Notes: generated by a model from the sequence alone, not told the origin. A stretch of DNA of 60,058 nucleotides from a virus (IMGVR_UViG_3300027671_000001:1-60058), one strand, 5' to 3'; positions 1-60,058 are shown, numbered from the stretch's first letter. Numbers and translations are program-made.

Positions 1-159
1 ATCCCGCTCGTCCCGGTCATCGGGGAAGAGACCATCATTGACGGGAAGCTCGACCGGAAGGGCCACACGCGGGCGATGAAGGACCCGCAGCGCATCTACA
101 ACTTCTGGACCTCTTCGGCCGTCGAGAACGTGGCGCTGCAGACCAAAACCCCCTGGATT
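1..159. repeat. Left copy of terminal overlap (circular join)
   Basis: Direct repeat of 59900-60058, 158 of 159 bases identical. The only difference is C at 33 against T at 59932, the third base of a Thr codon, so silent. It lies inside the portal gene and keeps the frame, so it marks a circular assembly or terminal redundancy rather than a gene duplication. Confidence 0.95.
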
Positions 160-1365
160 GCGCCTGCGGCTGCGATCGAATCCTATGAGATGTATTGGAA
201 CACGGCAAACCGAGTAAACCACAGCGTCCTGCCGTACAATGCTTGGGATGACGCGGGCAATCAGCTGCCTTCGCCTAGCCGTCCTGAGCCGCCTGCCATG
301 GCCCCGGCCTACATCACCGGAATGCAGATTGCAACGAATGAGCTTATGATGGTCTCGGGCCAGCATGAGCCTATGATGGGGGAGCCCTCGAACGAGCGTT
401 CTGGCAAAGCTCTGATGGAGCGCCAGAGAAAGGGTGACAATGCGACTTATCATTACATTGATAACCTTGCTGTCGCTATTCGCCATCTGGGAAAAATTAT
501 CCTAGACCTGATCCCCAAGGTCTACGACACCAAGCGGGTGCTCCGCATCCTGGCAATCGACGGCACCGACTACGAAATCGATATCGATCCGCAGGCGAAG
601 CAGTCCTACATCGAGCACCTTAACCACGACCAGGAGGTAGTCCAGCGCATCTTCAACCCGAATGTCGGGAAGTACGACGTGCAGGCAGATGTCGGTCCCG
701 CCTACGGAACACAACGGGAACAGATGTTTGAGGCCCTCACTACCCTGATCGCGCAAGCGCCCAACATGGCGAACCTCGTGGGCGATATCTGGATGCGCGC
801 CGCGGATTTCCCAGGTGCGGACGAGGCAGCGGAGCGCTTTAAGAGGATGCTCCCACCGCAGGCTCTCGGGAAAGGTCCTTCCCAGGCCGAGCAGCAGCTC
901 CAGCAACAGGTCCAAAACCTCACCAAGATGCTCACTCAGGCCCTCGATCAGAACACGATGGACAAGATCAAGCTCAAGGGCAAGGAGGAGATGCGGCAGA
1001 TTGATGCCTTTGAGGCGGACACGCACCGGCTTAAAATCCTGGCCGATCATGGTATCGACACAGGGACTCTGGCGGTGCTCCGCGCCCAGCTCATGCATGA
1101 CATGCAGCAGAACCAGATGGACCTTGTGCATAACGATGCACACAAGAACGCCGACCGGGTTGTCGCTGGCATGGGGACGAACGAGGATGGCAGTAGCGCC
1201 GAGGTACCCCAGGTGGGGAAAGAGGGAGAGCAAGCAGCGGAGCAGACGGAGCAAGGCGCGGCTCCCGGTGGTCCGCCTGTCCCCGGCGCACGCCAAGCCC
1301 GTGATGGCAAGTGGTACGTGCAAGACCCCTCCAGGCCAGGAAAGTTTGCTCGCGTAGGGGCATGA
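1..1365 (+). CDS. Portal protein, C-terminal part (continues from 58991-60058)
   Basis: This is the distal part of the portal (head-tail connector) subunit, the ring through which DNA is packaged and ejected. The frame is open from base 1 and joins the open frame that leaves the window at 60058. Closing the circle at the 159-base overlap gives 757 codons, close to the 725 residues of the P22 portal. The segment is helical and Gln-rich in its second half, with a coiled coil around residues 600-680, as in P22-type portals with a C-terminal barrel. The last 27 residues (GARQARDGKWYVQDPSRPGK core) recur at the end of the next gene. Stop at 1363-1365; the next ATG follows after one base. The family call is confident; the tag's role is unknown. 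Confidence 0.9.
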   Translation: MPLVPVIGEETIIDGKLDRKGHTRAMKDPQRIYNFWTSSAVENVALQTKTPWIAPAAAIESYEMYWNTANRVNHSVLPYNAWDDAGNQLPSPSRPEPPAMAPAYITGMQIATNELMMVSGQHEPMMGEPSNERSGKALMERQRKGDNATYHYIDNLAVAIRHLGKIILDLIPKVYDTKRVLRILAIDGTDYEIDIDPQAKQSYIEHLNHDQEVVQRIFNPNVGKYDVQADVGPAYGTQREQMFEALTTLIAQAPNMANLVGDIWMRAADFPGADEAAERFKRMLPPQALGKGPSQAEQQLQQQVQNLTKMLTQALDQNTMDKIKLKGKEEMRQIDAFEADTHRLKILADHGIDTGTLAVLRAQLMHDMQQNQMDLVHNDAHKNADRVVAGMGTNEDGSSAEVPQVGKEGEQAAEQTEQGAAPGGPPVPGARQARDGKWYVQDPSRPGKFARVGA

Positions 1366-1366
1366 G

Positions 1367-3679
1367 ATGGTTGAGCAGTACTCTCCCACCGACGCAGATC
1401 AGCAACTCCCGCCGGGGCTGTGGCAAGGACCTCCCGCGCCGAACCTACTCCAGGGCGTTGCCCCGATGGAGTCGCAGTATGGGGCCTCTCCGCCCATTCC
1501 GAGCAACAAGCTCACCGATGCCCTCGGGGAAGATCTCTGGGGCTTTGCCAGGGGAGCTGCAGGCGCTGGCCGCGACCTGCTCACTACTCCGGGGGACGTG
1601 TACGCTGGGAAGTATGATGTCCGTGACCTCCCCGAGGTCGCCCGCGACTATGCAGGGAACTGGGCCTCCACCGTCACCCCACTAAGCCGGGGCACCCCTG
1701 GCAAGCTTGGCATCTTCGGTGGAGAGTCGGCGGCCAATGCTGATCTGGGAACACTCAGCAAAGCTCTCAAGATGGAAACTGGGCATATTTCGCCCGCCGA
1801 GAAGAATGAGTTCACTTGGCTCCAGTCCCGCATAGATCGTAAAGCAGGACTCAGCCAAGGGGAGTGGGACAGGTATCACGAGCTTCGAGATAATGCTGAG
1901 CCTGCGCCTCCTATTGAGATTCACGCGAAAACTGGCTGGTACCGCGACGTAGATGACAACTGGAAGTTCGAGATTCCTGACACCGGGGCGAAGTGGAAGG
2001 ACGCCGCGAAAGAGGAAGGGATTGACGGGCCAAGGGTGCGTTTCAGCTACGCGAAAGATTATAAGCTTGGCGACGTGCTAGACCATCCTGCACTGTACGA
2101 GGCTTATCCAGACATTAAAGACATGCGGGTCGGCCCGAGCCACATGATGGCAGGCTGGGATGGCATCAATGGCAGCTATAGTAAAGAGCATGGCTTCAGG
2201 ATCACCAATGCGCGCGGCGATGCGCCCATGATGTCCACGCTACTGCACGAAATCCAGCATCACATTCAAGAGCAAGAAGGCTTCGCTACTGGCGGAAATA
2301 CAGCAGAGTTTCTTCCCAAAGGCTTCGATGAGGTGCAGAAAGCATCCAGGGATCGCGTGAGGGCGGTCCAGAAGCAGTTTACCGACAACCACATTAATCA
2401 GTTCACTGTTGCCAACGCAAGGCAGACTTTAGCAGAAGGAAGGAAGCTTTTTCCTTTTCAGCAAGACGCAATGGACCAGCTCGCGGCGAAGCCTGGACTG
2501 CTTGAAGAGTGGGATGCGGCTCACAGCGAGGCGGAGAAGCTGGACGCGACTGCCAAGGATGCTTTTAAGAAATACCAAACCCTCGCGGGAGAAACCGAGG
2601 CCAGGAATGTGCAGGAGCGCTGGGAGAATGGACCTTATCACGGTCATCCGCTGCGCACGACGGGGTACCCACAGGGAGAGCAGATTGTCAGGTATCATCT
2701 TCCAGGGGAATCCTCCTCGATAGATGCCTTCCATGGGTCGCCGCATGAGTTTGAGGGAGAGGCGGGCCACCCGCTAGGACGGTTCCGAGACGAGCGGATA
2801 GGCACCGGGGAAGGTAACCAGACTTACGGCCATGGCCATTATGCCGCGGAGATCCCTGACACCGCAGAGACATATCAGAAAGCTGGCGCGCGGAGTTCTC
2901 CCTCCGAGGGAAATCTCTACGATGTGAAAATCAAGCCGGATAAACATGAGCTGCTCGACCTAGATAAGAAGCTTTCCGAGCAGACTCCAGAAATCCAGGC
3001 CAAGCTTGCCAAGCTTCCCGAGCACTTCCAGCAAGCACTTGCCGATCATGCGGATAACTACGGGATGAACTCACCGCTCGATTCACCTGACGCTTCCACC
3101 GGCCACCAGTTCATCCGTGCTGCACAGCATTACAATGTCACTGACCACCCGGAAGAAATCTCCAAGATGCTTCACGAGGTTGGCATTCCGGGGAGTAAGT
3201 ACCTCGACCAGCAAAGCCGTGGCCGCGCTGTGCTCACTGTGAAAGATATCCAGCAATATGAAGCGGCGATCGCTGAACACCACAAGCAGATCGCCAGTGC
3301 GCAGGACGAGCTTGACCGGAATAAAAACAACCCGAACCTTCTCCCCGCCTTCTTTGAACGCCGACAGGATGTAATTGACTGGTCTAAGGGGCGGATCGCT
3401 GCCCACCAGCAGAAAATCGCCGACATGCGAGAGGGGAAGCACCTCACCCACAACTTCGTGATCTTCCACCCAGATAACATCAAGATCACCGGGAAGAACG
3501 GCGAAACCATCTCCCCAGTCGAACACAACCCCTTCCCGACTGATCTTACCCCTGTGGATCACGACCCCTTCGCACCGCCGGTGCATCCCAAGTACCCTGG
3601 GGCACGCCTTGCTCCCAATGGCCGCTGGTACACCCCTGACCCGGATCGTCCTGGTAAATGGCTGGAGCCTCCCCAATGA
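1367..3679 (+). CDS. Polyvalent protein: metallopeptidase-like and ADP-ribosyltransferase-like domains
   Basis: 770-residue multidomain protein translated right behind the portal. Around residues 210-320 is an LPD23-like segment with a zinc-peptidase-like HEIQH motif (residues 294-298) followed by Glu and Gly residues. From about residue 453 comes the signature FHGSPHEFEG, then IGTGEGNQTYGHGHY and, near 690-710, FVIFHPDNIKITGKNGE. This pattern is typical of the ADP-ribosyltransferase-like/LPD5 modules of polyvalent proteins, which phages and plasmids deliver into the host. The last 27 residues (PGARLAPNGRWYTPDPDRPG) closely match the portal C terminus, suggesting a shared docking tag. Position between portal and scaffold suggests a virion or injected protein. 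Catalytic activity is inferred; the domain assignment is moderately sure. Confidence 0.7.
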   Translation: MVEQYSPTDADQQLPPGLWQGPPAPNLLQGVAPMESQYGASPPIPSNKLTDALGEDLWGFARGAAGAGRDLLTTPGDVYAGKYDVRDLPEVARDYAGNWASTVTPLSRGTPGKLGIFGGESAANADLGTLSKALKMETGHISPAEKNEFTWLQSRIDRKAGLSQGEWDRYHELRDNAEPAPPIEIHAKTGWYRDVDDNWKFEIPDTGAKWKDAAKEEGIDGPRVRFSYAKDYKLGDVLDHPALYEAYPDIKDMRVGPSHMMAGWDGINGSYSKEHGFRITNARGDAPMMSTLLHEIQHHIQEQEGFATGGNTAEFLPKGFDEVQKASRDRVRAVQKQFTDNHINQFTVANARQTLAEGRKLFPFQQDAMDQLAAKPGLLEEWDAAHSEAEKLDATAKDAFKKYQTLAGETEARNVQERWENGPYHGHPLRTTGYPQGEQIVRYHLPGESSSIDAFHGSPHEFEGEAGHPLGRFRDERIGTGEGNQTYGHGHYAAEIPDTAETYQKAGARSSPSEGNLYDVKIKPDKHELLDLDKKLSEQTPEIQAKLAKLPEHFQQALADHADNYGMNSPLDSPDASTGHQFIRAAQHYNVTDHPEEISKMLHEVGIPGSKYLDQQSRGRAVLTVKDIQQYEAAIAEHHKQIASAQDELDRNKNNPNLLPAFFERRQDVIDWSKGRIAAHQQKIADMREGKHLTHNFVIFHPDNIKITGKNGETISPVEHNPFPTDLTPVDHDPFAPPVHPKYPGARLAPNGRWYTPDPDRPGKWLEPPQ

Positions 3680-4815
3680 TGCAGATGCCAAGGCCGAATT
3701 TGTTCCTCCCACCCATGGGCGCGGCACAGGGCGAGCCTAAGTCGGACCCTGCAAGCACGATGGACCTCAACCAGTCGCTTGGCCAGACCGGCATCCCAGC
3801 GGGGGCACTGCCGCAAAACTACGGCCAGTCCACTGGCTTCACTCCGGTTGACTTCAACCCCTTCGCACTGGAGGAGGTTGCTGCCCAGGGACATGGAGAG
3901 GACCGCTTTCTGGGCCACCTCTCCAAGAACGACGTTGTGTTCCCCTTCGAGTGGCGCACCCCCGAGATCAACGCCAAGCTCGAGGCCCTGCTCGGCAAGC
4001 ATCTCCCACGGTTTACTGTCGGCTCTCCCCACAACTCCATCAATGACCGGACGGGGCTACCGCAGTTCGACTCCGAAGGTGGCGGGGAAGGCCCTGGTGG
4101 AGAAGGCGGCGGTAATGGTCCTGGCATGGGCTCGGATGGCGGCGGTGGTGGGACGGGAGCCGGAACTGGTGGTGGCGGCGGGTTTGGTAGCGACAACTCC
4201 CAAGGTGGCACGCAGGGAGGTCCTGGTGGAATTGGCGCATCGCCGGAAGGTGCCGGTGCTGGACCTGGGCCGGGTGCTGGTGCTGCAGTCGGCGGCAACG
4301 ATCCGTCCGCTTCCAACCCCAACACCAATCAGGATACCCCATCTGTTGGAGTGAAGTCCTCCACTGCGGCGGAGGAGGGTGCCTCCACCACCGTCAGTAA
4401 CACGACTAGCAAAACCGGGCTTCCTGGCTTCTTCAACGATGCTAAAGTCGAGGCGCAGAGCCTTGCTACCGCCATTGCAAATGCGCTCGGAGTGACATCG
4501 GCCCAGGTTGGTAACTTCGCGAAGGGTGCTCTTACGGGGGCACTCACAGGTGGCCCGCTCGGTGCAGTCACCGGTGGCTTTACTGGGGTAGCCTCTGGAG
4601 AACTTGGCATTCCAGGAATTTCTGACGTGGTGGGTGCCATAGGTACGCATGGGACAGGGACACCGAGTTCCACCACAGCCGATAGCCAGGGCGGCGCTGG
4701 CGCAGGTAATCGCAGCAATAACCTGACCCTAAATCAGGATGTCTTCAATCGCCTGATGGGAGACCCCCGGTTCTCCAACCTACTTGGTGGCACTGGCACC
4801 CGAGGGAGCGCATAA
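3676..4815 (+). CDS. Glycine-rich putative structural protein
   Basis: 379 residues, not recognised. ATG at 3676 overlaps the TGA of the upstream gene (ATGATG junction), which is why this start is preferred to the in-frame ATG at 3658. Residues 1-130 are proline-rich and hold an ordered-looking block (LSKNDVVFPFEWRTPEINAK...). A very Gly-rich stretch follows (about 140-220), then a Thr/Ala/Gly-rich C terminus with a small hydrophobic GALTGGPLGAVTGGFTG segment. The composition suggests a flexible virion protein. It sits in the head-gene block between the polyvalent protein and Tad2-like gene. No enzyme motif seen. Confidence 0.75.
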   Translation: MMQMPRPNLFLPPMGAAQGEPKSDPASTMDLNQSLGQTGIPAGALPQNYGQSTGFTPVDFNPFALEEVAAQGHGEDRFLGHLSKNDVVFPFEWRTPEINAKLEALLGKHLPRFTVGSPHNSINDRTGLPQFDSEGGGEGPGGEGGGNGPGMGSDGGGGGTGAGTGGGGGFGSDNSQGGTQGGPGGIGASPEGAGAGPGPGAGAAVGGNDPSASNPNTNQDTPSVGVKSSTAAEEGASTTVSNTTSKTGLPGFFNDAKVEAQSLATAIANALGVTSAQVGNFAKGALTGALTGGPLGAVTGGFTGVASGELGIPGISDVVGAIGTHGTGTPSSTTADSQGGAGAGNRSNNLTLNQDVFNRLMGDPRFSNLLGGTGTRGSA

Positions 4816-4816
4816 C

Positions 4817-5140
4817 ATGGGCATACCTACCAGACCAAACAAATTCGGCTGGGTTCATCCGCTGGTCAAGGAGACCGCCGTGGGGTGCGCGGAGGCCCTT
4901 TACGAGCGCCTTGCTCAGGACAATAATTGGTACTCCCTCAATCGCAACCGGAAGCACTGGGTCGGTGATCGCTGGCGAGACCTTCTCCCCATTGCGCGGA
5001 CACACCTAGCGAAGCTCCTGTCAACCAACATGGAACCACGCTTGAAAGACGAGATAGCTGATGCTCTAATCAAGGACAATGAATTAAGGCTTGGGCGTAG
5101 TCGTGCCCAGGAAGTACGTATTCGAGGGATTAGACGCTGA
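4817..5140 (+). CDS. Small conserved-looking protein of unknown function
   Basis: 107 residues; start at 4817 just after the upstream stop, with a GAGGGAG ribosome site. The protein is basic and Trp/Arg-rich (GWVHPLVKETAVGCAEALYE near the N terminus, DRWRDLLPIARTHLAKLL in the middle) and probably helical. Its TGA overlaps the next ATG (TGATG at 5138-5142), so translation with the Tad2-like gene is probably coupled. It may assist DNA handling, but nothing in the sequence fixes a function. Confidence 0.7.
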   Translation: MGIPTRPNKFGWVHPLVKETAVGCAEALYERLAQDNNWYSLNRNRKHWVGDRWRDLLPIARTHLAKLLSTNMEPRLKDEIADALIKDNELRLGRSRAQEVRIRGIRR

Positions 5141-5436
5141 TGGGAGAGACAATCGGCTGGGCAGTTAAGCAGATGTGGGACGGACAGAAGGTCCGTCGTG
5201 CTGGCTGGAATGGTAAAGGCATGTTTATCGTGCTAATGCCTCGCCTCGAACTTCCCGCGTTCTCCACCTCTGATACCTCGCGTAAGGTCAACGATCGGAC
5301 TGCTAAGTGGATTGGCGAGGACACGCCACTTGACTGCCAGCCGTACATCGCTATGTTCACTGCACAGAAGCAATGGCAGCCGGGATGGCTCTGCTCCCAG
5401 GCTGATCTGCTTGCGGTCGATTGGGAGCTTGCCTGA
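5140..5436 (+). CDS. DUF2829 / Tad2-like anti-Thoeris protein
   Basis: 98 residues matching the DUF2829 pattern from end to end: GWAVKQMWDGQKVRRAGWNG, then KGMFIVLMP, then QPYIAMFTAQKQWQPGW, closing with CSQADLLAVDWEL. Members of this family include Tad2 (Thoeris anti-defence 2), which binds the cyclic ADP-ribose-type second messenger made by Thoeris ThsB and stops ThsA activation. The length and the conserved Trp-Asn-Gly-Lys and DLLAxDW motifs are intact. It is embedded in the late head-gene block with TGATG junctions on both sides, an unexpected place for an early-acting counter-defence, so some product could be packaged. The family call is strong; the ligand is inferred. Confidence 0.8.
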   Translation: MGETIGWAVKQMWDGQKVRRAGWNGKGMFIVLMPRLELPAFSTSDTSRKVNDRTAKWIGEDTPLDCQPYIAMFTAQKQWQPGWLCSQADLLAVDWELA

Positions 5437-6344
5437 TGCTTATCCGAAGCTGGAGTCCGGTGCATGAGGCAGAGGGAAAGGGCGGCGCAGCGTCCGCAGG
5501 CGACGGAAAGGAAGGCGAAGGAGAAGGCAAACCCGGCGAAGGTGAAGGAGAAGGCAAGCCTGGGGAAGGCGAACCAAAGCCCGGCGAAGGGGCACCCGAG
5601 CCCAAGCCAGCCGCCAAATCTGCTGATGCGCTCCCGGCCACACTAGAGGAGGCCATCGCCCAGATCGCCGAGCTTAAGGCTGCAGGCGGCACCGTCCCCA
5701 AGTGGGCAACCGATCGCATCGATACCCTGACCCGCTCCTGGCGGGAGACCGAGCGTGAGCGTGATGCGCTCAACACGCAAATTCGTCAGCTCAAGGAGGC
5801 CAAGCCTGGGACCTCCACTGGCATGTCAGAGGCCGATGTGCAGGCTCGTGCGCGGCAGATCGCTGCAGCAGATGCCTTCAACGAGGCCACCGGGAAGGTC
5901 CTCGCCGCCGGGCGGAAGGAGTTCCCGGATTTCGACACCTCCGTGCAGCACCTCCATAACATCTCCCCGATGATGGTGCAGACTCCCCAGGGCGCGATTC
6001 CCTCCATGCCCATTCCGTTCCTGGAGGCCTTGATCGAACTCGAAGCTCCGACCAAGGTCATCGCGGCGCTGGCGAAGACTGCCAACAATGATGAGGCTGC
6101 ACGGATCATGGCGCTTCCCCCGGCCAAGCAGGGCGTAGCCCTGGCACGCTTCGCGTCGGCGCTGGAAGATGCCCCGATCATCTCGAAAGCTCCGCCGCCT
6201 TCGGGCACTATCGTCACTGGCCGCGCTCGTGGAGCGCCGTCACTGTATGACGCGGGGACCAACAAGATCACGAAAGAAGAGTGGATGGAGCTGCGGACTA
6301 AGCAGGTTGCCGAGCGCCAGTCCAATTCACGCCGGAGGGCCTAG
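5436..6344 (+). CDS. Scaffolding protein
   Basis: 302 residues directly upstream of the coat gene, the usual scaffold position. The start at 5436 overlaps the previous stop (TGATG). The N terminus (residues 12-55) is a low-complexity acidic run of GEGEGKPGEGE-type repeats rich in Glu, Gly, Pro and Lys. A helical region follows (AIAQIAELKAAGG, RSWRETERERDALNTQIRQL), then a region of short helices and a basic C terminus (QVAERQSNSRRRA). Acidic disordered N terminus, coiled coil and basic C-terminal tip are the usual layout of phage scaffolds, whose basic end binds coat protein. Function inferred from layout and position. Confidence 0.8.
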   Translation: MLIRSWSPVHEAEGKGGAASAGDGKEGEGEGKPGEGEGEGKPGEGEPKPGEGAPEPKPAAKSADALPATLEEAIAQIAELKAAGGTVPKWATDRIDTLTRSWRETERERDALNTQIRQLKEAKPGTSTGMSEADVQARARQIAAADAFNEATGKVLAAGRKEFPDFDTSVQHLHNISPMMVQTPQGAIPSMPIPFLEALIELEAPTKVIAALAKTANNDEAARIMALPPAKQGVALARFASALEDAPIISKAPPPSGTIVTGRARGAPSLYDAGTNKITKEEWMELRTKQVAERQSNSRRRA

Positions 6345-6346
6345 CT

Positions 6347-6487
6347 ATGCCGCTGAAGAAGGGAAGTTCTCGCGCTACTGTCTCGAGTAATATCAAGACC
6401 GAGATGGCGGTGGGGAAGCCCCAGAAGCAAGCGGTGGCGATTGCCCTGTCCGAGTCCCGTCGTGGGAAGAAGAGGAAGAAGAAGTAG
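6347..6487 (+). CDS. Small basic DUF6496-like protein
   Basis: 46 residues: MPLKKGSSRATVSSNIKTEM, then AVGKPQKQAVAIALSESRRG and a Lys/Arg-rich end. It has a GGAGGG ribosome site 8 bases before the ATG. Short proteins with this NIKTEM...GKPQKQAVAIAL pattern are common next to phage capsid genes (DUF6496-like). The charge suggests nucleic-acid binding, but function is unknown. The gene is complete. Confidence 0.75.
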   Translation: MPLKKGSSRATVSSNIKTEMAVGKPQKQAVAIALSESRRGKKRKKK

Positions 6488-6497
6488 GGCGTAAGCC

Positions 6498-6518
6498 AAG
6501 GTCTTCTGAAGGGACCTT
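6498..6518 (+). terminator. Small hairpin between DUF6496-like and coat genes
   Basis: Inverted repeat AAGGTC (6498-6503) / GACCTT (6513-6518) with a 9-base loop in the 155-base gap before the coat gene. There is no U-run, so it is at most an attenuator or RNA-processing site. The rest of the gap shows no gene. Confidence 0.35.
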
Positions 6519-6642
6519 AAATCTTCTGCTTTGGACGCAAGCATAGGGTCTAGTCCAACCCCATCGCCTTCCACTGCCAAAGTTCTTTGGGTAGGCTCCA
6601 CGGTTTCCTCAACCAGGCGCATTGCGCCCATGGAGTCCAAAG

Positions 6643-7899
6643 ATGGCAAATACGCTTCTCACCATCAACATGATTACGCTGGAGGCGGTGAGACTCTTCA
6701 TCAACTCCAACGAATTCATCCAGTGCATCGATCGCCAGTACGACGACAGCTTTGCCCAAACCGGGGCGAAGATCGGTCAGACCCTGCGTATCCGTCTGCC
6801 CAACGACTTCACCGTCACCACCGGCGCGGCGCTGGCTGCACAGGACACGGCGGAGCAGAGCATCTCGTTGCCGTTGGCCACGCAGAAGCACGTCGATGTG
6901 AGCTACTCGACGGTTGACCGCACCATGTCGCTGGACTCGTTCTCCAAGCGTGTCCTGGCCCCGATGGTCAACAACCTCGGTGGCGCGGTTGCCGCAGACG
7001 TGATGACCGGTGTGGAAGCCGGAGTGAGCAACTTCACCGCTCAGACCGACCAGTCCGGTATCATCCTGAACCCCACGGCGGGTACCTGGCTGAACGCCGG
7101 CGCGATCCTGGACATTAAGTCCGCGCCGAGGAAGAACCGCAAGCTCATCCTCGACCCGTTGACGATGGCCCGGACTGTCACCTCCCTGTCCGGTCTCTTC
7201 AATCCCTCGAAGGCGATCGCAGGGCAGTACGAAAGCGGCCAGATGCAGGAGGCCCTTGGCTTTGACTGGTTCTCCGACCAGACGGTGCTCAAGCATACCA
7301 CCTCGGCCTATACCGGAACCGGCAACCCGGCGTTGATCGCCGGCACTGTGAACGGTGCGTCCCAGACCGGACTGGCCATCACCGTGAATGCGATTGCTGG
7401 TGGCTTTGCCGCTGGCGATATCATCTCCTTCGCGGGCGTGAATGCCGTCAACCGAGTGACCAAGCAGTCGAACGGGCAGCCCGCACAATTCGTCGTGACC
7501 GCCCTTGTCGCCGGCGGTGGCGTCTCGGTCCCGATCTATCCTGCGCTGATTCCCGGCACCGGTGGCTACAACCCGAACACCGGCGCTGGCGCTGTGCAGT
7601 ACCAGACGGTGGACGTGTCCCCGGCGAACTCGGCTTCGATCTCCGTCGTGACCCTCGCGGGCACCACCTACCGCAAGAACATCGCCTTCGCTCCTGAGGC
7701 GATCACGCTTGCCACGGCGGACCTGGAGACTCCCAGAGGCGTCCATGAGGTCGCTCGAGAAGAGTTCGACGGAGTGTCGATGCGTATGATCTCCGACTAC
7801 CTCATCGCAACCGACCAGATGGTTACGAGGCTTGACGTGCTCTATGGCTTCGTGTTCATCAGGCCTGAGTGGTGTGTGGCAGTCGGCGACGCGGTCTGA
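6643..7899 (+). CDS. Major capsid (coat) protein, P22 gp5-like
   Basis: 418 residues, close to the 430 of P22 coat protein. Start chosen at 6643 (MANTLLTI) with GGAG eight bases upstream; the in-frame ATG at 6622 lacks a better site. Blocks typical of the P22-type coat family are present: IGQTLRIRLPNDFTVTTGAA, then QDTAEQSISLPLATQKHVDV and SYSTVDRTMSLDSFSKRVLA in the N-terminal half. A Gly/Ala-rich central stretch (about 235-330) is probably the inserted I-domain, and the C-terminal part (EVAREEFDGVSMRMISDYLI) completes the HK97 fold. A strong hairpin follows the stop. Very likely the most abundant virion protein. Confidence 0.9.
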   Translation: MANTLLTINMITLEAVRLFINSNEFIQCIDRQYDDSFAQTGAKIGQTLRIRLPNDFTVTTGAALAAQDTAEQSISLPLATQKHVDVSYSTVDRTMSLDSFSKRVLAPMVNNLGGAVAADVMTGVEAGVSNFTAQTDQSGIILNPTAGTWLNAGAILDIKSAPRKNRKLILDPLTMARTVTSLSGLFNPSKAIAGQYESGQMQEALGFDWFSDQTVLKHTTSAYTGTGNPALIAGTVNGASQTGLAITVNAIAGGFAAGDIISFAGVNAVNRVTKQSNGQPAQFVVTALVAGGGVSVPIYPALIPGTGGYNPNTGAGAVQYQTVDVSPANSASISVVTLAGTTYRKNIAFAPEAITLATADLETPRGVHEVAREEFDGVSMRMISDYLIATDQMVTRLDVLYGFVFIRPEWCVAVGDAV

Positions 7900-7905
7900 G
7901 GCAAC

Positions 7906-7927
7906 GAGGGGGCGTAACAGCCCCCTC
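7906..7927 (+). terminator. Strong GC hairpin after the coat gene
   Basis: Perfect 8-bp stem GAGGGGGC/GCCCCCTC with loop GTAACA, six bases past the coat stop. No U-run follows. It could be a partial terminator or a 3'-end stabiliser that raises coat mRNA relative to downstream genes. Confidence 0.6.
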
Positions 7928-7944
7928 CAACTTAGGAGAACACC

Positions 7945-8223
7945 ATGACGAGGGAAGAGCAGCGGGCCAAGGTACTTGCCCAATTCGCCGAGGACCCGCA
8001 GGCGAGTCATCTGGCCAACCAGGCCCTTGATGAGATGTACGGGGCGATGGATCGGCTTCGTGCAATGGGGTCGCCACTGGAGGCGCAGGAGTCTGTCCCC
8101 GTCCCGGTGGAATACCCCAAGTGGGTTGATGGTGCCCTCTACGAGAGCGATGCTGCCTATAAGGCGGCTGCGACTCCGAAGGAGGAGCCCATCACGGACA
8201 AATCCTCCAAGTCGAAAGGTTAA
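7945..8223 (+). CDS. Small head-module protein
   Basis: 92 residues, with a good AGGAG site before ATG 7945. Predicted helical N-terminal half (MTREEQRAKVLAQFAEDPQA) and a Lys/Ser-rich tail. Contains VEYPKWV, a peptide repeated as CEYPKWVR in the next gene, suggesting the two share an ancestral motif or a partner. It lies between coat protein and the gp4-like adaptor. Function unknown, perhaps virion assembly. Confidence 0.7.
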   Translation: MTREEQRAKVLAQFAEDPQASHLANQALDEMYGAMDRLRAMGSPLEAQESVPVPVEYPKWVDGALYESDAAYKAAATPKEEPITDKSSKSKG

Positions 8224-8226
8224 GCC

Positions 8227-8538
8227 ATGGACTCCACCGCTGGAATGTATGCCTCCTTTAAGTTCCCGCCCTATAAGTTCTGCGAGTACCCCAAGTGGGT
8301 CAGAACGAAGAGCGGCGAGCAGGTCCTGGTCACTGATCGCCGGACCGAGATGGATGTGGAACTTGCTTCGCCTCCGGAGAAGGGTGAAGCAGAGGTCTCG
8401 GTCGCCGCGGAGCGAGACAAGCTTGCACGTGAGCTTTCTGCCGCTCATGCGGAACTCGCCGCGCTGCGGGCGGAACGCCAGATCCCTGGGGAAATCGAGC
8501 CCAAGGTCGGCCCGGTTGCCACGAAGAAGGTAGCCTAA
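8227..8538 (+). CDS. Small head-module protein with coiled coil
   Basis: 103 residues starting three bases after the previous stop. The N terminus (FKFPPYKFCEYPKWVRTKSG) shares EYPKWV with the preceding protein. The C-terminal half is a probable coiled coil (ERDKLARELSAAHAELAALR). Its TAA touches the next ATG. Function unknown; co-translated with the head-completion genes. Confidence 0.7.
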   Translation: MDSTAGMYASFKFPPYKFCEYPKWVRTKSGEQVLVTDRRTEMDVELASPPEKGEAEVSVAAERDKLARELSAAHAELAALRAERQIPGEIEPKVGPVATKKVA

Positions 8539-9282
8539 ATGATCCTCACGGCAGGCGATATCATCAAGCTTGCCTTGAAGGACTGTGGTGCCCTCGGCAT
8601 TGGCCAGAGTGCTGATGCCGAGGATACCAGTGACGCCTTCGACACGCTCAACATGATGCTGGCGCAGTGGAGCAGGAAGCGCTGGCTGGTTTATCACTTG
8701 GTCGACAAGTCGATTGTGAGTACGGGGGCGGTCAGCTACACCATTGGCCCCGGAGGGAACATCAATGTCCCTCAGCGGCCTGATAAGCTCTCGAGCGCCT
8801 TCTTGCGGCAGCTCCTGAACACGGTCCCCAATCAAATCGACTACCCCATTCGCATCATTACCGCTCGCGAGGACTACAACAGGATCGCGTTTAAGCAGCT
8901 TCCCTCTTTCACTCAGATGCTATTCTATGATGCGGTCTACCCGCTAGGGGTTATCTACCCGTACCCGCTGGCCCTTGCTTCGGTTTATGAGTACCATTTC
9001 ACCTTCAAGGATACCCTCACCGAGTTCCCGTCCCTTTCCACTGCCCTCAATCTGCCCCATGAATACTACGGGGCACTGTTGTACAATCTGATGGTCCGCC
9101 TCGGAGTTCGCTATCCGATTTCCAAGGACCAGCTGATGGCTGAACAGTGGAATGACGTGAAGGGACTTGCCAAGGATAGCCTCAATGTGCTGCGCGAGTC
9201 GAACATCGGCGTTGCTGTGCTCACCATGCCTTCGGGCCTGACGAAAGGAAGCCGGTACAACATCTACAGTGATTCCAACTAG
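8539..9282 (+). CDS. Head-completion adaptor, P22 gp4-like
   Basis: 247 residues. N terminus MILTAGDIIKLALKDCGALG, then DTLNMMLAQWSRKRWLVYHL, is the characteristic opening of P22 gp4-type tail accessory factors. These bind below the portal after packaging and start tail assembly. Later blocks include LPHEYYGALLYNLMVRLGVR. Length exceeds the 166 residues of P22 gp4 but fits many relatives. Followed, as in P22, by a gp10-like gene with one small gene between. Confidence 0.85.
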   Translation: MILTAGDIIKLALKDCGALGIGQSADAEDTSDAFDTLNMMLAQWSRKRWLVYHLVDKSIVSTGAVSYTIGPGGNINVPQRPDKLSSAFLRQLLNTVPNQIDYPIRIITAREDYNRIAFKQLPSFTQMLFYDAVYPLGVIYPYPLALASVYEYHFTFKDTLTEFPSLSTALNLPHEYYGALLYNLMVRLGVRYPISKDQLMAEQWNDVKGLAKDSLNVLRESNIGVAVLTMPSGLTKGSRYNIYSDSN

Positions 9283-9291
9283 GAGGTCTAA

Positions 9292-9723
9292 ATGGTTGCG
9301 TTGCCTCGCCTTGTCCCCGGTTTCCGCCCGGTCGATGGGACCGACTTGAATACGATCCTCAGCGAACTCTTCTCCACTGCCAACGGCATCACGGCAAAGG
9401 CTGGCGGTGGTGCAGCGACTGCAGTGCAGCTCAGCGCAGCGGTGAGCGAGGTCTCGGTTGTCGCCTCTGTCAATGACTCGGTGATGCTGCCCGCGGCGGA
9501 TTACTTGGGCAAGCGCAGGCGCGTCATTAACAACGGGGTCAGCATTCTCGCTGTGTATGCTCTCCAGGGCAACAATCCGGCCACCGGTACCCTCGATACC
9601 ATCACGGCAAACACGGCTAGCGCCCCCACGGCCAATGGCACCCTGGTGCCGGTTGCCGCGACCAAGATTTCCACCTTCGTTTGCTTCAAGCTCGGCCAAT
9701 GGAAACAGGACACCACCGCCTAA
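9292..9723 (+). CDS. Putative head/tail structural protein
   Basis: 143 residues, preceded by AGGAGG. It begins MVALPRLVPGFRPVDGTDLN and continues as a Val/Ala/Thr-rich beta-type sequence, e.g. DYLGKRRRVINNGVSILAVY. It resembles small beta-sandwich decoration or fibre-like proteins found between gp4- and gp10-like genes. No specific family recognised; a virion role is inferred from position. Confidence 0.65.
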   Translation: MVALPRLVPGFRPVDGTDLNTILSELFSTANGITAKAGGGAATAVQLSAAVSEVSVVASVNDSVMLPAADYLGKRRRVINNGVSILAVYALQGNNPATGTLDTITANTASAPTANGTLVPVAATKISTFVCFKLGQWKQDTTA

Positions 9724-11175
9724 GTGGTCGGACGGCTTCACAACGAGAATGGGCTTCCTCTCACTGAGGGAGCCTATACCTCGCGTGCGCTCATAGCAAA
9801 CGCGCAGCGGTGTGTTAATCTCTATCCGGAGAAAAATCCTGCTGACTCCGAAGCCCCGGTCACTCACAACGTAACCCCCGGACTTACCGTACTGAGCACA
9901 GCCCCGGTGCTGACCGAGGGCCGGTGCCTGTACCGCGCCAGCAACAATGTCATCTATGCGGTGGTGGGCAGCGGGGTCTACATGATCTCGGCCTCGTGGG
10001 TGTTCACACTCCTTGGCACCATCGGGACTACCAACGGCATCTGCTCGATGGTAGACGACGATACGCAGATACTTCTCGTCGATGGCTCGCCCACTGGCTA
10101 CAAGATCATCCTTAGCACGAATGTCTTCAGCAAGGTCACCGATGTTAACTTCTTCGGCGCGGATAAGGTAGGCTTTCTCGATACCCTCCTGGTCTCCAAT
10201 GTGGCCGCGACGCAGCAGTTTCAGTCCACCAAGCCCAACGTCTTCGTCTGGGACCCCCTCTACTTCGCCAGCAAGACCGGCTACAATGATCGCCTTGTTA
10301 CCCTCGCCGTCTGCCATCGAGAGATTTGGTTGCTGGGCAGCCAGACCTCGGAGGTTTGGTACAACGCAGGCAATGCCGGGTTCCCGTTTGCCCTCTTCCC
10401 TGGCACCTTCATTCAGCATGGTTGCGCGGCTAAATACTCGGTCGCCAAACATGACTTGAATGTCTTCTGGCTGAGTCAGGACGATGATGGCCAGGGCATC
10501 GTTGTCATGGGGTCCTACTACAAAGCCGAGCGCATCTCCACCTATGCGATTGAGAATGCCATCGCCGGGTACTCCAGGATCGATGATGCTATAGGCTTCA
10601 CCTATCAGCAGGGAGGTCATATCTTCTATGTCCTGACCTTCCCGACGGCAGATCGCACCTGGGTCTACGACAAACAGACCGATCTCTGGCATGAGCGGAA
10701 CTCGATTGACGCCAACGGCGTCGAGCATCGCTGGCGGCCCAACTGCGCAGTGAATGCCTACGGGACGGTGGTTGCGCTGGACTACCAGAATGGGAAGCTT
10801 TACAAGCTCGATCTGAACTCCTTCAATGAAGACGGCCTTCCGATTGTGCGGCGCAGGGGTTTCCCCCACCTCGTCTCCAATGGCAACCGGGTGTCTTACG
10901 CCTGCTTCCGCGCGGATATCCAGTGCGGGGAGATTGCAAACTACTCCCAGACCTCTCCCGCTCCGATGATCTTCCTTCGCTGGAGTGACGACCGAGGGCG
11001 CTCCTGGCGCAACCCGGTAGGGCAGAGCCTGGGCGCGACCGGGGAGTTCATCCTGCAGCCGCAGTGGCGCCGCCTGGGCATGGCGCGGGATAGGGTGTTT
11101 GAGCTTTTCTGGTCGATTGATGCTTTCACCGCGCTTAATGGGGCTTGGGTAGACCCTCTCCCGATGGGGAGCTAG
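9724..11175 (+). CDS. Tail hub / DNA stabilization protein, P22 gp10-like
   Basis: 483 residues against 472 in P22 gp10. It opens with GTG right after the preceding TAA. The N-terminal block GAYTSRALIANAQRCVNLYP (about residues 17-36), the internal FFGADKVGFLDTLLVSNVAA, and the WLSQDDDGQGIVVMGS and LPIVRRRGFPHL segments match the gp10-type pattern. In P22 the protein forms a hexamer that plugs the portal and holds tailspikes and needle. This supports a short, non-contractile tail. Confidence 0.88.
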   Translation: MVGRLHNENGLPLTEGAYTSRALIANAQRCVNLYPEKNPADSEAPVTHNVTPGLTVLSTAPVLTEGRCLYRASNNVIYAVVGSGVYMISASWVFTLLGTIGTTNGICSMVDDDTQILLVDGSPTGYKIILSTNVFSKVTDVNFFGADKVGFLDTLLVSNVAATQQFQSTKPNVFVWDPLYFASKTGYNDRLVTLAVCHREIWLLGSQTSEVWYNAGNAGFPFALFPGTFIQHGCAAKYSVAKHDLNVFWLSQDDDGQGIVVMGSYYKAERISTYAIENAIAGYSRIDDAIGFTYQQGGHIFYVLTFPTADRTWVYDKQTDLWHERNSIDANGVEHRWRPNCAVNAYGTVVALDYQNGKLYKLDLNSFNEDGLPIVRRRGFPHLVSNGNRVSYACFRADIQCGEIANYSQTSPAPMIFLRWSDDRGRSWRNPVGQSLGATGEFILQPQWRRLGMARDRVFELFWSIDAFTALNGAWVDPLPMGS

Positions 11176-12147
11176 ATGGCTGCCACCCCACAAAATATGG
11201 CGATGGCCCCAGCAGGGTTCAAGCTGGTGGAAGCCGATGGCTCTGCCACTCATACATTCCAGGAGTTCCTCCGCTGGGCGTGGGTCCGCTGTGGCGGGGG
11301 CTACGGCACCAAGCTGGGCCTGCAACAAACCGATGGCAGCGTCGTACAGGCAGACGGGGTAGTTGGAGCGGGAACTGGGATTAGCGTCTCGGCGGGCTAT
11401 CCGGCGACCGTCTCCCTCGCGGCCATCGCCAGCGACAGGTTCCTGGCCAACATTGGCGCTGGCGCGGCGGCACCGGTTCCCACCGATTTCCCGGCTTTCG
11501 TAACTCATGCGGGGATTACGTTTGCCGCTGCAGGTGCTGGGCTTGCCCAGGCCGGTTCCCTTCCGGTCACCCTGTCGCTGGCCACTGTCGCCAACCAGCG
11601 CCTCCTTGCCAATATCTCCGGTGGCGTCGCCGTGCCGAGTGCCAACACGCTCGCAGGCATAATGAATGCCATCTTCGGCGCGGGGGTAGCGGGACAATAC
11701 CTGGGCACCGGCCCAGGCTGGACAACCTCGCCTTATCTCAGTGCCACCTTGAGTGCCAATCAAGCCCAGGCAACGGGCGTTGCCGCAAAGATAATCTTCA
11801 ATACCGTGGAGTCGGACTCCAATGGCTGGTACAATAATGCAACAGGGCGCTATACGCCACTGTTGGCAGGACGGTACAGGGTGGGGGTTACGGTGGCGCA
11901 AAGTGGCACCACTGTCACTCAGGTTCAAACCTTTATTTACAAAAACGGTGCTCCTTTCAAAGTGTCGGAGATGTTCTTTACAGGAGGTACGGCCACACTG
12001 ACCTGCACGGCGTCGGCGATTGTCCAGATGAACGGCAGCACCGACTTTATCGAGGGCTTTGCTCAAATTACTGGGGGCGCTACAAACGCGCTAGGGGGTT
12101 CTGCTCCACAGCTTTCATGGATCGATGCGGAGTATTTAGGACCATGA
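11176..12147 (+). CDS. Tail-associated protein with C1q-like C-terminal domain
   Basis: 323 residues. The N-terminal third (FQEFLRWAWVRCGGGYGTKL) may anchor to the tail. A repetitive middle has two related units (SLAAIASDRFLANIGAGAAA and SLATVANQRLLANISGGVAV). The C-terminal 120 residues (KIIFNTVESDSNGWYNNATG ... AGRYRVGVTVAQSG...) look like a C1q/TNF-type jelly roll, a common receptor-binding head of phage fibres. Probably a short tail fibre or decoration protein. Its TGA overlaps the start of the next gene. Confidence 0.7.
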   Translation: MAATPQNMAMAPAGFKLVEADGSATHTFQEFLRWAWVRCGGGYGTKLGLQQTDGSVVQADGVVGAGTGISVSAGYPATVSLAAIASDRFLANIGAGAAAPVPTDFPAFVTHAGITFAAAGAGLAQAGSLPVTLSLATVANQRLLANISGGVAVPSANTLAGIMNAIFGAGVAGQYLGTGPGWTTSPYLSATLSANQAQATGVAAKIIFNTVESDSNGWYNNATGRYTPLLAGRYRVGVTVAQSGTTVTQVQTFIYKNGAPFKVSEMFFTGGTATLTCTASAIVQMNGSTDFIEGFAQITGGATNALGGSAPQLSWIDAEYLGP

Positions 12148-12728
12148 GACCCTTCGTCGTTTTCGCCATGCCCCGGTCCCGTAGTGCGTGGCTTGGCGCG
12201 TTCCTCACCTACGGAGAATGGGTATGCCTTCATGATATTTCTGCCGCTTTCCAAAGCACCGAAGATATCACCAGGGTCCTCGGCAGGCCTCACACCGGTA
12301 TATGCGACACTCAAATCGCGCTCCTCTGGCCCGAGGTTATCGAGGCATCTCCAAGTGCTAGGCTTGTTACACTGCGAAGACCAAAGAACGAAATCATCGC
12401 GAGCGGGGAGCGGCTCGGGTTCAACACGAGTAAGATCGGCCACGCTATCGACCGCCTGGATATCGCGATGAAGGAGATTGAAGGGTTGTCGGGAGTTCTC
12501 AAGATCACTTTTGCCGATCTGGCCACCGAGGCGGGTTGCAAGCGAGTCTTCGAGCACTGTCTCCCGCATCTCTTCGACCGTGGCTGGTGGCAGGCCATTT
12601 CTCCGATGAATATCCAGGTCGATCCAGAAATCGCACTTGTGCGGATACAGCGCAACCTTGCTGGCATCGCGACGACCTATAAGTCTGCAGTTCACTACTA
12701 TGATGGCTTGATGCGGAGACAGGCATGA
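12144..12728 (+). CDS. Sulfotransferase-like P-loop protein
   Basis: 194 residues from ATG 12144, which overlaps the preceding TGA (ATGA). The N terminus VVFAMPRSRSAWLGAFLTYG has the PRSxSxWL form of the 5'-phosphosulfate loop of sulfotransferases. RLVTLRRPKNEIIASGERLG (about residues 78-97) resembles the 3'-phosphate loop (RxPxxxxxS). Such enzymes move sulfate from PAPS to an acceptor. Here the gene is locked between tail and ejection genes, so the acceptor could be a tail component or a host surface glycan. Fold call moderately strong; substrate unknown. Confidence 0.72.
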   Translation: MRPFVVFAMPRSRSAWLGAFLTYGEWVCLHDISAAFQSTEDITRVLGRPHTGICDTQIALLWPEVIEASPSARLVTLRRPKNEIIASGERLGFNTSKIGHAIDRLDIAMKEIEGLSGVLKITFADLATEAGCKRVFEHCLPHLFDRGWWQAISPMNIQVDPEIALVRIQRNLAGIATTYKSAVHYYDGLMRRQA

Positions 12729-13807
12729 GATGGGACCCTAAGTCCGGGGAGCCTCCGGAGTACCTCTGCTCGTTCTTTGGCATTGGGGACTTTATCGACA
12801 GCACAGTGCTCCCGTTCTTCACTGACCTTGTGTCGTCGGGAAGCGCGGCACCTGCTGTAGATGCGGCATCAGCTGGGATCGACTTTGGAAGCCAAGCGGC
12901 ATCCGCTGGAATTGACACAGCAGCCCTGGCCGCTCCGGCCAACTTCGGCGGCTTGACTTCGGGAGGGCTCCCCGGTGGTTTTGGCACTCCGAGCCTTTCC
13001 ATCCCCGGCTCCAACCTTGTCGATATGAGCGGGGCACAGGGAGGGCAGTCTTGGTGGTCCCAACTTGGGAAGGACCTCGTCCCTAACCTGGGCACGGCGG
13101 CGCTCCTTTCAGGGGCGGGGAATATCGGAGGCGGGATTGCCGGAGCGATCGGGGCGGGGAACGCAGCGGACATTCAGTCGCGCGCAACGACTGCAGCCTC
13201 GAACAATGCCCTCACGGCAGGAACTCGCGCCCAGGCCCTGCTCGAGCCCTTCCGCCAGCTTGGTGTCGGCGCGGTGCCGCAGCTCCAAGCCCTCACCGGA
13301 ACCAATCCTGGGGGCAACCCGCTTACTGCCGCACTGACCAAGCCCTTCAACCCCTCCGATCTCGCCAACACCCCAGGCTACAAGTTCACCCTTGACCAGG
13401 GCCTGCAGGCCACTGAGAACGGCTACGCGGCGGGTGGACTTGGGCGCTCTGGTGCGGCCCTCAAGGGCGCAGCTGAGTATGCCACCGGCCTCGCGGACAA
13501 GACCTACAACACGCAGCTCCAGAACTACCTGACCCAGAACCGTCAGATCTACGACATGCTGTCTGGGCAGATTTCCACCGGGGAGAACGCAGCGGCGGGG
13601 GCGGGTAATCTTGGGGTAGGTGCCCAGACTGCCTCGAATAACCTCCTCACCAGTGGCGCTGCAGCCCAAGCATCTGGTATCATCGGGGGCACCAATGCGC
13701 TCACCGGAGCGGGTAACTCGATCGGCCAGAATGCAATCCTGATGAATATCCTGGCGCAGAACCAGCAGAACCAGAACCTGACCTCGCGCGGCAACCCCAA
13801 CGCCTAG
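12725..13807 (+). CDS. DNA ejection (injection) protein, gp7-type position
   Basis: 360 residues, first of three consecutive candidate ejection proteins, start overlapping the previous TGA by ATGA. Ala/Gly/Asn-rich, with a hydrophobic AALLSGAGNIGGGIAGAIGA segment near residue 120. The conserved-looking block NTPGYKFTLDQGLQATENGY followed by AAGGLGRSGAALKGAAEYAT is frequent in phage DNA-transfer proteins. Such proteins are packed in the head and form a channel through the envelope. Family inferred from this block and gene order. Confidence 0.75.
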   Translation: MRWDPKSGEPPEYLCSFFGIGDFIDSTVLPFFTDLVSSGSAAPAVDAASAGIDFGSQAASAGIDTAALAAPANFGGLTSGGLPGGFGTPSLSIPGSNLVDMSGAQGGQSWWSQLGKDLVPNLGTAALLSGAGNIGGGIAGAIGAGNAADIQSRATTAASNNALTAGTRAQALLEPFRQLGVGAVPQLQALTGTNPGGNPLTAALTKPFNPSDLANTPGYKFTLDQGLQATENGYAAGGLGRSGAALKGAAEYATGLADKTYNTQLQNYLTQNRQIYDMLSGQISTGENAAAGAGNLGVGAQTASNNLLTSGAAAQASGIIGGTNALTGAGNSIGQNAILMNILAQNQQNQNLTSRGNPNA

Positions 13808-13816
13808 GAGCCTTCC

Positions 13817-15481
13817 ATGCCGATTGATCCAGGCATTAGCCAAGGCATCATCCCGCCGCCGAACCCGCTGGCGGTTGCTGGGCAGGCTGCGACTCTGCAG
13901 AACCACCTCAACCAGTCCGCGCTGTTCAACCTGCAGACCCAAAGCCAGATGGCGGTCGGGCATGTGCTGCAGCAGAGCATCGGCGACGACGGGGAGATTG
14001 ATCTGCAGAAGGCGCTGACCCTCTCGCGAGATAACCCCATTGCTGCCTACGGGATGCAGGGTGTGGTGAACCAGGCTCTCCAGCGCAGCCTTACGCAGGC
14101 TCAGATATCCGAAAAATACCTCAAGATGTCCCATGACGTGATGGACACGCAGAACACTATGTTCGGCGCGCTCCTCGGGAAGGATAACGTCACTGACGCC
14201 GATATGAAGGACGCGACTGAGCAAGCCTATCGCTCCGTTGCTTCCAGTTCAAATATCCCGGACTCGCAGAAACGTACATGGATGGACTCGCTTATTCGTA
14301 ATGCATCCTCCGCTCCTGCCATCGGGACACCCGCGTTCAAGGAATGGCTGGTTACGAAGAACCAGCAATCTATGGATGCGAAGCAGCGCCTCGATGCGCT
14401 GACCGGAACCCAGCATGTGATTAAGGCTGGGGACAAGGATGTAATGGTCAAGTACGATCCGCAGCGTCAAGCCTCATTTGTCACGGGCATCCAGCCCTCT
14501 GGGCTGACCCCGGAGAAGCAAAGCGAGCTTATCAAGTCTGGGCCGCTTGGCGTGCCGACGCCGCGCCGAGATGTGGCTCCCACGTATGGTGGGGGCGGTT
14601 TCCAGGGCGCGACTGGACCTGGGGCGGGTGGTCAGCCTGGAGCCCAACCGAACCTGCTTTCTGGCCCAGCCCCGCAAGCTCCGCCTTCCGCGCAGACCGA
14701 CCAAGTTGCACCTGGGATGAGCCTCGGGGAAGGTCGCACTGTTGCGGGGGCGCAGACTGCGCCCCCGGCTCCCGCAGCACAAGCGACTCCTATGAGACCT
14801 CCGGTGCTGGCACGGCCTGCCCCCGGTGGAAGCTCTGCCACTACCGCCATGCAGGAGAACACTATCACTACCCAAGGCCCCAAGGCTGCGGAGTACAAGA
14901 ACAACCTCGACGAACGGGTGCAGGTCGGCAGCGACATGATGAAGAGGCTGGGAGAGGTTATCCCACTTCTCGACAAGATGCGTCAGGGCGGCGGCGCAGA
15001 TATCCGGGCGAAGCTGGCCGAGTATGCGCAGGCCATTCCAGGGGTGCCGAAATCTATTGTCGATGGCATCAACGGAGGCGATCTCGCAGCTTCGCAAGAG
15101 TTCCAGAAGTTCATGGTGCAGTATTCCACTGAGCAGCTCAAGCAAATCATGACTGGGGCGACCGGCAAGATTACCAATCTGGAGTGGGATGTCTTTCAGA
15201 AGAACAACCCGAGGCTCAACACTGACCCGGATGCGATCAAGAATATCTTCAATTTCGCCCAGAAGATATACGGCTGGGACCGGCAAGAGCAGAGCGCGTA
15301 TCTCAAGGAGTCGCAGAAGTCTGACTTCAACCCCACCCAATGGCCTGCCAAGTGGCAGCAGGAGATGACTGAAAAGGGGATCGTCAAGCCAAACCATCTC
15401 TACGTCGGTCCTCGTACCCCGGTGGAACCAGCCAAGGCGGGCTCCAAGCGGCCCCTTTCCGATTACGTCAGGGGACCCTGA
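13817..15481 (+). CDS. DNA ejection protein, gp20-type position
   Basis: 554 residues with a GGAG site before ATG 13817. The N-terminal part (residues 1-190) is Gln/Asn-rich and helical; a Pro/Gly/Ala linker spans about 235-350. The C-terminal helical domain includes KFMVQYSTEQLKQIMTGATG and ITNLEWDVFQKNNPRLNTDP, a pattern common in internal virion proteins of podoviruses. Probably packaged with the flanking proteins and ejected ahead of the DNA. No enzymatic motif seen. Confidence 0.75.
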   Translation: MPIDPGISQGIIPPPNPLAVAGQAATLQNHLNQSALFNLQTQSQMAVGHVLQQSIGDDGEIDLQKALTLSRDNPIAAYGMQGVVNQALQRSLTQAQISEKYLKMSHDVMDTQNTMFGALLGKDNVTDADMKDATEQAYRSVASSSNIPDSQKRTWMDSLIRNASSAPAIGTPAFKEWLVTKNQQSMDAKQRLDALTGTQHVIKAGDKDVMVKYDPQRQASFVTGIQPSGLTPEKQSELIKSGPLGVPTPRRDVAPTYGGGGFQGATGPGAGGQPGAQPNLLSGPAPQAPPSAQTDQVAPGMSLGEGRTVAGAQTAPPAPAAQATPMRPPVLARPAPGGSSATTAMQENTITTQGPKAAEYKNNLDERVQVGSDMMKRLGEVIPLLDKMRQGGGADIRAKLAEYAQAIPGVPKSIVDGINGGDLAASQEFQKFMVQYSTEQLKQIMTGATGKITNLEWDVFQKNNPRLNTDPDAIKNIFNFAQKIYGWDRQEQSAYLKESQKSDFNPTQWPAKWQQEMTEKGIVKPNHLYVGPRTPVEPAKAGSKRPLSDYVRGP

Positions 15482-15484
15482 GCC

Positions 15485-17374
15485 ATGGCTGATCCAGCCT
15501 TTGACGCGGTACAGGATGACAGCCTCGGGGGGCAGATCAAGCAGGCCCTTCGCGCAGGGTATACTCGCGATGAGGTCACCGAGCACCTTAAAACCCTGCC
15601 CTTCTATGACCGAGCGCTCAAGGATAACTACACCCCAGACGAAATCCTTGGCCACCCCGATATCCTCGATGCCTACAAGCAGCACGCGGCTGAGCAATGG
15701 GGGCCTGGACAGGCGGCGTTGAACGCCGGGACGCTGGGGGCGTGGCGACCCATTCAAGCGGGTATCCAGTCCGGCGCGATTGACCCGATGACCGGGGAGC
15801 TGACTACCAACACTGACGCCTATGCTCCGGCGATGAAGGAGTCCGGGATCAATAAGGAAGCCTGGGAGAGCCTGCATCCGGGGCAGAGCCTGGGCATCGA
15901 CATGGTGGCAAGCACCCCGGCTACCATGGTTGGCCTTGGCGCAGCGAACACTCTCACCCGCGCCGGGCTGCGTGGACTTCCGGCTGCGACACGCTTCTTC
16001 ATGGGGCAGGGTGGAACTGGTCCAATCTCCCGCACGGCCAGCACCATGACGCACGGCGCGCTGTCGGGAGCGGAGGCAGGAGGGATGCAAGCTGGGATGC
16101 ATCCAGAGATACCGTTCGAGGATCAGGTTGCTACTGGGGGCATGGCCGGTGGCGCGCTCGGCCCGGTTAGCCTGCTGACCAATCCACTCCTTCGCAGGGG
16201 CATCACGACCCGCAGTGCGCAGACCGCGCAAGATGCTGCTGCACTGGGGATTGATCTCACCCCGAAGCAACTCCAGCCGCGTCCTGGCTCGGTTTCGGAT
16301 GCGAAGGGCACGGATCAAATTCGCCAAGTCAACCGTGCGCTGTTCCGCACTATGGGGCATGACGCTGACGAGTTCACCCAGGATAACTTCGACGCAGCGG
16401 CGCATAGTATCAGCCGGGAGTTCCAGACGGTTATCCCGCGAGTTCACATCGACCCCGCGAATCCTGCGATGCATACGGCGATGACTAATCTGGAGACCGA
16501 TGCAGCAGCCTCTGCTGGGGCCAATCCGCTCACCGATCCGGCCTATCAGCGGTTCGAGTCGGCAATGATTGCCGTAAGGCGGAACTTGGCGGCTGCCGCT
16601 GGGCGCGGCACCCCGACCATGCCGGGAGTGCTCTCCGGCCAAGAATACGAGTACATGACGAAGAAGGGTGGCCTGGTAGACCGCCTCATCCAGAACCAAG
16701 AGACCAAGAACTGGGGCGTTCGCCTGCGCACTATCCTTGACGACGCCATGAGCGCGGCGACTCCGGCGGATAAGGCTGCGCTTGACACTGCGCGGCAGCA
16801 TTGGAAGAACATGATGATTCTGGAAGGCCCTGCCGAGAAGGCGCAGAACACCGGCGGCAATATCAACCCGGCGCATCTTCCTGGTGCGATCGCGAGGTCC
16901 TACAAGGACTATGCTTGGACTGGCGCGGGCAATCTCGGGACGATCTCCGAGGCTGGGGCTTTCATGAAGCAACGCCCCACTGCGCAAGGTGACACCTACC
17001 AACCGCCCTCTGGAACTGCCCTCATGAAGGCGTTCAAGAAGTTTGGTCCGACTGTGGGGGTTACTGCTGGGGCGCTCGAGCTGGCCCCGGCGGTTGCAGA
17101 GCATATGGTGAGTAATCCTCTTGGCGCGGCGGGAATACTTGGTGCGGCAGGTCTCGGGGCTGGGTATGGCGCACACCTGCTTACGCGGCACCTTACCCAG
17201 ATGCCAAGCTATCGAGACGCCATCATCAATCGGATACTTGATCCAACCGCTTTCCAGGCCGCTCCGAATGCCTTGATCGCGCCAACGGTTGGCGCGGCCA
17301 CGTCTTATGCTGATCACCCGGACGATCAACGGCTGGGAATACGGATGGGGCTGATACAGCCGCAGCCGCAATAA
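15485..17374 (+). CDS. DNA ejection protein, gp16-type position
   Basis: 629 residues, third in the ejection set, starting four bases after the previous stop. It contains long Ala/Gly-rich amphipathic or hydrophobic stretches (GAANTLTRAGLRGLPAATRF about 155; AAGILGAAGLGAGYGAHLL about 560) that could insert in membranes, and many helical segments. No transglycosylase active-site motif was found. By order it corresponds to P22 gp16, but similarity is too low to assert by eye. Confidence 0.72.
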   Translation: MADPAFDAVQDDSLGGQIKQALRAGYTRDEVTEHLKTLPFYDRALKDNYTPDEILGHPDILDAYKQHAAEQWGPGQAALNAGTLGAWRPIQAGIQSGAIDPMTGELTTNTDAYAPAMKESGINKEAWESLHPGQSLGIDMVASTPATMVGLGAANTLTRAGLRGLPAATRFFMGQGGTGPISRTASTMTHGALSGAEAGGMQAGMHPEIPFEDQVATGGMAGGALGPVSLLTNPLLRRGITTRSAQTAQDAAALGIDLTPKQLQPRPGSVSDAKGTDQIRQVNRALFRTMGHDADEFTQDNFDAAAHSISREFQTVIPRVHIDPANPAMHTAMTNLETDAAASAGANPLTDPAYQRFESAMIAVRRNLAAAAGRGTPTMPGVLSGQEYEYMTKKGGLVDRLIQNQETKNWGVRLRTILDDAMSAATPADKAALDTARQHWKNMMILEGPAEKAQNTGGNINPAHLPGAIARSYKDYAWTGAGNLGTISEAGAFMKQRPTAQGDTYQPPSGTALMKAFKKFGPTVGVTAGALELAPAVAEHMVSNPLGAAGILGAAGLGAGYGAHLLTRHLTQMPSYRDAIINRILDPTAFQAAPNALIAPTVGAATSYADHPDDQRLGIRMGLIQPQPQ

Positions 17375-17409
17375 CGCGGCACACGTTCTAAAATCGAAGG
17401 TGGGTTTTC

Positions 17410-19218
17410 ATGACCGCTCCGTCCGCCAATCTCCTGCCCAATGGGATGCAGCAATTCGTCGATGCCAATGGGGCACCCTACGCCCTGGGCAGGGTGTGCT
17501 TTTACATCCCCGCCACCACGACGGCCAAGCAGACCTGGAGTGACGCCAACCAAACCACTCCCAACACCATCCCATGCGTCAACCTGGATGCCGCCGGACG
17601 TTGCATAGCCTTCGGGACCGGGACCTATCGGCAGCAACTTTACGACGCGGCGAATAACCTGATCTGGGACAGGCTGACCCAGACGGTTTCCGACGTGGTG
17701 AAGTCGGTTAAGGACTACGGCGCGCTCGGGACGGGCGTTGATGACTCTGCGGCAGTGCTGGCTGCGGTCAATGATGCCCAGCTTAACTCCGGCGTGATCG
17801 GCCTCACCAACGGCACCTTCGCGACCACCTCGACCATCGGCCTCAACAACGTTGACCAGCTCACCCTTACCAAGACTGACCGGCCGGATGGGCTCGGCAT
17901 CTATGTGGGCTCCGCCGCTGCTCCTGGGGCGCAGCAGGAACCTGCCCTGTGGGTGCAGAAGTACGTCAAGAAGGACACTGGCGGAGCGACGCTGCACCAG
18001 ACGGGCGGGATATTTGTGGACCTCGAGATACTCGGGTCGGGCAACTATGCTGCGCCCAATCGAGGCACCTGGCACGGCGGGCTCGTCAGCACCCACAACG
18101 CAGGAACCTGGAACGGTTCCACTGCAGCGCCTCTCTATGACACAGACGGGGATACAATTGGGCTGGCCGGTTTCGCCCGCTGCGATGTAGTTCCAGGCAA
18201 TGGGCGCATCATCGGTGGTATCTGGGCCTACGCCGAAGGTCCGGTAGTGGATAACGCTACCTTTGCCAATCTGCCCGCAGGCAACTGGGCAATCTGCGGT
18301 ATCGAGATCAACCTCAAAACCCGCTCGCCAGACCTTGGTCTGCAGACCGACCTTCTCGGCAAGGGCGCTACCGTAGGGCTGCTGCTGCAGGCCTTCCGTG
18401 TGCCTGGGCAGGGCTCGACTCGCGCGTGGAACTTCGGGATCGCGCTCTCTGGCAACCCCGACAACGGCAACTTTACCGACACCGATGTTGAGCACTGGAA
18501 TAGCCACCGAGTTGGCATGTTCCTCGATCTCATCTGGGACCGCGGTATCCAGTTCGGGCAGTTTGCGCGCGATGGCAGCTACGGCATATATTTTCCTGCT
18601 GGCTACGGTGGCTTCCAGACTGCTGCACGGGCGGTCACGGCGCTCACCTCGGTCGGCACCACAGCAACCGCGACACTCGCTGCCCATGGCTGGGTGACCG
18701 GCCAGAACATCATTATCGCAGGCGTCACTCCCGCAGGCTACAACACGCCGGGCGGTACGCTCATCACTGTGGTGGATGCCAACACCTTCACCTATGTGCT
18801 GACCGGCGCTCAGGCCGTTGTCACTGTGCTCGGTACCGCCGCCAAGTTCCAGCGCCCAGCAGCGGCGATCTTCCTTGGCGACAACGTTATCAACCTCGGC
18901 CAGTACACCGGTACTGTGTGGCGTGCCGGAGACATGTGGCGCAACGGTGGACGCATCTTCCACTATGACGGAGCCTTCGGACGCGAGGTGATGTCGTCGA
19001 TCGGCGTCGGCAACGTCACTGGGCAGTTCAACAGGCAGATCCGCATTCAGCTGACCAACGTTGACTACTACATCAATGCCTCGCTGGCAGCCACCAGCAA
19101 CGAAATCCTCAACACTACCGGGGTTGGTGCCTCGGTGACTAACACAGTCACCAACAAGGTTGCCGTCCTCATCAACGGTGTGCAGTACTATCTCCTTGCT
19201 TCAACCAGTGCAGCTTAA
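17410..19218 (+). CDS. Tailspike with P22-type head-binding domain and beta-helix
   Basis: 602 residues. Residues 1-105 match the P22-type head-binding domain (QQFVDANGAPYALGRVCFYI ... CVNLDAAGRCIAFGTGTYRQ), which docks to gp10-like hubs. At about 100-115 the motif VKDYGALGTGVDDSAAVLAA marks the start of a pectate-lyase-like right-handed beta-helix. Around 410-470 is a small domain (LAAHGWVTGQNIIIAGVTPA) common in phage surface proteins. Presumably a trimer that binds and may cleave a host surface polysaccharide. Catalytic residues cannot be assigned without alignment. Last large gene of the late operon. Confidence 0.85.
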   Translation: MTAPSANLLPNGMQQFVDANGAPYALGRVCFYIPATTTAKQTWSDANQTTPNTIPCVNLDAAGRCIAFGTGTYRQQLYDAANNLIWDRLTQTVSDVVKSVKDYGALGTGVDDSAAVLAAVNDAQLNSGVIGLTNGTFATTSTIGLNNVDQLTLTKTDRPDGLGIYVGSAAAPGAQQEPALWVQKYVKKDTGGATLHQTGGIFVDLEILGSGNYAAPNRGTWHGGLVSTHNAGTWNGSTAAPLYDTDGDTIGLAGFARCDVVPGNGRIIGGIWAYAEGPVVDNATFANLPAGNWAICGIEINLKTRSPDLGLQTDLLGKGATVGLLLQAFRVPGQGSTRAWNFGIALSGNPDNGNFTDTDVEHWNSHRVGMFLDLIWDRGIQFGQFARDGSYGIYFPAGYGGFQTAARAVTALTSVGTTATATLAAHGWVTGQNIIIAGVTPAGYNTPGGTLITVVDANTFTYVLTGAQAVVTVLGTAAKFQRPAAAIFLGDNVINLGQYTGTVWRAGDMWRNGGRIFHYDGAFGREVMSSIGVGNVTGQFNRQIRIQLTNVDYYINASLAATSNEILNTTGVGASVTNTVTNKVAVLINGVQYYLLASTSAA

Positions 19219-19229
19219 GGAATCTCCTC

Positions 19230-19424
19230 ATGGAATGGAATATCAAACTCGACGATAAGCAGCTCGAGACCGTCCTGGCCGGGCTTGGTGAACTCCCGGC
19301 CAAGGCAAGCTTCCACCTCCTCATCGCCCTCGATCAGCAGATCGCAGCCCAGCGTCAGGCAGCGAGCCTCGGCTCCGTCACTCAATTCCCGTCTTCTGCT
19401 GTACAAGAGGCTTCCAAGTCTTAG
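19230..19424 (+). CDS. Small protein closing the late operon
   Basis: 64 residues with AAGGA before ATG 19230. It begins MEWNIKLDDKQLETVLAGLG and is probably two amphipathic helices. It overlaps the 3' end of the converging gene by 47 bases, so the two transcription units meet tail to tail with no intergenic terminator. Small proteins of this form are common in phages; function unknown. Confidence 0.6.
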   Translation: MEWNIKLDDKQLETVLAGLGELPAKASFHLLIALDQQIAAQRQAASLGSVTQFPSSAVQEASKS

Positions 19425-20694
19425 TCCCGGCCATGCGCTCGATTAGCTTCGAGCGCTCCGCCGCCTCGATAATCCATTTGATTTTCTCCACCGTACACTT
19501 CCCAGACAGGAAGCCATAGATTTCCGACTCGTCGATGGCTGTCTTGGTCTTGGAATAACGCGCCCAACAGCCAAGATGCAGGTCTTGCAAGAGTTCCTTG
19601 TCGGACTTCTGATACATTTCCCGGAAGATGTCGGGCATTTTGATTTCGGCTGCGAGTAGCCAATCTCGTGCCCGGTCGAAGTCTGCCAGCGTAATCCGCA
19701 TGTCAGTGCTGCGCGAAGCAGAAGCCACCATGCAAAGTTTCATGCAGTGAACCCAGCGGCGGGGGATGTAGTGGGTTAGCTTGGAGTGGATGGGGATCGG
19801 GATGCAGTCGGAGTGTAGCCACGTTTCTGCCGACTCCTTTGCATCGTGATCCCAGGTGAACTCCCCATGCAGGGCCTGCAGCTTGGCCAGTTGCTCGACG
19901 AGCTTGCAGAGATGCAGCTCGGTTTTCTTCCTCCCGGTGTTCTCGCCGGAGACGGTTTTGAGCTTGGGTTTGATCTTTACCCGCTCCGATGCATGGATCA
20001 TGATCAGGCGAGAGGTTGTCCCCATGCTCCAGGCCTCCTCCGGCAGGGTCGTAGCGAGGAAGCCCGGTTGGACCCCGGCGAGGATGGTAAGCTGAGGATG
20101 CACGATGACTAGCTCCTTCCCCTCATTGACTGTGCGGCGGCGTTCCGAGTAGTGGGGCGGGTTGTCATAGATAAAGTTCAACACAGAAAGGAACTCCAGG
20201 TCATGCTTGGAAATGAGCACCCCGAACTCCGGCGCGGCGACGAGAAGGGAGTGGTACTCAATTAGTGTCGGCGGGTCACCATGCATAAGGCTGGTGGAAG
20301 CATCCGCCAAGGCGTCCACGAGGGACGCCTTCGTCGGGGAGTGTGGCGCGGTTTTGAACTTCCGCGCATCCATCCAGATGTTAGAGATGGTCTGAATGAC
20401 GTTCTTGCCTATCCCTGGGGTTGCCACCAGCAAGACATAGAGATTGGGATAGATCGGCATCTCGGCAGAGTCCAACCAAACCCGGCGTTCCAACGCCCCG
20501 GCAACGGCACTAATCGCTGCCCAGAGGCGGAATATCTCCGGCGAGGGAAAGTTCTTAGTACACTCCAGGAATCCCTCTATCCAGTCTACTGTTTCGTTGG
20601 TGGCGGCTCCTTGTCTTCTTCGTAGGGGATCTCCACTGAGGCCTGTATCCCCATCCCCTTCGTCAATTCTCCCAAGATTTTGGACATGTGCCAT
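19378..20694 (-). CDS. DUF3987-like primase/helicase ATPase
   Basis: 438 residues if ATG 20694 is used, but the first 30 or so residues lie over the end of the upstream gene and look non-native. Convincing sequence begins near ETVDWIEGFLECTKNFPSPE. The ATP-binding loop is ATPGIGKN, a Walker A in which the usual final Ser/Thr is Asn. Later blocks (APEFGVLISKHDLEFLSVLN; LAGVQPGFLATTLPEEAWSM; TTSRLIMIHA) fit DUF3987-type replicative primase-helicase proteins. It follows the polymerase in the leftward replication block. Start unresolved: a -1 shift from the upstream frame or an unusual start is possible. Confidence 0.72.
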   Translation of the reverse strand: MAHVQNLGRIDEGDGDTGLSGDPLRRRQGAATNETVDWIEGFLECTKNFPSPEIFRLWAAISAVAGALERRVWLDSAEMPIYPNLYVLLVATPGIGKNVIQTISNIWMDARKFKTAPHSPTKASLVDALADASTSLMHGDPPTLIEYHSLLVAAPEFGVLISKHDLEFLSVLNFIYDNPPHYSERRRTVNEGKELVIVHPQLTILAGVQPGFLATTLPEEAWSMGTTSRLIMIHASERVKIKPKLKTVSGENTGRKKTELHLCKLVEQLAKLQALHGEFTWDHDAKESAETWLHSDCIPIPIHSKLTHYIPRRWVHCMKLCMVASASRSTDMRITLADFDRARDWLLAAEIKMPDIFREMYQKSDKELLQDLHLGCWARYSKTKTAIDESEIYGFLSGKCTVEKIKWIIEAAERSKLIERMAGTKTWKPLVQQKTGIE

Positions 20695-20822
20695 TGTTGA
20701 TACACCAGCAGGGTTAGTTGTTCTGCGCTATTAGCTGGAGCATTCTCAGCCTCTTGGATTAGCTCTCTTGGGCTGTTTGCACGGTAATGTGCTAGAAGGC
20801 GTTTTGTGAGGTTAAAGGACAC
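20586..20822 (-). CDS. Small protein downstream of polymerase
   Basis: 78 residues from GTG 20822, preceded by AGGAGG nine bases upstream and overlapping the polymerase stop. It is helical (NLTKRLLAHYRANSPRELIQ) with an acidic/proline tail ending EEDKEPPPTKQ. Overlaps the beginning of the primase/helicase frame by 109 bases. Function unknown; probably part of the replication block. Confidence 0.6.
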   Translation of the reverse strand: MSFNLTKRLLAHYRANSPRELIQEAENAPANSAEQLTLLVYQQWHMSKILGELTKGMGIQASVEIPYEEDKEPPPTKQ

Positions 20823-22347
20823 GGTGCAGGCCCTCCTGACGGGTGCGCGAGTCAACCCCCTTGTATTTCATGAGTCCGTTTGGGTTCATACGAGCATCAT
20901 AGGACCCCCAATTCCAGCCGATCTTGCAGTCCCCCGGAACAGTGTAGACGCGGCCCCCGGCGCGAAGCGGCGTCACGATTAACTTCAGGGCCTCCTGGAT
21001 GACCGCCTCATCCCCTTCGTCGTACTGGAAGGTTACCGAGTCGTAGCCCTGGTTCAGCAACTCCACGCGGGGGTAGAGTTGGTCCCAGATGCGATACAGG
21101 CAGAGGCTGGTCCGGTCTGCCGTCATGGACTGCGGGGTTCCAGCGACAGCTTCCCGGAGAGTTGTGTCATCATTGGGCCTTCCAAAAAAGATACGCTTAC
21201 GTCCAAAGGGAGTGACGAGGCATTGTTTGGTTTGGAGTTCCTGCCCAACCCAGCGGTGGTATCTCTGGATGCATGGAAAGACGCCAAAATATCGCTCTTG
21301 AAACAATACCATAAACTTCTCAGGAAGCTTGAGATGCTTCGCCATGGTGTAAGGCGCCCCCACATAGTTGCTTCCATGTCCTCCTCGCTTAGACATATCG
21401 CGATATGAGAAATGACGGTAGAACTTTCGTTCTGCAATAGGACGGTCTCGTACCAGGTCCCCCGTCCATGGTAGATCGTGAGGCCATATGAGTCTTGCAG
21501 TGTAAGTGTGCAGATCGCCACTTTCGATAACGTCGAGGTATGTCCAGTCACCGAGGATACTCCCACAGAGGAATCCTATGTCCCGCGCTTCCGCTTGCTC
21601 TTGGTCGATGACGCAGAGCTTTTTCCCTTTGTCTGCGATGAAGATTTTTCTGAGGCTGAGGAGGGTATCATCTTGTTCAGCGTAGTCTGCGTCCTTTTTA
21701 ATGTTGAAGATATTGCCTCCAGTTCCGAAAGCATTCTTACTACTCGACCATCGGCCTGTCTCAGTTCCTGCAATGTTGAGAGAAGTTCTAATTCGTCCAT
21801 CGGGGTCTATCTCCGTGGTGAGGGTCTCGAGCTGCTTGGCGATGTCCCGGATTTTGAGGATGCACAGCACAATTGGCCCGGCATAGAAGTAGGCCCCGAT
21901 CTTCTCCAAGGCCTCTCGATCCATGGAGAGTTTCCTCTCGCCACGTTTGGAGGTCCACTGCTCGGGCAGCCTCATCGCCCCATAGAAGAAGGCGAGGAGT
22001 TGCTTGGGGGAGCGTGGGTTGAGAGGCTTCCCCCAGACCTCCACCGCGTAGCGATCTAGGATGGACTGCACCCGGTCGATCTGCTTCTTCAGCAAATCTA
22101 TTCCCGCTCGCCTTTCGTACTCATCTATCCGGAATCCCCGGAGCATCATCTCCATTGCAGGGCCTTGCATGGCCCGTTCGAAGTCGTAAACCGTGTGGGA
22201 GAACCGGTTGTGACCGGGAGCGGTGTACTCCCGCTGCACCTCATGCATGACCTCAAGGGTCACCATGGTGTCGAGCCCGCAGTAGATTTGCAGGTTCTCC
22301 GGCAGGGCTACCCCCGGCTCTAGGTCCTGTGTGTTAATTACAGGCAT
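20812..22347 (-). CDS. Family A DNA polymerase, C-terminal part of a split enzyme
   Basis: 511 residues. It starts inside the 3'-5' exonuclease fold: Exo III motif YCGLD at residues 22-26, with no Exo I or II before it; those are in the gene at 23091-24194. Polymerase motif A is VIDQEQAEARDIGFL. Motif B is RDMSKRGGHGSNYVG, with His where E. coli Pol I has Phe762. Motif C is VTFQYDEGDEA, with YDE for the usual HDE. All palm carboxylates appear present. ATG 22347 overlaps the previous gene by 10 bases, so translation is coupled. It is the replicative polymerase of the phage, probably acting as a complex with the upstream exonuclease polypeptide. Confidence 0.9.
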   Translation of the reverse strand: MPVINTQDLEPGVALPENLQIYCGLDTMVTLEVMHEVQREYTAPGHNRFSHTVYDFERAMQGPAMEMMLRGFRIDEYERRAGIDLLKKQIDRVQSILDRYAVEVWGKPLNPRSPKQLLAFFYGAMRLPEQWTSKRGERKLSMDREALEKIGAYFYAGPIVLCILKIRDIAKQLETLTTEIDPDGRIRTSLNIAGTETGRWSSSKNAFGTGGNIFNIKKDADYAEQDDTLLSLRKIFIADKGKKLCVIDQEQAEARDIGFLCGSILGDWTYLDVIESGDLHTYTARLIWPHDLPWTGDLVRDRPIAERKFYRHFSYRDMSKRGGHGSNYVGAPYTMAKHLKLPEKFMVLFQERYFGVFPCIQRYHRWVGQELQTKQCLVTPFGRKRIFFGRPNDDTTLREAVAGTPQSMTADRTSLCLYRIWDQLYPRVELLNQGYDSVTFQYDEGDEAVIQEALKLIVTPLRAGGRVYTVPGDCKIGWNWGSYDARMNPNGLMKYKGVDSRTRQEGLHRVL

Positions 22348-22688
22348 CGGGTCTCCGTTGGCAGGCCGCGTTGCAGCGCGTGGGCTATGTCCGACTCCAT
22401 GCCCGGACTGCTGCCCCGGTCAGCATATACCACCACCAGATCAACTTGATCAAACCAGGCATAGGCCGCCTGCATACCGATGCGGCGTAAAGCCCGATCG
22501 CTATCCCGGAGCACCTGTGGATAGAGCAGATGCGACACAAAGGGGGCCTCGCCACGCCGGAAACAGTCATCCATGGCTTTCCGCGCATAGCAGATGTTCC
22601 TCCATTTGTCCCAGAGTCTCCATGGCCAGGGGCCTCTACCGGCGAACGGCGAGACCACGACTACCCGAGGTATTCCATGCTCCCTCAT
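22338..22688 (-). CDS. DUF4406 / nucleoside 2-deoxyribosyltransferase-like protein
   Basis: 116 residues. N terminus VVVVSPFAG, then NICYARKAMDDCFRRGEAPF, SHLLYPQVL and DLVVVYADRGSSPGMESDIA follow the pattern of the deoxyribosyltransferase-like fold (DUF4406/DUF1937 group): SPF-G, YA--A, P-SHL, SxGM--EI. Relatives cleave or transfer the base of nucleosides or bind nucleotides. The gene sits between the two halves of the DNA polymerase and shares TGATG with the gene before it. Predicted role: nucleotide-pool salvage or modified-nucleotide control. Confidence 0.75.
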   Translation of the reverse strand: MREHGIPRVVVVSPFAGRGPWPWRLWDKWRNICYARKAMDDCFRRGEAPFVSHLLYPQVLRDSDRALRRIGMQAAYAWFDQVDLVVVYADRGSSPGMESDIAHALQRGLPTETRCL

Positions 22689-23071
22689 CAGAACTTCTTC
22701 CCCCCTTCCTTCAGCCTACTCTCGACCTTGTGATCTGCGCGCTGGTCATTGTAGCACAGCTTTTCCACCACCGCGCCGGCGAGGTCATAGCCGTACTCCG
22801 CGGCGTAGTCGAAGATGCGGATTAGGGTATCGGCAAGTTCCACCTCGGGGCTGCGCCGGTGAGGCAGATGCTCATCCATGAGGGACTTCCGTTCCCCCTC
22901 TAGGGCCTCACTCAGCTCTGCGTGCATGAGGGCGATCATCTCCCCCTTGTTGCGGCGGATGCGTTGCCCAGTTCGCGCGTCGCTCCACCAGCCATTCTTG
23001 ACTGCCCGCTCATGGCAGATCTTCGTCGCGATTGCTAGACCCTGCTTCATCATGTCGATTGCTTCTGGCAT
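22688..23071 (-). CDS. MazG-like nucleoside triphosphate pyrophosphohydrolase
   Basis: 127 residues from ATG 23071, which has AAGGGG eight bases upstream; a longer start at 23098 overlaps the previous stop but has no ribosome site. The core EMIALMHAELSEALEGERKS, then EVELADTLIRIFDYAAEYGY, has the ExxExxE...ExxD arrangement of all-alpha NTP-PPases (MazG/dUTPase superfamily). Those remove non-canonical or excess NTPs. It is the first of two genes inserted between the exonuclease and polymerase halves. Confidence 0.8.
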   Translation of the reverse strand: MPEAIDMMKQGLAIATKICHERAVKNGWWSDARTGQRIRRNKGEMIALMHAELSEALEGERKSLMDEHLPHRRSPEVELADTLIRIFDYAAEYGYDLAGAVVEKLCYNDQRADHKVESRLKEGGKKF

Positions 23072-23090
23072 AGCGTTTCCCCTTAAGGCT

Positions 23091-24194
23091 TCACTCATCG
23101 CGCTTGTTCACGTCTGACTGCCCGCGCATTAACTTCCAGGCTGGCTCTTGCGTGTAGATGCTCCCGAGAAAACCGAGGCCTTTCTGTAGCTCAGGGAACA
23201 GGCTGTGATGCATGAGCATCGTGTCCTCGCCGCAGTTGCGAGGCACAATCCCCATGCGGAGGATATACTGCAAGTCATACATGCCGTTCTGAAACAACTT
23301 CGGCGCTGGCAGCTGCATGATCTCCTTTACCAGAGCCCAAGCAATGCGTTCATCGTCCAGGCTATCCCAATAATTTCCCCCGTTAGCTCGCAAGTTAACA
23401 AAAGGAACCACCATGGAGAAGTCGGTGCGAGCCGCGAAGCCAATGCATTTGATTTGCCCCGCTCCTGTCTCGATATCAACAGATATATAATTAGCAAGTC
23501 GGCCCTCCGTTTCGATCCACCAGCGGATTTCATCTAGGGTCGGATTGACTAGAACCTGCCTATGTGGGCGGCGGATTTCCGGGAAGGTTGATTCCCGGAG
23601 GGCCTTCAGCAGGTCCGCTTTGACGATCGGACGAAGAGCCCAATTTCGTAGTACCGCTGCTGGATGGAAGGTGGGTAGCACTTTGGTGGCAGCGTGGCCC
23701 AGCATGGTGGTACCGCGGATTTGCGAGATTTTAGTTGTGCGTACCACTGCCCAGCAGGCGGTGTTCCCCAGGGCAATAATGAGATTTGGCTTGACTTCGT
23801 TGATCTCCGCATAAAGGCGCTCCACTTCCGGGAGGTATTGCGGGTCGAGGTACTTGCCTTGTTTGAGCGGTGGCATGGGATAGGCTGGGCCGGCGGTGGC
23901 CTTGTTTACGCAGAGGAGGTCCAGGTTGTTTTTCTCAGGGCGCAGAGCGAGGACATTCGTGAAGATGAATGGACTGCCGTCCCAGTAATTACACATGTCC
24001 TTAACTGATAAGTATCGCTGGGGGAGCGGGTTCTTGATAAGGCCAACCTCGTTGGCGATCCGTGCCAACTCCCGCCCCGACTGCCCAACAAAGGGCTTCC
24101 CGATCTCTTCTTCATCCTTACCCCAGGCCTCTCCGATGAACATGACCTTTGCGGACTTGGTCCCGGAGGTATTACGGAATGGGCTAAGCGCCAT
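23091..24194 (-). CDS. Uracil-DNA glycosylase domain fused to N-terminal exonuclease half of DNA polymerase
   Basis: 367 residues from ATG 24194 (GAGGAAG ribosome site), overlapping the previous stop; an upstream ATG at 24224 is less likely. Residues 1-200 form a family 4/5-type uracil-DNA glycosylase: VMFIGEAWGKDEEEIGKPFV, GQSGREL and the distal LPTFHPAAVL. From about 245 comes a DnaQ-like exonuclease with Exo I (VDIETGAG) and Exo II (LFQNGMYDLQYI). The frame ends just before Exo III, which is in the polymerase gene. The layout resembles SPO1-type polymerases with a UDG domain, cut in two. It may inspect for uracil or recruit the polymerase. Confidence 0.88.
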   Translation of the reverse strand: MALSPFRNTSGTKSAKVMFIGEAWGKDEEEIGKPFVGQSGRELARIANEVGLIKNPLPQRYLSVKDMCNYWDGSPFIFTNVLALRPEKNNLDLLCVNKATAGPAYPMPPLKQGKYLDPQYLPEVERLYAEINEVKPNLIIALGNTACWAVVRTTKISQIRGTTMLGHAATKVLPTFHPAAVLRNWALRPIVKADLLKALRESTFPEIRRPHRQVLVNPTLDEIRWWIETEGRLANYISVDIETGAGQIKCIGFAARTDFSMVVPFVNLRANGGNYWDSLDDERIAWALVKEIMQLPAPKLFQNGMYDLQYILRMGIVPRNCGEDTMLMHHSLFPELQKGLGFLGSIYTQEPAWKLMRGQSDVNKRDE

Positions 24195-24474
24195 CCTGCT
24201 CTTCCTCCACCGGCTTCGCGTCACGCAGCTCTGCTATCGCGGCCTCAGCCACCACCGTCAACTCCTTAATCGAGTTACGGTACTTCCAGTTGACCTGGGT
24301 GTAGGCGGTCATCAGGTCGATGTCCTCTTGCCGTGGCTGGCGGAAGTCATCTATACTTATGTCGTAGTAGCGCAGCCGGAGACTGGCGATCTTCTTGGCC
24401 TGCTGCAGGACTTGTTTCCTGAGGACCGCGATGGTCTCCATCGCCTGGTCCATGGTCATGGTGTTAGTTTCCAT
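24184..24474 (-). CDS. Small helical protein
   Basis: 96 residues, beginning METNTMTMDQAMETIAVLRK and predicted mostly helical, possibly coiled coil, with an acidic C terminus EEEQDGA. It overlaps the preceding gene by 11 bases and the following UDG-exonuclease gene by 11. Unrecognised; placement suggests a helper of replication. Confidence 0.7.
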   Translation of the reverse strand: METNTMTMDQAMETIAVLRKQVLQQAKKIASLRLRYYDISIDDFRQPRQEDIDLMTAYTQVNWKYRNSIKELTVVAEAAIAELRDAKPVEEEQDGA

Positions 24475-24763
24475 TAGGCTTCCCCTTAATGCCGAAGTCG
24501 CGGGTGTATCTCATATCCTGCGCTGGTTTGCCGACGCGCTCGTTATGCGCGTTGATTACCTGCAGGGCTTCATCGTGATCCTTCGCGGCGTAGAGGATGA
24601 AGCGCATAGGAAGCCCGAGGGACTCCAGGGTAACCGAATGAGTCTTGCCGTTCTTCAGCAACTCCCACGCCGCCTCCGGGATACCCACGAGCAAGGTCAG
24701 CGGGTCACGTACGCCTGGCTCCGACTCGGTTACTGCGAACACGATCTTCTCGTCGATATTCAT
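24464..24763 (-). CDS. Small protein of unknown function
   Basis: 99 residues from ATG 24763 with AGGAGAAG upstream and a GCATGA overlap with the HTH gene. Mixed alpha/beta sequence starting MNIDEKIVFAVTESEPGVRD. No motif recognised. Coupled to its neighbours in the replication block. Confidence 0.7.
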   Translation of the reverse strand: MNIDEKIVFAVTESEPGVRDPLTLLVGIPEAAWELLKNGKTHSVTLESLGLPMRFILYAAKDHDEALQVINAHNERVGKPAQDMRYTRDFGIKGKPNGN

Positions 24764-25089
24764 GCCTTCTTCTCCTGTAGAACCAACTCCAGCCCCAGAG
24801 TCTGTGCTACATCGCAGAACTTGTAAATGCCTGGGGCGGTGCCGTGGCACCAATGCACTAAGGTTACTGGCGCGACGCCTGCCAAGCCAGCGATCTCGCG
24901 ACTAGACCTGTCATCCCGCTGCATTATCTCGAACAGGACCTTAACCAGGGGATGGACATTATCAACAGGCTCCAGGGAGTAAATCCCAAAATTGCTCATA
25001 CCGCCCCGCCTCCAGGTATTGTAGTGGCGATGGCAGTATCCCTTGACTTCTGCTGGCCTATCGCAGCCCTTCTCGCTGCACTGGCTCAT
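24760..25089 (-). CDS. Zinc-finger plus helix-turn-helix DNA-binding protein
   Basis: 109 residues. The N terminus holds a Cys/His cluster, CSEKGCDRPAEVKGYCHRHY, of the type found at the front of phage HNH or regulator proteins. A Cro/XRE-like HTH follows (SSREIAGLAGVAPVTLVHWC), then a strand LELVLQEKKA. Probably a small regulator of this operon or of host genes. ATGA overlap with the ParB-methyltransferase gene. HTH call fairly sure, zinc binding inferred. Confidence 0.75.
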   Translation of the reverse strand: MSQCSEKGCDRPAEVKGYCHRHYNTWRRGGMSNFGIYSLEPVDNVHPLVKVLFEIMQRDDRSSREIAGLAGVAPVTLVHWCHGTAPGIYKFCDVAQTLGLELVLQEKKA

Positions 25090-26408
25090 GACTTTACCGC
25101 GCGCATGGCGCGGAAGGCACGGAGGGCGGACTGTGCCGAGGAGCAGTACTCCTCACTTACCTCCAGGCCCAGGACGTGCTTGGCCCCGAGGCTCTCGGCG
25201 GCACGGAGGGAACTCCCACTGCCACAGGTCGGATCAAGCATCCTGGTGCTGCCATCCACAAACATCTCGAAGAAGTGGCGCAGGACAGGCTCTGGCTTGG
25301 TGCTAGGGTGGAGGGCCTTGTTGGTCGGGGCGGGGTAACTGTTGCTCACGGGATGAGCAATGAGCCGATCCTCGCGAGAAGCCATAAATGCGGTCTCATA
25401 GATGCGACGAGGGCCGCGCTTAGGGTCTGGTAGCACACCAACGTTGTCTGATTTGGTCCAGATAAGAGGGAACGGACTAAAGCAGAGCCCAGGGGCGAGT
25501 TTCGCGAACTTGGCCAGAGTCGCACTGTAGTGCTCCATCGAGAACCAGAACATTAGATGCGCCTCATGGGCCATCAGGGTATCCAGGTTATTGCACAGGG
25601 TCTCGATCAACTTCCAGTATATCTCCGCGCCGTCATTGTAGGTTTCCCACTTTTGCTTACCTGACTGCGGCCCGGAGAACACGTCTATGCCATAGGGGAA
25701 GTCGCAGTGGATGAAGTTGAACTTCGGCCCGGTATAGGAAGGTGCCCAGGATAGGAAGTCTGCGAGGAGGATGGAGGTCTCCGGGGCTGAGAGTGGTTTC
25801 GCCGCCTTGGGCTCGGCGACTACCCCAGGGGCGAGTTGCTCCGGCTCGTCATCGAAGAAGCTCGCCCCGGCTTCCATGATCTCGGAGAATGCTTCATCTG
25901 CTGCGCGTTCGTCGCGACGGGACAGCATATTGTAGGCGGACTTCATGCCCTGGGCCTGCGCGATCATCGGGTTGTCGATGTCGGACCAGACGCGCAGGAT
26001 TTCGGATATATGCCCTGGGTACAGGCCGACCGCGGAGGCGGTCTTAACCTGGGTCCACTTAGGGTCCACCTTCATGTAGAGGTCATGGAGCTGCGCAATG
26101 GCCTTAACCTGGTCTCGCCAGGGCAGGTCCTTCCGCTTGAGGTTCTCTTCCAGTTCGATGATCTGGGCTACGTCCGGGGCAAGGTTCTCGAAGAAGCGTA
26201 CCGGCACGTCGGGGAGGCCAAGGGTCTTGGCGGCTTCCAGCCTCCGCTCCCCGGCTACCAGCCGCTTATCCCGATGGATGATGAGTGGGTTGAGTATCCC
26301 CAGTCGGCGGACCGAGTCCACCAAGTCCCCTGGGTCGTTATCGCTGCGTTGCCTTGTCGGCCTATCTACAATTATGCTGTCTGTCGCCACATAGTCGAAC
26401 TCAGCCAT
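25086..26408 (-). CDS. ParB-like / DNA methyltransferase fusion
   Basis: 440 residues. Residues 1-100 are ParB/Srx-like (RQRSDNDPGDLVDSVRRLGI; RLVAGERRLEAAKTLG; IELEENLKRKDL) with the conserved GERR box; an HTH-like segment follows to about 160. Residues 215-440 form an N6-adenine or N4-cytosine methyltransferase of beta order: catalytic motif IV is DFPYG, a variant of DPPY, and the SAM motif I DPTCGSGSSLRAAESLG comes after it. Likely modifies phage DNA against restriction or marks sites bound by the ParB part. Target sequence unknown. The DFPY variant is noted. Confidence 0.85.
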   Translation of the reverse strand: MAEFDYVATDSIIVDRPTRQRSDNDPGDLVDSVRRLGILNPLIIHRDKRLVAGERRLEAAKTLGLPDVPVRFFENLAPDVAQIIELEENLKRKDLPWRDQVKAIAQLHDLYMKVDPKWTQVKTASAVGLYPGHISEILRVWSDIDNPMIAQAQGMKSAYNMLSRRDERAADEAFSEIMEAGASFFDDEPEQLAPGVVAEPKAAKPLSAPETSILLADFLSWAPSYTGPKFNFIHCDFPYGIDVFSGPQSGKQKWETYNDGAEIYWKLIETLCNNLDTLMAHEAHLMFWFSMEHYSATLAKFAKLAPGLCFSPFPLIWTKSDNVGVLPDPKRGPRRIYETAFMASREDRLIAHPVSNSYPAPTNKALHPSTKPEPVLRHFFEMFVDGSTRMLDPTCGSGSSLRAAESLGAKHVLGLEVSEEYCSSAQSALRAFRAMRAVKS

Positions 26409-26411
26409 TGT

Positions 26412-26591
26412 TTACCCCCGATGTTTAGCACGGTACTCGGCACGGTCAGCCGCCTCCTGCGCATCGTTGCCGATGCCCATCTCACCCCTTACCCAGGACT
26501 CCCGTTGAAGACGAAGCATTGTCTCCTTCTGCGCCGGAGTCATGGCATCCCAGCGAGCTTTGTCTCGCGCTAGGAGTTCCTCTAGTGTCAT
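26412..26591 (-). CDS. Small conserved-looking protein (59 aa)
   Basis: 59 residues, with GGAGGGAG before ATG 26591, ending three bases before the ParB-methyltransferase start. Sequence MTLEELLARDKARWDAMTPA, then QKETMLRLQRESWVRGEMG, is a charged helical pattern common in small phage proteins. Function unknown. Confidence 0.7.
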   Translation of the reverse strand: MTLEELLARDKARWDAMTPAQKETMLRLQRESWVRGEMGIGNDAQEAADRAEYRAKHRG

Positions 26592-26727
26592 TCGTAGCTC
26601 CCTCCAGCATGGCCTTGCGTCCCGCTACGCAGGCATCGTAGCTGCCAAGCGCCTTACCGATCAAATAACGGAAGGTCACGTCTCTGGACAAACCTCGAGC
26701 GAGTAACGCTAAGGCGCGACATAGCAT
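26482..26727 (-). CDS. Possible small protein overlapping the 59-aa gene
   Basis: 81 residues if ATG 26727 is used, right after GGAGGAGG. The first 45 residues (MLCRALALLARGLSRDVTFR onward) look protein-like. The remainder overlaps the preceding small gene in another frame and looks random, so either the C terminus is real but unconserved or the gene is spurious. Low confidence. Confidence 0.35.
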   Translation of the reverse strand: MLCRALALLARGLSRDVTFRYLIGKALGSYDACVAGRKAMLEGATNDTRGTPSARQSSLGCHDSGAEGDNASSSTGVLGKG

Positions 26728-26737
26728 AACCTCCTCC

Positions 26738-26762
26738 AAAAAGGGTGCCGGTCAGCCCCGGC
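26738..26762 (-). terminator. Candidate rho-independent terminator
   Basis: Read on the minus strand: GCCGG, six-base loop, CCGGC, then ACCC and five T. It lies just past the ssDNA-binding candidate gene and could separate the recombination genes from the methyltransferase/replication genes. Confidence 0.5.
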
Positions 26763-26819
26763 TTGCTCACCACATTGCACAGGGCAGGTGACGCCCCCTA
26801 GATCCGGGGAGAGGCCGGT

Positions 26820-27257
26820 CTAGCTGGTTTGGCCCTTTACAGAACGCACCTCGTTGAAGGGAGGATCAGTCGGGTTGCGCTGGTTGAGGCGTTGCGTCAC
26901 GTCCATCATCACTGGGGAATTGATGGTATCGGGGAGAAGAGACGCAAAGGTTCGCCCTTTGGTATCGAAGCCAAGGCTCTCAAGGAACTCCTTGAGGCGC
27001 CATTCCGCGTCGGGCGTCAGGTAGAAGTCCGAGCGGAGCTGTTTCTTGCTCAGGTCAACCCCTTCGAGGTCGGATGGCTCGATCTCGGGGCCGGCATGAG
27101 AGGTGGCGAAATTGAAGCGGACGTAGGGGGTCTTCTTCTCGGACGACTCTCCGAGTTCATAGTTCTTGACCGAGCCGAAATAGGTCCCGGCAGGGAGCGC
27201 AGGTGGACGTATTACTTCGTCAAGCGGCTTGGAAAGCAGGTCGGAAAAATTCGCCAT
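26820..27257 (-). CDS. Probable ssDNA-binding protein (DUF669-like)
   Basis: 145 residues from ATG 27257 with AAGGAG upstream. N terminus MANFSDLLSKPLDEVIRPPA, then LPAGTYFGSVKNYELGESSE and TPYVRFNF, resembles DUF669/phage SSB-like proteins with an OB-like beta barrel. LSKKQLRSDFYLTPDAEWRL and LKEFLESLGFD form the helical half. It follows a Sak4-like ATPase, a pairing typical of phage annealing/recombination modules. There is no acidic SSB tip at its C terminus; a tip-like tail is instead on the unrelated gene at 38051-38269. Confidence 0.65.
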   Translation of the reverse strand: MANFSDLLSKPLDEVIRPPALPAGTYFGSVKNYELGESSEKKTPYVRFNFATSHAGPEIEPSDLEGVDLSKKQLRSDFYLTPDAEWRLKEFLESLGFDTKGRTFASLLPDTINSPVMMDVTQRLNQRNPTDPPFNEVRSVKGQTS

Positions 27258-27299
27258 CGTGTGCTCCTTGGGGTGAGTGCCCTTTATGGGCAAATTAAA

Positions 27300-28184
27300 T
27301 TACTTCGGTTTCACCATAGGGATTACCTTGGTGGGATCACCCAGGACCGTTCGGAATATCTCCGCTAGCCCTGTCGTCTGGTCATACTCTGGAGCGACGC
27401 GGAGCGGCGCAGTGTTCTTAAGGTTAACATTGCCTTGAGAGATGGTATAGATGCGGCGACGGGAACCCTGGCCGGAACCCACCACCTTGGACATTAGCAC
27501 TGTATTGAAGAAGCCAGGAACGCGCGGACTCAGTGCCCGCCCGATTGTAGAGGGGAATCCCTGCGTGGGTGCATTTTCCCCTGGGGTTAAGTCCCCGGTA
27601 CCATCTTGCTTGACGTAGGTAATGTGAGTATTGATGATAACGTTACAGCGTAGGGAAACGTCGTAAAGGTACTGCACGAGGGTGGTGATGTATTGCTGAG
27701 CCACCCCGATGTCCCGTCTCCCTTCATTTTGGGTCCGGACAGCCCCCAGGGCTCCATTCATCTGGAGGTGAAAGTTAAGCGCGCCGGTCGCGAGGTTACC
27801 CAAGGTATCGATACAGAGAACGTGTCGCTCGTCCCACTTACTGACCGGCCCGTGATTACAGATCGTGCCGAACTGTGGGTTCTCGTTCTTCCAATTATCC
27901 AGCATCCCCATAGACTTCGACCAGACGCTTGCCTTCGCCGGGATAATCCGTCCGTTGGCGAAGCGCATGGGCTCGGTCAGGGTGATGTAGTCAAGGCGCT
28001 CGATGGAGTTTGGCTTGTACTTGGTCTTCGGATCGGTGATCAGGTTTTTAAGGGCATCCACTCCATTATCTAGATCGAGTACTCTAACGAAGTACCCAGC
28101 GTCGAGGAGGCTTGCCAAGGCACAGGTCTTGCCTGATCCTGACTCACCCATGTGAAGGAGCTTGAGTGGGTTTAGCTCAGCCAC
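27300..28184 (-). CDS. RecA-like (Sak4-type) recombination ATPase
   Basis: 294 residues from GTG 28184, which overlaps the previous stop; upstream in-frame codons belong to that gene's other frame. Walker A is GESGSGKT near residue 13 and Walker B is HVLCIDTLG. The domain runs through NVIINTHITY and ends after a GSRRRIYTIS strand. The short single-domain RecA-like fold with a Walker A near the N terminus fits Sak4-type single-strand annealing ATPases. Works with the adjacent SSB-like and Cas4-like proteins in phage DNA recombination. Confidence 0.75.
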   Translation of the reverse strand: MAELNPLKLLHMGESGSGKTCALASLLDAGYFVRVLDLDNGVDALKNLITDPKTKYKPNSIERLDYITLTEPMRFANGRIIPAKASVWSKSMGMLDNWKNENPQFGTICNHGPVSKWDERHVLCIDTLGNLATGALNFHLQMNGALGAVRTQNEGRRDIGVAQQYITTLVQYLYDVSLRCNVIINTHITYVKQDGTGDLTPGENAPTQGFPSTIGRALSPRVPGFFNTVLMSKVVGSGQGSRRRIYTISQGNVNLKNTAPLRVAPEYDQTTGLAEIFRTVLGDPTKVIPMVKPK

Positions 28185-28458
28185 CGTGCTGAAAGTCCTT
28201 CCGCATTTGGAGTTCACGTTGCTGGGCAAGCTTGGCGATGGTGAGGGCGAGGTGGGAAGCAATTGCCTCGATCGCCTTCTTACGCTTTGCTAGCTTCTCG
28301 TTGTGCTCCACCAGAAGGGCCGGAGAGAAGTCCCCTGGAGGATCGAGCGGCTCGAAGGCGTCTTCGTAGATCGGCCTATCCACCGCGTAGCTTAACACAA
28401 GCGACTCTCCGCCCTGTCCGTCATACATAGTTATTCTAAAATTCAACCTTGATGTCAT
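28177..28458 (-). CDS. Small coiled protein in recombination module
   Basis: 93 residues; ATG 28458 overlaps the nuclease stop (ATGA). A beta-like N terminus (RLNFRITMYDGQGGESLVLS) is followed by a long charged helix (EHNEKLAKRKKAIEAIASHL). Unrecognised; translated together with nuclease and ATPase. Confidence 0.7.
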   Translation of the reverse strand: MTSRLNFRITMYDGQGGESLVLSYAVDRPIYEDAFEPLDPPGDFSPALLVEHNEKLAKRKKAIEAIASHLALTIAKLAQQRELQMRKDFQHGG

Positions 28459-29399
28459 ACATCCCCTCTCACTGCCAGTGGGTTCCAGGTGCGCCGGGTA
28501 AATCCTGCTTTAAGCCATTGGTCGCGGCCAGCAGGAGGCCTTGCGCAAATCCCCCGATACTGGCAGCCAAAGCAGGCCTTGTCGTTCATGGGCCAGTAGT
28601 TGGCCTTCGCGTGCATCTGTGCCGTAGTAAGCCAGAAACCCAGATCACGGTACCACTCGTCGAGTTGCGATTTATTGCGAGGAATAACGCGGCGCTCGAA
28701 GCGAGTAAATCCAACGGCGATCTGGGCGGCGTCGGCGACAATCCCGGAGAGTGGGACGGAGTACACAACCTCCCCGCCAAAGGTGTAGGTGGAGAATTGG
28801 CTGTCTGGGGTGAATTGAGAAAAGTAATGGTCGTCGAGAAAATGCTTCGTAGTCTTTGCATCAATGATGTACTTGGCATCCTGGAAATCTACCAAGCGGT
28901 CTAAGTGACCGCACAAGAGAAAGGCCTCGCCGGTGAGATGGGACTGGTAGGTTAGCTCAAGGCGGAACGACAGTTCCACCGCTGGCTTGCCGTCGGCGAG
29001 TAAGATCGTGGTGAAGGGGTCGTCTTTGTATTTCTCCAGGTACCAGACTATGCTTCTGACCAGCGTATATCGGTTCTTGTTCGGGTCCTCGGTTGACCAG
29101 GGGCGGTTAAGCTCGTGGTTCCAGGTCTCACACATCACCCAGCGAACGGTGAGGCGCACCGCCGTCTCGTAGTCCATGCCATCGGTGCGAGCGCGGTGAT
29201 ATTTCTCCAGGGCCGAGTGGTACAAAATCCCGAAGCGGAGGTGGACTGACTCCTGTCGAGGCGCCCACCCTTCGATGATGGAAAGCTGATAGAAGCGGGG
29301 GCACTTCTTCAAGGCCCCCATTGAGGTGGAGTCCCAGGCTATCTGGAGGCCGGATTGCCCGGCGGAGAAGGATGGGTTAGATTCCAGAAGTGGGAGCAT
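28455..29399 (-). CDS. PD-(D/E)XK nuclease, Cas4/RecB-like
   Basis: 314 residues. Motifs: SMGALKKCPRFYQLSIIEGW with an early Cys, GILYHSALEKYH (His of motif I), GHLDRLVDFQDAKYIIDAKT (the D...DxK core near 175-195), QFSTYTFG (Gln/Tyr motif), and a C-terminal CFGCQYRGIC trio that with the first Cys could hold an iron-sulfur cluster. Such Cas4-like exonucleases trim 5' ends for recombination. Its start overlaps the preceding gene by 23 bases. Confidence 0.85.
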   Translation of the reverse strand: MLPLLESNPSFSAGQSGLQIAWDSTSMGALKKCPRFYQLSIIEGWAPRQESVHLRFGILYHSALEKYHRARTDGMDYETAVRLTVRWVMCETWNHELNRPWSTEDPNKNRYTLVRSIVWYLEKYKDDPFTTILLADGKPAVELSFRLELTYQSHLTGEAFLLCGHLDRLVDFQDAKYIIDAKTTKHFLDDHYFSQFTPDSQFSTYTFGGEVVYSVPLSGIVADAAQIAVGFTRFERRVIPRNKSQLDEWYRDLGFWLTTAQMHAKANYWPMNDKACFGCQYRGICARPPAGRDQWLKAGFTRRTWNPLAVRGDV

Positions 29400-29733
29400 G
29401 ATGCGGTCTCCGGACTATCACGCCACTTGGCAGCGTCGTATAGTCGAAATAGGGGTTCTCCAGGATTGCCTTGGCTCGCTGGCGTTCAGGGCTTCCGGAG
29501 CGGGACTCCAGGTATGGCATGTACCTTGAGCCTCCTTCGATGATCTTCCAGGCCGGAAGGCGAACAACCAGCCCAGTCCGCGTATCCACGACTGGCCAGA
29601 TCGTCTCGTCGCCATGGGTTTGCACCAAGCCGAAAAGCTTGACTGGCATGAGGGAGGTGTACTTCATCACCACCGGAGCAGCAATCATTCCGGAGAGGAA
29701 GGTCCTCCTATTCATCATTATCATAGTCGCCAT
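29377..29733 (-). CDS. Protein with twin-arginine-like N terminus
   Basis: 118 residues; four clustered ATG codons (29733-29713) make the start uncertain. The N terminus NRRTFLSGMIAAPVVMKY has the RRxFL pattern plus a short hydrophobic stretch of Tat signals. The rest (THGDETIWPVVDTRTGLVVR ...) is small and beta-rich. Export by the host Tat system is possible but unusual for an early phage gene. Function unknown. Confidence 0.6.
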   Translation of the reverse strand: MATMIMMNRRTFLSGMIAAPVVMKYTSLMPVKLFGLVQTHGDETIWPVVDTRTGLVVRLPAWKIIEGGSRYMPYLESRSGSPERQRAKAILENPYFDYTTLPSGVIVRRPHHAPTSGI

Positions 29734-29884
29734 TCTTTATCCGCTCTATGACAACTGAAAGCTGGGTGTAAAGGGTCATCTTCGGCTGTGCGTATTTGGT
29801 ATTCTTGAAGTCGTGGAACTCGAAGGCTTCGGCCTCAGCCAGGATAACCTTGAGATCACGGATTAGGAGTTCATGGGGAGTCAT
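29708..29884 (-). CDS. Small helical protein
   Basis: 58 residues from ATG 29884 (MTPHELLIRDLKVILAEAEA); longer starts to 29905 are possible. Ends in an acidic tip GDYDNDE. It overlaps the start of the Tat-like gene. Unknown function. Confidence 0.6.
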   Translation of the reverse strand: MTPHELLIRDLKVILAEAEAFEFHDFKNTKYAQPKMTLYTQLSVVIERIKNGDYDNDE

Positions 29885-29888
29885 GCTG

Positions 29889-30116
29889 CTAGTCATCGAG
29901 ATCACTTAGGTCTAGCTCTGGTCCCTTGGGAGCGGCGGGCTTGCGCCCCCGCGTCTTCCCCTCCGCTTCGGCCTTCGCCCAGGTCGCACGTTTCTCGCGC
30001 ATGGCAAGGATCACCGCGTCAACGTCAGCGTCGGTCATCTTTAGAGGGTCTCGGCGGAAGAGTTCCTCGATGGAGTCTGGTTTGGCTTCGGCGAGGGGGG
30101 TTTCTGTGCTGGTCAT
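29889..30116 (-). CDS. Small protein with acidic LDLSDLDD tail
   Basis: 75 residues: charged helices (DADVDAVILAMREKRATWAK), a basic Pro/Lys linker (KTRGRKPAAPKG) and the terminal PELDLSDLDD. The last nine residues match the tail of the gene at 35766-36035 and resemble others in this operon. The linker-plus-acidic-tip layout is that of a docking tail. Function unknown. ATGA overlap with the gene upstream. Confidence 0.72.
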   Translation of the reverse strand: MTSTETPLAEAKPDSIEELFRRDPLKMTDADVDAVILAMREKRATWAKAEAEGKTRGRKPAAPKGPELDLSDLDD

Positions 30117-30400
30117 AGGTTATTCTTCCTTTTATACTCGTTAAAAAACGCAATCAGTTCTTGTTTCATATTGTAGGCGATGTCCTCATGAGGGGGATCA
30201 AGCAGGCCTACTGTGTAGTGTGCGCCAGCGAAGAAGAGTGTTCTGAGCGCGTCGAGGTCCTGCTCTGAATACGTTTTCTTGAAGGCCATCCGATAGAAGG
30301 ATTGCCAGCCTGCCTCAATATGGCGGCCCTCCTGATTTAGCGGATCGGTGCTCTTTTTGATGTCAGACTTCGTGGGGAGTGTCCTGGTTGTGCTGGTCAT
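30113..30400 (-). CDS. Small protein of unknown function
   Basis: 95 residues, helical, with a middle block GWQSFYRMAFKKTYSEQDLD and AHYTVGLLDPPHEDIAYNMK. The start overlaps the previous TGA (ATGA). No motif recognised; the pattern is similar to small phage proteins of unknown role. Confidence 0.7.
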   Translation of the reverse strand: MTSTTRTLPTKSDIKKSTDPLNQEGRHIEAGWQSFYRMAFKKTYSEQDLDALRTLFFAGAHYTVGLLDPPHEDIAYNMKQELIAFFNEYKRKNNL

Positions 30401-30567
30401 GGGGACTTCTTTCCCTGATGGATTGCGAGTAGTCGGATAATCCGTTCGGCTACCCAGGACCCGGCCTGTTTGTCGGCTGGTGATACCTGGTCACTGGCCA
30501 CGCCGATGATACGCAGCATGGCGTTCATTTCGGCTAAAGTCATGGGGATGGGCAGGACTTTTTTCAT
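30397..30567 (-). CDS. Small protein (56 aa)
   Basis: 56 residues, MKKVLPIPMTLAEMNAMLRI and on to RIIRLLAIHQGKKSP; start and stop both sit in ATGA overlaps with neighbours. Helical and basic. Unrecognised. Confidence 0.65.
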   Translation of the reverse strand: MKKVLPIPMTLAEMNAMLRIIGVASDQVSPADKQAGSWVAERIIRLLAIHQGKKSP

Positions 30568-30770
30568 TTCAGCCTCTTAAGCTGCTCTATCCACTCGGAG
30601 GCCGAGCCGAACTGCAGACGCTCACCGCCGTCACACCTGTTTAGCAGCCCCGCATAGTGGCTCTGCAATCTAACCGACTCTTCTAACGCGGCCCGCAGCT
30701 TCTCCTTCATCCGGCGACTGCGCTCCGCACTCGTCATGGCCCTCTTCCCGATCGGCGGCCGACCCCTCAT
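30564..30770 (-). CDS. Small basic protein
   Basis: 68 residues from ATG 30770 (MRGRPPIGKRAMTSAERSRR), overlapping the preceding TGA. The N terminus with RGRPPIGKRAMTSAER is a recurrent phage/prophage motif and suggests DNA contact. A helix follows (EKLRAALEESVRLQSHYAGL). Function unknown. Confidence 0.7.
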   Translation of the reverse strand: MRGRPPIGKRAMTSAERSRRMKEKLRAALEESVRLQSHYAGLLNRCDGGERLQFGSASEWIEQLKRLK

Positions 30771-30952
30771 TTCAGCCTCCGGTGCAGGCTTTCTACAAGG
30801 GCATCCATGGAGGGAGGTACCCCCATGCCAATCGAGGTCCCGCACTGCCCGCAGTTACCTCCGCAGGTGTCGCAGACCTCTACCCATTCGCCTTCGATTT
30901 TTCTCCATCTGAAGCCTTCGCGAGCAGGACCACTATCGGGAACTGTTTTCAT
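30767..30952 (-). CDS. Small zinc-ribbon protein
   Basis: 61 residues with a compact CDTCGGNCGQCG cluster (C-x2-C-x3-C-x2-C) that could bind zinc, preceded by a RWRKIEGEWVEV strand. Probably a nucleic-acid or protein-binding knuckle. ATGA overlap with the next gene. Confidence 0.68.
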   Translation of the reverse strand: MKTVPDSGPAREGFRWRKIEGEWVEVCDTCGGNCGQCGTSIGMGVPPSMDALVESLHRRLK

Positions 30953-30965
30953 GGCTTCTCTCCCA

Positions 30966-30981
30966 GGGGGCTTGCGCCCCC
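30966..30981 (-). terminator. GC hairpin between small genes
   Basis: GGGGGC-TTGC-GCCCCC perfect stem-loop in the gap 30953-30986. The same loop with a similar stem follows the gene at 48037. No strong U-run; may stabilise or attenuate the leftward transcript. Confidence 0.45.
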
Positions 30982-30986
30982 CACGC

Positions 30987-31199
30987 TTATGTTATTTCTA
31001 GGACCTCTTCCAGGTCCGTGTCGAGCGGACGGGCGTTTCGCTTGCCCTTAGCTTCAATGCGATCCAACATTTGCCGGATCAGTTCTCGAACGGCTTCTGC
31101 GCGGCTGATCCGGCCACCAAACAGAATCTCTATCCGTTCGAGGTCTCGAGAGTACAGATGCACGTGGCAACGCTGTACCGACTCTTCCAACTTGTTCAT
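30987..31199 (-). CDS. Ribbon-helix-helix-like small protein
   Basis: 70 residues: strand VHLYSRDLERIEILF, then helices ISRAEAVRELIRQMLDRIEA, arranged as in ribbon-helix-helix DNA-binding proteins, with a basic segment and an acidic C terminus (LDTDLEEVLEIT). Possibly a small repressor. The start overlaps the gene upstream. Confidence 0.6.
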   Translation of the reverse strand: MNKLEESVQRCHVHLYSRDLERIEILFGGRISRAEAVRELIRQMLDRIEAKGKRNARPLDTDLEEVLEIT

Positions 31200-31354
31200 T
31201 CGCGCTTTCGCTCCAGTACGGTGAACGCATGGTTGAAGCTAAGTTTCTCCTCGGGGCTTAACTTCACCCAACTAGCATAAGTCAGCCACATCGAGTTGAT
31301 TAGACGTAGGCGCCTCCACTGCTCTCCCCTGATTGATGATCCAGATTTCGTCAT
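31196..31354 (-). CDS. Small protein (52 aa)
   Basis: 52 residues from ATG 31354 with AGGAGAGG upstream. Sequence MTKSGSSIRGEQWRRLRLIN, then SWVKLSPEEKLSFNHAF. It overlaps the 3' part of the preceding gene by 83 bases in another frame. Unknown. Confidence 0.55.
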   Translation of the reverse strand: MTKSGSSIRGEQWRRLRLINSMWLTYASWVKLSPEEKLSFNHAFTVLERKRE

Positions 31355-31511
31355 TGGGACCTCTCCTGATTTGGAGCGCATCTAATACCTGGTCCCCTAA
31401 TTTTTTGCGAGTCGCGTAAAGCCGCGCCCTCGCGATATCGAAGTTGGAGGCCTTTATAACGAGGCCATGGGCTGACGCCACCGCGGAATAAAGGACCTCC
31501 ATCTCGTTCAC
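31272..31511 (-). CDS. Small protein (79 aa)
   Basis: 79 residues from GTG 31511, chosen because AGGAGG lies nine bases upstream. Contains MEVLYSAVASAHGLVIKASN and RARLYATRKKLGDQVLDALQ, then a strand DEIWIINQG. The helical pattern and Arg-rich middle are plausible for DNA binding; not recognised. Confidence 0.6.
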   Translation of the reverse strand: MNEMEVLYSAVASAHGLVIKASNFDIARARLYATRKKLGDQVLDALQIRRGPNDEIWIINQGRAVEAPTSNQLDVADLC

Positions 31512-31527
31512 TGGTGAAAGCCTCCTG

Positions 31528-31983
31528 TCATGCCAGCTCAACTCCCTCTAACAACTCGGATGCGGCCTCGCGCGTGGACTCAATCCGCCGCGCGGCTTCC
31601 TCTCGGTAGTAGGGCTTCTGGTCGAGGACCCGCATTACCTGCGCCTCGAACCACTCGTCTGAGCGAGACTTGGGGTCGATCCCCTTTGAACGTAGATGGG
31701 CAGAAATAGCTTCTGTTGCCAGCTTCTTTGCCAGGACCTCCGTCGGGTTGGCAGGTGGCGCGAACTCATATGAGGCCGCATACTCGGTAAACTCGGCGAT
31801 TAGGCCCGAGGGGTCATCCTGCTTGGCCTTCACCTTCGCGGAGAAGTTATTGCGGAGGCGGTCGGCCAGCGCCGTGTTCAGGATGTGGGCCTCGCCAGGG
31901 GTTAGCTGGTGGCCCTCCGAGTATCGAGGCTCGAAGGGGAACTCAATTCCCAAGATTGTTATCGTTGACTGGCTGTTGTTCAT
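31528..31983 (-). CDS. Early protein of unknown function (151 aa)
   Basis: 151 residues from ATG 31983 (AGGAG six bases before it), first gene after a sigma-70-like promoter. It starts with MNNSQSTITILGIEFPFEPR and has a helical body (GEAHILNTALADRLRNNFSA; FEAQVMRVLDQKPYYREEAA). Not assigned to a family. Strong promoter and site context suggest high early expression. Confidence 0.7.
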   Translation of the reverse strand: MNNSQSTITILGIEFPFEPRYSEGHQLTPGEAHILNTALADRLRNNFSAKVKAKQDDPSGLIAEFTEYAASYEFAPPANPTEVLAKKLATEAISAHLRSKGIDPKSRSDEWFEAQVMRVLDQKPYYREEAARRIESTREAASELLEGVELA

Positions 31984-32021
31984 TTCCATCTCCTGTGCTC
32001 TTGGGCACATGGCATGTCATG

Positions 32022-32051
32022 ATAATGCCATGGAGGCCCGTGGGTTGTCAA
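32022..32051 (-). promoter_or_regulatory. Sigma-70-like promoter for the 31983 gene
   Basis: Minus-strand TTGACA (32051-32046), 18-base spacer, CATTAT (32027-32022), 39 bases upstream of the start at 31983. The palindrome at 32078-32102 lies just upstream of its -35 box. Confidence 0.6.
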
Positions 32052-32077
32052 CGGCAATGTGCGGACCATGCATTAAA

Positions 32078-32102
32078 CACATATTCGATGATCGAACGTG
32101 GG
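32078..32102 (-). promoter_or_regulatory. Palindromic operator-like site, copy C
   Basis: TTCGATGATCGAA at 32084-32096, flanked on its minus-strand side by CCCACG. Same core and flank as the sites at 47883-47911 and 57676-57704. It lies about 27 bases upstream of a promoter -35 box, so a regulator-binding site is inferred. Confidence 0.6.
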
Positions 32103-32113
32103 ACATAATCATG

Positions 32114-32257
32114 TCAACTAACAAGCGTGGACCTCTCCAAAATCTGCCGAATTTCGTTCAACTTACGTCGGATTATGGCCTGGCCGCGCCAGATTTGCAC
32201 CAGCAAGTAGATGCTGATTAGGTTTAGCCCGAGGGATATCCAGATCAGCCAGATCAT
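32114..32257 (-). CDS. Single-pass membrane micropeptide (47 aa)
   Basis: 47 residues: a 20-residue hydrophobic segment (MIWLIWISLGLNLISIYLLV) then a basic amphipathic tail (RRKLNEIRQILERS). ATG 32257 overlaps the preceding TGA (ATGA). Likely an inner-membrane peptide; it could affect host envelope or superinfection. Function unknown. Confidence 0.6.
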   Translation of the reverse strand: MIWLIWISLGLNLISIYLLVQIWRGQAIIRRKLNEIRQILERSTLVS

Positions 32258-32478
32258 GCGTCACTATGATCGATAAACTTGGTGTATTGCCGCAGCCAGA
32301 TCCTCTGCCCATGGGTCTCCCGGTACCGCACAGCGAGAGGGCGAAACTTCTCAATCGCAAAGTGACTGCGACAGATCAGAGGTATCTCCTTATCTTGGTA
32401 TAACACGGAGATTGTGCCGATGCTGCCGTCCGGATACTCCGATACCCAGGCCCACAGGCTGCTTGCATCTTTAGGCAT
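32254..32478 (-). CDS. Small protein (74 aa)
   Basis: 74 residues from ATG 32478 (MPKDASSLWAWVSEYPDGSI), overlapping the previous stop by 8 bases. Beta-rich start, then FRPLAVRYRETHGQRIWLRQ. Not recognised. Confidence 0.65.
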   Translation of the reverse strand: MPKDASSLWAWVSEYPDGSIGTISVLYQDKEIPLICRSHFAIEKFRPLAVRYRETHGQRIWLRQYTKFIDHSDA

Positions 32479-32755
32479 TGCCGCTCCGGTCCTTCTCCGG
32501 GGCTGGCACAACCTCGCGCCACCTTGGGCGCTCCCCGGTTGCATCCTCGATGATATCGGCGACTACCTCCTGCATGAAGGCGAAGAATATCTTGTGATGC
32601 ATGGGGTGCTCGGCTATCGCCAAGCGGATTGACCCCAGGAGCAGCGCCCCTTCCATCGTATCGGGAAGGGCGTAGTAGGCATTCAGATAATTGCCCTCCG
32701 TACGCATGGCAAGACGGCCAGTGGGGGGTAATGACCCGAGGGGGAACTTTTTCAT
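32471..32755 (-). CDS. Conserved-looking small phage protein (94 aa)
   Basis: 94 residues, opening MKKFPLGSLPPTGRLAMRTE, then GNYLNAYYALPDTMEGALLL and GSIRLAIAEHP. This block with PDTMEGA.LGSIR is one I associate with small phage proteins of unknown function. The C terminus APEKDRSGNA is charged. Overlaps both neighbours. Confidence 0.7.
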   Translation of the reverse strand: MKKFPLGSLPPTGRLAMRTEGNYLNAYYALPDTMEGALLLGSIRLAIAEHPMHHKIFFAFMQEVVADIIEDATGERPRWREVVPAPEKDRSGNA

Positions 32756-32961
32756 TGTATCTCCTCTATCGCTACCAGTTCGACCTCGACCCCCAGGGCC
32801 TCAAATAGCTGGATGGCTGCAGCCAGTTCAAAAATCCCTCGTATGGCGGTGTCGCCCAGCACGCCATCGCAGTTCTCGCAGGGAAGCTCTGGCCGCATAT
32901 TCTCTGCCATCACTCCGCAGTTCCCGCAGAAATGGACGATTACTTTCTTGATGTTTGTCAT
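32752..32961 (-). CDS. Small zinc-ribbon protein (69 aa)
   Basis: 69 residues from ATG 32961 (ATGA overlap). FCGNCGV and LPCENCDG give a C-x2-C...C-x2-C zinc ribbon; the second half is a helix then strand (LAAAIQLFEALGVEVELVAI). Unknown role. Confidence 0.68.
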   Translation of the reverse strand: MTNIKKVIVHFCGNCGVMAENMRPELPCENCDGVLGDTAIRGIFELAAAIQLFEALGVEVELVAIEEIQ

Positions 32962-33173
32962 GCCAGCCATCCTCGGTCGCTGAGGTCACGGCAGCGGTGG
33001 CAGAGCTTGTCCCGAGTCACGTAGCCCTCCGGCTCGACCAGCTCAGCTCCACACCCATGGCAGTAGAAATACATCGAGGACCCGGCCGGGAGGTCCTCAT
33101 TGCGCTTGTGCTTGATGGACTTGTTGGCCGCCCGACGCTGCTCCAGCGCCACTAATGCTTCTTCCTTGGTCAT
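32958..33173 (-). CDS. Small zinc-finger protein (71 aa)
   Basis: 71 residues, helical basic start (EALVALEQRRAANKSIKHKR), then YFYCHGCGAELVEP and KLCHRCRDL forming a four-Cys zinc site. One of several zinc-knuckle micro-proteins in this operon. ATGA overlap with the next gene. Confidence 0.68.
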   Translation of the reverse strand: MTKEEALVALEQRRAANKSIKHKRNEDLPAGSSMYFYCHGCGAELVEPEGYVTRDKLCHRCRDLSDRGWLA

Positions 33174-33187
33174 GGATATTTCTCCTG

Positions 33188-33433
33188 TTACTCATCATCT
33201 GCTAATGGAAAGTTAGCGATGCAGCGTTCGTAGAAGAGGCACGTATCAGGAGTTGGGCACTTGCCCACGCCCTTCCTCTCGCTAAGAAGCCAGACTAGCA
33301 ACTTGCCTAGATCAGGTATCACGTTGTCGTGGCCTGGATGGGCGACACGCCAGGCCTCTATCGCCTCGGTCATGCGGGTTTCCTGGAGAGCGAACAGCGC
33401 ACGAAGTTCTTCCAGTTCTTCATCAACGGTCAT
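33188..33433 (-). CDS. Small protein (81 aa)
   Basis: 81 residues; a long N-terminal helix (TVDEELEELRALFALQETRM) and a C-terminal part with three Cys (KCPTPDTCLFYERCI). Start overlaps the helicase stop by ATGA. Unknown. Confidence 0.68.
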   Translation of the reverse strand: MTVDEELEELRALFALQETRMTEAIEAWRVAHPGHDNVIPDLGKLLVWLLSERKGVGKCPTPDTCLFYERCIANFPLADDE

Positions 33434-34986
33434 TGGAAGTCCTCCAGATTAGCCAGGACCAGGACCTTTCTGGCCCGCGTCTCAATCACGTAGTTGAGGT
33501 TCCACTCCTGCTTCAGCGCCCGGTCGTCGCCCTTCTCTGCCGACTTCTGCGCCCATTTGGACGGCAATCGCCATGGGTCCAGGTGGAGCACCATATCGTC
33601 TTCCAGTCCTTTAGCACGATGCCCCGTTGATAGAACCACTTGGCCACTATCGCGCGCAAATAGGCGTCCCAAAGCCGTGCGTAGGTCGCCTGCTGTACGC
33701 GCTCCGCTGCCCTCAAGGACCGCTTGGAGGCACGCCGCCCGATCCTCGATACCGTCACATTTCTCCTCCTTGCCTTGGGCCATGGCGAGGGACTTGGACT
33801 CCTCCTCCCATGCCTTAATCATCACAGCGCAGGCGTCTCGCCCGAGGTCATCATGGGGAAGGACTTTCTTACTCAGCGCCACCAACCCCTTTCCAATATC
33901 CCGGCCCAGCATCTGCACCCCAACCTGTTGTCGGAGTAGCTTGAAGGCGATGCCGAGAAGTGGCCCGTTGTTCCGGCAGAGGATCATGAATCCTTCTGCC
34001 TTGTGCTCGGTCCGGGTTTGGGAGATTTTCTGCCAGGACCAGACCTCGTTCTCATGGCGCGGGAACCAATCGGCGAAGAAGCCATCGCTATTGGTATGCC
34101 ATGCCTTGAACCCAGGGGCATGCTCCTGCTGCCGGGCGACGATCACCTTGGGACAGCGGAAGGTAGTCTCGAGAGGAAGCTCTAGCCATTCCGAACGAAG
34201 AGCTTTAATCTTATCGATTGAGTCCGCGTCGGCACCTCGGAAGGCGTAGATGGCTTGCTTTTCATCTCCAACAACGATAAGGCGCGCACTCGCGCAGCGC
34301 CGCACTTGCATGTGGTTAAGGAGTCCCAGATCTTGCGCTTCATCGACCATGACAAGTGGAAAGCGTGGGAACACTCCTCCAAACATCGTGGACATGTAAA
34401 CTTGATCGTCATAGGAGATTGTTCCATCGAATGCCTTCTTGATGTTAAGGGTGATGACCTCCCGCGCCATGGCGGAGAAGTCAGGATCATAAGCCCCGAT
34501 CTCGCTCTCGCAGAGTTCCCTCCAGAAGGCATCAGTGTCAGCTACGAGGCCCCTCTGAGAGAACCCACGAGGGACGAGGCCCAGGTTCATCGCGGCGGAG
34601 GCAAGCTGCCGCACGACCCCCCAGTCATCTTCCTGCCCTTTCCAGTCCACTCTACGGAATACCTCTGTCACGATCTTCCCGAGCTTCTTCTCATCAACCG
34701 CACAGCGCTTTCCGATCGCGCGCATCCAAGCCGCATGGCCGACGCCATTGAAGCTCTTAACCGTGAAGTTCGGCGGCATACGCTTTTCCATCTCGTCCAC
34801 GATCTTGCGATTGAAGGCGAGGCAGAGTCCGATAGTGGTCTTGGGAAGGGCTTCCGCGATCATCTCGAGGGTGGTAGTCTTGGCGCATCCGGCACCAGCA
34901 CGGACGAGCAAGCTCCTGGTATCGTTCAGCGCCGCGTCGATGATAGCGATCTGCTCTGGGGTAGGTGCGTGCTTTGGTGCCGTCAT
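33430..34986 (-). CDS. Superfamily 1 (UvrD/Rep-like) helicase
   Basis: 518 residues. Motif I is LVRAGAGCAKTTTLEMIAEA, Ia follows with CLAFNRKIVDEM, motif II is PLVMVDEAQDL, motif III is VGDEKQAIYAFRGADADSI, motif IV region MILCRNNGP, motif V VLSTGHRAKGLEDDMVLHLD, motif VI NLNYVIETRARKVL. All helicase signatures are present, so an active DNA-unwinding ATPase is likely, for replication or recombination. Shorter than UvrD (about 720), as usual in phages. TACGG-poor spacing: both ends overlap neighbours by four bases. Confidence 0.9.
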   Translation of the reverse strand: MTAPKHAPTPEQIAIIDAALNDTRSLLVRAGAGCAKTTTLEMIAEALPKTTIGLCLAFNRKIVDEMEKRMPPNFTVKSFNGVGHAAWMRAIGKRCAVDEKKLGKIVTEVFRRVDWKGQEDDWGVVRQLASAAMNLGLVPRGFSQRGLVADTDAFWRELCESEIGAYDPDFSAMAREVITLNIKKAFDGTISYDDQVYMSTMFGGVFPRFPLVMVDEAQDLGLLNHMQVRRCASARLIVVGDEKQAIYAFRGADADSIDKIKALRSEWLELPLETTFRCPKVIVARQQEHAPGFKAWHTNSDGFFADWFPRHENEVWSWQKISQTRTEHKAEGFMILCRNNGPLLGIAFKLLRQQVGVQMLGRDIGKGLVALSKKVLPHDDLGRDACAVMIKAWEEESKSLAMAQGKEEKCDGIEDRAACLQAVLEGSGARTAGDLRTALGRLFARDSGQVVLSTGHRAKGLEDDMVLHLDPWRLPSKWAQKSAEKGDDRALKQEWNLNYVIETRARKVLVLANLEDFQ

Positions 34987-35225
34987 GCCTTCTTCCTTTC
35001 GGACACAATCTTAAACAGAGGCACCACGTTGAGCCCTCCTACGCCTTCCAGCCCCATCTGCTGCACCTCCTGCCTGGTAGCCCAGCGGAGCAGCTTCGGC
35101 GTGTAGACCTTGAATGGGCCGGAGGAGCCGAGCTGCACTCTAACAGTCCCGTCCCTCTGGGGGTGAGCCATTCCCACCCGGCGACTCGGAGTCACCACGG
35201 CGTCGCCCTTCTTGAACTTCCTCAT
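34983..35225 (-). CDS. Small beta-rich protein (80 aa)
   Basis: 80 residues, MRKFKKGDAVVTPSRRVGMA then DGTVRVQLGSSGPFKVYTPK, an SH3-like beta pattern. It overlaps the 3' end of the gene at 35140 by 86 bases and the helicase start by four. Unknown; may bind nucleic acid. Confidence 0.65.
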   Translation of the reverse strand: MRKFKKGDAVVTPSRRVGMAHPQRDGTVRVQLGSSGPFKVYTPKLLRWATRQEVQQMGLEGVGGLNVVPLFKIVSERKKA

Positions 35226-35766
35226 CTTTCTGCTCCATGAAAGGAATACCCTCGGCTATGCATCTTATCTGGAGCGCCAGCCGCTCCACCTGCTTTTTAA
35301 CATAAGGAAAATCTCGGTAGGTCTGCCACTCGAAGAGGTAGGGGATGCCGGGGGCAAGGTCATGGCTGTGGCTACAATCGAAGCCGAACCACCAGTTTCC
35401 CCACTTGTCGGGGGCCGCGTAGGACAGCCCATGATGGCAGTGTGTGATTAGCGATAATGGGGCCTGGGTTGAGGTCACCTCATGTGCCCCGGCAAACATA
35501 TTAAGTACTCCTACATCTTCCATTCCGGCAAGGCGCTCCATTGAGCCGGGAGGAATATCAACTAAATCATTATACTTGACGCGGTACAACTTATGCCTCT
35601 GCGGCACCGCGACGTAACCGAGCAGGCTCCCAAGTGCAGGGTGGCGAATAATCGCACAATGCAAACCTGAGAGCCTGTCCAGCCATTCGTAATGGTCTAC
35701 TTCCCCTTGCCATGGGCCGTCCGGAAACTGTCGCTTGTCACATGGCGGGGGGCCGTAGGGAAACAT
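35140..35766 (-). CDS. Phage protein with WWFGFDCSH block (208 aa)
   Basis: 208 residues. Core motifs DHYEWLDRLSGLHCAIIRHP, LGYVAVPQRHKLY, THCHHGLSYA and GNWWFGFDCSHSHDLAPG are a pattern I recognise from small early proteins of many phages. It has many His/Cys/Asp candidates for metal binding, but no known function. The C-terminal 30 residues are low-complexity and overlap the next gene. Confidence 0.72.
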   Translation of the reverse strand: MFPYGPPPCDKRQFPDGPWQGEVDHYEWLDRLSGLHCAIIRHPALGSLLGYVAVPQRHKLYRVKYNDLVDIPPGSMERLAGMEDVGVLNMFAGAHEVTSTQAPLSLITHCHHGLSYAAPDKWGNWWFGFDCSHSHDLAPGIPYLFEWQTYRDFPYVKKQVERLALQIRCIAEGIPFMEQKDEEVQEGRRRGDSESPGGNGSPPEGRDC

Positions 35767-36035
35767 CAGTCCTCCAGATCATCCAGGTTGAGTTCAGGCT
35801 CGTGTGCCTGCGGCTTCGCCGTGGGTTTGGCCTTACGTAGAGGAACCCCTGGCTTTCCCTGCGTCGCCTGGAATGCTAGGAGCACTGCCACCCCTGGGTC
35901 CTTATGCCGGGCAAACTCCCAGCAGGACTCCTTATCGGTGAAGTTGGCCTGGTAAGTGCCGTCTGGAAGTTCCGCCAGATTGTTGATCTGGAGTCCCTTG
36001 GCCTTAGCCTGCTTGATGGTATCCTCAATGCTCAT
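35766..36035 (-). CDS. Small protein with acidic LNLDDLED tail
   Basis: 89 residues: beta-rich body (LQINNLAELPDGTYQANFTD), a basic Pro/Lys linker (PLRKAKPTAKPQAH) and the terminal EPELNLDDLED. The tail is nearly the same as in 29889-30116 and 44947-45402 although the bodies are unrelated. Suggests docking to a common partner. Overlaps both neighbours. Confidence 0.72.
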   Translation of the reverse strand: MSIEDTIKQAKAKGLQINNLAELPDGTYQANFTDKESCWEFARHKDPGVAVLLAFQATQGKPGVPLRKAKPTAKPQAHEPELNLDDLED

Positions 36036-36280
36036 TCTAACTCCGAAAGGTCCGGGGCCTCGATTGTGTCGAGCGCGTCGATAATGCCGTCAAGGTTCGA
36101 GATGCGGTCGGATGCTTTCTGGCCAGCCTCCCCCTCTTGCCACTTCTCAGTTTTCTCCCCGTACTGCTCGTCCCAGCTTTCCTTGAGTTCTCGCAGGGCA
36201 AGAAGCAGGTCATCCTTCGCCTTATCGAAAGCCTCTACCATGCCGGTGAGTTCTTTCTTCTTATCAGCCTTTAAGATCAT
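36032..36280 (-). CDS. Small coiled-coil protein (82 aa)
   Basis: 82 residues, almost all helix (TGMVEAFDKAKDDLLLALRE; KESWDEQYGEKTEKWQEGEA), with the acidic end IEAPDLSELE, a weaker version of the LDDL tail. AGGAGG precedes ATG 36280. Unknown. Confidence 0.68.
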   Translation of the reverse strand: MILKADKKKELTGMVEAFDKAKDDLLLALRELKESWDEQYGEKTEKWQEGEAGQKASDRISNLDGIIDALDTIEAPDLSELE

Positions 36281-36296
36281 GCTGGTTCCTCCTTGG

Positions 36297-36371
36297 TTAT
36301 AGTAGGAATGTGCTTGCAGCTATGGTGGCGAGTAGGGCAATGCCCCACCAGTTTACTGTCCAGACACTCAA
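36297..36371 (-). CDS. Possible membrane micropeptide (24 aa)
   Basis: TTG at 36371 overlaps the preceding TGA and opens a 24-residue hydrophobic frame (VNWWGIALLATIAASTFLL). It fills the 87-base gap otherwise empty. No clear ribosome site; low confidence. Confidence 0.3.
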   Translation of the reverse strand: MSVWTVNWWGIALLATIAASTFLL

Positions 36372-37609
36372 GTCCAGGTCCTTCCGCCCACGAATGCCTT
36401 GAACCGATTGTGGGCTGCGTCGAGCAGGGCAAACTCCTGCGCCATGCTAGTGATATGCTGAATTGCCCCGATGTCTGGCGGGTTGCTCCGGGGTTTACGC
36501 AGGAAGTCATCGGTCGGGAAGCCGGTAGGAGTGCCCGCACCAATCACTGGACTGTTCGGAGCCGGTACCATGCTGATGAGGCTAACCTTGGGGTCCACTC
36601 CAAGAAAGAGGTCCTTCAGGATCGCGCCGGAGTTTTCCTGGGAGAAGCTGTGGTCTCCCGGCTTGTTAACGTCCCAGGTTAGGCATCGGGTGATGACTAC
36701 TCCCATGGTGATCCCGGAGGCGGTCTTGTCGCCTAGGCAGTCGTTGTGTGGGTTGACACTGCTGTCACATACCAGCAGGTTACTGCTGAGGTTGTTGTTA
36801 TTGCTGAATGCGTTGTTGAGTTCGCTCCGCCATGTCCCGTTGTTGGCCAAGTCGCGGTTGTTAAAGCCACAGGTGTTAAACCGCGCGGTGACGTTCTGAC
36901 TCCATGCAATCTGGATACCAGGACCACCGTTGCCTGTGCATAGGTTGTTCTCGACCAGGGTAGCTCCGGTATAGGGCACACCAGGGTTCTGGGTCCAGTT
37001 GAAATCGTCAAGGATGATTCCATTACCATCTGTGTGATTACCGGTGATTGTCGGGCCTTCCATGTTGTCATGGCAGTAATTGTAGCGCAGAACATTGTGC
37101 CAGCCTGCGGAGGAGTCCTCATTCTTTGGCTCCCAGATGGAGATGCCAGAGGTCTGCCATCCGTTAAGGGCGCAGCAGCGCGTGATCTCGTTACCCTCGA
37201 TGGTGTAGTAGTCACCTCCTACCATCTCGATGCCACCGCCGCCGCAGTCATGGATTAGGTTGTCACTCACCTCGATATGGTGTGCTGCAGCGGTGCCTTC
37301 GATGCCGTGCTCGGTGGTGGTCTGGGTCACATCCAGGCCGCGGACCCGCACATATGGGGCCTCGATTAGCACTGCGCTTGTGCTGCTGGACCCTATCACC
37401 TTCGCAGAGTGCTGGGTTAGCGCCATAAAGGTGATGGGGGCCTGCGGGAGACCGGGCTTGGCTAGGACCAAGTTCTCCGAGAACACCCCGTCGAGGACCA
37501 CCGTGTCCCCTGGAGCTGCCGTAGACGCGGCCTTGCTGAGCGTCTTCCATGGTGCGGCCTGGGTACCTGCCGCGTTGTCGCTCCCAGTCGGCTTTACAAA
37601 ATACTTCAT
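36368..37609 (-). CDS. Right-handed beta-helix (pectate-lyase-like) protein
   Basis: 413 residues, starting MKYFVKPTGSDNAAGTQAAP, WKTLSKAASTAAPGDTVVLD, the usual opening of PL9-like/PbH1 beta-helix proteins. Successive coils are visible (HHIEVSDNLIHDCGGGGIEM, YYTIEGNEITRC, NGIILDDFN, GATLVENNLCTGNGGPGIQI). It has no signal peptide and no head-binding domain, and it lies in the leftward early operon, far from the tail genes. It may be a cytoplasmic or lysis-released polysaccharide depolymerase or a carried cargo gene. Confidence 0.8.
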   Translation of the reverse strand: MKYFVKPTGSDNAAGTQAAPWKTLSKAASTAAPGDTVVLDGVFSENLVLAKPGLPQAPITFMALTQHSAKVIGSSSTSAVLIEAPYVRVRGLDVTQTTTEHGIEGTAAAHHIEVSDNLIHDCGGGGIEMVGGDYYTIEGNEITRCCALNGWQTSGISIWEPKNEDSSAGWHNVLRYNYCHDNMEGPTITGNHTDGNGIILDDFNWTQNPGVPYTGATLVENNLCTGNGGPGIQIAWSQNVTARFNTCGFNNRDLANNGTWRSELNNAFSNNNNLSSNLLVCDSSVNPHNDCLGDKTASGITMGVVITRCLTWDVNKPGDHSFSQENSGAILKDLFLGVDPKVSLISMVPAPNSPVIGAGTPTGFPTDDFLRKPRSNPPDIGAIQHITSMAQEFALLDAAHNRFKAFVGGRTWT

Positions 37610-37629
37610 GCTGTACTCCTGGTTATAAC

Positions 37630-37881
37630 CTAAGCAGGAACTGTCTCCTTAATCGGCTCGACATGCCAGTCGTGGCGCAGCCATAGTGCCACGTTCGGGG
37701 TAAGCTTGGCCCGAGAGCAGAGCCTAATACGACGGCGCTGTCCTTCCGCCAGGATCGCCTCCACGTCATTCTCGGTGCAAGGGAAGCACCGATCATGCCG
37801 CAGCATATGCAGCGGGAACTTTCCGGCTCCCGCCACGGTGAAGTATTTGTCTCCAGACAGTGTTGTGAAATGCTTTATCAT
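37630..37881 (-). CDS. Small protein (83 aa)
   Basis: 83 residues, MIKHFTTLSGDKYFTVAGAG, then HDRCFPCTENDVEAILAEGQ and ALWLRHDWHV. Mixed fold, two Cys. ATGA overlap with the membrane peptide upstream. Unknown. Confidence 0.65.
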   Translation of the reverse strand: MIKHFTTLSGDKYFTVAGAGKFPLHMLRHDRCFPCTENDVEAILAEGQRRRIRLCSRAKLTPNVALWLRHDWHVEPIKETVPA

Positions 37882-38051
37882 TTTTGCCTCCCAGTGTCCA
37901 GTTCCCCCGCCGCTTTAGCTCGGGCAAGGTCTCGGTAGAGTTGCCTATCGATTAGAAATCTGATCCGCCTCCGCTGTCGCCACATGACGATCGCCTGAGC
38001 AATCACCACGCCAGACAGGAGGAGGTCAAGGTAGGTAAATAGGTCACACAT
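37878..38051 (-). CDS. Membrane micropeptide (57 aa)
   Basis: 57 residues: hydrophobic MCDLFTYLDLLLSGVVIAQA then IVMW, followed by a very basic stretch (RQRRRIRFLIDRQLYRDLAR). ATG overlaps the preceding TGA (TGATG). Similar in layout to the 47-aa peptide at 32114. Function unknown. Confidence 0.62.
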   Translation of the reverse strand: MCDLFTYLDLLLSGVVIAQAIVMWRQRRRIRFLIDRQLYRDLARAKAAGELDTGRQK

Positions 38052-38269
38052 CAGAACGGTATCTCATCATCGAGGTCCTTCTCGAGGGGGCCTTCGGTCT
38101 TGTGCTCGGGCGGGGTGCCGCCATTATAGATGGCGAGGCCGTCTTCCCAGCGCTCAACCACGATGGCTTCTGGCCAGTCAAGCGTGACGTATAGCAGCAC
38201 ATCGCTGTCCGCGACTCCGTGCGCTTCCATCTGCCGCTTAAAATCAGCCCATGTCATAGAGTGCTCCAT
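38051..38269 (-). CDS. Small protein with SSB-like DDEIPF C-terminal tip
   Basis: 72 residues from ATG 38269 (GGAGGCG upstream). Short body (MTWADFKRQMEAHGVADSDV, then LLYVTLDWPEAIVVERWEDG) and a Pro/Gly linker leading to EKDLDDEIPF. Bacterial SSB proteins end in an acidic tip, DDDIPF in E. coli, that docks repair and replication proteins. The body is not an OB fold. This looks like an SSB-tip mimic that may recruit or compete for host partners. The tip is seen directly; its use is inferred. Confidence 0.72.
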   Translation of the reverse strand: MEHSMTWADFKRQMEAHGVADSDVLLYVTLDWPEAIVVERWEDGLAIYNGGTPPEHKTEGPLEKDLDDEIPF

Positions 38270-38381
38270 AGAATCGCCTCCCGGCCCAAGTATCCAGGTC
38301 TTGCCCACCTCGCAGGGGGGATGTCCGGTGGAATGGGGGAGGGCGGTACCCGGACGCTGTGCCGGACCCTCGGCGAACTGA

Positions 38382-38471
38382 TGCCCGAGACGGGACTCGA
38401 ACCCGCAGGAGGTTTTGGGCCTCCCCGGAGGGTAAAAGCCTCCGAACGTCTACCAATTCCGCTACTCGGGC
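38382..38471 (-). tRNA. Class II tRNA, anticodon loop reads UUU (Lys-type) on a Leu-like body
   Basis: 90 bases with a perfect 7-bp acceptor stem (GCCCGAG/CTCGGGC), A73, Leu-type D arm (GCGGAATTGGTAGACG), anticodon stem GGAGG/CCTCC (6 bp with an outer C-G), loop CTTTTAC, long variable arm GGAGG-CCCAAAA-CCTCC, and T arm GCGGG-TTCGAGT-CCCGT. No CCA encoded (TCA follows A73). T33 then TTT gives anticodon UUU. A long variable arm is normal for Leu, Ser and bacterial Tyr but not Lys, so the charged amino acid is unresolved. Confidence 0.85.
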
Positions 38472-38473
38472 GT

Positions 38474-38567
38474 TGGGGGCTAGGAGGGGAGTCGAACCCC
38501 CAAGAAGGCTTTGGGCCTTCCGCAGGATTTGCAGTCCCGCGCCGTCTGCCAATTCCGGGACCTAGCC
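38474..38567 (-). tRNA. Class II tRNA, anticodon loop reads GCA (Cys-type)
   Basis: Acceptor stem GGCTAGG/CCTAGCC is perfect; CCA may be encoded after discriminator C. D arm CCGGAATTGGCAGACGG, anticodon stem GCGGGA/TCCTGC (6 bp with a G-T) with loop CTGCAAA, so anticodon GCA (Cys). Variable arm GAAGGC-CCAAA-GCCTTC is long, and T arm GGGG-TTCGACT-CCCC. tRNA-Cys is normally class I, so this is another long-armed tRNA with an unexpected anticodon. Two bases separate it from its neighbour. Confidence 0.83.
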
Positions 38568-38575
38568 GCAGCATG

Positions 38576-38815
38576 TTAGAGCTTCGCTCCCTGCGAGATG
38601 GCGATAAGCCGCTCGTAAACCCGTCGCCACTGCGTATCGCCCTCGGAGGTGGCGTTCCAGTCAAAGGCCTGCCGCAGCGCCTCAGCCGCGTTGTATGCCT
38701 CGCGGCAGTTTATAGGTCTGGCTCCTTTGAAGGCCTTGTCGAATCGGTCGGCAAGGGTTCCTCCTGCCATTCGTCTGCGGATTGCCTCGTACTGATCAGC
38801 GATTGGCGTAGGCAT
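38576..38815 (-). CDS. Small protein (79 aa)
   Basis: 79 residues with AAGGAG before ATG 38815, helical (IADQYEAIRRRMAGGTLADR; REAYNAAEALRQAFDWNATS). Directly upstream of the tRNA genes. Overlaps the 3' part of the preceding gene by 106 bases. Unknown. Confidence 0.65.
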   Translation of the reverse strand: MPTPIADQYEAIRRRMAGGTLADRFDKAFKGARPINCREAYNAAEALRQAFDWNATSEGDTQWRRVYERLIAISQGAKL

Positions 38816-38940
38816 TGCCTTCTCCTTAGCTCTGCTATGATCTCATTTACCCTATCCTGCGCGGCGTGCCGCTGATGTTCTGAACTTGCGTTAAGCCAAA
38901 GGTCCCGATACAGGTTGAGCCTAGCTTCAAGCTTGGTCAT
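38710..38940 (-). CDS. Small protein (76 aa)
   Basis: 76 residues. The first 40 (MTKLEARLNLYRDLWLNASS; HAAQDRVNEIIAELRRRQ) form a convincing charged helix pair; the rest, which overlaps the next gene in another frame, is less protein-like and may be a non-conserved tail. ATGA overlap upstream. Confidence 0.55.
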   Translation of the reverse strand: MTKLEARLNLYRDLWLNASSEHQRHAAQDRVNEIIAELRRRQCLRQSLISTRQSADEWQEEPLPTDSTRPSKEPDL

Positions 38941-39131
38941 GGTGTCTCCCCCAGGATGGTATTCCGCAGTTGCTCGACAATCCCCTCGTAGATAAACGCA
39001 GCATAGCGCAGTTCTTCCGCGCGTTTCTTGATGATCCGGTTACTTGTGGACTCTTTCCGGGCGCGAGCGGCGCGCTCCGCGTAGTAATCCGCCAGCGCAT
39101 TCAAGTCCTTGAACTTGTAGACGGGGTTCAT
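38937..39131 (-). CDS. Small helical protein (64 aa)
   Basis: 64 residues from ATG 39131 (ATGA overlap): MNPVYKFKDLNALADYYAER, basic helices, then AAFIYEGIVEQLRNTILGET. Not recognised. Confidence 0.66.
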   Translation of the reverse strand: MNPVYKFKDLNALADYYAERAARARKESTSNRIIKKRAEELRYAAFIYEGIVEQLRNTILGETP

Positions 39132-39712
39132 GGTGCCCCCTGCCCGGTAGGCCGGGTGTCCACATGCTCGCGCCATCGCTTCAGCGCCGGATTGTTGGCG
39201 ACATTCTTCTTGCGAAGCTCATCCCGCGCCAGCAGCCCAGCCTTCTCGACGAATATCCGTCCGGGGAGACCCTTGGTCGGGGTATGCTTGCCATCGCAGA
39301 CAATCACCGCAGGGATTTGTTTCTCACGGACCCACAGGCTTATCGCGGTCTGGGTAGCGTTGTCCGTGCCGATCAGATCGCGGCCCTGCTTGGTGGTGAT
39401 GTAGCCCTCTGGGCGTTCCCCGACCGACTTCAGGATATGGTTGAGCGGGACGAAGTCTTTCCGCTGGTCCTTACGGTGCTTCGCGGCGATGGGCTCCGGG
39501 GCCGCTGGCTCTGGCAGAGGCGGTGGCGGCGCAGGTGCAACCTGCTCCTCTGGCACTGCCCATCCGTTGACCTTGCCCTCCTTGGCGAGCACCCGTCCTG
39601 CGCGAACGAAGGCCCTAACCAGCATATCCTCTAGCGCGCGACTCTGCGTGATGGACTCGGCAATCCTGGCGAGATCATCAGCATCGAGAAGCTCGATCCG
39701 CATTAGGCTCAT
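39128..39712 (-). CDS. Protein with proline linker and C-terminal DNA-binding-like domain (194 aa)
   Basis: 194 residues from ATG 39712 (AAGGAGAG upstream). An N-terminal helical part (LLDADDLARIAESITQSRAL), a Pro-rich linker (APAPPPPLPEPAAPEP), and a C-terminal half with PLNHILKSVGERPEGYITTK and VREKQIPAVIV that resembles a winged-helix or excisionase-like fold. May bind DNA; family not identified. Confidence 0.65.
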   Translation of the reverse strand: MSLMRIELLDADDLARIAESITQSRALEDMLVRAFVRAGRVLAKEGKVNGWAVPEEQVAPAPPPPLPEPAAPEPIAAKHRKDQRKDFVPLNHILKSVGERPEGYITTKQGRDLIGTDNATQTAISLWVREKQIPAVIVCDGKHTPTKGLPGRIFVEKAGLLARDELRKKNVANNPALKRWREHVDTRPTGQGAP

Positions 39713-39897
39713 CTTGCTCTCCTTGGGTGCCACTCAACTTCGATGAATTGGTAATAGACCCGGCTCACGACCGGCACTGGCGAAGGCGGCTGGGCGTTCG
39801 CCTTATTACAGAAATCAAATGCGTCGTCCCTGTGCGCGTAGGCAGCCATTGGTCTGGCATCCTCCATCACCACGAAGACCGTCCGCTTAGCGGCCAT
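39709..39897 (-). CDS. Small protein (62 aa)
   Basis: 62 residues from ATG 39897: MAAKRTVFVVMEDARPMAAY, then HRDDAFDFCNKANAQ and RVYYQFIEVEWH. Alpha/beta pattern of small phage proteins that follow with YxFxEVEWH; role unknown. ATGA junction downstream. Confidence 0.66.
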   Translation of the reverse strand: MAAKRTVFVVMEDARPMAAYAHRDDAFDFCNKANAQPPSPVPVVSRVYYQFIEVEWHPRRAR

Positions 39898-40369
39898 CAG
39901 GCATGTACTCCTTGAAAACAAGGAGCAGGGTGCAATAGGTATACTCGTAGATGCCGCGATTGTGCGACTCGCGATTGCCCGCGACGTTGAGGCACCCCGG
40001 CTTGGTGACCCGGAGCCACTCGATAATCGTCCGGGAGGCCGTGTGGATGCTTTGCTTGCTGGGATAGGGCACAACCAGCCAGGCCTTCTTCTCCCGCGTG
40101 ACGAGGCCGGAAGTGAGCTTGCCTCCTGGGGAGTTCGTGCGGCCAAACCAGATGGTCGCCTGGGAGGCTTCGATATTGGAGCGGGTGCGGCCAGGATAGT
40201 CCTCGCTCGTTAGCTCGAAAATGCCGTATTTGCGCAGGTAGTGCGGCTTAACCCCGTCCTCCGTGCGGAAGCCCTTGGGCATAAAGCCGCCGGTCTGTAG
40301 GTGGCAGGCTAGCGCCGCGTCTAGGCCGGCGATGTCTGCGCCTGATTGGCCCCCCGATATGACTCGCAT
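39887..40369 (-). CDS. cpYpsA/SLOG-like protein (putative molybdenum-carrier family)
   Basis: 160 residues from ATG 40369. It begins MRVISGGQSGADIAGLDAAL, then GGFMPKGFRTEDGVK and YPGRTRSNIEASQATIWFGR, the full pattern of the circularly permuted YpsA group within the SLOG superfamily, often labelled putative molybdenum cofactor carrier. SLOG domains bind nucleotide-type ligands and occur in NAD- and ADP-ribose-linked conflict systems. The C-terminal 30 residues are variable. In a phage it may bind a nucleotide signal or nucleotide sugar. Family call good, ligand unknown. Confidence 0.8.
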   Translation of the reverse strand: MRVISGGQSGADIAGLDAALACHLQTGGFMPKGFRTEDGVKPHYLRKYGIFELTSEDYPGRTRSNIEASQATIWFGRTNSPGGKLTSGLVTREKKAWLVVPYPSKQSIHTASRTIIEWLRVTKPGCLNVAGNRESHNRGIYEYTYCTLLLVFKEYMPDGR

Positions 40370-40370
40370 C

Positions 40371-40589
40371 TTAGTGGACCTTTCCCTCCTGGAGTACCCG
40401 CACAATGAGGTCATCGTCGGTTTCTCCAGGGAAACGCTTCTGCAACAGCCTTTCATAGGTGTCTTCCTCCAGAGGAATCTCCACCCAGCCAGCCTCCTGA
40501 GATGGCCGCGCATTGTTCTGAAATGGCCTTAGAGCCTTCCGCGCGAGGCCGCTTGCGGTTTCAACCCTGATCTTTACCCAGACGGTCAT
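40371..40589 (-). CDS. Small protein (72 aa)
   Basis: 72 residues, MTVWVKIRVETASGLARKAL then SQEAGWVEIPLEEDTYERLL, an alpha/beta pattern of unknown family. One base separates its stop from the next start. Unknown. Confidence 0.65.
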   Translation of the reverse strand: MTVWVKIRVETASGLARKALRPFQNNARPSQEAGWVEIPLEEDTYERLLQKRFPGETDDDLIVRVLQEGKVH

Positions 40590-40591
40590 GG

Positions 40592-40762
40592 CTATGCAGT
40601 CTCCTCCTTTAGGACTTGCCCCATATGCTTTCGCAGGATGTCGAGCAGTTCATGTCCATCGGGGTAGTATTGCTCGGCGATGAGATACATCTCCTTGACA
40701 CCTTGGAGACGGCCGTTGGAGGTGGCTAGCTTTGTGATCTTCGTTAGGTCGTCGTCTTCCAT
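40592..40762 (-). CDS. Small acidic helical protein (56 aa)
   Basis: 56 residues from ATG 40762, overlapping the HIRAN gene stop (TGATG). Sequence MEDDDLTKITKLATSNGRLQ then EQYYPDGHELLDILRKHMGQ. Unknown. Confidence 0.66.
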   Translation of the reverse strand: MEDDDLTKITKLATSNGRLQGVKEMYLIAEQYYPDGHELLDILRKHMGQVLKEETA

Positions 40763-41868
40763 CACGGCTCTCCCCAGGTTACTTCCGCCAGCGGCAACCC
40801 CGCACTGTCGAAGACCAGCTTGGCCTTGTAGGGCTCCCCTTTGGCGAGTCGCGGCGAGATCACCGTCGCCAGCGCGCACCCCTCGCGGCCTTTGGGTGGC
40901 TTGGCTGCGATGTAGCCAAGGTGCCAGAATGGCTCGGCGAGGATTTCTTCGAGCGAGTGCCCGAAGCCGCTGGCCTGGAGGTCGAGGTCCTCATGTTGCG
41001 ACTTGGGGATAGCCGCGCTGGCCACGAGCACCTTAACCGCGTTCACATCGTACTGGTTCTCCGGTTCCCGCTCGAGCCTTAGCTCTGCCCCGGTGGGAAG
41101 CACCGCCATGATAGCCTTGGCTGGTGGTCGAAAGTGCATACCGACAATGGCGCACTGGTCTGTCATTTGTGGGGGCTCCTCTGTTAGATCATAGATGTGG
41201 TGTAGGTGTGCCTTGGTTTTCGGCCATTGGCCGGTCGGGCCGACCACATACTCGATGGAATGGACTCGGCCATACTCAGCGCGGTAGCCATGCTCATGCT
41301 CGTCCACAATGCCCCATAGGGCCACCTGCCCGACGGCGACAGCGGTAAAGTCGTGGCGGCTACTGTCAATCATCGTATGCTGGAGCCAGCCTATGCCGTA
41401 GTTGTAGGCCTGCTGCTGGGACTTCCAGGCATGGACTCCGCCCAGTATGGAGGCCCCATACCGCCTGTCCACCTCCCCGGTCATGGGCTCCTTGGGGTGC
41501 CAGCCTATCTGCACCGCCATGCTGAATAGCAGGCCGTCAGCGCGGACACGCCAGGAGCGCCATGCGAGGACTTCCCCGACCTTTATGCCGGAACTTTGTC
41601 CGGTAAGGGGATGGGCTGGGATGGAGAAGGGGAAGGGGAGCGCTCTGGGCGCGGGAGGGCTGGGTAAGATGGCTCGTAACCAGGAGTTGGGGAACGCAGA
41701 GGTACGACAGTCCACCTTTTCAAAGGCTTTCCAATTTCCGCCATAGGTTTGCTCCACTGTTACACAGGCTGGACAAAAAGCGATAAACATATCTAGGGGT
41801 ACGTCATGCTGCACCATGGCATCGCAGCCGCATCTCTTGCAGACAAGCCGGTTCAGACGCTGCTTCAC
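40762..41868 (-). CDS. HIRAN-domain protein with N-terminal zinc ribbon
   Basis: 368 residues. Residues 10-40 hold CKRCGCD...CPACVTVE, a probable zinc ribbon. The middle (EVLAWRSWRVR; YGASILGGVHAWKSQQQAYN; GYRAEYGRVHSIEYVVGPTG) follows a beta-rich pattern seen in phage proteins of unknown function. Residues 245-345 are HIRAN-like: VGMHFRPPAKAIMAVLPTGA, LRLEREPENQYDVNAVKVL and FWHLGYIAAK. HIRAN modules bind DNA ends at stalled forks in HLTF/Rad5. May sense or protect DNA ends during replication. Confidence 0.75.
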   Translation of the reverse strand: MKQRLNRLVCKRCGCDAMVQHDVPLDMFIAFCPACVTVEQTYGGNWKAFEKVDCRTSAFPNSWLRAILPSPPAPRALPFPFSIPAHPLTGQSSGIKVGEVLAWRSWRVRADGLLFSMAVQIGWHPKEPMTGEVDRRYGASILGGVHAWKSQQQAYNYGIGWLQHTMIDSSRHDFTAVAVGQVALWGIVDEHEHGYRAEYGRVHSIEYVVGPTGQWPKTKAHLHHIYDLTEEPPQMTDQCAIVGMHFRPPAKAIMAVLPTGAELRLEREPENQYDVNAVKVLVASAAIPKSQHEDLDLQASGFGHSLEEILAEPFWHLGYIAAKPPKGREGCALATVISPRLAKGEPYKAKLVFDSAGLPLAEVTWGEP

Positions 41869-42287
41869 GCCTCCTCCTCCTCGAAGAGATCTAGGTCATC
41901 CACGGACAGCTCCGGGGTCTTGGCTTTCTTCCCCCGGACTTTCCGCTTGGCGGACTTTGCCGCTTCCTCTGCCCGGCAGAAAGCACAATTCGGCCTGGGC
42001 CATCGCGGGTCATGCCGGAGGTCGTGGTCGAATTGCTGCTGAGTGGGGGAGGCTTCGCTGCCCACCCCCCACTTCTTCCAGTATTCGATCTGGGCCTCGG
42101 CTTCGGAGATGAAGCCCTTGATGGGGCGATCAATCGCCTCGGTCACATCATCCATGATTTGCTGCTTTAGGAGGCGCTGAAGCGCCGCCGCGCCGCCCGC
42201 GTTGACCGGGACGAGAATGTGATGGCCGCTAGGAAGTTCTACGTAGAACTTAGTCTGGTCCTGGGCCAGTTCGATTTTGAGGGACAT
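41865..42287 (-). CDS. Protein with acidic LSVDDLDLF tail (140 aa)
   Basis: 140 residues, first gene after a sigma-70-like promoter. N-terminal beta part (MSLKIELAQDQTKFYVELPS), a helical middle, one CAFC pair, a basic linker (KSAKRKVRGKKAKT) and the tail PELSVDDLDLFEEEEA. The basic-linker-acidic-tip layout repeats in other operon members. Unknown function. Confidence 0.7.
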   Translation of the reverse strand: MSLKIELAQDQTKFYVELPSGHHILVPVNAGGAAALQRLLKQQIMDDVTEAIDRPIKGFISEAEAQIEYWKKWGVGSEASPTQQQFDHDLRHDPRWPRPNCAFCRAEEAAKSAKRKVRGKKAKTPELSVDDLDLFEEEEA

Positions 42288-42318
42288 GGGGTTGCCTGAG
42301 CCTCGGGTTCAATGTGTG

Positions 42319-42347
42319 ATTGTCGCATTATGCCGGGGCAATGTCAA
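42319..42347 (-). promoter_or_regulatory. Sigma-70-like promoter for the 42287 gene
   Basis: Minus strand TTGACA (42347-42342), 17-base spacer, GACAAT (42324-42319), about 32 bases before ATG 42287. A DnaA-box-like TATCCACA lies 30 bases upstream (42384-42377). The surrounding 42288-42388 holds no gene. Confidence 0.65.
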
Positions 42348-42388
42348 TATATATCGACACCAGCTCGGCATTTAACTGTGGATAGCTT

Positions 42389-42460
42389 TTAGTTGTTGAG
42401 TAGGCTGTAAAGACACCAGCCTACAAAGATGCTGAGAAGAAAGATCATGAGAAGCGACAT
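42389..42460 (-). CDS. Single-span membrane micropeptide (23 aa)
   Basis: Preceded by AGGAG at seven bases, a good ribosome site for so small a frame. Sequence MSLLMIFLLSIFVGWCLYSL then LNN is one transmembrane helix. Stands between a promoter and a small protein gene; function unknown. Confidence 0.55.
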   Translation of the reverse strand: MSLLMIFLLSIFVGWCLYSLLNN

Positions 42461-42469
42461 GGGGAACTC

Positions 42470-42688
42470 CTAGTTTATGAGGCTCACGATATCCCAGCCG
42501 TAATCGGTGAGCTGGAACCAGCGGAAAAGGCCGCCTCTTGCATGGTTGGTTCGCCAGGGGTCACACTCGCAGACCAGCAAGTTGTCGAGCAGAAAGTCCA
42601 TCTCCGGTCCGTGACATTCGCCAAGCTGGCCATCGTCCCGCGTGAACCAGCGGAGCAGATCGAGCTGCGACCCCGTGAGCAGTATCAC
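42470..42688 (-). CDS. Small protein (72 aa)
   Basis: 72 residues from GTG 42688 with AGGAGG upstream. Looks like a small winged-helix-type fold (LTGSQLDLLRWFTRDDGQLG ... FRWFQLTDYGWDIVSLIN). Function unknown. Confidence 0.66.
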   Translation of the reverse strand: MILLTGSQLDLLRWFTRDDGQLGECHGPEMDFLLDNLLVCECDPWRTNHARGGLFRWFQLTDYGWDIVSLIN

Positions 42689-42697
42689 TGGGACCTC

Positions 42698-42745
42698 CTA
42701 GTGTCCAAAGAGTGCGACAAGGATGCGAATGATGATCTCAGCCAT
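42698..42745 (-). CDS. Possible hydrophobic 15-aa peptide
   Basis: MAEIIIRILVALFGH; ATG overlaps the preceding TGA by ATGGCTGA. No other support. Very low confidence. Confidence 0.2.
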   Translation of the reverse strand: MAEIIIRILVALFGH

Positions 42746-43553
42746 CGCGTAAAAGCTCCCTTAGTGATAGTTGAAGAACCTCCTCATAGGGTTGGTCATC
42801 GTCTGGGACGATGAAGACCCTTTTCTTCTCAGTGAACCATGCCTCCCAGGCACCCGGCTGTGACGCCTGATCGATGGCGTCGGCCAGCTCGAGCGTGACC
42901 ATCTGATAGCCCCGCATGGCAAAGGCCGCGTCAGTGCCGAGAAGCATGGAATGGTTAGCAAGCTGCGGATTAGACAGAATACTTGTCCCTTCCGTGTCAT
43001 CGTGCCAGCGCCGCTCCCACCCCAGCTTGCATAGGTGCCGGGTGGAGGAGAAGTAGGATCGGCAGGGCATGGGACGGACTGGGTACACCGTACAGCGCTG
43101 GTTTTTGAGTAGGGGGCAGGCTATGCCCCGCTGGTAGCGTTCGAGGTGGGGAAGGGTACGGACAAGATCGGCGTTAGCCCGAGTGTTCACCTCCCGTCCC
43201 TGGGACTGCAGCCACCGCACGATCTGGAATGCCTCGGTGCAGCTCAGCATGACATGCTGGTAGCAGCAGTAGGAGCACTTATCCCGACACTGCACGGCAT
43301 GGCCACCCTCGGCGGCTAGCTTGAGCTGTGCCTCATTCGCCTCGTCCATCCAGCGCGAGCGCCCCTCGGTGATAGCGGAGAAGGCGGCAGGAGTTTCGCC
43401 ATGACGCCTGAACTCGATGTCCGCCATGACAAGGCCGTCGTGGAGTATCTGTGCCAGCCCTTCTCGGTTCTGGAGAATGGTCGCCTGGATTTTATCGAAG
43501 CTGCCACTGGAGAGGCCTTCTACTTGGAGGTTCTCAAGCCATGCTTTCTTCAT
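42738..43553 (-). CDS. CxxxCxxCC cysteine-cluster (YkgJ-like) protein
   Basis: 271 residues from ATG 43553. The motif CRDKCSYCCYQHVMLSCTEA (about residues 94-113) is the CxxxCxxCC signature of the YkgJ/zinc- or iron-chelating group; later CPLLKNQRCTVYPVRPMPC and HLCKLGW give the remaining cysteines. Predicted to hold a metal or Fe-S cluster. The enzymatic role of the family is unknown. Coupled to both neighbours by short overlaps. Confidence 0.75.
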   Translation of the reverse strand: MKKAWLENLQVEGLSSGSFDKIQATILQNREGLAQILHDGLVMADIEFRRHGETPAAFSAITEGRSRWMDEANEAQLKLAAEGGHAVQCRDKCSYCCYQHVMLSCTEAFQIVRWLQSQGREVNTRANADLVRTLPHLERYQRGIACPLLKNQRCTVYPVRPMPCRSYFSSTRHLCKLGWERRWHDDTEGTSILSNPQLANHSMLLGTDAAFAMRGYQMVTLELADAIDQASQPGAWEAWFTEKKRVFIVPDDDQPYEEVLQLSLRELLRDG

Positions 43554-43750
43554 TGCCTTACCTCCACGCGAAAGTGAGCATCTGCCCCACGGAATGCCCG
43601 CAGGGTAGATTGCAGGGAGCGCCGCAGCTCGGCTAGGGAGCCAAAGCTGCGAACGCTGCGGGCGACGTACGCTGGATAATGCTCGCCTGTGAGCATCCAT
43701 TCCCAGCGTCCATTTTCGCCGCGCATAGCTATAAATCTATCCCCTGTCAT
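43550..43750 (-). CDS. Small protein (66 aa)
   Basis: 66 residues from ATG 43750: MTGDRFIAMRGENGRWEWML then RSFGSLAELRRSLQSTLRAF. Beta-hairpin then helix; ATGA junction downstream. Unknown. Confidence 0.65.
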   Translation of the reverse strand: MTGDRFIAMRGENGRWEWMLTGEHYPAYVARSVRSFGSLAELRRSLQSTLRAFRGADAHFRVEVRQ

Positions 43751-43751
43751 G

Positions 43752-43997
43752 CTAGAACTCGTAGTCGGCAAGGATGAGACGAAGCCAGAGAGCACACCGC
43801 TGGCGACGAATGGACTTCCGTTCGGCGAGAAGCTCGCGGATTTCGTCGTTAAACAGTTCCGTTGGAGCCCCCTTGTAGAGTAAGTCGGTCTCCTCTTCCA
43901 GTTCGAGCATCTCCTGGTCAGCTACCAGGGTCTTCCGGCTCGCCACATTCAAGCGGATAAGCCCATCTTTAAGCTGCCGCTGTATTTCGCTGGTCAT
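43752..43997 (-). CDS. Small helical protein (81 aa)
   Basis: 81 residues from ATG 43997 (ATGA overlap). Coiled-coil-like (QRQLKDGLIRLNVASRKTLV; DEIRELLAERKSIRRQRCAL). Unknown. Confidence 0.65.
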   Translation of the reverse strand: MTSEIQRQLKDGLIRLNVASRKTLVADQEMLELEEETDLLYKGAPTELFNDEIRELLAERKSIRRQRCALWLRLILADYEF

Positions 43998-44626
43998 GAC
44001 CCGAGCTTCCTCCACTTCACTGGCAGCGCGGCTTCGAGTAGGCCATCACGCAGGCTGAGCATGAGCCCGCCACGCTTGACCGCCTCGTTGATGTTGAGGA
44101 TGGCGTTTGCGAGTCTCCGCTCGTCATCGGGGGAGACTAGCGGGGAGATGACCGGCAAGGTGGCGAGGGCGTGCTTGGCGACATACTTGCTCTTAGGAGC
44201 ATGGACCTTCTTGGTGGTCCGCAGAGCCTTGATCGGGCCGAGCTTGGCGACAATAGCCTCCCGAGGGATTAGGCTGGTCAGTATCCCATTGGAGGCTGAA
44301 GTGACCTCCAGCGGAACTGGATACTCTGTCACCCCGTTTGGCTCGAAGCCGAGAAATGGTGCCGGCTGCGAGAGGCTGATGAAGCCCCGCTGTTCATTCC
44401 TGGCCCCGCCGAATGAACTTATCTTGCGCCCTTTCGGGTCATGCAGGATACGAAGGCCGGTGAGTACGTCCCCCTCCATCCGTATCCGCTTCCCCACATG
44501 GGCCATCGCCGCTTGGTTCAGATGGATTTTCATGCGGAGCTTGTTTTCCCGTCCGTCATGGGTGATAGAGACCCGGACTGTCGGCAGGTCCTGCGGTTGT
44601 GCGGCGATCTTTGCTGGCATAGCCAT
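43994..44626 (-). CDS. Early protein of unknown function (210 aa)
   Basis: 210 residues; starts MAMPAKIAAQPQDLPTVRVS and contains a beta-rich domain (GKRIRMEGDVLTGLRILHDP; GFISLSQPAPFLGFEPNG), a basic middle (TTKKVHAPKSKYVAKHALA) and a helical end with NAILNINEAVKRGGLMLSLR. The last part (ERRLANAILNINEAV) may be an HTH. Not identified; downstream of the HTH gene at 44944. Confidence 0.68.
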   Translation of the reverse strand: MAMPAKIAAQPQDLPTVRVSITHDGRENKLRMKIHLNQAAMAHVGKRIRMEGDVLTGLRILHDPKGRKISSFGGARNEQRGFISLSQPAPFLGFEPNGVTEYPVPLEVTSASNGILTSLIPREAIVAKLGPIKALRTTKKVHAPKSKYVAKHALATLPVISPLVSPDDERRLANAILNINEAVKRGGLMLSLRDGLLEAALPVKWRKLGS

Positions 44627-44635
44627 GCTGGACTC

Positions 44636-44944
44636 CTACTTGGTTGGCTTCCGCCAACGGTTGATGAGAAGTTTCTTGTCAGACTTGACAATCTTCAGCT
44701 CGTACCCCATGGCACGGAGGAAGCTGTGGACTGAGTGATGATTAGGGCGGCGAGTTTTGCCGTGATCCCAGTTATAGATAGTGGTGGGGGATAAGTAGGA
44801 CCGATGGGCGAGAGAGGCCAGTGGTCGCCCGTCCTGCTTGGCCAGGGCCAGCATCTCGTCAATGATGGGGTCCTTATCGATCCAGCGATAGCCCTCGGGC
44901 TTTGCGTCACCGAACTGGATTATGTTCTTTCTGCTGCGTGCCAT
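44636..44944 (-). CDS. XRE-like helix-turn-helix protein
   Basis: 102 residues. LASLAHRSYLSPTTIYNWDH (about residues 43-62) is a Cro/XRE-type HTH, followed by KTRRPNHHSVHSFLRAMGYE. Basic N and C termini. Likely a transcription regulator of the early operon; target unknown. Confidence 0.78.
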   Translation of the reverse strand: MARSRKNIIQFGDAKPEGYRWIDKDPIIDEMLALAKQDGRPLASLAHRSYLSPTTIYNWDHGKTRRPNHHSVHSFLRAMGYELKIVKSDKKLLINRWRKPTK

Positions 44945-44946
44945 GT

Positions 44947-45402
44947 CTACTCCGAAAGTGTGGTTGAGGTGTCGTCTTCCAAGTCATCAAGACTTAGCTC
45001 TTCCCGCTTACCGCCCTTGGGGCGTGTGAATGCGGCGGACTGGAACCTGTGCGTACGAATGGGCTTCTGGTCCAGAATGTGCATCATCTTCCACCAGCTT
45101 TCCCCATGGTTGAAGTGGCCATGCACGAGGTACTGCATGACATGGGCCACTTCATGGAGAAAGGTCTGGACGAATGCCTGTGGGCCTTCATGCACAAGGG
45201 CGCTGTGAAGGGTGATGCGTCCTGGTGTGGCACGGCCCGCAGTCCGGGAGACGCGCGTGGTGATCTCGACCTTGGTTGACCACAGGTCCCGCTCGATGGC
45301 GGGGTAGTAAGTGAGCGCCCGGTCGATCAGGTGAGCTACGCCAAGCCGCTCCGCGAAGAAGCGCACGGTGGCAGAGCCCTGGGGAGGTACGCCTGGAGTC
45401 AC
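44947..45402 (-). CDS. SprT-like zinc metallopeptidase with acidic tail
   Basis: 151 residues from GTG 45402 (GTGA overlap). QTFLHEVAHVMQYLVHGHFN followed by HGESWWKMM has the HExxH...H arrangement of SprT/Spartan-type zinc peptidases, which remove proteins crosslinked to DNA. The C terminus KREELSLDDLEDDTSTTLSE has the LDDL-type tail. Active-site residues look intact. Could help phage replication past DNA-protein crosslinks or cut a host factor. Confidence 0.8.
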   Translation of the reverse strand: MTPGVPPQGSATVRFFAERLGVAHLIDRALTYYPAIERDLWSTKVEITTRVSRTAGRATPGRITLHSALVHEGPQAFVQTFLHEVAHVMQYLVHGHFNHGESWWKMMHILDQKPIRTHRFQSAAFTRPKGGKREELSLDDLEDDTSTTLSE

Positions 45403-45584
45403 GAGGCGTCCTCCGGGGTTAGGTGAAGATGCACGATGAGTCCTCGGTAGGCGTACTCGGATTCGACCTCGGTGATTTGGAGTATCCGTGGGTTTGACCC
45501 ACCCTCCCCGAGGAGACAGCTCACTGGCGTCCCCCCTGGGTAGGCCATGAGAGCAGCGATTAGCTGCTTGGTGGTGGTTATCAT
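45399..45584 (-). CDS. Small protein (61 aa)
   Basis: 61 residues: MITTTKQLIAALMAYPGGTP, then strands VSCLLGEGG and GLIVHLHLTPEDAS. AAGGAG precedes the ATG. A pattern common in small phage proteins; unknown. Confidence 0.65.
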   Translation of the reverse strand: MITTTKQLIAALMAYPGGTPVSCLLGEGGSNPRILQITEVESEYAYRGLIVHLHLTPEDAS

Positions 45585-45625
45585 GCTGGCTCCTTGGTCA
45601 TCATCAGGCGGCGCAACACGCCGCG

Positions 45626-45647
45626 AAGCCGGGCACCTCCCCGGCTT
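45626..45647. terminator. Hairpin AAGCCGGG/CCCGGCTT in an intergenic gap
   Basis: 8-bp stem with loop CACCTC; read on the plus strand it ends in TTTT, read leftward it starts after AAAA. It lies in the 70-base gap 45585-45654 and could attenuate the leftward transcript or block antisense transcription. Confidence 0.45.
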
Positions 45648-45654
45648 TTCGACC

Positions 45655-45930
45655 TTACGGGGTGTAGTCGCGCAGCATGTCGATGACGGACTGCAGGTGA
45701 CCCTTGGCCTTGCGTGCCTCCGGCCCGCGCCATTGGACTAGGTTGCCCTGGAGGTAAAGTGCCTGGGCATACACAAAGTCCGGTCGGTCCATGTGGAGAC
45801 CGGCGTCTGCGTAGCTCAGCGCGTATGGGTCCGCGCAATGGCGGATCACTTCCGCGCAGACATTATGGAACACCTTGACCATGTTCAAGGCGGCGAATGA
45901 GGTGTCCTGGGTGTCGGGGGTAGGCTGCAT
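45655..45930 (-). CDS. Small protein (91 aa)
   Basis: 91 residues from ATG 45930 with GAGGAGA upstream; an alternative ATG 45987 adds MITWAELSAAIRAQPRRRS, which is also protein-like. Helical (VFHNVCAEVIRHCADPYALS; LYLQGNLVQWRGPEARKAKG). Unknown. Confidence 0.62.
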   Translation of the reverse strand: MQPTPDTQDTSFAALNMVKVFHNVCAEVIRHCADPYALSYADAGLHMDRPDFVYAQALYLQGNLVQWRGPEARKAKGHLQSVIDMLRDYTP

Positions 45931-45993
45931 GGAACGTCTCCTCGGTTGGGCTCGGATCGCGGCGGACAATTCCGCCCAGGTTATCATGGCGTG

Positions 45994-46221
45994 CTAGTAA
46001 TCCCTCCCCCTTTCCGCCCGGTCAGCACAGGCATCGCACTGGTACCCGCGCGATACGTCCTCCGGGGTGAGCCGGTTCGGCGCGTCACAGTTCGGGCAGG
46101 GCAGGTTGCGGGGATTGGCGGAGGAGGCGCGCCTTAGCGCACTGTTGCCCCCCGGATCAGCAAACGTCTCCACCATCTCGTCCCATTCTTCTGGTAGGTA
46201 GTCGTCTCGGTTGCGTCTCAT
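45994..46221 (-). CDS. Small zinc-ribbon protein (75 aa)
   Basis: 75 residues from ATG 46221 (ATGA). LPCPNCDAPN and YQCDACADRAERGRDY give a four-Cys zinc ribbon at the C-terminal half; N-terminal half acidic/basic mix. Unknown role. Confidence 0.67.
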   Translation of the reverse strand: MRRNRDDYLPEEWDEMVETFADPGGNSALRRASSANPRNLPCPNCDAPNRLTPEDVSRGYQCDACADRAERGRDY

Positions 46222-46394
46222 GGGGCCTTCTCCAGCCCGAAACGGGCATCGATTTGGCCCTGCTTCTCGCATAGATCGCGGATACGGGTCAGCGTGGCGA
46301 AGTCATCAACTGACAGGTCAACCTGCGGCTTGTCCCCCATCGGGCGGGTGAGAAGCTCGGTGATGTCGCGGGCTGCTTGAAGGAAGGAGTTCAT
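46218..46394 (-). CDS. Small helical protein (58 aa)
   Basis: 58 residues from ATG 46394 (ATGA): MNSFLQAARDITELLTRPMG, then DKPQVDLSVDDFATLTRIRD. It carries an internal LSVDDF segment like the acidic tails of other operon members. Unknown. Confidence 0.63.
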   Translation of the reverse strand: MNSFLQAARDITELLTRPMGDKPQVDLSVDDFATLTRIRDLCEKQGQIDARFGLEKAP

Positions 46395-46663
46395 GGTATG
46401 AGGTCCCCCTCCGACATGATCTCCGGTTGGTCTGCCCGCGCGATGTAGCACTGCGTCATGATGCCGCGCGCGTCAAGCCGGAGAAGTTCCACCCCATCTG
46501 AATTGAACCGCAGCCCGACAGCGAGCGCATGTTGGGAAGCAGTCCAGTCGCTTTCCGAGGTGAAATGTTCTATCCGCTCGGCGAACCGGAGCTTGATCTG
46601 TTCGGCTGTGAGTGCCGGGCCATCTCCGCTGCCGGGCCAATAGTGGAGTTTGTACTGTCGCAT
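46391..46663 (-). CDS. Small protein (90 aa)
   Basis: 90 residues: MRQYKLHYWPGSGDGPALTA then HALAVGLRFNSDGVELLRLD, a beta-rich pattern. Unknown function. Confidence 0.66.
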   Translation of the reverse strand: MRQYKLHYWPGSGDGPALTAEQIKLRFAERIEHFTSESDWTASQHALAVGLRFNSDGVELLRLDARGIMTQCYIARADQPEIMSEGDLIP

Positions 46664-46673
46664 GTGCTGGTTC

Positions 46674-46901
46674 CTAGTCTGGCCACTTCTTGAAGTGGGC
46701 TTTGTCGAGGGCGTCGATCTGCTTCATTGCTTCCGTGATGGTGTAGACTACCCCATCTTCGGCTGTCTTATGCCCGGCAGCCTTGAGTTCTTCCGGGGTG
46801 GCACGGAGAAGATATTTTGCCGCGGAGAACGCATTGATGCGTATCCTTCCCATCTCGCGCTTCATCTCCTCTAAGTCGAAGTCTTCGTCTGGGCTTGTCA
46901 T
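46674..46901 (-). CDS. Small protein (75 aa)
   Basis: 75 residues from ATG 46901 with AAGGA upstream. Acidic start (MTSPDEDFDLEEMKREMGRI) and helices (NAFSAAKYLLRATPEELKAA; YTITEAMKQIDAL). First gene after the promoter at 46970-46998. Unknown. Confidence 0.67.
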   Translation of the reverse strand: MTSPDEDFDLEEMKREMGRIRINAFSAAKYLLRATPEELKAAGHKTAEDGVVYTITEAMKQIDALDKAHFKKWPD

Positions 46902-46969
46902 GGGTGGCTTGGGTCCTTTCCCCTGGTGTGGGCGGTCCGTGCGGGGTGCAACGGGACTGGTAACCGTAC

Positions 46970-46998
46970 ATTGTGACATGGGTTGACATGGGCGTCAA
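46970..46998 (-). promoter_or_regulatory. Sigma-70-like promoter within an inverted repeat
   Basis: Minus strand TTGACG (46998-46993), 17-base spacer, CACAAT (46975-46970), 69 bases before ATG 46901. The -35 lies in an inverted repeat GGGTTGAC-N6-GTCAACCC (46980-47001). Such symmetry suggests operator control. Confidence 0.6.
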
Positions 46999-47070
46999 CC
47001 CACCATGATTGTAATATTATTGTTCATTTAGGCCCACTTTTGATATTAAATTACTTGCCCTAGATGCCCC

Positions 47071-47475
47071 CTAATCCGGCCGCGTTGACTCCATTTCCTT
47101 CAGAATGTCATCGATATTGTCTGGGAGGTCATCGATGGACATGACGGCTGGGGACCTGATATCCCCGGTTGATCGGCCATGACGCAGCCGTCTCATATGG
47201 TCTCGCGTGCGGACGTTCTTCTTGCTGGTCAGGTCGAGGTGGCATTCTTCCACTGCCATGCGAGTGTCCCCTGGGGCCATGTCGAAAGCAATATCTTGCA
47301 GTGCCGCTAGAAGCCGTTGCCCGGCAGTGTCTCCGGGTGGATTAGTTTTGGCTTGAATGACCGCCGCGTCGGCGAGAAGGACATGCTTCCGCGCGAAGGC
47401 CTTCCATGCCTTTGCCTCGGAGAGGAGCGCCGCGAAACGTTCCTGGTGGTTCTTCCAGTCGATCTTGTCGTACAT
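47071..47475 (-). CDS. Early protein (134 aa) with LDDL-like region
   Basis: 134 residues: MYDKIDWKNHQERFAALLSE, helices (AKAWKAFARKHVLLADAAVI; RLLAALQDIAFDMAPGDTRM) and a C-terminal segment SPAVMSIDDLPDNIDDILKE that resembles the acidic tails of neighbours. Unknown. Followed by an AT-rich 94-base gap with nothing recognisable except the promoter above. Confidence 0.66.
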   Translation of the reverse strand: MYDKIDWKNHQERFAALLSEAKAWKAFARKHVLLADAAVIQAKTNPPGDTAGQRLLAALQDIAFDMAPGDTRMAVEECHLDLTSKKNVRTRDHMRRLRHGRSTGDIRSPAVMSIDDLPDNIDDILKEMESTRPD

Positions 47476-47882
47476 GCTTGGGAGGCTCCTGGGTTGTGAG
47501 GTCGCACGGTATTGTGGAGGGAGGGATGTGTGAGGGGTAGTGTTAGTGCTCCATGTTATCGTGGATGTCCCGAACGGTGGGTCAACCCACCCAGAATGTA
47601 AGAAGAGGAGCTATAAGGGGGTAGGTTGTCTAGAAGGGGGTCTTCTTAAAAAAAAAAATATAAAAAAAGAACCAGAAAGAACAAAACATTACTGTACAAT
47701 CTGGAGACGGGGGGTACCCCTTGACACATATTCCAGCCAGACTGGGCAACATATGGGTAGCCCATCGCTGGGGTGAGCGGCATAACGTGGAGCGCCCACA
47801 TAGCTCGCCACACAGCGCAGGCGCACATATCCCACATACCCAGCGACAACATACCCACATACGCTGGGCGGGCTGCATCAAC

Positions 47883-47911
47883 GGTGGGTTAGTTCGATTA
47901 TCGAATGTGGG
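47883..47911 (-). promoter_or_regulatory. Palindromic operator-like site, copy B
   Basis: Minus strand: CCCACATTCGATAATCGAAC then TAACCCACC. Twenty-six of 29 bases match the copy immediately upstream of the terminase gene (57676-57704). Core TTCGATAATCGAA is symmetrical. Confidence 0.65.
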
Positions 47912-48003
47912 GGGACGGTATGTGCATCAACGAGCCAACATACCACATACGCTGCCTGCCGGGATGGGGTAACCCAAGGTTACACTAGGAACCAGAAAGG
48001 ATC

Positions 48004-48021
48004 GCGGGGCTTGCGCCCCGC
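48004..48021 (-). terminator. Candidate terminator after the 185-aa gene
   Basis: GCGGGGC-TTGC-GCCCCGC hairpin, 7-bp stem, 15 bases past the stop at 48037; leftward it is followed by the T-rich GATCCTTTCT. Probably ends or attenuates transcripts of this first leftward gene. Confidence 0.6.
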
Positions 48022-48036
48022 TTTCCCATCCCATGC

Positions 48037-48594
48037 TTAGGCTGCCTCCTCGCCTTCGTCGGCGAAGATGTCTGCGTCTTCGTCTTCCAGATCGGCGATG
48101 GCCGCCTGGGCCTTCTCCATCCTGTCCCGCGCGGCTTCCGTAATGCGCGCCTTGCGAGCCTCGTTGGCGAGCCACTTCTCCGCCATCGCGTTGATACGCT
48201 CGGCTGCACCCTTGCCACTCGGGAAAGGCTTCCCAAGCTGTGCCGACTTTGCCTTCAGCTCCTCGACGACGATATCGTTGATATACTTGTCGAGGCCCTT
48301 CTTGCGTGCGCCACCCGTCCGGGTTCCGACGGAACCTGCGACGATATTGTCGAAACGCTGTTGACGCTTGACCTCGGCTTTCGCCGCGATTTCATCGTCA
48401 GTCAACCCCTCGATATCCTTCTTGCTGAATGCGGCCGCGTCCGACATGGACTGCTTGAACCCATTCTGCAAGAGGTAGGCGACCGTTGCGGGAGTCATGT
48501 CATCGACTGACAAACTCCACTTGTTGCCTTCCCCATAGGATACCTGGGTATCCGACGGAACCTGAAGGCTAACCAAACTCGTACTTACTGCCAT
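48037..48594 (-). CDS. Early protein of unknown function (185 aa)
   Basis: 185 residues, the first leftward gene of the divergent region, closed by its own hairpin. It starts MAVSTSLVSLQVPSDTQVSY, then DMTPATVAYLLQNGFKQSMS, a basic middle (GSVGTRTGGARKKGLDKYIN) and a helical, acidic C terminus (ARDRMEKAQAAIADLEDEDA, then DIFADEGEEAA). Early, separately terminated, DNA-binding-like charge pattern; not identified. Might act on the neighbouring control regions. Confidence 0.7.
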   Translation of the reverse strand: MAVSTSLVSLQVPSDTQVSYGEGNKWSLSVDDMTPATVAYLLQNGFKQSMSDAAAFSKKDIEGLTDDEIAAKAEVKRQQRFDNIVAGSVGTRTGGARKKGLDKYINDIVVEELKAKSAQLGKPFPSGKGAAERINAMAEKWLANEARKARITEAARDRMEKAQAAIADLEDEDADIFADEGEEAA

Positions 48595-49428
48595 GGTAAA
48601 AACTCCGTTGATGCGCGGGGTTGGCTGTCACAGCCGCTCCCTGTTCCTCTCGGCTGGATCGCGCACCCCGAGAGTCACGGTGCCGTTGGGTTATCGGATA
48701 AGGCCCGGTCCAACGATCAACCAGTACCTCGATGGCGTGCCGCCGGTCAATACACAATCTGAGCAATATTATTGCGTTGTTGGGCCATCGCCGCGAAGTC
48801 CATAAGATCATGGCTGGGATGGGTGCGACATGCACCCATGACTCTCCGCATGGAACGGTCGCCCAACGCCATGCGGCGGCCGTCAATGGTGTGGAACGGA
48901 GTCCGGGGTACATGGATGGCCCGAACCGGGCGAGCGCACCCCATGGGCCTTAAAACCGGGTCAGTATCCCTGACCCATTCCCCGCGCCTACCACAGCCAG
49001 CCCGTGCCAGTCCACTGCGCATTGGTGGTATAGCCAGCTGGGCTACCCCATTCGGCTGGGCTACCCCATTCGCGCTGGCTGCCATGCCGCTTGGCTCGCC
49101 GTCAAGGGCGCATTGGTGGTACCACTTGCGAGGTACCCTGGCTGCCCACTTGACAAGCTGCTTCATTGGCCCACTTGGGCCAATTTCGGGCATCTGGGAC
49201 CCCCCGAAGCAGTGGGGGTATGTGGTCCTGCGGCCGGCGGCCGTTCGCTTAGCTGAAGCCCAATAGGTACGAGGTGGGAATGAAAGGTGGGTCTAGTGCT
49301 TGTCCTGCTAAAAACTATCCACAGATTTTTTCTCCAGTTGTGGAGATATGGGTTGACAACCGGGGTGGGGTGGGGTATTATGCGCGGACGCTACAAGAAC
49401 GACCCCACACCAGGAAGGACCCCATGCC
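48595..49428. other. 834-base non-coding, repeat-rich divergent region
   Basis: Open frames here have no protein-like pattern. Contains palindrome GCAATATTATTGC (48763-48775), a tandem 18-base repeat GCTGGGCTACCCCATTCG (49037-49054 and 49055-49072), GCGCATTGGTGGTA twice (49017-49030, 49108-49121), a perfect hairpin ATTGGCCC-ACTT-GGGCCAAT (49165-49184), a DnaA-box-like TATCCACA (49316-49323) and a strong promoter (49353-49381). Leader transcript, origin or packaging region are all possible. Confidence 0.55.
49353..49381 (+). promoter_or_regulatory. Near-consensus sigma-70 promoter for the rightward unit
   Basis: TTGACA (49353-49358), 17-base spacer, TATTAT (49376-49381). 47 bases before ATG 49429, no gene between. 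The best promoter seen in the genome; should drive immediate transcription of 49429 onward by host RNA polymerase. Confidence 0.8.
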
Positions 49429-49755
49429 ATGCCTGACCTCGCCACCTACCACCAGTCTGACCCCATCCTGACCATCGCCCACACGCGGCAGGGGCTCGAG
49501 CTGCTCATCCAGGGCGCACTTCGCCTCATTGAAGGCCCGCACGTGCTGCCGGATGGGAACCTGGACGCGGAAGGCCAGCGGAAGGTTGGCCTGCTCCTCG
49601 ACGGCCTCACGGAGGTCATCCAGTCGTGGCGGGAGGAAGAAGAGGAACTGGGATACCGGTCCCAACGGGACCTGGTCCGTACAACAGGGCAAGACGCTTC
49701 ACAGGATACCGGCCCAAGGGGCCTGGACCGTACGGCAGGCGGGAGGGCAGGCTAG
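49429..49755 (+). CDS. Early small protein (108 aa)
   Basis: 108 residues, AGGAAGGA before the ATG pair at 49424/49429. Helical core (QGLELLIQGALRLIEG; VGLLLDGLTEVIQSWREEEE), then a low-complexity tail. The helical core resembles that of the 54-aa gene that follows, hinting at duplication. First gene after the strong promoter; unknown function. Confidence 0.68.
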   Translation: MPDLATYHQSDPILTIAHTRQGLELLIQGALRLIEGPHVLPDGNLDAEGQRKVGLLLDGLTEVIQSWREEEEELGYRSQRDLVRTTGQDASQDTGPRGLDRTAGGRAG

Positions 49756-49826
49756 CCCACCGCACAGCACATTCCCTTCCGGGGTGGCTAGACCACCCTC
49801 CAATCCAGCAAACTGGAGTCTACCTA

Positions 49827-49991
49827 ATGGAACGAGCACAGCAGGAACTGCAAGGCGCTTTGAACCTCCTGATCGCGGGGTATCTGCATCAGACCCAGGA
49901 CACCGCGGACAGCCGGAAGCACATCGTCCGCTTCGTGCAGGAAACCGTGCAGCGCTGGGAGGAAGGCGGTTCCGCCAAACAGCGTGCGTAG
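49827..49991 (+). CDS. Early small protein (54 aa)
   Basis: 54 residues: MERAQQELQGALNLLIAGYL, then KHIVRFVQETVQRWEEGGSA. GGAG precedes the ATG. Resembles the helical core of the preceding protein (ALxLLIxG, then VQxWEE), so possibly a paralogue. The 209 bases after it (49992-50200) show no gene. Confidence 0.6.
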   Translation: MERAQQELQGALNLLIAGYLHQTQDTADSRKHIVRFVQETVQRWEEGGSAKQRA

Positions 49992-50200
49992 GGCTCGGCC
50001 CGCCGGGAAAGAGATGACACCCGGACGTACGCTGACTTACCGGGTGGAGGTGTCCCCCATCTAGCCCGGTAAGGGGGAGGGGAGGGAGAAGTAGTTCAGG
50101 GGTAGGTCGGCAGACCCCCATGAGCGAAATCCCTCCCCAAACCCGTCTCGGGGGCACAGCGCGTCACTACCACCCCTAACCTTTGATTGGACCCCCTACC

Positions 50201-50473
50201 TTGATTGACGATAAGACCATCACCTGGATCGACTCGAAGAAGGAACCAGAGTGCGCGCCAAACCCAGCCTACCCCCATGGGCAGGACCTTCGCCTGGATT
50301 TCCATTCCGGGGCGTCCTGCACCGTGGCCTTGCCTTACCCCGCGAAGCGGTGCGGAGCCTATGTGGTGCGGTGTACCACCTGCGGACTCCTTATCGGCGT
50401 TACTACCGCTGGGAGGCCCGACGACCCGAAAAGCGTTAAGTTTAACTGCAGGCTGGCAGCTCGGCGGGCGTGA
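50201..50473 (+). CDS. Small Cys-containing protein (90 aa)
   Basis: 90 residues from TTG 50201 (frame also open to ATT 50183). Sequence LIDDKTITWIDSKKEPECAP ... CGAYVVRCTTCGLLIGVTTA, with a likely zinc site; ends KSVKFNCRLAARRA. The pattern VRCxxCGL...AGRPDDPKS is common in small phage proteins. Start codon uncertain. Confidence 0.65.
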   Translation: MIDDKTITWIDSKKEPECAPNPAYPHGQDLRLDFHSGASCTVALPYPAKRCGAYVVRCTTCGLLIGVTTAGRPDDPKSVKFNCRLAARRA

Positions 50474-50649
50474 GCTGGACCCAGCCCATGTGTGATGACT
50501 GCTGGAGCCTTCGCCAGGGAGTGGAACTGCGCACCCCCGGCGAAAATGGCCCCAGGGAGACCTGTGCTTGGTGCGGGGAGGAAACGTACTCGGGGATTTA
50601 CCTCCGAGTTGATCCGAAGACCGTCCGCTATCCACGGGGGACCCAGTGA
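50470..50649 (+). CDS. Small zinc-finger protein (59 aa)
   Basis: 59 residues from GTG 50470, overlapping the previous TGA. MSWTQPMCDDCW ... ETCAWCGEETYSGIYLRVDP gives a four-Cys zinc finger; this pattern is widespread in small phage proteins. GTGA overlap with the next gene. Unknown function. Confidence 0.7.
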   Translation: MSWTQPMCDDCWSLRQGVELRTPGENGPRETCAWCGEETYSGIYLRVDPKTVRYPRGTQ

Positions 50650-50864
50650 CTACCGAGGAGATGCTTAACGCCATCCGCGACTTTGTCGCGACCCTGGAGT
50701 CCCGAACCGTAATCTCTGAGGCTTCCCTCGGCCATCTGCGTGAAATCTACACCCTTTGCTTCATCGAATGGTACGATCCTGATAATGAGGAGACGGCGAA
50801 GTTCGCAAGGAAGATCTGGCCGCACATTTCTGCCATCAATAAAGAACTAAAATTCAGGACCTAG
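50646..50864 (+). CDS. Small helical protein (72 aa)
   Basis: 72 residues from GTG 50646 (GTGA). MTTEEMLNAIRDFVATLESR then REIYTLCFIEWYDPDNEETA. Unknown. Confidence 0.67.
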   Translation: MTTEEMLNAIRDFVATLESRTVISEASLGHLREIYTLCFIEWYDPDNEETAKFARKIWPHISAINKELKFRT

Positions 50865-50869
50865 CCACC

Positions 50870-51112
50870 ATGACTGAACTGGAAGTACTCGCCATGCTTG
50901 CCAAGGCCGCCGGGGGAGACTTCATCTTCCTTGACGGTCACGAGATGCGCTCCCGCCGGATTCGCGAGGCCACGCAGGCCGCGATTGAGGCTGGTTGGCT
51001 CGACCTCGGCCCCCTCATTGAGTCTGATCAGTGGGGCTTCTACCGTGCCCGGATCACGGAGGAGGGGCGCAGGGCGATCGCTGAATTGGACGCAACCGCC
51101 GAACCCACCTAG
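50870..51112 (+). CDS. Winged-helix-like small protein (80 aa)
   Basis: 80 residues: MTELEVLAMLAKAAGGDFIF ... RRIREATQAAIEAGWLDLGP, then YRARITEEGRRAIAEL. Helix order and the terminal YRARITEEGRRAI strand-helix resemble a winged helix. May bind DNA. Unknown. Confidence 0.65.
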   Translation: MTELEVLAMLAKAAGGDFIFLDGHEMRSRRIREATQAAIEAGWLDLGPLIESDQWGFYRARITEEGRRAIAELDATAEPT

Positions 51113-51215
51113 CCGCTTCGCCTCGTCCTACCCACCAAATGAGCTTGCCTTAGAGCCTGCTCTGGCCTAGCCTTGTCTCAGCTCCGGGGCGATCTCGCCC
51201 CCTGGGACCTGGACC

Positions 51216-51788
51216 ATGGCAGTCGATCTTGTGGCACTTTCGCGCAAAGGCCGTCCCGCAGAAGAACTGCACTATGAAGTGCTCCGCGAACTGGCCCCGG
51301 AGGACCTAAGCTCCTCTGCGCCGGTAGACAAGCCCACGCCCCTCATCAAGCAGATCAGGTACTCGCATCACCAGGCGGCGAAGCTGGTCGCAGATGGGCG
51401 GAGCGGGAATGAGATTTCTGCGATCACGGGGTATTCGCTCTCGCGAATATCCATCCTGAAGTCCGACCCGTCCTTCCAGGAACTCGTGGCCTACTACCAT
51501 GAGCAGGCGGTGGCCCAGTATGAGAACATCCATGCGCGGCTAGCGGCGTTCGGCTTCTCCTGTCTTGAGGAGGCCCAGGAGCGTCTTGAGGCCAACCCGG
51601 ACAGCTTCAGCCTCAAGGAACTCCGCGAGTGGATGAACACGGTCCTTGACCGCTCGGTTGCCCCAAGTAAAGCAACTAGCCCCGCCATGGGGGCTGGTGC
51701 CCCCGGGAGTGGAGTCTCGGTGGTCGTTAACTTCGTCCGGCCTGAGGCTCCTCCCGGGGTGACGCTGGAGCAGGAGAAGCTGCCATGA
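51216..51788 (+). CDS. Possible terminase small subunit
   Basis: 190 residues. An HTH-like segment (LVADGRSGNEISAITGYSLS, RISILKSDPSFQELV) at about 50-90, then helices (YENIHARLAAFGFSCLEEAQ) and a Gly/Pro-rich linker to the C terminus. This is the layout of small terminases that recognise phage DNA and form a ring. However, the large subunit is 6 kb away behind the lysis genes, so the call rests on structure only. Confidence 0.55.
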   Translation: MAVDLVALSRKGRPAEELHYEVLRELAPEDLSSSAPVDKPTPLIKQIRYSHHQAAKLVADGRSGNEISAITGYSLSRISILKSDPSFQELVAYYHEQAVAQYENIHARLAAFGFSCLEEAQERLEANPDSFSLKELREWMNTVLDRSVAPSKATSPAMGAGAPGSGVSVVVNFVRPEAPPGVTLEQEKLP

Positions 51789-52033
51789 CGGAGCCCGCCG
51801 AGGAGGCCGAAGGCCTCCTCCTAGATGGACTGCCGGTGGCAAAAGCTACCAATCGGGACCTGCTCTATGCTATCCGGGAGCGTGAAAGGCTTGTCCGCGA
51901 CCTTCCACTGGACCACCCGCGTCATCGCGACACTGTGGCTTCTCTGGAGCTTATGGTGGTTGAGGCTCAGCGTAGGGTGGGACTGGGTGAAAACTGGCGG
52001 CTTCTTCCTGCGTCGGAGGCGAGAGGTGAGTGA
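51785..52033 (+). CDS. Small protein (82 aa)
   Basis: 82 residues, MTEPAEEAEGLLLDGLPVAK then NRDLLYAIRERERLVRDLPL, helical and charged. ATGA overlap with the preceding gene. Unknown. Confidence 0.66.
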   Translation: MTEPAEEAEGLLLDGLPVAKATNRDLLYAIRERERLVRDLPLDHPRHRDTVASLELMVVEAQRRVGLGENWRLLPASEARGE

Positions 52034-52265
52034 GGTTCCAAGGTACGTCTGTCACAAGACCGTCCGGGCGCTGCAGATCGACCGAGTGGAGGGTTTCGTC
52101 CTCCACTTCACCGATCAGGCACATGAGGCGGTTACCGTGGTTCCTGGCACGTTTGCCCGCTACACCCCGGTCCCTGGTGACTACTACGTCCTCTACGACA
52201 ATGACTATGCCTCAGTAAGCCCCAAGGCGGTCTTCGAGGCTGGCTACACCCGTGTCTCAAGTTGA
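52026..52265 (+). CDS. Small conserved-looking phage protein (79 aa)
   Basis: 79 residues from GTG 52026, overlapping the previous TGA by 8 bases. VPRYVCHKTVRALQIDRVEG, then TPVPGDYYVLYDNDYASVSP and KAVFEAGYTRV is a pattern seen in many phage genomes (YVCHK...GxYYVxYxDxYxSxSP). Function unknown. Confidence 0.7.
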   Translation: MSEVPRYVCHKTVRALQIDRVEGFVLHFTDQAHEAVTVVPGTFARYTPVPGDYYVLYDNDYASVSPKAVFEAGYTRVSS

Positions 52266-52473
52266 TGTAGCCAAGCTCCCGCGTGACCCGGAGAAAACCC
52301 TCCGGGATTGGACTATTACCTTCAACGATCAAGCCATTACACCCCGACACCTCCGCATGGCGCGGCTGGTCAGTGCTGACTCCGGGTGGATTAAGTTTCG
52401 CATGGCGACAGCGGAACTCGTGATGTTCGTCTCCCGGAATGTCCTGTCCGCCGAGCAAGTGCCGCCTCCATGA
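52252..52473 (+). CDS. Small protein (73 aa)
   Basis: 73 residues from GTG 52252; overlaps both neighbours. DWTITFNDQAITPRHLRMAR and GWIKFRMATAELVMFVSRNV, beta-rich. Unknown. Confidence 0.63.
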   Translation: MSQVDVAKLPRDPEKTLRDWTITFNDQAITPRHLRMARLVSADSGWIKFRMATAELVMFVSRNVLSAEQVPPP

Positions 52474-52964
52474 CAATCGCCCTCGCCCCACCGCCGCATT
52501 CCCAGTGGGGACACAGGGTTGCTCGTGGAGTGGTGAAGGCCGAGCCCTGCGATAGGCCCCAGGGGATGCCCAGGAGAAGGCCACGCGGTTCCAAAGGTGC
52601 GGGACTCCGCTATGAGCGACTCGTTGCTGGGCACTTCCGAGGGGCGCTCCATGGCCAGTGGTACAAGTTCATCGACGCCTACGGGATGGGGTACTGCCAG
52701 CCGGACTTGGTTCTAATCATGGAATCGTCCATCCTGGTCTTCGAGTGCAAGCTCAGCGATACCCCGGCGGCAGAGGCCCAGCTGGAAGACCTCTACTTCC
52801 CGGTCCTGGCGAAGGCGTACCGGAAGCCGGTCTCCGGCATCATCGTGGCGAAGTTCCTGCGCCCCCAGACCGATCTTTCCCGCGTTGCCACCTGCTTCGA
52901 TGACGCCCTTTTCACCGCAGGCATCCCGATCCTTCACTGGATGGGCAAAGGTCCCCTGTTGTGA
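52470..52964 (+). CDS. PD-(D/E)XK nuclease (Holliday-junction/VRR-NUC-like)
   Basis: 164 residues. GSKGAGLRYERLVAGHFRGA, then YGMGYCQPDLVLIMESSILV and FECKLSDTPAAEAQLEDLYF form a PD-(D/E)XK core: D in QPDLV, E-x-K in FECK, and a Gln-Leu helix. Likely a structure-specific nuclease. The N-terminal 35 residues are basic and Pro-rich. Position next to the possible small terminase suggests DNA processing before packaging, or resolution of replicating DNA. Confidence 0.78.
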   Translation: MTIALAPPPHSQWGHRVARGVVKAEPCDRPQGMPRRRPRGSKGAGLRYERLVAGHFRGALHGQWYKFIDAYGMGYCQPDLVLIMESSILVFECKLSDTPAAEAQLEDLYFPVLAKAYRKPVSGIIVAKFLRPQTDLSRVATCFDDALFTAGIPILHWMGKGPLL

Positions 52965-53533
52965 GCGTCCCCTGCGCGGGCTGGACCGTTGAAACCCTCC
53001 ATCTTCACCTCATGGAACTGCTTAACGGCCACGTCAGGACCCGGAGTGTCGAGGTAGACGCCCTCAAGGAGTTGCTCGAAGCCCGCCTAAACGACTTCAA
53101 GACCCTTGTCGCCGCGCAGAAAGACGCCAATGAAAAGGCGCTGCAGCGCAGCCAGGAGATCGAGTCTTACAATAAGGAGCAGGTTAACGAGTGGGGAGCG
53201 GCTCTGCGAAATCTTAGCAGCACTTTTGCTGCTTCCGCGATTGTGGATAGGCTGGAGGCGGACTTAAAGCGGCTCGAGTTGGCGCAAACTGGCTCGGTAA
53301 GCAAGGCAGATCTCAACAAAATCTACTCAGATATCGAGCGGCTCCGCGATGCGGCAGCGACGGACTCGGGGAAGTCTCAGATCACCTCCCAGATTGTCAC
53401 GAATGGCATCTCCATCCTGGCCATTCTCGTAGTGGTAGGGGTGGCGATCTTTGAAACCTCCCGGAATAGCCCTCCTGCACCTCCTCCGGTGGCTATCGTG
53501 CAGCCCATAACCCCGAACGGGGCAAGCAAATGA
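52961..53533 (+). CDS. Coiled-coil membrane protein
   Basis: 190 residues from GTG 52961. Long coiled coil (residues 25-130, e.g. DFKTLVAAQKDANEKALQRS), then one transmembrane span (GISILAILVVVGVAIFE, about 149-165) and a Pro-rich tail. Just upstream of the endolysin. May assist lysis or be a membrane-anchored structural/spanin-like factor. ATGA overlap with the endolysin. Confidence 0.68.
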   Translation: MSVPCAGWTVETLHLHLMELLNGHVRTRSVEVDALKELLEARLNDFKTLVAAQKDANEKALQRSQEIESYNKEQVNEWGAALRNLSSTFAASAIVDRLEADLKRLELAQTGSVSKADLNKIYSDIERLRDAAATDSGKSQITSQIVTNGISILAILVVVGVAIFETSRNSPPAPPPVAIVQPITPNGASK

Positions 53534-54051
53534 CCTTAGAACCAATCTCCTTCGACGAAGCGCTAGGCTTGGTGGTCAACCTGGAGGGGCGTTATGCGAA
53601 TGATCCCTCCGATCCTGGCGGGGAAACCAAGTGGGGCATCGCGCGGAAGCGCCATCCGGAGATCAGTGAGGCAGATTGGGCCAAATTCAGCCCCGGTGAC
53701 GCTCGGAATCTCTATAAAACCAGTTATTTTGACGCCCATCGCTGCGGAGAGATGCCTAGAGGCTGGGGACTCGCTATCTTCGACGGGGAAGTTGTCCAGG
53801 GGGAGGTCATAAAGCTCGCCCAGGCGGCCATTGGCGCAGTACCGGATGGGCAGGTTGGCCCTCAGACGCTAGTCCGCTTCCAACTGGCAACTCATGAAGA
53901 TTTCTGCCTTTTTATGGCCCTTCGAGGCGTAAAATACACCCATTCTCCCCTCTTCCCGCGTGATGGGAAAGGCTGGCTTAAGCGCCTTTTCCTTATCTCT
54001 GCCTTTGCCTTGGAGTCACCCCATGACGGACCAACCTCCGCCGGAGCCTAA
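53530..54051 (+). CDS. Endolysin, GH108-type N-acetylmuramidase
   Basis: 173 residues. ALGLVVNLEGRYANDPSDPG then GETKWGIARKRHPE has the GH108 signature with catalytic Glu in NLEGRY. NLYKTSYFDAHRCGEMPRGW follows, and VPDGQVGPQTL is like the peptidoglycan-binding motif at the C terminus. No signal peptide is evident, so access to the wall probably depends on the holin next door. Cleaves peptidoglycan at the end of infection. Confidence 0.9.
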   Translation: MTLEPISFDEALGLVVNLEGRYANDPSDPGGETKWGIARKRHPEISEADWAKFSPGDARNLYKTSYFDAHRCGEMPRGWGLAIFDGEVVQGEVIKLAQAAIGAVPDGQVGPQTLVRFQLATHEDFCLFMALRGVKYTHSPLFPRDGKGWLKRLFLISAFALESPHDGPTSAGA

Positions 54052-54289
54052 AGCAGCTCGCAATGACCCCTTCATGCTTATGATGGTGGTGACCATCGGG
54101 CTGTTTTGTCTTGTGGGGCTGCTTTGCTTCCATGACCTCCCGGAGAAGTCCTCTTCAGTGGTGTTTACGGTGGTCGGCTCGATCACGACGGGGTGGCTCA
54201 TGGGAGTTGGGTACTTTTGGGGTAGCTCTGTGGCGTCGAAAGCGAAGGACGCCGTAATTGCTGCGATGACGACCAAGGCCGCGCCATGA
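54023..54289 (+). CDS. Holin
   Basis: 88 residues from ATG 54023, overlapping the endolysin end. Two transmembrane segments (PFMLMMVVTIGLFCLVGLL and VVFTVVGSITTGWLMGVGYF) with a charged N terminus and Lys-containing C terminus, the usual class II/III holin layout. Position between endolysin and lipoprotein supports the call. Confidence 0.78.
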   Translation: MTDQPPPEPKAARNDPFMLMMVVTIGLFCLVGLLCFHDLPEKSSSVVFTVVGSITTGWLMGVGYFWGSSVASKAKDAVIAAMTTKAAP

Positions 54290-54744
54290 AGGCGCTAGTG
54301 CTCCTGGCCCTGCTGGCGGGCTGTGCAGGCCAACCGGCGGCCTCTCCCCCTGTCCTTCCCCCGCCGAAGCAGCTAATTGAGAAGCTCGGCCAGTTTACAC
54401 AAGCTGACTTTGTAGAAGCTGACCGCCTCGCCATCGCGCACGGCGATAAGGCCGGGGCGCAGTGCTATGAGTTCCTCGGACCCCTAGTCGGGCAGTTCCA
54501 GGGTGCAATCCCCACCTTCTCCCCTACCCCTGGGGTGGCTACCCTCTTCGAGACCCTGCGCGTGGGGGTGCGTGGCCAGTCTGGGAATGGCCTGATCGAG
54601 GACATAAATCTGCACTGCGCGGCCCTGTTTGTCGATGCACAGGTCACCCTGGCCAGACTGGCCGCTCTGGCCACTGGCACCGTCGCCACCGGGGGCACCC
54701 TTGCCCCATTCCTTCCTGCCCTTGGAGGAGCAATCCTGCCATGA
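54286..54744 (+). CDS. Lipoprotein of the lysis cassette
   Basis: 152 residues. N terminus MKALVLLALLAGCAGQPAAS has a lipobox LLAGC (cleavage before Cys13), so the protein should be lipid-anchored. The rest is helical and Pro-rich. Could be an outer-membrane spanin-like factor or structural lipoprotein; the inner-membrane partner could be the coiled-coil protein at 52961. Not a typical spanin by sequence. Confidence 0.7.
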   Translation: MKALVLLALLAGCAGQPAASPPVLPPPKQLIEKLGQFTQADFVEADRLAIAHGDKAGAQCYEFLGPLVGQFQGAIPTFSPTPGVATLFETLRVGVRGQSGNGLIEDINLHCAALFVDAQVTLARLAALATGTVATGGTLAPFLPALGGAILP

Positions 54745-55469
54745 TTGACGAGCTCATCACTGACGGCACCCCACCTCCACTCCGACCGGGAACACTAACA
54801 GCGCAGGGGGAGCCCAGAGCGGTCTCGCCCCTTCTCCACGACCTCGCCAAGGCCGCCGCAGGCACCTACACCGGTGACACTCCGCAGTGGAGCAACTACT
54901 CCCGCACGGTGCATGTGTTCTTGTCAATGGTCAATGGAGTCCATACCATCGCCTTTGAGGGGACCTCGGACTTCCGCGAATGGGTGATTGATTTCATGGC
55001 GTTCGAGGTGCCAAGAGTCAACCATCCGGTCTACGGCATGGTCCATGAAGGGTTCCTTCATACGGTCACTGGGGTGATTGGCCAGATTGACGACTACTTG
55101 AAGGGTCTGGGGTATCCACCCTGGTACCTTACTGGGCACAGTAAGGGCGCTGGAGAGGCCCTTATCATGGCTGCTGAGATGAAATCTCGGGGCCATCCAC
55201 CGAACGCGCTTGTCGTCTTCGAGCCACCCCAGGTCGGAGGTGCGGCGCTTCGGGACTATCTGTCCAGCCTGAACCCTACCTGGACCGCGACCGTTAACTC
55301 CCATGGCCGCGATATCGTCACTCAGGTACCCTTCGGGCCGTCCTGGTGTCATGCCAACGACCCACTCCTGCTGCGCGTGCGGGACGGCTATAGTCCGCTC
55401 GTGAAGCATCGCATGGCGGCGGTGCAGGAAGCACTGGACGCTATGCCCACGACCCACGCGGGCGTATAG
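54741..55469 (+). CDS. Alpha/beta hydrolase, class 3 lipase-like
   Basis: 242 residues. The nucleophile elbow is LTGHSKGAGEALIMAAEMKS (GHSKG, about residue 132), preceded by HTIAFEGTSDFREWVIDFMA and followed by ALVVFEPPQVGGAAL, typical of Lipase_3. Candidate Asp (HGRDIVTQ) and His (PLVKHRMAA) complete a triad. No signal peptide. In the lysis cassette it may attack membrane lipid or LPS at lysis. ATGA overlap with the lipoprotein gene. Confidence 0.82.
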   Translation: MIDELITDGTPPPLRPGTLTAQGEPRAVSPLLHDLAKAAAGTYTGDTPQWSNYSRTVHVFLSMVNGVHTIAFEGTSDFREWVIDFMAFEVPRVNHPVYGMVHEGFLHTVTGVIGQIDDYLKGLGYPPWYLTGHSKGAGEALIMAAEMKSRGHPPNALVVFEPPQVGGAALRDYLSSLNPTWTATVNSHGRDIVTQVPFGPSWCHANDPLLLRVRDGYSPLVKHRMAAVQEALDAMPTTHAGV

Positions 55470-55563
55470 GATGGGCTTTATTCCAGCCATCTCTTGCGTG
55501 CTGCCCCAACCTGTGCAACGATCAAGCCTATCTCGAGACCCATTCCACTCTGAGGAGTCCCCT

Positions 55564-55725
55564 ATGGCAGGCGTTCCCGACGACAAGACCGGCAATACGA
55601 GCCTCAAGGGCGCAATCGGTATGGTGCAGCAGTTCCGCGAGCATCCGCATGGCACGGCGACTGGGAAGAGCGGTGACATGCCGAAGATGGGCACGCTCAA
55701 GTCTGCCCCGACGCCCAAGAGCTAA
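55564..55725 (+). CDS. Small protein (53 aa)
   Basis: 53 residues from ATG 55564 (GAGGAG upstream): MAGVPDDKTGNTSLKGAIGM then EHPHGTATGKSGDMPKMGTL. Gly/Lys-rich and probably disordered. Last gene before the terminator. Unknown. Confidence 0.62.
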   Translation: MAGVPDDKTGNTSLKGAIGMVQQFREHPHGTATGKSGDMPKMGTLKSAPTPKS

Positions 55726-55772
55726 GGCGCGCACCGCGCCGCACTTCGAGTTTACTGCGTGCTGGTGACTTG

Positions 55773-55802
55773 GGCGGGGGCATTGGCTCCCGCCTATTTT
55801 TT
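55773..55802 (+). terminator. Rho-independent terminator after lysis genes
   Basis: GGCGGG (55773-55778) / CCCGCC (55789-55794), 10-base loop, then TATTTTTT. The clearest intrinsic terminator in the genome. It separates the early/lysis genes from the exported proteins and structural genes downstream. It implies another promoter or antitermination for late genes. Confidence 0.8.
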
Positions 55803-55823
55803 AAGGGCGGAGTCCGGACACAC

Positions 55824-56354
55824 ATGAAGAAGCTTCTTGGAATACTACTCGCCCTTAGTCTGCTGGCAGGCGTAGCTCACGCTCAGCAACCTGTCGTGGT
55901 GCTCGGAGGGGAGTTCGGGGCCACAGCAACCCCTGCAGTCACCAATGCGTCCTACGCCATCGGTAATGCGCTGGGAAGCATTTCCAGCTATTCCCTGGCC
56001 CGGACCGCCGCAGGAAGTGGCTTCATTCAATCATTCTGGGCGGTTTCCCCGACGGGGCAAACTCCCAGCCTCGATATCTTCTTCTTCAACGCAAACCCGA
56101 CCGGGAGCACCTGCACCGATAAGGTCAATTTTGCCCTGGCTGCCGCAGATATCCCGAAATTCATCGGGTTTACGCAGATCATAGGTGGCTGGGTGCAGGC
56201 GGGAACCCCCAGCGTAGCGCAGAGCACGCAGCTTGCCTTGCCGTTTAAGCTCCCCGCTGGGCAGCTACTCTGGGCCTGTGTGGTGACGCGGACGATCTTC
56301 ATCCCAGGAAGTACCACAGATTTCACCTATGGCATCGTAGCCGCACTGGACTAA
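55824..56354 (+). CDS. Exported protein with Sec signal peptide (176 aa)
   Basis: 176 residues from ATG 55824. N terminus MKKLLGILLALSLLAGVAHA is a textbook Sec signal with AHA cleavage. Mature part (QQPVVVLGGEFG ... SGFIQSFWAVSPTGQTPSLD) is beta-rich and similar in style to phage surface proteins with small jelly rolls. Secreted to the periplasm or surface; odd for a phage structural-type protein. Unknown. Confidence 0.7.
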   Translation: MKKLLGILLALSLLAGVAHAQQPVVVLGGEFGATATPAVTNASYAIGNALGSISSYSLARTAAGSGFIQSFWAVSPTGQTPSLDIFFFNANPTGSTCTDKVNFALAAADIPKFIGFTQIIGGWVQAGTPSVAQSTQLALPFKLPAGQLLWACVVTRTIFIPGSTTDFTYGIVAALD

Positions 56355-56358
56355 TCCC

Positions 56359-57675
56359 ATGAAGAAGCTCCTCTGGCTGATCCTTGCAGGGCTTCTAGCT
56401 GGGGCGCCTGCTGATGCGGCGACACTTCATCGGAAGGAAGTAGTCCTATTCGGGGCGGCGAAGTTCAAGCCTAAGCTTGATCTGAAGTTCACGGCAGCCC
56501 TGCCACAAGTTGTGAACTATACCAGGGCTGGCTCGAGAAGTTGCTTCTCCAGCGCCGGTCTGCTAGTCACCCTGTCGGCCAACACCCCATGTCTTGACTA
56601 CAATCCGACGACGCTGAATGCTGCTGGACTGCTTATCGAAGAGTCCCGCACCAACCTGCTAATCCAGTCCCAGTTTGCCTCCGGGTGGACTGGCGGTAAC
56701 GCGAGCATTACGCAGGCGGCTGCAGTTGGGCCAGATGGCGTTGGGGGCTCCGCGATTAAGCTTGTAGAGGCTGCGACCACTTCGCAGCATCTGATGAGCA
56801 AGGTCACAACGGGGACCATTACGGCAGGACAGACGGTAGTTGTCGGGGCTTTTCTGAAGTCTGCCGAGCGCACTTCCGCCTGGGTCCTGGCTACCGATGC
56901 GGGCTTCGCCAATGGCTTTCGGATAAACGTCAATTCGACTGCTTGTAGTATCATCGGCAGCACGGCATTTGGTACAGGGACCTTGGTGGCGAATAGCGCC
57001 ACCGTCACCACGCTGCCCAATGGCTGGTGCTGGGCTACTGTGGCAGGCACGGTTGATCCGGCTACGACGACTACACCGCAGGCTGCAGTTTACCTTAATT
57101 CTGGTACCAGCTACCTTGGCGACGGCACCTCCGGGATGTTTGTCTATGGGGCGGATTTGCAGCTAGGTGGGTTCAGGACCAGCTACATTGCTACCACTGC
57201 GGCAACTGTGACGCGCGCGGGAGACCTGGCAACACTGGCGCTGACAGCGTTTGCGTTCAATCCGAATGCCGTCACCTACGTTACCGAGGGCGATGTCGGG
57301 GCGTTGACAGTTGTAGATGCATATTTGGTGGGAGCTTCAGCAACGGTTGCCTATCCTGCCCCCCTAGTGCAGGGCGGCTCGTTTAAGGTTGTCGGCGCGC
57401 TTCCAGGCATTAATTATACAGCAGCTACGAACTTCGTGCCGACGATTGGAGTCGTGTTCAAAGCCGCTTACGCGGCCAAGGTTGGCGACCATTCCATCAC
57501 TGCGAACGGCGCGCTACCAGCAATCTCGACGCTCGCTAATGCGTTTGTTTCCCCAGCGGCGCTCGCACTCGGGAGCAATAACAGCTCGCAATTTCTCAAT
57601 GGTCATTTGAAGCGGTTTCGCGACTTCAACTCGCGTCTCCCCGACAGCCGTCTGCCCTTGCTCACATCGCCGTGA
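56359..57675 (+). CDS. Exported tail-fibre-like protein with signal peptide (438 aa)
   Basis: 438 residues. Signal peptide MKKLLWLILAGLLAGAPADA, similar to the preceding gene. Mature part has LLIEESRTNLLIQSQFASGW, a common phage fibre/LamG-type block, a carbohydrate-binding-like jelly roll (GQTVVVGAFLKSAERTSAWV ... NGWCWATVAG), and a distal HLKRFRDFNSRLPDSRLPLL. Exported homologues of fibre domains could mask host receptors or bind polysaccharide. Function unknown. Confidence 0.72.
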   Translation: MKKLLWLILAGLLAGAPADAATLHRKEVVLFGAAKFKPKLDLKFTAALPQVVNYTRAGSRSCFSSAGLLVTLSANTPCLDYNPTTLNAAGLLIEESRTNLLIQSQFASGWTGGNASITQAAAVGPDGVGGSAIKLVEAATTSQHLMSKVTTGTITAGQTVVVGAFLKSAERTSAWVLATDAGFANGFRINVNSTACSIIGSTAFGTGTLVANSATVTTLPNGWCWATVAGTVDPATTTTPQAAVYLNSGTSYLGDGTSGMFVYGADLQLGGFRTSYIATTAATVTRAGDLATLALTAFAFNPNAVTYVTEGDVGALTVVDAYLVGASATVAYPAPLVQGGSFKVVGALPGINYTAATNFVPTIGVVFKAAYAAKVGDHSITANGALPAISTLANAFVSPAALALGSNNSSQFLNGHLKRFRDFNSRLPDSRLPLLTSP

Positions 57676-57704
57676 CCCACATTCGAGGATCGAACTAGCC
57701 CACC
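57676..57704 (+). promoter_or_regulatory. Palindromic operator-like site, copy A (abuts the terminase ATG)
   Basis: CCCACATTCGAGGATCGAAC then TAGCCCACC, ending one base before the terminase ATG at 57705. It occupies the place of a ribosome-binding site, and no Shine-Dalgarno is visible. It matches copy B in 26 of 29 bases, and copy C in core and flank. Could be a regulator site or RNA element. Confidence 0.65.
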
Positions 57705-59003
57705 ATGCATGTTAGCGCCGACTTCCCTGCCGCTCTAGAGTTCCTGTTCCGCCCCAAGCGGTACAAGGTGGCTTATGGTGGACGTGGCGGAGCTAAGAGC
57801 TGGGGGTTCGCCAGGGCGCTTCTCATCATGGGCATGGAGCGCCCGCTGCGTGTCCTGTGCGCCCGCGAATGGCAGAACTCCATAGCCGAGTCAGTCCACA
57901 AACTCCTCTCCGATCAGGCCGCTGCCCTGGGTCTGCCCTACAAGATCGAGAAAGCCTCCATCCATAACTCCTTCGGAACCGAGTTCTTCTTCGAGGGCAT
58001 CTACCGAAATGTGGATAAAATCAAGTCCTACGAAGGCATCGATATCTGCTGGGTGGAGGAAGGGCACCGCTGTACCCATTCCAGCTGGGAAATCCTGATC
58101 CCGACCATCCGTAAGGAAGGAAGTGAGATCTGGGTATCCTTCAACCCTGACCTGGAGACTGACGACACTTATCAGCGTTTCGTGAAAAATCCTCCCCCAG
58201 AGGACCTCGCGACTGTTGTCAAAGTCACCTGGCGTGACAACAAGTGGTTCCCCGCTGTTCTGATGGCCGAGATGGAGGAGCTAAAGTCCAAAGACTACGA
58301 TGAATACCTGCACGTCTGGGAGGGGGATTGTAAGGTCCTCCTCGAAGGCGCGGTTTACATGAACGAGATGAGGGATTTGGTCAAGGATGGACGCCTTTGT
58401 AAAGTACCTTATGACCCGCTTGTCGGGGTTTCGACCTTCTGGGACCTTGGATGGGCAGATCATACCTCCATCTGGTTCGCCCAACGGGTTGGCTTTGAGA
58501 ACCACGTCATCGATCACTACTCCAACAACCGGCGAGATATCAACCACTATTTGCAGTACTTGCAAACCAAACCCTACGTCTACGATACCATGTGGCTCCC
58601 CCACGACGCCAAGGCGAAGACGCTGGGCACAAAGCGATCGATAGAAGAAATCACTCGGGGTGCAGGGCACAAGGTGCGGATAGTGCCCAAGCTCAGCCTT
58701 ACCGATGGGATCAACGCCTCCCGTCTGATGTTCGCTAACACCTTCATCGATGAGACGAAGTGCGCTGCGGGAGTGAAATCCCTCCGAGCCTACCACTACG
58801 AAATCAAGGAAAGTAACGGCTTCCTATCCAAGGAGCCAGTCCATGATGAGTCTTCCCACGATGCTGACTCCTGGCGCTACATGGCAATTGCGCTGAAGCA
58901 GCCTGGGAAGCGGGGCAACGATAAGCTCATCAATGTTGCAGAAAAAGTCGTTAATAGCTTGAGCTTTGGGCATCGCCCTGAAAGGCACGGATGGCTGCGC
59001 TAG
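57705..59003 (+). CDS. Terminase large subunit
   Basis: 432 residues. ATPase Walker A variant KVAYGGRGGAKSWGFARALL (residues 22-40), Walker B ICWVEEGHRCT, adenine-binding/coupling region WVSFNPDLETDDTYQRF, and the nuclease domain with FWDLGWADHTSIWFA, YDTMWLPHDAKAK and HDESSHDADSWRYMA (RNase H-like acidic residues). Fits the PBSX-like Terminase_3 type, headful packaging likely. Motor that cuts and pumps DNA through the portal. ATG has no Shine-Dalgarno but follows the palindrome above; its end overlaps the portal start by 13 bases. Confidence 0.9.
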   Translation: MHVSADFPAALEFLFRPKRYKVAYGGRGGAKSWGFARALLIMGMERPLRVLCAREWQNSIAESVHKLLSDQAAALGLPYKIEKASIHNSFGTEFFFEGIYRNVDKIKSYEGIDICWVEEGHRCTHSSWEILIPTIRKEGSEIWVSFNPDLETDDTYQRFVKNPPPEDLATVVKVTWRDNKWFPAVLMAEMEELKSKDYDEYLHVWEGDCKVLLEGAVYMNEMRDLVKDGRLCKVPYDPLVGVSTFWDLGWADHTSIWFAQRVGFENHVIDHYSNNRRDINHYLQYLQTKPYVYDTMWLPHDAKAKTLGTKRSIEEITRGAGHKVRIVPKLSLTDGINASRLMFANTFIDETKCAAGVKSLRAYHYEIKESNGFLSKEPVHDESSHDADSWRYMAIALKQPGKRGNDKLINVAEKVVNSLSFGHRPERHGWLR

Positions 59004-60058
59004 CTGCGGATGGCCGAAGCACTCGGAACCCGATAGTCGCTGATGCGATTAAGGACTTCGCTCGGTGTGTGTCCTGGGAGTCTTCCGCACGGACGCTGGC
59101 CCTAGAGGACTACAAGTTCGCTGAGGCTGACTCGGACAATGGCTTTGCTTGGCCGGATGATATCTCCGGTATCCGCAAGGACGACGAGCGGCCTTGCCTG
59201 ACGGTCAACCGGGTCCGCCAGCATAATCTCCAGATCATCAACGACTCGAAGCAGAACAAGCCCAGCATCGTGATCCGTGCGACGGGGAACGGGGCGACCT
59301 ACGAGTCGGCGAAGACCTGCGAAGCGATCATTCGCCATATCGAATATGCCTCCAATGCCCAGACGGCGTATTCTACCGCCGTCGAGCACCAGGTCAAATC
59401 CGGCATCGGCTGGCTGCGCGTCGTCCGGGAGTACGAGAACGACGACGACTTCGATCAGGTGCTGTCCATCAAGCGAGTGGTCGATCCGAACTCGATCTAC
59501 ATGGACCCGGACGCCAAGGAGGCAGATAAGTCCGACGCCAAGTTTGCCTTTGTCTACGATGATGTGCTGAAGACCGACTTTGACGAGGCTTACCCGGAGT
59601 TCAAGGGCTTCGCAGATCAGACAGCGATGGCCACTGGGTACTCCACTTTCGTGCAGAAGGATCATATCCGGGTCTGTGAATACTGGCGGCGAGAGTTCGT
59701 CAAGGATCAAATTCTGGCCCTTCCTGGCCCCGATGGCAAGCCACGCACCATTCGGAAGTCGCAGCTCCCGAAGGCCATCTGGAACGATGTGCTGCAGGAC
59801 GCCAGTATCCAGAAGCGCGACGTGGTGACTATCGTCGTCTCGAAGCACATAATCGTCGGGCATGAACTAGTCGAGACCACTAAGGAGCCTGGAAAGTACA
59901 TCCCGCTCGTCCCGGTCATCGGGGAAGAGACTATCATTGACGGGAAGCTCGACCGGAAGGGCCACACGCGGGCGATGAAGGACCCGCAGCGCATCTACAA
60001 CTTCTGGACCTCTTCGGCCGTCGAGAACGTGGCGCTGCAGACCAAAACCCCCTGGATT
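58991..60058 (+). CDS. Portal protein, N-terminal part (continues at base 1)
   Basis: Open frame from ATG 58991 (AAAGG five bases upstream, overlapping the terminase end by 13 bases) to the window end: 356 codons, the last 53 repeated at 1-159. Blocks such as DDERPCLTVNRVRQHNLQII, NDSKQNKPSIVIRATGNGAT, IGWLRVVREYENDDDFDQVL and VVDPNSIYMDPDAKEADKSD are typical of P22-type portals. A common in-frame ATG at 59010 is followed by a stop, so the start at 58991 is the workable one. With 1-1365 the full protein is 757 residues. Confidence 0.9.
   Translation, partial: MAALAADGRSTRNPIVADAIKDFARCVSWESSARTLALEDYKFAEADSDNGFAWPDDISGIRKDDERPCLTVNRVRQHNLQIINDSKQNKPSIVIRATGNGATYESAKTCEAIIRHIEYASNAQTAYSTAVEHQVKSGIGWLRVVREYENDDDFDQVLSIKRVVDPNSIYMDPDAKEADKSDAKFAFVYDDVLKTDFDEAYPEFKGFADQTAMATGYSTFVQKDHIRVCEYWRREFVKDQILALPGPDGKPRTIRKSQLPKAIWNDVLQDASIQKRDVVTIVVSKHIIVGHELVETTKEPGKYIPLVPVIGEETIIDGKLDRKGHTRAMKDPQRIYNFWTSSAVENVALQTKTPWI
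59900..60058. repeat. Right copy of terminal overlap (circular join)
   Basis: Direct repeat of 1-159 with one mismatch (T at 59932 against C at 33, silent in the portal). Confirms that the two window ends join. Confidence 0.95.

Follow-up and report, generated by a model that had tools for sequence, protein, structure and literature searches.

Gene layout of the locus

The window analyzed here, 60,058 nucleotides of DNA from a virus record (IMGVR_UViG_3300027671_000001), encodes a portal protein and a large terminase, along with a Sak4-like annealing protein and a phage exonuclease. On its minus strand, four genes lie in the transcription order chain N, a MazG-like gene, a DUF7768 gene, and chain C (Table 1). 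When the MazG-like gene is read from its upstream start, the reading frames of neighbors overlap by 8, 1, and 10 bases. A preliminary description, made from the sequence alone, had reported a DNA polymerase cut inside its exonuclease domain with two nucleotide-metabolism genes in between. When the sequence was re-examined, all of its coordinates and motifs for both chains held, as did the MazG-like and deoxyribosyltransferase-like nature of the gap genes and the short overlaps that join the four genes. The gene that follows chain C belongs to the replication module; in the Microcystis phage Mel-JY34, a one-chain polymerase gene is likewise followed by a DUF3987 gene.

Table 1. Features of the divided polymerase locus, in window coordinates.
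Feature	Position	Strand	Remarks
Chain N, 367 aa	23091..24194	-	UDG plus exonuclease core (Exo I, Exo II); stops before the Exo III helix
UDG domain (family 4/UdgX-like)	23607..24164	-	Residues 11-196; Pfam UDG E=1.9e-18
Exo I, VDIETG	23463..23480	-	Residues 239-244 (D240, E242)
Exo II, FQNGMYDLQY	23265..23294	-	D307; FQNGMYD is residues 301-307
New C-terminal tail of chain N, KRDE-type	23094..23117	-	Conserved tail in relatives
Gap gene 1, MazG-like NTP pyrophosphatase	22688..23098	-	PHROG 5658 E=6e-56; alternative start 23071; Pfam search without match
Gap gene 2, DUF7768, nucleoside 2-deoxyribosyltransferase-like	22338..22688	-	Pfam E=1.8e-23; PHROG 355 similarity
Chain C, 511 aa (family A)	20812..22347	-	New N-terminal head, Exo III helix, thumb, palm, fingers
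New head of chain C, M-x-I-I-x-T type	22285..22347	-	21 residues before Exo III; T6 in 106/116
Exo III, YCGLD	22270..22284	-	Residues 22-26 (Y22, D26); long helix residues 16-42
Polymerase motif A, IDQEQAEAR	21583..21609	-	D248; D in 112/112
Polymerase motif B, RDMSKRGGHGSNY	21364..21402	-	R316, K320, H324, Y328; R 111/111, K 110/110
Polymerase motif C, NQGYDS	21037..21054	-	D436; D in 106/106
DUF3987 primase/helicase-like gene, downstream	19378..20694	-	Pfam DUF3987; PHROG 14296 "DNA primase"

Domain content of the two chains

Chain N carries a uracil-DNA glycosylase (UDG) fold, recognized by both Pfam and Foldseek, with a GE-type motif 1 and an HPxxxxR motif; among relatives, E22 is kept in 102/107 and H177 in 108/112. 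Family-4 UDG structures rank at the top of its Foldseek matches. Because its matches to the curated NCBIfam family-4/UdgX models (TIGR00758, NF040953, and TIGR03914) fall far below the cut-offs, we describe the domain as family-4-like only. Further Foldseek matches are to polymerases, namely, the phiLo family A polymerase (9qhs), Klenow, and G20c Pol I. AlphaFold2 models were made of each chain alone, using 94-sequence alignments. The chain N model (pLDDT 94, pTM 0.89) comprises the UDG domain and an exonuclease sheet from which only the last exonuclease helix is missing, and its final residues (360-367) are disordered, with pLDDT of <50.

Chain C matches Pfam DNA_pol_A (E=2.8e-25) and, by Foldseek, Taq and Bst Pol I as well as the Klenow fold; with motifs A, B, and C and their catalytic aspartates, it is a family A (Pol I type) polymerase. 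Its model (pLDDT 92, pTM 0.86) starts with a 27-residue helix that bears Exo III. Confidence is lower in this helix (pLDDT about 77 to 85), as would be expected, although not proof, if a partner chain were missing from the model. Residue H324 corresponds to E. coli position 762, and histidine occupies this position in 94/95 split members and in all 57 one-chain relatives compared. Viral PolA surveys retain only F, L, or Y at position 762 (PMC9069017), a type to which chain C does not belong; F/Y/L at this position is the type used in surveys and does not define family A as a whole.

Together, the chains cover a single polymerase. The phrog_17 (DNA polymerase) profile is tiled by both, chain N ending at profile position 788 and chain C beginning at 805, and on the Klenow fragment chain, the profile of N matches positions 14-123 and that of C positions 169-586. 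The order of the genes is thus that of a single-chain ancestor, as had been proposed, and the locus consists of two open reading frames (ORFs) with complementary domains in that order. The cut falls in a surface loop immediately ahead of the Exo III helix. A full DEDDy set (Exo I DxE, Exo II D, and Exo III YxxxD) is obtained only when both chains are taken together, which supports the earlier suggestion that one exonuclease site, on this motif evidence, is common to two proteins.

Recurrence and phylogeny of the break

A first search returned four relatives at 68-35% identity, and in the first six loci compared, the break falls in an identical alignment column. Profile scans yielded a first set of 116 non-redundant loci that encode both chains, each with the split ahead of Exo III, and two more scans that targeted distant members added a second set of 64 loci. 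The same cut is present in 180 distinct loci, and no fused member was found in the scans (pattern-seeded, best 80 matches each). The members include the isolated Caulobacter phage Kuura, a cultured phage whose genome was restriction checked, in which the same two genes are annotated "hypothetical protein" (chain N) and "DNA polymerase." The Kuura pair has the accessions WCD44107.1 and WCD44104.1, and the host is Caulobacter sp. B15. In GTDB genomes, the sole match is a 7.4-kb contig in a Terriglobia metagenome-assembled genome.

The expectation that other phages would share the cut point is thereby borne out. A sequencing error, which the preliminary description had named as an alternative, is excluded by recurrence, as is chance: we reject an assembly artifact because the same cut is found in 180 distinct loci and in a cultured phage. 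A decaying polymerase gene would not be expected to retain all of its catalytic residues, as these do, and we assign to artifact or decay, in favor of which we found nothing, a negligible probability.

All 95 complete split members are monophyletic (support, 0.987). For the one-chain group, 80 loci were fetched, and 57 non-redundant single ORFs were used in the tree; these sister sequences are all single chain and form a group separate from the split clade.

Conservation of the divided exonuclease site

On either side of the break, the exonuclease residues do not vary. The aspartate and glutamate of Exo I occur in all 114 relatives that have residues at these positions, the aspartate of Exo II in 116/116 relatives, and the tyrosine and aspartate of Exo III in 116/116 C chains. 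The YxxxD motif is present in all 64 chain C heads of the second sample, and one-chain relatives have identical exonuclease residues, likewise invariant. This pattern indicates that both chains are strongly constrained at the proofreading site.

Such constraint bears on the proposal that the chains work apart, chain N being an independent UDG/exonuclease repair protein and chain C a polymerase devoid of exonuclease that keeps no more than a vestige of the Exo III helix. Proofreading is absent from many family A polymerases, and each half is modeled confidently on its own by AlphaFold2. However, Exo I and Exo II would serve no purpose in the absence of Exo III, the final exonuclease helix is absent from chain N, and to our knowledge, the Exo III tyrosine and aspartate that every C chain retains have no role in polymerization. 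We regard separate functions as improbable.

The new ends have features of their own. From a tryptophan near the end of chain N, the linker to Exo III has a median of 18 residues in one-chain relatives, where it forms a loop, versus 37 in the split clade, where it is spread over two ends (about 16 residues on N and 22 on C) and is thus ~19 residues longer. Recognizable patterns, KRDE-like in the N tail and M-x-I-I-x-T in the C head, mark these short conserved extensions, which may be docking segments. Distances among N chains correlate with those among C chains (Mantel r=0.80; permuted maximum, 0.10), a co-inheritance that could follow from gene adjacency alone.

Genes carried in the gap

The space between the two polymerase genes ranges from -4 to 2,793 bases, i.e., from a 4-base overlap to 2.8 kb. 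There is no cargo in 31/180 loci (9/116 in the first set and 22/64 in the second), and in most of these, the N and C genes share 1 or 4 bases, an arrangement that resembles those seen in coupled translation. A Pfam census of 179 gap ORFs of at least 70 aa found DUF7768 in 26, DUF1937 in 13, DUF4406 in 10, and nucleoside deoxyribosyltransferase in 8 (the counts overlap), as well as HNH_3 in 7. Single or few ORFs were assigned to MazG, TSCPD, HAD, dCTP deaminase/dUTPase, NrdR-type zinc ribbon, YfbR, and ligase families; MazG-like relatives are present in 7 gaps.

Deoxyribosyltransferase-like families occupy 45/106 gaps of the first set and 5/36 of the second, and none of them appears among the 25 of 32 families listed for 150 flank ORFs. 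For DUF7768, the difference between gap (26/179) and flank (none listed; n=150) is significant (Fisher p=7e-8). Relatives of DUF7768 were found in 27 gaps versus 2 flanks, although the flanks hold ten times more bases; the profiles behind this comparison derive from gap genes and so are biased, which the second sample lessens. Three deoxyribosyltransferase-like families share no locus, compared to about 4.6 loci expected, as if one function were wanted. Cargo is thus biased toward deoxynucleotide enzymes, more weakly in the second sample, and this bias may reflect selection; the cargo most likely gains from the replication operon in which it sits.

On the tree, the gap label changes 13 times for DUF7768 and 8 times for HNH, indicating that cargo has been gained and lost repeatedly. 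The pairing of MazG-like and DUF7768 genes seen in the window was considered as a conserved module and rejected, as the nearest relatives carry different cargo.

The preliminary description had linked the polymerase to nucleotide-pool cleaning. The gap is indeed enriched for such genes; the cargo, however, is no fixed part of the enzyme, as the pair in the window is one of many variants and 31 of the 180 loci are empty. A stronger form of the link, compatible with a two-subunit enzyme, is that the split owes its retention to the gap, through which the expression of nucleotide-sanitizing enzymes would be tied to that of the polymerase. The concentration of DUF7768 in gaps relative to flanks and the mutual exclusion of the three families within a gap favor this idea, whereas the persistence of the split in cargo-free loci, the differing cargo of relatives, and the low frequency of deoxyribosyltransferase-like genes in the second sample speak against it; on balance, we think it unlikely.

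Introns, inteins, and the origin of the break

Introns and inteins are frequent in phage polymerase genes, and two intein-like sites, insertions in polymerase motifs, lie within chain C of other members. It might therefore be supposed that the halves are rejoined into a single polypeptide by way of an intron, a split intein, or ribosomal bypassing. An Rfam search for introns that covered the window plus 11 gap loci (ten having HNH matches) found only tRNAs, and the junction ends inspected showed no intein sequence, which sets this locus apart from polymerases interrupted by an intron or intein at the break. Moreover, chain N ends in its own stop and chain C has its own start, and the gaps consist of complete genes or of 1- or 4-base overlaps. 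Rejoining is highly improbable on these grounds.

The break itself may have originated with a homing endonuclease or a similar insertion. The HNH genes in gaps and the intein-like insertions make a homing-endonuclease origin plausible, yet we do not take it as the proven cause: HNH genes occur in about a tenth of first-set gaps and are scattered over the tree as if newly arrived, their 8 changes being no better than shuffled.

A probable two-subunit polymerase

We consider it very likely that chains N and C constitute a two-subunit (heterodimeric) family A replicative polymerase that arose through a single ancient gene fission. The two chains would assemble non-covalently into one Klenow-like enzyme, across an interface that we infer from homology, and the Exo III helix of chain C would complete the DEDD site of chain N in trans, as it does within one-chain Klenow. 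Fission would have been a single event in the ancestor of a large phage clade, no sampled member of which has been repaired, and the resulting intergenic point would have become a slot for insertions within the replication operon, where HNH endonucleases came and small deoxynucleotide-metabolism genes often stayed. A variant of this arrangement, in which proofreading is switchable, chain C polymerizing alone and chain N, with its UDG and half of an exonuclease, docking through the new conserved ends when needed, with one deoxyribosyltransferase-like or other pool enzyme from the gap helping to exclude dUMP or damaged nucleotides, seems to us distinctly unlikely.

The split is real and widespread and, as far as our searches reach, unreported at this cut point. 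It occurs in numerous uncultured phages and in a single cultured Caulobacter phage, and from their motif content, the halves apparently must associate for the proofreading site. A proofreading site divided over two proteins and fixed in a large, diverse clade amounts to a natural experiment in what a polymerase tolerates and in the way that a broken gene turns permanent. Phage Kuura offers a cultivable test case, and the natural split point could be used for engineering two-part polymerases. The contents of the slot hint at which nucleotide functions phages favor beside the replicase. Automated annotation overlooks the split, as the label given to chain N of Kuura illustrates.

Comparison with known systems

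Among the closest counterparts are one-chain enzymes. The polymerases of Mel-JY34 and ctMlz233 have the UDG-Exo-Pol order and the catalytic residues of the split pair, and the phiLo polymerase (PDB 9qhs) matches chain N across 383 alignment columns; unlike the members of the two-chain clade, all three are single polypeptides.

Split phage polymerases are already known as a class. Neither this cut point nor a cargo slot appeared in the literature that we searched on UDG-PolA fusions and split family A polymerases. In T4-related phages (phage 25 and 44RR), the replicative polymerase is likewise encoded by two genes, gp43A and gp43B, sometimes with a homing endonuclease between them; these are family B enzymes, reported from a few phages, and rotating nucleotide-enzyme cargo is not described for them (PMC2988022). 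The halves from phage 25 co-purify and are active (PMC2988022), which provides an experimental precedent for a split replicase. Most MEP401-type OM43 phages also have a two-ORF family A polymerase with a small ORF in between, but there the cut runs through the polymerase domain, with Exo plus N-terminal Pol on one side and C-terminal Pol on the other, and spares the exonuclease site (PMC10580990). The split Pol III alpha of jumbo phages similarly places a catalytic subunit in two proteins, although it belongs to another polymerase family and its genes are distantly located (PMC7824862).

Other cuts were encountered in our own searches. In ctLwi270, the cut directly follows Exo III, and an NrdR-like zinc ribbon can be read in the gap of 151 bases; in Vibrio phage VS-ABTNL-3, it precedes motif A, with a 184-aa ORF in between; and two further loci are cut in the polymerase (L241) and between the UDG and the exonuclease (L247). 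Together with the MEP401-type split, these cuts show that fission recurs among these family A polymerases. Within the searches made, the cut before Exo III is the only one fixed across a large clade.

Intein-like insertions were seen in four copies of chain C, the polypeptide carrying Exo III and the polymerase domain. They lie at two catalytic sites, in motif B at loci L079 and L365 and ahead of SGDLHT at L104 and L118, and were recognized visually, by a Cys start and HN/GN ends, as candidate inteins. Related polymerases have been split independently elsewhere: directly after Exo III in ctLwi270 (L166), and at other points in Vibrio phage VS-ABTNL-3 (L167), L241, and L247. The gap between the two polymerase genes in ctLwi270 holds a reading frame for an NrdR-like zinc ribbon, the L004 gap likewise has an NrdR-like zinc ribbon, and three gap ORFs of L138 fall in one cluster, apparently a small tandem gene family. 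Among sampled flank ORFs of split-polymerase loci, 4 of 150 matched the Acb2/Tad1 hairpin family, a family of counter-defence sponges.

Coordinates of features in the window and in related loci
Feature	Source	Position	Strand	Support
Motif B of chain C, with His at E. coli position 762 (H324)	window	21364-21402	-	
Circularly permuted YpsA SLOG protein	window	39887-40513		Pfam E=7.5e-36
HIRAN domain	window	40762-41868		weak match
Split polymerase	L166	1727-4364		
Split polymerase	L167	2956-6090		
Gap	L138	1877-4184		

Nearly all split and one-chain (unsplit) relatives carry His at position 762. Because viral PolA surveys retained only F, L, or Y there (PMC9069017), such surveys would lose this lineage.
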